DNA from: Victivallales bacterium | GTDB taxonomy: Bacteria > Verrucomicrobiota > Lentisphaeria > Oligosphaerales > Oligosphaeraceae | Length of the DNA stretch: 9,693 nt | Assembly (NCBI GenBank): GCA_017615955.1 | Contig: JAFZZD010000743.1 | Coordinates: forward strand, 1-9,693 | Reading direction: 5' to 3' | Part shown: positions 1-9,693 of the stretch, piece by piece | Position numbering within the stretch: the stretch's first letter is position 1 | How the letters are laid out: every line of letters starts with the position of its first letter | Program-made: the position numbers and the translations under genes | The notes under the pieces: generated by a model | Databases searched by the model: none | The model's input: only the letters and a program-made list of their open reading frames with translations | What the model was told of the DNA's origin: nothing

Positions 1-43
1 AGAGTGTGCCTATAAGACAATTAAATTAATTAATGGAGGATTT

Positions 44-239
44 ATGAGCCAGAAGATATCATTTCGTTTTTACAATGGCAAAGAGGTTCGTGCCGCCTGG
101 GACGAAAATGCAGGAACTGCTGCGCAATGCCCTGACTGACAAAATCGACGACCGAGAGATATTCATGAAAGGCATTGACTACTCATACTACTACGAGAGC
201 GATGACGCGGCCATGGAACCTTCGGATCTAAAAGCCTAG
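44..239 (+). pseudogene. Broken small gene: Bro-N-like N-terminus joined out of frame to an unknown tail
   Basis: A clear Shine-Dalgarno sequence (GGAGG, 35-39) precedes an ATG at 44. The first about 22 codons read as a natural protein start (FRFYNGKEVRAAWDE) that resembles, from memory, the beginning of Bro-N/phage antirepressor-type proteins, where a WWFSV-like stretch would normally follow. Instead this frame stops at 137-139 (31 aa). A second frame, open from 48 to the TAG at 237-239, has protein-like composition after about position 108 (MQELLRNALTDKIDDREIF, ending SDLKA). The simplest reading is that a deletion removed the middle of a gene, or fused two genes, and shifted the frame near 105-112. 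The tail is not recognised. The second frame could alternatively be a 54-aa ORF from an ATG at 75, but that start lacks a ribosome binding site. The Bro-N assignment is a recollection of family sequences, not an alignment. Confidence 0.45.
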
Positions 240-241
240 AA

Positions 242-341
242 AGGTAATTGCAAACCTATCGCAGCCAGCAGCGAACTATCGGAGCCGCTGGCTTTAGCCA
301 GCGGAAAAGCCTTGCAATGCCAATAGTTTTGCAATTACCTC
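242..341 (+). repeat. Palindromic interspersed repeat, copy A
   Basis: This is a 100-bp element with perfect 13-bp terminal inverted repeats (AGGTAATTGCAAA at 242-254 and its complement at 328-340). Near its centre is a 9-bp stem with a 2-nt loop (CCGCTGGCT 285-293, AGCCAGCGG 296-304). Its right 68 bases (274-341) match the reverse complement of 8256-8323 at 65 of 68 positions, so it belongs to a repeat family rather than being a chance hairpin. It ends 34 nt before the oxidoreductase start and could lie in that gene's leader. No target-site duplication is obvious. It encodes no protein. It could be a MITE-like or REP-like sequence. Confidence 0.85.
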
Positions 342-375
342 ATAAACATAAACAAATACCAAAGGAGAAATAACA

Positions 376-1443
376 ATGATCAAGGTTGCAGTTCTTGGAC
401 TTGGGCAAATGGGCGCTACACACGTTAAGGCGGCCCAGGCATCGCCATTCGTTTCACAAATATATGGCTATGAGCCTGACGAGGCGCGTAGAAAGGCCCG
501 TGCCGAAGAATTGAAGATCACACCGCTTTCGCTAGAGGAAATACTGGCCGACGACAGCATACAAATGGTGGACATAGCGGCCAGCAATGACGCGCACGTG
601 CCGCTGGCGAAGGCCGCCCTGCTTGCAGGGAAGAAAGTTCTGTGCGAGAAGCCAATGGGCACCACCCTTGCAGAAGCGCAGGAACTGATTGAAACAAGAC
701 AAAAGTGCAATGGCTTCCTTCAGATTGGCTTTGAACTTCACTATTCAAGAATGTACCAGATTATGAAGGAATGGATTGAGGCGGGGCTAATTGGCCGCGT
801 GGTGAATGTGGCAATCCGCTATTACTGCAGCGAATTCCACAGGGCGAACACCTGGCGCAGCAACTCGCCTGGCTCCTTCCTCATTCCAGAAAAACTGTCC
901 CACTATCTGGACTTGCAACGCTGGTACTTCGCGGGTCAGGAAAGCCCCGTGTCCGTGTATTCCCTCTCCGCGCCTAAGGTGGTACCATATTTCAACCACA
1001 GGGACAACCACCAGATTTCCATTAAGTTCAGCGAAGGTGGCATTGCCACGCTGAATTTCATCATGTATTCGGCCTCAAGATACCATAAGGACCCACTTCA
1101 GGAAATGCTGGCGCAGCAGGCACAGGACGGGCATTGCCTTTCGTGCCTCATCTGCGGCACGAAAGGCGTAATAGAATCGGACGTGTTCAACAGGAGAATC
1201 CGTCGCTGGCAATTCTCCATGGTGGAGAGCGGCTTGGAAAACCAGATTGTGGAAAACATCTCCTTCACGCCAGAGGAGGACAACTACTATTTCCACTGCG
1301 TAAAAAAGCAGAATCTGCGCGTCTATGAGCTGGTGGACAAGGGACTGCCGCCAGACGTGTCCGCTGAAGACGCGTTCGAGACCATGCGCCTCTGCTTCGC
1401 TGCCGAACAGTCCGAGGACAGCGGAGAAATTATCAAGCTATAA
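376..1443 (+). CDS. Gfo/Idh/MocA-family NAD(P)-dependent oxidoreductase
   Basis: This is a probable cytoplasmic dehydrogenase acting on a sugar, cyclitol or related hydroxy compound. The 355-aa product begins with a beta-alpha-beta dinucleotide-binding motif, GLGQMG (8-13), within VAVLGLGQMGATH. The family signature CEKPMG (90-95) carries the expected catalytic Lys92. The region around 175-185 (KLSHYLDLQRW) fits the substrate-binding helix where the family usually has a catalytic His/Asp. Length is normal for the family (330-400 aa). The start is well supported: AAAGGAG at 361-367 lies 8 nt upstream of the ATG. Substrate cannot be read from sequence. The gene is preceded by repeat copy A and followed 7 nt after its stop by a heptanucleotide repeat tract, so it is probably its own transcription unit rather than part of the downstream operon. 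No signal peptide is seen. Confidence 0.93.
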   Translation: MIKVAVLGLGQMGATHVKAAQASPFVSQIYGYEPDEARRKARAEELKITPLSLEEILADDSIQMVDIAASNDAHVPLAKAALLAGKKVLCEKPMGTTLAEAQELIETRQKCNGFLQIGFELHYSRMYQIMKEWIEAGLIGRVVNVAIRYYCSEFHRANTWRSNSPGSFLIPEKLSHYLDLQRWYFAGQESPVSVYSLSAPKVVPYFNHRDNHQISIKFSEGGIATLNFIMYSASRYHKDPLQEMLAQQAQDGHCLSCLICGTKGVIESDVFNRRIRRWQFSMVESGLENQIVENISFTPEEDNYYFHCVKKQNLRVYELVDKGLPPDVSAEDAFETMRLCFAAEQSEDSGEIIKL

Positions 1444-1450
1444 AATGCCA

Positions 1451-1580
1451 GTGGTCAGTGGTCTGTGGACTGTGGTCTGTGGACTGTGGACTGTGGTCTG
1501 TGGACTGTGGTCAGTGGACAGTGGTCAGTGGACGGTGGACTGTGGACGGTGGACTGTGGACGGTGGTCAGTGGACTGTGG
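1451..1580 (+). repeat. Heptanucleotide tandem repeat, GTGGWCN x 18
   Basis: Eighteen uninterrupted 7-bp units fitting GTGGWCN run from 1451 to 1576, followed by a partial unit GTGG. Position 5 is A or T and position 7 is A, T or G. Some neighbouring units pair into 14-mers (GTGGTCT/GTGGACT early, GTGGACG/GTGGACT late), suggesting duplication in blocks. The tract starts 7 nt after the oxidoreductase stop codon. Because 7 is not a multiple of 3 and the units make no stop codons, reading frames stay open through it on both strands, but there is no coding evidence. It is not a CRISPR array: there are no spacers. The + strand is C-poor with GG pairs every 7 nt. Confidence 0.95.
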
Positions 1581-1728
1581 TTCGTTAGTTGCCCGTAGGG
1601 AAAAGCGGCGGGTGGCAGTTTTGCCAAACGCACATCCGCATAATTGGGGAAAGTCATATTGCATTATTGTAGAAATTGGATAAATTAGCGTTCCCGATTG
1701 AGTACTTAACCCAAGAGGGCAATTAACA
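1581..1728 (+). promoter_or_regulatory. Spacer before the phosphoribosyltransferase-like gene; probable promoter region
   Basis: This 148-bp spacer is non-coding. It contains a weak 5-bp hairpin (TGGCA 1613-1617, TGCCA 1622-1626) with no T-run after it, so it is not a convincing terminator. From about 1650 the composition turns AT-rich. A possible sigma70-like pair is TTGCAT (1659-1664) and TAAATT (1681-1686) with a 16-nt spacer; the -10 match is poor. The ribosome binding site AAGAGGG (1713-1719) serves the ATG at 1729. A promoter for the downstream five-gene unit is expected here from gene layout, but its exact position is a guess. Confidence 0.3.
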
Positions 1729-2706
1729 ATGTTGAAACTGTTCAATTCAATTGACGACATCAGGCTTTATGACTGGGAACAGGAAAGCAACGTCCGCTGC
1801 ATTATTGCAAGTTCCCCGCAGACCAGAAGCATCTGCAATGACCCAAGAGTACTGGGCACGGACTACACCAGTCTGCTGAAGCAAGCATGTGCAGGCATCC
1901 TAAAGGCAGGGGATTTCAAGCTGACGGAGAACAACACCGCCGTCATAAACATATTGCGCGGCGGGCTTAACTTCGGGCTAAGGGAGGCGCTTTCAGAGGC
2001 ATTCGGATGGAAAGCCCACACCACCTGCTTCATATCCGCACAGAGGGCAAGGGACACCGCAGACCCGGAGGAATGGCACATCACGGAAAACGCATACAGG
2101 AAGGTATATTTCCCCGCCGATGCCAGACTGGTGATCGGGGACGTGGTCGCCACTGGCACCAGCCTAAAATACGCTCTTGGCGAACTGGTTAAAAGCGCTT
2201 TGAACGAAAATGTCGCGCTGAAAAGCATACTCTTCTTCACATACGGCGGCTATAAGGCGCTGGACATACTCAAGGACGTAGATGCGCAATGCAGGCAGAA
2301 CTTCCCTGACTATGAAAGCACAACACTGGTGTTTTTGGAAGGATGCTTTCTGGTGCCTGACCTGCATAGCAAGCTGAGCATACGGCTCACAGGCACCGAC
2401 TTGCTCAGGGGCGGTTCGGAAATGGCGCCAGAATTCATTGAATCCCAGTACGAGGATCCCGCATATCCGCTGGAGCGCTGCACGATCTACGATGCAGGCT
2501 CCCGTGCCTTCTGGATAAGGGAATATGCAAACGACGTGCTTAACTACTGGAAGCAGGTTCTGGACCTGGCGGCTTCTGGCGTAACATTCCTTGAATATCT
2601 GGAACAGCGCTTCCCAGAACTGGACGCAAGCCGCTTCCCCGATGGCATCACACTGAAGGAACTCGCACTGCGCCAGATCAACCGCATGCAGCCTTACGCT
2701 CTTTGA
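1729..2706 (+). CDS. Phosphoribosyltransferase-fold protein, uracil-PRT-like
   Basis: The 325-aa product has a type I phosphoribosyltransferase fold. The PRPP-binding loop reads LVIGDVVATGTSL (134-146), with Asp138 and Thr142-Gly143. Unlike most members it has a single acid before the TG pair, as in uracil phosphoribosyltransferase (DPMLATGGS type). Two further stretches also recall UPRT: INILRGGL (73-80) against the PILRAGL strand, and YDAGSRAF (254-261) against the C-terminal GDAGDR segment that contacts uracil. At 325 aa it is about 115 residues longer than ordinary UPRT, with an insertion around 175-250 and an extra helical C-terminus after about 265. The start has AAGAGGG 9 nt upstream. 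It sits 55 nt before codB, so a role in pyrimidine salvage or base sensing is plausible; activity is inferred, not shown. A nucleobase-binding regulator or another PRTase subfamily remains possible. Confidence 0.75.
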   Translation: MLKLFNSIDDIRLYDWEQESNVRCIIASSPQTRSICNDPRVLGTDYTSLLKQACAGILKAGDFKLTENNTAVINILRGGLNFGLREALSEAFGWKAHTTCFISAQRARDTADPEEWHITENAYRKVYFPADARLVIGDVVATGTSLKYALGELVKSALNENVALKSILFFTYGGYKALDILKDVDAQCRQNFPDYESTTLVFLEGCFLVPDLHSKLSIRLTGTDLLRGGSEMAPEFIESQYEDPAYPLERCTIYDAGSRAFWIREYANDVLNYWKQVLDLAASGVTFLEYLEQRFPELDASRFPDGITLKELALRQINRMQPYAL

Positions 2707-2761
2707 TTTTTCATTAAGTTAGAATAATACAACACACAACTACAAAAAAGGAAAAAGCAAA

Positions 2762-4033
2762 ATGTCTCAAGACTATGATTTTGCCCAGTCTCAAGTTCCA
2801 GAACAAAGCAGGAAAGGCTTCTGGGCCATGTTCGTCATCATGCTGGGCTTCACATTCTTCTCCGCCTCGATGTGGACTGGGCAGCAAATGGGCGTCGGCC
2901 TTACATTAGGAAAATTCGTTTCAGCAGTGCTGCTGTCCAATATCATCCTTGGCATCTACACATCTCTGCTGGCATTGATGGCCTCTGAAACAGGTCTTTC
3001 CGTGCACCTTCTTGCCCGCAACAGCTTCGGCGTGAAGGGCAGCTGGCTGCCAAGCTTCCTGCTGGGCTTCACCCAGGTCGGCTGGTTCGGCGTGGGCGTC
3101 GCCATGTTTGCCATACCAGTCCAGACATGGCTAAAGGCAAAGGGCATCAACTGCCCAATATGGATACCAGTGCTCATCTCCGGCATTGCGTTCACATCAT
3201 CAGCCTATTTTGGCATCAAGGCGCTTGCCATAATCTCCATTGTCGCCGTGCCGGCAATCGCGTTAGGCGGCGGCTTCTCGGCACTCAAGGTGTTCCTTGA
3301 CAACGAAGGTGCCTGGAACACACTCTGCAACTATGTCCCCAAGGCAGACATGGCAATCACACTGCCAGCGGCAGTGGCAATGGGCGTGGGTTCCTTCATA
3401 TCGGGCGGCACATGCACGCCTGACTTCGTCCGCTTCGCCGACAACAAGAGAACCGCCATCTCCACCACCGCAATCGCATTCTTCATCGGCAACTCCATCA
3501 TGTTCATCCTCGGCGCAGTGGGAGGCATGTTCTACCAGAAGAACGACATCTCCGAAGTCATGGTCATCCAGGGTCTGCTGGTTCCCGGCATCATCGTGCT
3601 GGGCCTCAACATCTGGACCACCAACGACAACGCCCTCTATACATCAGGACTTGGCCTGGCCAACATCACTGGCCTGCCCAAGAAGTACATGGTGCTTTTC
3701 AACGGTGCTCTTGGCACAATATTCGCGGTGTGGCTGTACAACAACTTCTGCGGCTGGCTCAGCATGCTGAACACCACCCTGCCCCCAATCGGCGCAGTCC
3801 TCATGGCGGACTATTTCTTCTTCAAGCGCAAGAACTACCTCGCAAAGGTGGAAATATCCTCTTCAGTCGTAAATGTCAAGGCGATAATCTCCTGGGCTGT
3901 TGGCGTGGCAGTGGCCAACTTCCTCAAATTCGGCATCACAGCCATCAATGGAATGATTGCCGCAGTCATTGTTTACACACTATTGTCAAAGCTGTGCCGC
4001 TGCAAGTGCAGCTGCTGCAAGACAGAAAAATAA
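2762..4033 (+). CDS. codB: Cytosine permease (NCS1 family)
   Basis: This inner-membrane transporter most likely imports cytosine by cation symport, as known for the NCS1 family. The 423-aa protein matches remembered E. coli CodB along its length: the start MSQDYDFAQSQVP, SASMWTG (34-40), GVKGSWLPS (90-98), VGWFGVGVAMFAIPV (106-120), the substrate-region motif GSFISGGTCTPDFVRF (210-225), GLNIWTTNDNALY (281-293) and LYNNFCGWL (325-333). About 12 hydrophobic segments are visible and length equals the family norm (about 419). The ribosome binding site AAAGGAAA lies at 2747-2754. An oddity is the cytoplasmic-type tail LCRCKCSCCK (411-420) with five cysteines, absent from E. coli CodB. In E. coli codA (cytosine deaminase) follows codB; here a secreted protein follows by 1 nt and no deaminase is in the window. 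Specificity for cytosine over another base is likely but not certain. Confidence 0.93.
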   Translation: MSQDYDFAQSQVPEQSRKGFWAMFVIMLGFTFFSASMWTGQQMGVGLTLGKFVSAVLLSNIILGIYTSLLALMASETGLSVHLLARNSFGVKGSWLPSFLLGFTQVGWFGVGVAMFAIPVQTWLKAKGINCPIWIPVLISGIAFTSSAYFGIKALAIISIVAVPAIALGGGFSALKVFLDNEGAWNTLCNYVPKADMAITLPAAVAMGVGSFISGGTCTPDFVRFADNKRTAISTTAIAFFIGNSIMFILGAVGGMFYQKNDISEVMVIQGLLVPGIIVLGLNIWTTNDNALYTSGLGLANITGLPKKYMVLFNGALGTIFAVWLYNNFCGWLSMLNTTLPPIGAVLMADYFFFKRKNYLAKVEISSSVVNVKAIISWAVGVAVANFLKFGITAINGMIAAVIVYTLLSKLCRCKCSCCKTEK

Positions 4034-4034
4034 G

Positions 4035-5558
4035 GTGGCTTCCAATCCCGCAATTCATCTACTCGCCAAGGCGACAACGCAGTTCATTCTGTTGCTTGCC
4101 TCGGCAGCCTGTGCCCTGGAAATTGCCTCCTGGACGCCTATGGAGTGGAAGGAGTACAAGCCCCTGCCAGTCGTGGAAGCGGGCAAGGACGGCTTTCACG
4201 TGGGCAAGGTAATTTCCAAAAGCGGCCTGGCCTTGAAGGCAGACCAGGGCATGAAGGCAAAGTCAGGAGACGACTTCATGCTGCGGGTCCAGGCAAAGGG
4301 CCATGGCGACGCCATACTCAAGCTGAAATACCTGGACAAGAAGGGGCGCTGGTGCGGATATTCAAAGCAAACCGTGCACATAGACCTTAAGAAAAACTGG
4401 AGTGAAATTGAATGCATCATTCCAGTGGAGAGCACTCTGCGCGGCGAGGTTGAAAACATACTGCCCATACTGGAACTCCACCAGGGTAGCGAGATTTTCC
4501 TGAAGGATTGCATTGCTGCAATTGAAAACAACGGCATTGCGTCAAGTCTGCCATTCCCCAGCGAATGGAACGTGTTCGTATTCAACCAGGACCTGGAGGA
4601 CCTGGACTTTCCACTGGACATGATCCCGGAGCAAATCCACACCAACCACTGGAAACTGATGCCACTGGAGGACGGCTTCATTAAGTTCAACACGGAATTC
4701 GCCAAGCCCAGAATACGCAACAACGCAGTTCTATATGCATACCTCTATTCCCCCGCCGAAATAGACTACACTATTGGTGCGGGGGCGGACTTCTACATGC
4801 GCATGTATGTAAACGGCAATTGCATACTTGACACCATGGAGAAGGGAAATTGCAAAGGCATCAATGATGTCTATTATGACAACTACAAAGTCAATGCCAG
4901 GCTTCACAAAGGCCAGAATCTCATCGTAATACATTTCCAGAGCGGCGTCAGCAAATATCCAAGATTGGCATTGTGCGGGCCTGACACGCTGAAGAACATG
5001 GAGAAGCAACTGGTGGTGGAGAATTATCTTGTCAAGGGCGACCCTTCCATGAAGACGGAGTTCATGCCGCCAGCCCAGCCTGGCATGAACAGCGAATACA
5101 ACTCAGGCCAGTCGATACATGCGAAATACAGGCCGTATTTATTCCTGGGGAACAAGGAGAAGGCCGTATTTGGACTGGGAATGAAGCTATACAGTCTTAG
5201 CAAAGAAGGATATGTGCTCTACAAGATAGGCAAGGACATTTCCATGAAAGTACGTTCCAATGTGCATACTGGCGGCCTTGTTGTTTCCGTGCTTCATAAT
5301 AAGCAGGAATTGAAAAACATCCGCCTTCCCCAGGAAATACTGCCATGTTGCCTGACCTTCGCAACTAATGGCAAAAGCTATTTCATAAACGCCCTGGGCA
5401 TCAACAACGAGAAACTTGCTTTTGCCACAGGGGGCCTGCCAGAGACTGTCAACATAAAAGTTGATATGAATGTTGACTTTGTGGGATGCTACGCAGTTGC
5501 CGGGGATTTCTTCACCGCAATCATGATGCAAGGTCAGAAAAAAGCCAAATTAAAATAA
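4035..5558 (+). CDS. Secreted multi-domain beta-sandwich protein of unknown function
   Basis: I do not recognise a named family. The frame is open from an ATG at 3957, but that would overlap codB by 77 bp and add 26 residues that are only a shadow of codB. A GTG at 4035, 1 nt after the codB stop, gives a 507-aa protein with a good signal peptide: Lys12, a hydrophobic core FILLLASAA (18-26) and a likely cut after ACA (27). SD support is poor, so translation may be coupled to codB. Residues about 50-165 look like a carbohydrate-binding-type beta-sandwich, ending EIFLKDCIAAIEN. Residues about 225-315 look like the jelly-roll seen in glycoside hydrolase accessory domains (GADFYMRMYVNGN, then HKGQNLIVIHFQSG). 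Residues about 360-500 are also beta-rich. No catalytic motif is evident. A periplasmic or extracellular role in binding a glycan is an inference, consistent with the isomerase downstream. Confidence 0.72.
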   Translation: MASNPAIHLLAKATTQFILLLASAACALEIASWTPMEWKEYKPLPVVEAGKDGFHVGKVISKSGLALKADQGMKAKSGDDFMLRVQAKGHGDAILKLKYLDKKGRWCGYSKQTVHIDLKKNWSEIECIIPVESTLRGEVENILPILELHQGSEIFLKDCIAAIENNGIASSLPFPSEWNVFVFNQDLEDLDFPLDMIPEQIHTNHWKLMPLEDGFIKFNTEFAKPRIRNNAVLYAYLYSPAEIDYTIGAGADFYMRMYVNGNCILDTMEKGNCKGINDVYYDNYKVNARLHKGQNLIVIHFQSGVSKYPRLALCGPDTLKNMEKQLVVENYLVKGDPSMKTEFMPPAQPGMNSEYNSGQSIHAKYRPYLFLGNKEKAVFGLGMKLYSLSKEGYVLYKIGKDISMKVRSNVHTGGLVVSVLHNKQELKNIRLPQEILPCCLTFATNGKSYFINALGINNEKLAFATGGLPETVNIKVDMNVDFVGCYAVAGDFFTAIMMQGQKKAKLK

Positions 5559-5562
5559 AACC

Positions 5563-6780
5563 ATGCAAAATGAAGGAAACATCATAAAGGGAGTGGAGAT
5601 ATTCGAAACCGTGTTCGGCGGCGATGGGGTGGCGCGTCTGACAGACGGCGAGATCCTGTTTGTGCCGTTCTCTGCGCCAGGAGATATTGCCACAGTGGAA
5701 ATCACCGAGGTCAAAAAATCATTCTGCCGAGGCGTGATACGCTCACTTGAAACGGCCTCGCCACTGCGTGACAAGCCAGTGTGCCCGTATTACGGGCGCT
5801 GCGGCGGCTGCGCTTACCAGCACCTCACCTCCGAGGCAGAATGCCAACAGAAAAGCGCACAGTTCAAAACCGTGATGCAACGCATAGGCAAGTTGCAGGA
5901 CTTACCGGAGCCAGAGGCAATGCAGACCTCTCCATTACGCTACGGTTATAGAAACAAGTTGCGTCTGGAGCCATTCCAGGGCACAGCCGGCCTAAGCTAT
6001 GGCTTCTGCGAAAGGGACAATGCAACCTTCTTCCCATTGAAACAATGCCCACTGGCAATGGACAGCATCAACAAGCGACTGCCTGCCGAAATACAGAAGG
6101 CAAAGGCAATGAAATACCCCAGGGGCAGGCATCCCTACACCCTCACACTAAGGACAGACTCACGGGGCGAGACTGCCTCCTATCTTGGACGCGCATCCGC
6201 GAAACTCAAATGGTTCAGGGAAAAACTGCTGGACAATGAGGTCAGTGTGCCAGTTGGCAGTTTCTGGCAGGTCAATCCAGCCACGGCGGACATGCTTTTC
6301 TCCACGCTTAAAAACTGGCTTCTTGAATATGAAAACCGCTCGCTCATAGACGCATACGCAGGCGTGGGCACATTCTCACTGGCCATGGGAAGCGCCTTCC
6401 AGTATCGCGCCGTAATTGAAAACGACGAGCAGGCAATCGCCGCCTCAAAATACAACCACGAACAACTTGGCTTGAAGGCACGCTTCTGCACAGGAAATAC
6501 AGAGGCACTCCTTGGAAACTGCCTTGCCAACGTGAAATGTTCGGAGACCACGGTCATACTGGACCCGCCACGCACGGGCTGCATGCCCAAAGTGCTGACA
6601 TCGCTGCTGGACTTCAAGCCATCCATCGTGGCGTACATTTCCTGCAACCCCACTACCCTTGCCCGCGACCTGAACACACTTTGCGCCAATGGCGCATACG
6701 TTCCAGTCAAGGCGGCAACCTTCAACATGTTTCCAGCCACAGCCCATTTTGAATCGGCTGTGCTTCTAAAAAAAACATAA
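5563..6780 (+). CDS. rlmD: 23S rRNA (uracil-C5)-methyltransferase, RlmD/RumA type (TrmA family)
   Basis: This is a SAM-dependent enzyme methylating C5 of a uridine in rRNA, and all expected parts are visible in 405 aa. The N-terminus (about 7-62) is a TRAM-like RNA-binding domain. An iron-sulphur cluster site has Cys74, Cys80 and Cys83 (CPYYGRCGGC) with the fourth ligand Cys162 (KQCPLA). SFWQVNPATADML (233-245) supplies Gln236. The SAM-binding motif is DAYAGVGTFSL (263-273), followed by LDPPRTGC (333-340) and the catalytic SCNPTTLARDL with Cys361. HFES near the end holds the general base Glu397. The family is secure; U1939 specificity (RlmD) rather than another site is inferred from the four cysteines. 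The start at 5563 is 4 nt after the preceding stop and lacks a clear SD, so re-initiation is likely. A housekeeping RNA enzyme inside a transport/sugar operon is unusual. Confidence 0.9.
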   Translation: MQNEGNIIKGVEIFETVFGGDGVARLTDGEILFVPFSAPGDIATVEITEVKKSFCRGVIRSLETASPLRDKPVCPYYGRCGGCAYQHLTSEAECQQKSAQFKTVMQRIGKLQDLPEPEAMQTSPLRYGYRNKLRLEPFQGTAGLSYGFCERDNATFFPLKQCPLAMDSINKRLPAEIQKAKAMKYPRGRHPYTLTLRTDSRGETASYLGRASAKLKWFREKLLDNEVSVPVGSFWQVNPATADMLFSTLKNWLLEYENRSLIDAYAGVGTFSLAMGSAFQYRAVIENDEQAIAASKYNHEQLGLKARFCTGNTEALLGNCLANVKCSETTVILDPPRTGCMPKVLTSLLDFKPSIVAYISCNPTTLARDLNTLCANGAYVPVKAATFNMFPATAHFESAVLLKKT

Positions 6781-6794
6781 CATCAGGAGAAAAA

Positions 6795-8168
6795 ATGCAG
6801 AACAGCAAAATCACCCCAAAAGCGGCATTTGTAGGCTTCGGTGAAGTCAATACACCTCCGGAATTCATTGCGCCACGCTGCAAAGTCGCAGCAGAAGAAC
6901 TGGCGAAAAGAGGAATAACAGTGATGCAGGCCCCCATCGTCAATGACGACCCGGCGGGCAATCTTGCAGCCGCGGCCACTGCCGCATTGAGCAAGATGGA
7001 CTTCGATGTGCTGGTGCTTTGCGTGGCAGGGTGGATACCCACCTGGGCGGTCATCCGCACAATCGAGCCTTTCAAGCATAAGCCAATGCTGTTGTGGGGA
7101 TTGAGCGGCTGGTATGAAAACGGCCATTTCGTCACTACCGCCGACCAGGCAGGCACAACAGCGCTGCGTCTGCCCCTCCAGCAAATGGGGTACAACTTCA
7201 AATACCTGGTGAACATGAAGGGCAGCGAACCACGCTACGACGAAGCGGCGGACTTCATCTTCGCAGCGGCAGCCTCCGCAAATCTTCAGAATGCAGTGGC
7301 GGGAATGTGCGGCTACAGGGACATGAGACTTTACGGCACACTCTATGAAGGCACCTCGCTGAAGACTGTCATCGGCCCTGAAATCGAGCATTTCGACCTG
7401 TATGAATTGCAGGAACTCTCCGATGCGTTGAGCGTGGACGAGGTGGAGGAGAAATGCGACTACATCAAGGCAAACTGGGAATTCACGCGCCAGCCACAGC
7501 CCGGCACGGTGGAGGCATCTGTCAGGCTGGCACTGGCAATGAGGGACAAAATCAACGACAGAAAATACCAGGCATTCTCATTCTGCGACGTGGACGGCGT
7601 AAAAAAACTGCTTAAGTTCGCCCCCGCCGGCGCACTCACTCTTCTCCATCAGCTGGTGGACATTCCCACAGTGCCTGAGAACGACTCTCACGGCGCAATC
7701 ACTCAGATGATCATGCACAAGCTGACTGGGCAAGTGCCCGCATACATGGAATTCTACGAATTCACCAAGGACAGCGCACTTATGGGCGTTCCGGACTATG
7801 TGCCGCCCTGCGTGGTGGACGGTAAGGTCACCGTCATGCCCAATGCCTTCGGCTCCTTTGGCGAGGGATTGCTGAATGTGTCCAAGGTGCGCACTGGCAA
7901 GGTCACGCTGGCACGCCTTGCATTGGTGGACGGCGAATATGTCATGCACGCCACATTGGCGGACGCAGTCACACCTGAAAAGTGGGAAGAGGCCGGCTGG
8001 GCACCGCCAGCCCCGCAGCTGCCCACACTGGAAATGAAGTTCCAGTACGATGCGGATGAGTTCATTCAGGATGTGATGGGACAGCATTACATTGTCTCAT
8101 ACGGCGACTGGCTGCAGCGCCTTGAAAACTTCTGCAACATGAAGGGAATCGCACTCATCCTGGCATAG
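6795..8168 (+). CDS. L-fucose/L-arabinose isomerase-like protein
   Basis: This 457-aa cytoplasmic protein resembles the metal-dependent FucI/AraA ketol isomerase superfamily. The N-terminal half is Rossmann-like (KAAFVGFGEVNTPPEF at 9-24; FDVLVLCVAGWIPTW at 70-84). In the C-terminal half, ENDSHGAITQMIMHKLTG (295-312) lines up with the family segment CExDxxGALTMLILQLLTG. YMEFYEF (317-323) takes the place of the second metal-ligand segment, which usually has Asp (E. coli FucI D361). GQHYIVSYGDW (429-439) supplies a candidate His431 for E. coli FucI H528. These correspondences come from motif memory, not an alignment. The start is firm: AGGAGA at 6785-6790 before the ATG, 14 nt after the methyltransferase stop. 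It is the last gene before a strong hairpin. Substrate is unknown; the divergent E319/E322 region means isomerase activity should not be assumed. Confidence 0.82.
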   Translation: MQNSKITPKAAFVGFGEVNTPPEFIAPRCKVAAEELAKRGITVMQAPIVNDDPAGNLAAAATAALSKMDFDVLVLCVAGWIPTWAVIRTIEPFKHKPMLLWGLSGWYENGHFVTTADQAGTTALRLPLQQMGYNFKYLVNMKGSEPRYDEAADFIFAAAASANLQNAVAGMCGYRDMRLYGTLYEGTSLKTVIGPEIEHFDLYELQELSDALSVDEVEEKCDYIKANWEFTRQPQPGTVEASVRLALAMRDKINDRKYQAFSFCDVDGVKKLLKFAPAGALTLLHQLVDIPTVPENDSHGAITQMIMHKLTGQVPAYMEFYEFTKDSALMGVPDYVPPCVVDGKVTVMPNAFGSFGEGLLNVSKVRTGKVTLARLALVDGEYVMHATLADAVTPEKWEEAGWAPPAPQLPTLEMKFQYDADEFIQDVMGQHYIVSYGDWLQRLENFCNMKGIALILA

Positions 8169-8200
8169 TAATAATTTCTTCCATCCATAGATTGACCAGA

Positions 8201-8245
8201 GCATAGGACTTATGTGGTATTTTATCCCATAAGTCCTAGCATTTT
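8201..8245 (+). terminator. Strong hairpin, probable terminator of the five-gene unit
   Basis: A perfect 11-bp stem (TAGGACTTATG 8204-8214, CATAAGTCCTA 8228-8238) with a 13-nt AT-rich loop can be lengthened by GC (8201-8202) pairing with GC (8239-8240) around one bulged A. It begins about 33 nt after the isomerase stop and is followed by ATTTT (8241-8245) and more AT-rich sequence. The T-run is short, so termination may be partial. The CATAAGTCC arm also resembles an interspersed repeat motif I recall from other bacterial genomes, so it may be a repeat acting as a terminator. Confidence 0.55.
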
Positions 8246-8255
8246 ATAATAATTT

Positions 8256-8344
8256 GAGGTAATTGCAAAACCATTGGCATTGCAAGCCTTTTCCGCTGGC
8301 TGAAGCCAGCGGCTCCGATAGTTTGCGGCTTGCGCGATAACCTC
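8256..8344 (-). repeat. Palindromic interspersed repeat, copy B (inverted relative to copy A)
   Basis: This 89-bp element can fold end to end with three nested stems. The outer stem is GAGGTAATTGC (8256-8266) with GCGATAACCTC (8334-8344), containing one mismatch and one wobble. The middle stem is GCAAGCC (8282-8288) with GGCTTGC (8327-8333), perfect. The inner stem is CCGCTGGCT (8293-8301) with AGCCAGCGG (8304-8312), perfect with a 2-nt loop. On the minus strand it matches copy A at 65 of 68 bases. The middle stem is not kept in copy A, whose left arm differs. Confidence 0.87.
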
Positions 8345-8374
8345 ATCTGTGAAAATCTGTGTCAATCTGTGGAT
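8345..8374 (+). repeat. Three 10-bp-phased ATCTGTG repeats
   Basis: ATCTGTGAAA, ATCTGTGTCA and ATCTGTGGAT follow one another at exactly 10-bp spacing, starting at the first base after repeat copy B and ending 11 nt before the transporter ATG. The 7-bp core is identical in all three. The reverse complement (CCACAGATT...CACAGAT) resembles a short interspersed motif that I recall from many unrelated bacterial genomes. Spacing of one helical turn could suit a protein-binding site, but that is inference. Confidence 0.8.
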
Positions 8375-8385
8375 CAAAAACATAG

Positions 8386-9615
8386 ATGCGACCAGTTCAA
8401 AATCTGTATTGCGCCATGTTTGCGCTGGCGACCGGCTCGGCCCTGTCAGGGCAGGCGGTGTTGATTTTGCTTGCCACCAGGCTGGGCTTGCCAGAGGCGT
8501 GGACCTCGTCATTCGGTTCCTTCCCCTTCATAGGCTTCCTTTTCGTGCCGATCACGTTCATGGCGGTGAGCCGTTTCGGGGCAAGCCACACCATGGGGGT
8601 GCAGCAATTCATCCAGGCATTGTGCGTCCTGGCGGTCAGTATGCTGGCGCTGTTTCCATTTTCCGGGGCGGCATGCATCTTCTTCCCTCTGGCATTGCTG
8701 ATCAACATATTGGGTTCCATGTCCAATTCGATGTACTATTCTTTGCAGAAGGAAATGCTTCGTCCTGATGAAATGCCTCAATTCTATGCATATCGCTCCT
8801 ACATAAGCTATGGTGGCGGTTTTATCTCGCTCATATTTATTGCCTGGTATTTGAAGCACTTCACAGCCACGCATCATATAGGCATACTGCTTATAATCAG
8901 CGTAATGCTCCTGTCCGTATGCGCAATATGCTATTATACCATGGGAGATTTCCCCCGCCTGAAGAAGAATTTCTCCAAATCCCTGCTGCCCAGCATAAAA
9001 GAGGCAATGAAGTTCCGCGCCATGCGCCGCCAGCTGGCCATAGGCGTTGTGCAGAACCTGGCGTTGATGTGCCTGATACCAAACTGCATCCTGGCACTCA
9101 GGAACGGACTGGGCGTCAGCGAAACGCAGATCATGATATTAAACTCCCTGGAAATCGGCGTTGCCATCATCGCGGCATTCTTCTACAAGAAGGCCGCCCT
9201 TGCCTGGGGACCGCGCAACTGCATGCTAAAGACATATCCACTGCTCCTGTGCGTAAGCGCATTCTGGTGGCTGGTGCCTGGCAATGCGCCAATCACCGTA
9301 TTCGCAATACCTTCCATCATCTATGGTGTCATGAGCATATTCTACTCCATGGCAATGGCAAACTACTTCACCATCTCAATACCGCCCAGCCTGCAAATGC
9401 CAGGCACATTCCTTCTGCTGATGATACATGGCGTAGTCCCAGGCATCCTTGGAATCATACTCAATCCTCTGCTCCACAAGGCAATACGCCTCTTCGCATA
9501 CCAGGAGCCGCTCACCCCATACCGCATATACTTTACTATCTATATCGTCTTCTACATTGGCTGCGTTATACTGGGCAAATACATGCCAAAGCACCTGCAC
9601 CAGGAAGCGCAGTAA
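8386..9615 (+). CDS. Major facilitator superfamily-like transporter
   Basis: This is a 409-aa polytopic inner-membrane protein with about 11-12 hydrophobic segments (for example 20-32, 45-61, 76-91, 95-112, 145-155, 165-184, 218-232, 255-267, 284-297, 303-322, 340-358, 381-397). A central hydrophilic loop (about 186-216, with RLKKNF and KFRAMRRQ) divides two six-helix halves as in MFS proteins. No substrate signature is seen. The annotated ATG has no ribosome binding site: it lies just past the ATCTGTG repeat. Met11 (ATG at 8416) is an alternative that would shorten the N-terminus without losing a helix. The gene is separated from the upstream operon by a hairpin and two repeats, so it probably has its own promoter or relies on read-through. 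Family assignment is moderate; a related transporter superfamily cannot be excluded. Confidence 0.75.
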   Translation: MRPVQNLYCAMFALATGSALSGQAVLILLATRLGLPEAWTSSFGSFPFIGFLFVPITFMAVSRFGASHTMGVQQFIQALCVLAVSMLALFPFSGAACIFFPLALLINILGSMSNSMYYSLQKEMLRPDEMPQFYAYRSYISYGGGFISLIFIAWYLKHFTATHHIGILLIISVMLLSVCAICYYTMGDFPRLKKNFSKSLLPSIKEAMKFRAMRRQLAIGVVQNLALMCLIPNCILALRNGLGVSETQIMILNSLEIGVAIIAAFFYKKAALAWGPRNCMLKTYPLLLCVSAFWWLVPGNAPITVFAIPSIIYGVMSIFYSMAMANYFTISIPPSLQMPGTFLLLMIHGVVPGILGIILNPLLHKAIRLFAYQEPLTPYRIYFTIYIVFYIGCVILGKYMPKHLHQEAQ

Positions 9616-9619
9616 TATC

Positions 9620-9693
9620 GTTCGCGCGGCCATGGGCCGCGCGTCAGGACGCGGGACTTCCATGCGCCAGAAAACGAGTTCGCGCGGCCAGGG
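9620..9693 (+). repeat. GC-rich palindrome, start of a repeated unit running off the window
   Basis: Five bases after the transporter stop is a perfect 9-bp stem, CGCGCGGCC (9623-9631) with GGCCGCGCG (9635-9643), and a 3-nt loop. The 13-mer GTTCGCGCGGCCA at 9620-9632 recurs exactly at 9678-9690, 58 bp later, where the window ends. This is either a tandem repeat or two arms of a larger element. The hairpin could also end transcription, but no T-run follows it. Confidence 0.7.

What the first reader, a model, noticed from the sequence alone, without database searches (positions are those of the whole stretch)
242..8344. Two near-identical palindromic elements in inverted orientation bracket the gene cluster
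Bases 274-341 match the reverse complement of 8256-8323 at 65 of 68 positions. Both copies keep the perfect CCGCTGGCT/AGCCAGCGG stem, with one of the three differences falling in its loop. Copy A has perfect 13-bp terminal inverted repeats; copy B folds with three nested stems. The six genes between them would be inverted by recombination across the pair, and elements of this kind can also act on mRNA. I cannot name the family; a MITE or REP/RAYT-type sequence is possible.
Basis: partly seen in the sequence, partly recalled or inferred. Interest (0 to 1): 0.7.

Follow-up and report, generated by a model that had tools for sequence, protein, structure and literature searches.

The report
Two decayed copies of miniature transposon
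The two mirror-image palindromes are old copies of a small non-coding jumping element of rumen and gut bacteria, probably moved by a separate transposase enzyme, and they most likely flank this stretch of genes by chance rather than forming a gene switch.

Summary
In detail: 274-341 matches the reverse complement of 8256-8323 at 65 of 68, and the pairing extends to 79 nt at 92%. The elements are 241-341 (A, 101 bp) and 8256-8344 (B, 89 bp, right end damaged). [quoted passage not shown] A sister genome (G022, 87-90% DNA identity) holds 28 core stems; four genomes of the order hold 36-123 exact ends each. Of 64 complete elements, 35 have identical 4-bp flanks (shuffle mean 1.7, max 6). One element sits inside another with a clean empty site. 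Elsewhere in the phylum the same ends bound 1.6-kb elements encoding a DUF772 + DDE_Tnp_1 transposase, between IS1182 and IS5 and below both NCBIfam cut-offs; no homologue was found in the four genomes near the host. REP/RAYT is not supported. The bracketing looks accidental: G022 lacks copy A and its flanks lie 5 kb apart there. This is a new MITE family of a known kind. Many members are near-perfect hairpins, down to 44-50 bp, some with target duplications.

The parts
241..341 (-). MITE copy A (101 bp), complete; terminal repeats 242-254 / 328-340 perfect over 13 bp; core stem 285-304
   Evidence: flanks taga / ataa (1 of 4), so no target duplication left
8256..8344 (+). MITE copy B (89 bp), left end intact, right end shortened by 12 bases; core stem 8293-8312
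   Evidence: flanks attt / atct (3 of 4)
285..304 (.). core stem-loop CCGCTGGC-4nt-GCCAGCGG of copy A
   Evidence: 28 exact sites in G022, 0 in G001/G002/G021
8293..8312 (.). core stem-loop of copy B
1..240 (+). remnant of a Bro-N/Fic-domain gene left of copy A (5' and 3' pieces only); intact 300-aa homologue in G022 (L331 1117-2019)
   Evidence: Fic over the Pfam cut-off; Bro-N 25.5 of 25.6 bits
376..1443 (+). Gfo/Idh/MocA oxidoreductase gene; bracketed by chance
   Evidence: G022 C646 87% DNA, 93% protein
1449..1585 (+). heptad tandem array (GTGGWCN); the window-to-G022 collinearity breaks just after it (1633-1651)
1729..2706 (+). phosphoribosyltransferase-like protein gene (weak UPRTase match, below cut-off)
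2762..4033 (+). NCS1-type permease gene (Transp_cyt_pur)
3957..5558 (+). ORF without Pfam match (533 aa from TTG; true start probably later)
5563..6780 (+). TRAM + tRNA_U5-meth_tr rRNA/tRNA methyltransferase gene
6795..8168 (+). fucose-isomerase-like gene (Fucose_iso_C match, 25.4 of 29.3 bits, below cut-off)

Best explanation
A and B are two old insertions of one non-autonomous transposable element (MITE) about 101 bp long. The element carries only what a transposase needs, its ends GAGGTAATTKCAAAAC, around a species-specific palindromic core (CCGCTGGC stem), and encodes nothing. A DDE transposase of the DUF772 + DDE_Tnp_1 type (IS1182/IS5-like), supplied in trans by a 1.6-kb element with the same ends, is inferred to cut it out and insert it with a 4-bp staggered cut. 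Shown: shared ends, copy number in a sister genome, target duplications in the family, one nested insertion, and transposase-bearing elements with the same ends in other genomes of the phylum. Inferred: that this transposase moved the window's own copies, that the two copies are independent insertions, and that their opposite orientation is chance. Copy A marks a breakpoint: its flanks are 5 kb apart in the sister genome and carry no target duplication, so a deletion, insertion or recombination at that place, in one lineage or the other, is likely.
For: Pair 65/68. G022 has 48 matches to B, best E 1.2e-30, 94%. Exact ends GAGGTAATTNCAAAAC: G001 52, G002 100, G021 123, G022 36 sites, and 0-2 in the other 43 of 47 genomes of the order; reversed-pattern control 0 in all 47. 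4-bp target duplication exact in 35 of 64 complete elements (65 found, L190 dropped because its contig ends there), shuffles mean 1.7, max 6; length 5 gives 2, lengths 6-10 give 0. Nested element in L053: outer flanks TAGT/TAGT, inner CATA/CATA; the outer reads as one 81-bp element when the inner is lifted out, judged by eye against the 154-bp elements. Ends GAGGTAATTNCAAAA in 76 of 387 phylum genomes, with single reversed-pattern control hits in 7. Transposase-bearing elements: L268 315-1920, 1606 bp, both ends 16/16, 377 aa; L267 157-1775, 1619 bp, ends 15/16, 367 aa; L289 879-2388, ends 14/16. All 5 near-full-length homologues found have at least one end within 2 mismatches, and 3 of 5 have both. 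A described IS1182 element, ISPse1, is 1653 bp with 16/16 ends and 4-bp repeats (PMC3281130, table passage). G022 lacks A, with its flanks at C646:2006 and C646:7098.
Against: No transposase homologue in any of the four element-rich genomes of the host's order (0 of 4 at E<=0.001), nor in G303, G395, G261 and G063, which hold 197, 128, 85 and 17 ends; G164 and G363 (105 and 82 ends) give only broken fragments. These are fragmented assemblies, but the helper may be gone or different. Neither window copy keeps an exact target duplication (A 1 of 4, B 3 of 4). 29 of 64 elements lack an exact 4-bp duplication. None of the transposase-bearing copies shows its own target duplication: L268 ends with its contig, and the flanks of L267 and L289 differ. 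No whole genome is held for the window, so copy number in the host itself is unknown. Copy B's site could not be compared in G022, whose DNA gave no match there.
Confidence: 0.9

Rival explanations
1. REP-type palindromes spread by a RAYT (Y1 HUH transposase).
For: Y1_Tnp genes are present in all five genomes tested, 11 loci; the core is a short GC-rich palindrome with internal tandem arrays in some copies.
Against: 4-bp target duplications and long perfect terminal repeats, which HUH transposition does not make (recalled). None of the 11 Y1_Tnp loci is bounded by these ends; only L185 has a complete element, about 800 bp away from the gene, and L180 has two poor end-like sites (4 mismatches). 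The core is absent from G001, G002 and G021, which share the ends.
Confidence: 0.04
2. A designed pair: an invertible cassette or regulated unit in which the inverted copies flip or co-regulate the six genes.
For: The copies are in opposite orientation and nearly identical over 68 bp; homologous recombination between them is conceivable. Two overlapping promoter-like matches on the minus strand (8269/8268 to 8241) use the left end of B, though promoter-like matches in the window as a whole (10) are close to shuffles (7.2, sd 2.4).
Against: No recombinase among the seven proteins scanned. The genes are not a conserved unit: in G022 the Gfo gene is followed by a different gene, and the phosphoribosyltransferase gene is preceded by other sequence. 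In the fetched loci of G001, G002 and G021 only neighbouring pairs are kept. Copy A is absent from G022.
Confidence: 0.03
3. Conserved RNA structures (mRNA-stabilising or terminator hairpins) kept by selection at gene ends, not transposons.
For: A lies just upstream of a ribosome-binding site and B downstream of a stop codon; the core stem is 96.8% paired across 32 copies.
Against: The core stem has no compensatory change (0 of 8 pairs); the end helix has some (6 of 19 pairs), but the whole structure does not exceed shuffles on any of five measures. No Rfam match at gathering scores. No terminator-like site listed within A or B. Target duplications show mobility of the family.
Confidence: 0.03

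Closest known systems
IS1182-family insertion sequences (ISPse1, IS1272)
   Same: ISPse1: 1653 bp, 16/16 ends, 4-bp direct repeats (PMC3281130, table passage). The partner elements here: 1606 and 1619 bp, 16-bp ends, single transposase; best NCBIfam hit IS1182.
   Different: Scores 96.1 and 84.9 bits against a cut-off of 270; transposases of 367-377 aa where the model is 488 long. IS1272 is reported to replace stem-loops without target duplications (PMC5678879, abstract and passages), whereas 35 of 64 elements here keep an exact 4-bp duplication.
IS5-family insertion sequences
   Same: NCBIfam IS5_4 and IS5_3 are the next hits.
   Different: At most 74.9 of 140 (IS5_4) and 66.9 of 110 bits (IS5_3), below both cut-offs.
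BrickBuilt MITE of Porphyromonas gingivalis (PMC4596501, abstract and outline seen)
   Same: A MITE carrying an internal tandem array (23-nt unit there; 16-, 22- and 29-bp units in G022 copies L120, L134, L122 here, read by eye and from the spacings).
   Different: Different phylum; there the array makes up the element, here it is an occasional expansion.
REP sequences with RAYT
   Same: Short, GC-rich, palindromic, many copies (general features recalled).
   Different: Target duplications and transposon-type ends here; no RAYT association.

Membership tests
Bacterial MITE (non-autonomous DNA transposon) | Terminal inverted repeats | tested here: met
   13 bp perfect in A; family ends of 16 bp, pairing on for 17-33 bp with up to two mismatches
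Bacterial MITE (non-autonomous DNA transposon) | Target site duplication | tested here: met
   Family: exact 4 bp in 35 of 64. Window copies themselves: A 1 of 4, B 3 of 4 bases, so not met individually
Bacterial MITE (non-autonomous DNA transposon) | Short and non-coding, many copies in a genome | tested here: met
   44-200 bp; 36-123 exact ends per genome in four genomes; host genome itself not held
Bacterial MITE (non-autonomous DNA transposon) | Ends shared with a transposase-bearing element | tested here: met
   L268, L267, L289; in other genomes of the phylum, not found in the host's close relatives
IS1182 family (partner transposase) | NCBIfam NF033551 above cut-off 270 | tested here: not met
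   96.1 and 84.9 bits; so described as IS1182/IS5-like, not filed
IS5 family (partner transposase) | NCBIfam IS5 models above cut-off | tested here: not met
   best 74.9 of 140 and 66.9 of 110 bits
REP/RAYT | Y1 transposase gene flanked by the repeats | tested here: not met
   11 loci in 5 genomes, none bounded by the ends
Invertible cassette | Recombinase gene at the locus | tested here: not met
   No recombinase by Pfam among seven proteins
Invertible cassette | Both orientations observed in one strain | not testable with these tools
   No reads and no host genome held

The most novel reading that the evidence does not exclude
The family moves as a folded hairpin. Eighteen minimal members (44-59 bp) in three genomes are little more than two ends joined by a small loop. 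Some carry 4-bp target duplications (exact in 5 of the 16 whose flanks were scored, shuffle mean 0.5, max 3; within one mismatch in 11 of 16, shuffle mean 2.6, max 7). An identical 50-bp hairpin with the same internal base change sits at places with different flanks in G022 and G002. Longer members with different cores also fold as continuations of the end helix in several cases, though not strongly in the window's own subfamily. Ends 46 bp apart on stiff duplex DNA are hard to bring together (recalled), so a transposase that works on an extruded or single-stranded stem-loop would explain why palindromic cores arise repeatedly, in line with the stem-loop model proposed for IS1272.
Probability: 0.2. 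Interest if true: 0.7.

Novelty: new member of a known kind. Interest (0 to 1): 0.35.

Why it matters
It removes a false lead (gene switch) and replaces it with a defined mobile family whose ends occur in 76 of 387 sampled genomes of this phylum (some of the single-hit genomes may be chance, since the reversed pattern gave single hits in 7), with a candidate partner transposase. Its copies can mark rearrangements in rumen Lentisphaeria-type genomes. The 44-50-bp hairpins offer an unusually small test substrate for whether a DDE transposase can act on a folded element.

Tried and rejected
Autonomous element inside the element-rich genomes near the host: a 1319-bp spacing of ends in G002 (L102) encloses a dephospho-CoA kinase gene and no transposase; a 1531-bp spacing in G021 (L142) is two separate short elements. 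Forty further regions around unpaired ends, 37 in G021 and 3 in G002, gave mostly short elements with a partner end within 260 bp; the rest were lone ends, some at contig ends. Thirteen ORFs, twelve beside six of the lone ends and the one in L102, were scanned: 8 have no Pfam match and 5 match non-transposase families; further ORFs there were not scanned. DDE_Tnp_1 gives 7 matches in G002, G021 and G022; none is bounded on both sides by these ends within 4 mismatches. L135 has different terminal repeats and one element end beside it; the ends of the other six were not worked out.

Exact 40-base core pattern in IMG/VR: 0. First genome searches with 100 bases of A in G001-G004: no match at E<=0.001; of these, G001 and G002 share the ends only. 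Rfam: nothing at gathering scores. Solved structures by sequence for the transposase: none at E<=0.001. Covariation for an RNA role: none above shuffles. The interior fold is not significant for the window's own subfamily (z -1.05 and -1.23) although it is for seven of eleven representatives (-2.9 to -11.2), and two more were weak or unstructured (-1.9, +1.4). One end-like site with 3 mismatches lies at G022 C646:2955, not at the position of copy A.

Papers: searches for MITE with IS1182, Lentisphaer- and Victivallales terms and general MITE terms. Titles and abstract starts listed: 5 of 5, 0 of 0, 10 of 923, 15 of 67, 12 of 21, 2 of 2. None of those listed describes this family; this covers only the held library and only the listed part.
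Full report
Observation. The claim holds: 65 of 68 identities, 79 nt at 92% in the ungapped extension, longest exact inverted word 21 against 11-13 in 20 shuffles. A is 241-341 and B is 8256-8344; B lacks 12 bases of the 101-base form at its right end.

Host. No genome is held for the window. The fucose-isomerase-like protein's best relatives are rumen Victivallales MAGs at 72% identity.

Copy number and spread. With B as query, G022 gives 48 matches down to E 1.2e-30; the other 28 of the 29 genomes in that search give nothing better than E 0.03, although several of the weak matches in G021 and G001 are the bare ends. The exact end GAGGTAATTNCAAAAC occurs 52, 100, 123 and 36 times in G001, G002, G021 and G022, 1-2 times in three others, and 0 times in the remaining 40 of 47 genomes of the order; the reversed pattern gives 0 in all 47. 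At phylum level 76 of 387 genomes, drawn from a larger group, hold GAGGTAATTNCAAAA; the reversed pattern gave a single hit in 7, so some of the one-hit genomes may be chance. The core stem CCGCTGGCNNNNGCCAGCGG has 28 sites in G022, one each in two other genomes, and none in G001, G002 or G021. So the ends are shared and the cores differ between species.

Mobility. I collected paired ends chosen from the listings (not a random sample): 65 elements, 64 after dropping L190, whose contig stops at the element. Exactly matching 4-bp flanks: 35 of 64; 500 shuffles of right flanks give mean 1.7, max 6; length 5 gives 2 and lengths 6-10 give 0. By genome: G021 14 of 18, G001 10 of 14, G002 8 of 22, G022 3 of 10. 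The duplicated sites lean to A at the last base (25 of 35). In L053 an intact element (flanks CATA/CATA) sits inside an older one (flanks TAGT/TAGT); lifting out the inner one leaves an 81-bp element that lines up by eye with the 154-bp elements. In the window subfamily, L157 keeps an exact duplication (ATCA), while many other copies have lost one end. The alignment used 32 of 41 hits: five duplicate rows, the two array rows of L120, L340 and L335 were left out, and some rows were trimmed; it shows two core variants.

Partner transposase. Pairs of ends 1.6 kb apart in G268 and G315 bound single long ORFs of 377 and 367 aa with DUF772 and DDE_Tnp_1 domains. L268 has both ends 16/16; L267 has both 15/16. 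A third, L289, has ends at 14/16 and the same domains. Among 20 genomes searched with the L268 protein, 8 match, several only by broken fragments. None of the four element-rich genomes near the host matches, and neither do G303, G395, G261 and G063, which also hold many ends (17-197), so the helper there is lost, too divergent, not assembled, or of another kind. NCBIfam's best hit is IS1182, then IS5, all below cut-off. The described IS1182 element ISPse1 (1653 bp, 16/16 ends, 4-bp repeats; PMC3281130, passage) has the same anatomy. 4508 of the 7997 candidates scored in the large protein set are related at E<=0.001.

The bracketing. In G022 the Bro-N/Fic gene whose remnant lies at window 1-240 is intact and is followed by about 5 kb of other genes before the Gfo gene; copy A is absent there. 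Downstream of Gfo in G022 is a different gene, and upstream of the phosphoribosyltransferase gene is different sequence, so collinearity also breaks just after the heptad array, between 1633 and 1651. In the fetched loci of G001 and G002 the methyltransferase-isomerase pair is kept, and in G002 and G021 the phosphoribosyltransferase-permease pair. The six genes are thus not a conserved cassette in what could be compared. Which state is ancestral is not known; a deletion beside A in the window lineage or an insertion in G022 both fit. B's site could not be tested in G022.

Mechanism and the bolder reading. Standard reading: cut-and-paste by a trans-acting DDE transposase with a 4-bp stagger (inferred from the duplications). 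The bolder reading rests on the minimal hairpins (18 sites in three of four genomes) and on cores that fold strongly (z -2.9 to -11.2 in seven of eleven representatives chosen by me, some of which share a core; window subfamily -1.05 and -1.23, others -1.9 and +1.4). Against it: short hairpins could arise by deletion within palindromes after insertion, which would keep the duplication; the identical 50-bp hairpin with a shared base change at two places with different flanks (L149, L212) argues for movement of the short form but does not prove it. The IS1272 stem-loop model (PMC5678879, abstract and passages) is a precedent in a related family.

Verdict. New member of a known kind (MITE), ordinary with respect to the bracketed genes; moderately interesting for its wide ends, candidate partner and very small hairpin members.

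Noticed in passing
window 1449-1585: Heptad tandem array (GTGGACT/GTGGTCA type) after the Gfo gene; similar arrays match at many other places in G022 and a few in G001, G002 and G021. Collinearity with G022 breaks right after it.
   Followed up: partly
window 8204-8238: Strong hairpin TAGGACTTATG...CATAAGTCCTA just after the isomerase gene (DNA fold z -6.29); could be another dispersed palindrome or a terminator.
   Followed up: partly
window 1-240: Remnant of a Bro-N/Fic-domain gene, intact in G022 (L331 1117-2019).
   Followed up: partly
window 8345-8378: AATCTGTG-type repeat directly after copy B; matches G022 C646 at 85-88%; a similar CTGTGTATTCTGTG motif forms part of the core of the 191-bp elements of G021.
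   Followed up: no
window 9620-9693: GTTCGCGCGGCCATGG-type repeat pair 58 bp apart at the window end.
   Followed up: no
L122, L134, L120 (G022): Element copies with internal tandem arrays of 29-, 22- and 16-bp units made from the core stem.
   Followed up: partly
L105 343-496 (G002) and L108 312-465 (G001): Same 154-bp element with near-identical flanks in two species: probably a shared old insertion.
   Followed up: no
L103 361-717 (G002): Element ends spanning a stretch that looks like a tRNA gene by eye; not checked with ARAGORN.
   Followed up: no
window 3957-5558: ORF of up to 533 aa with no Pfam match, between the permease and methyltransferase genes.
   Followed up: no
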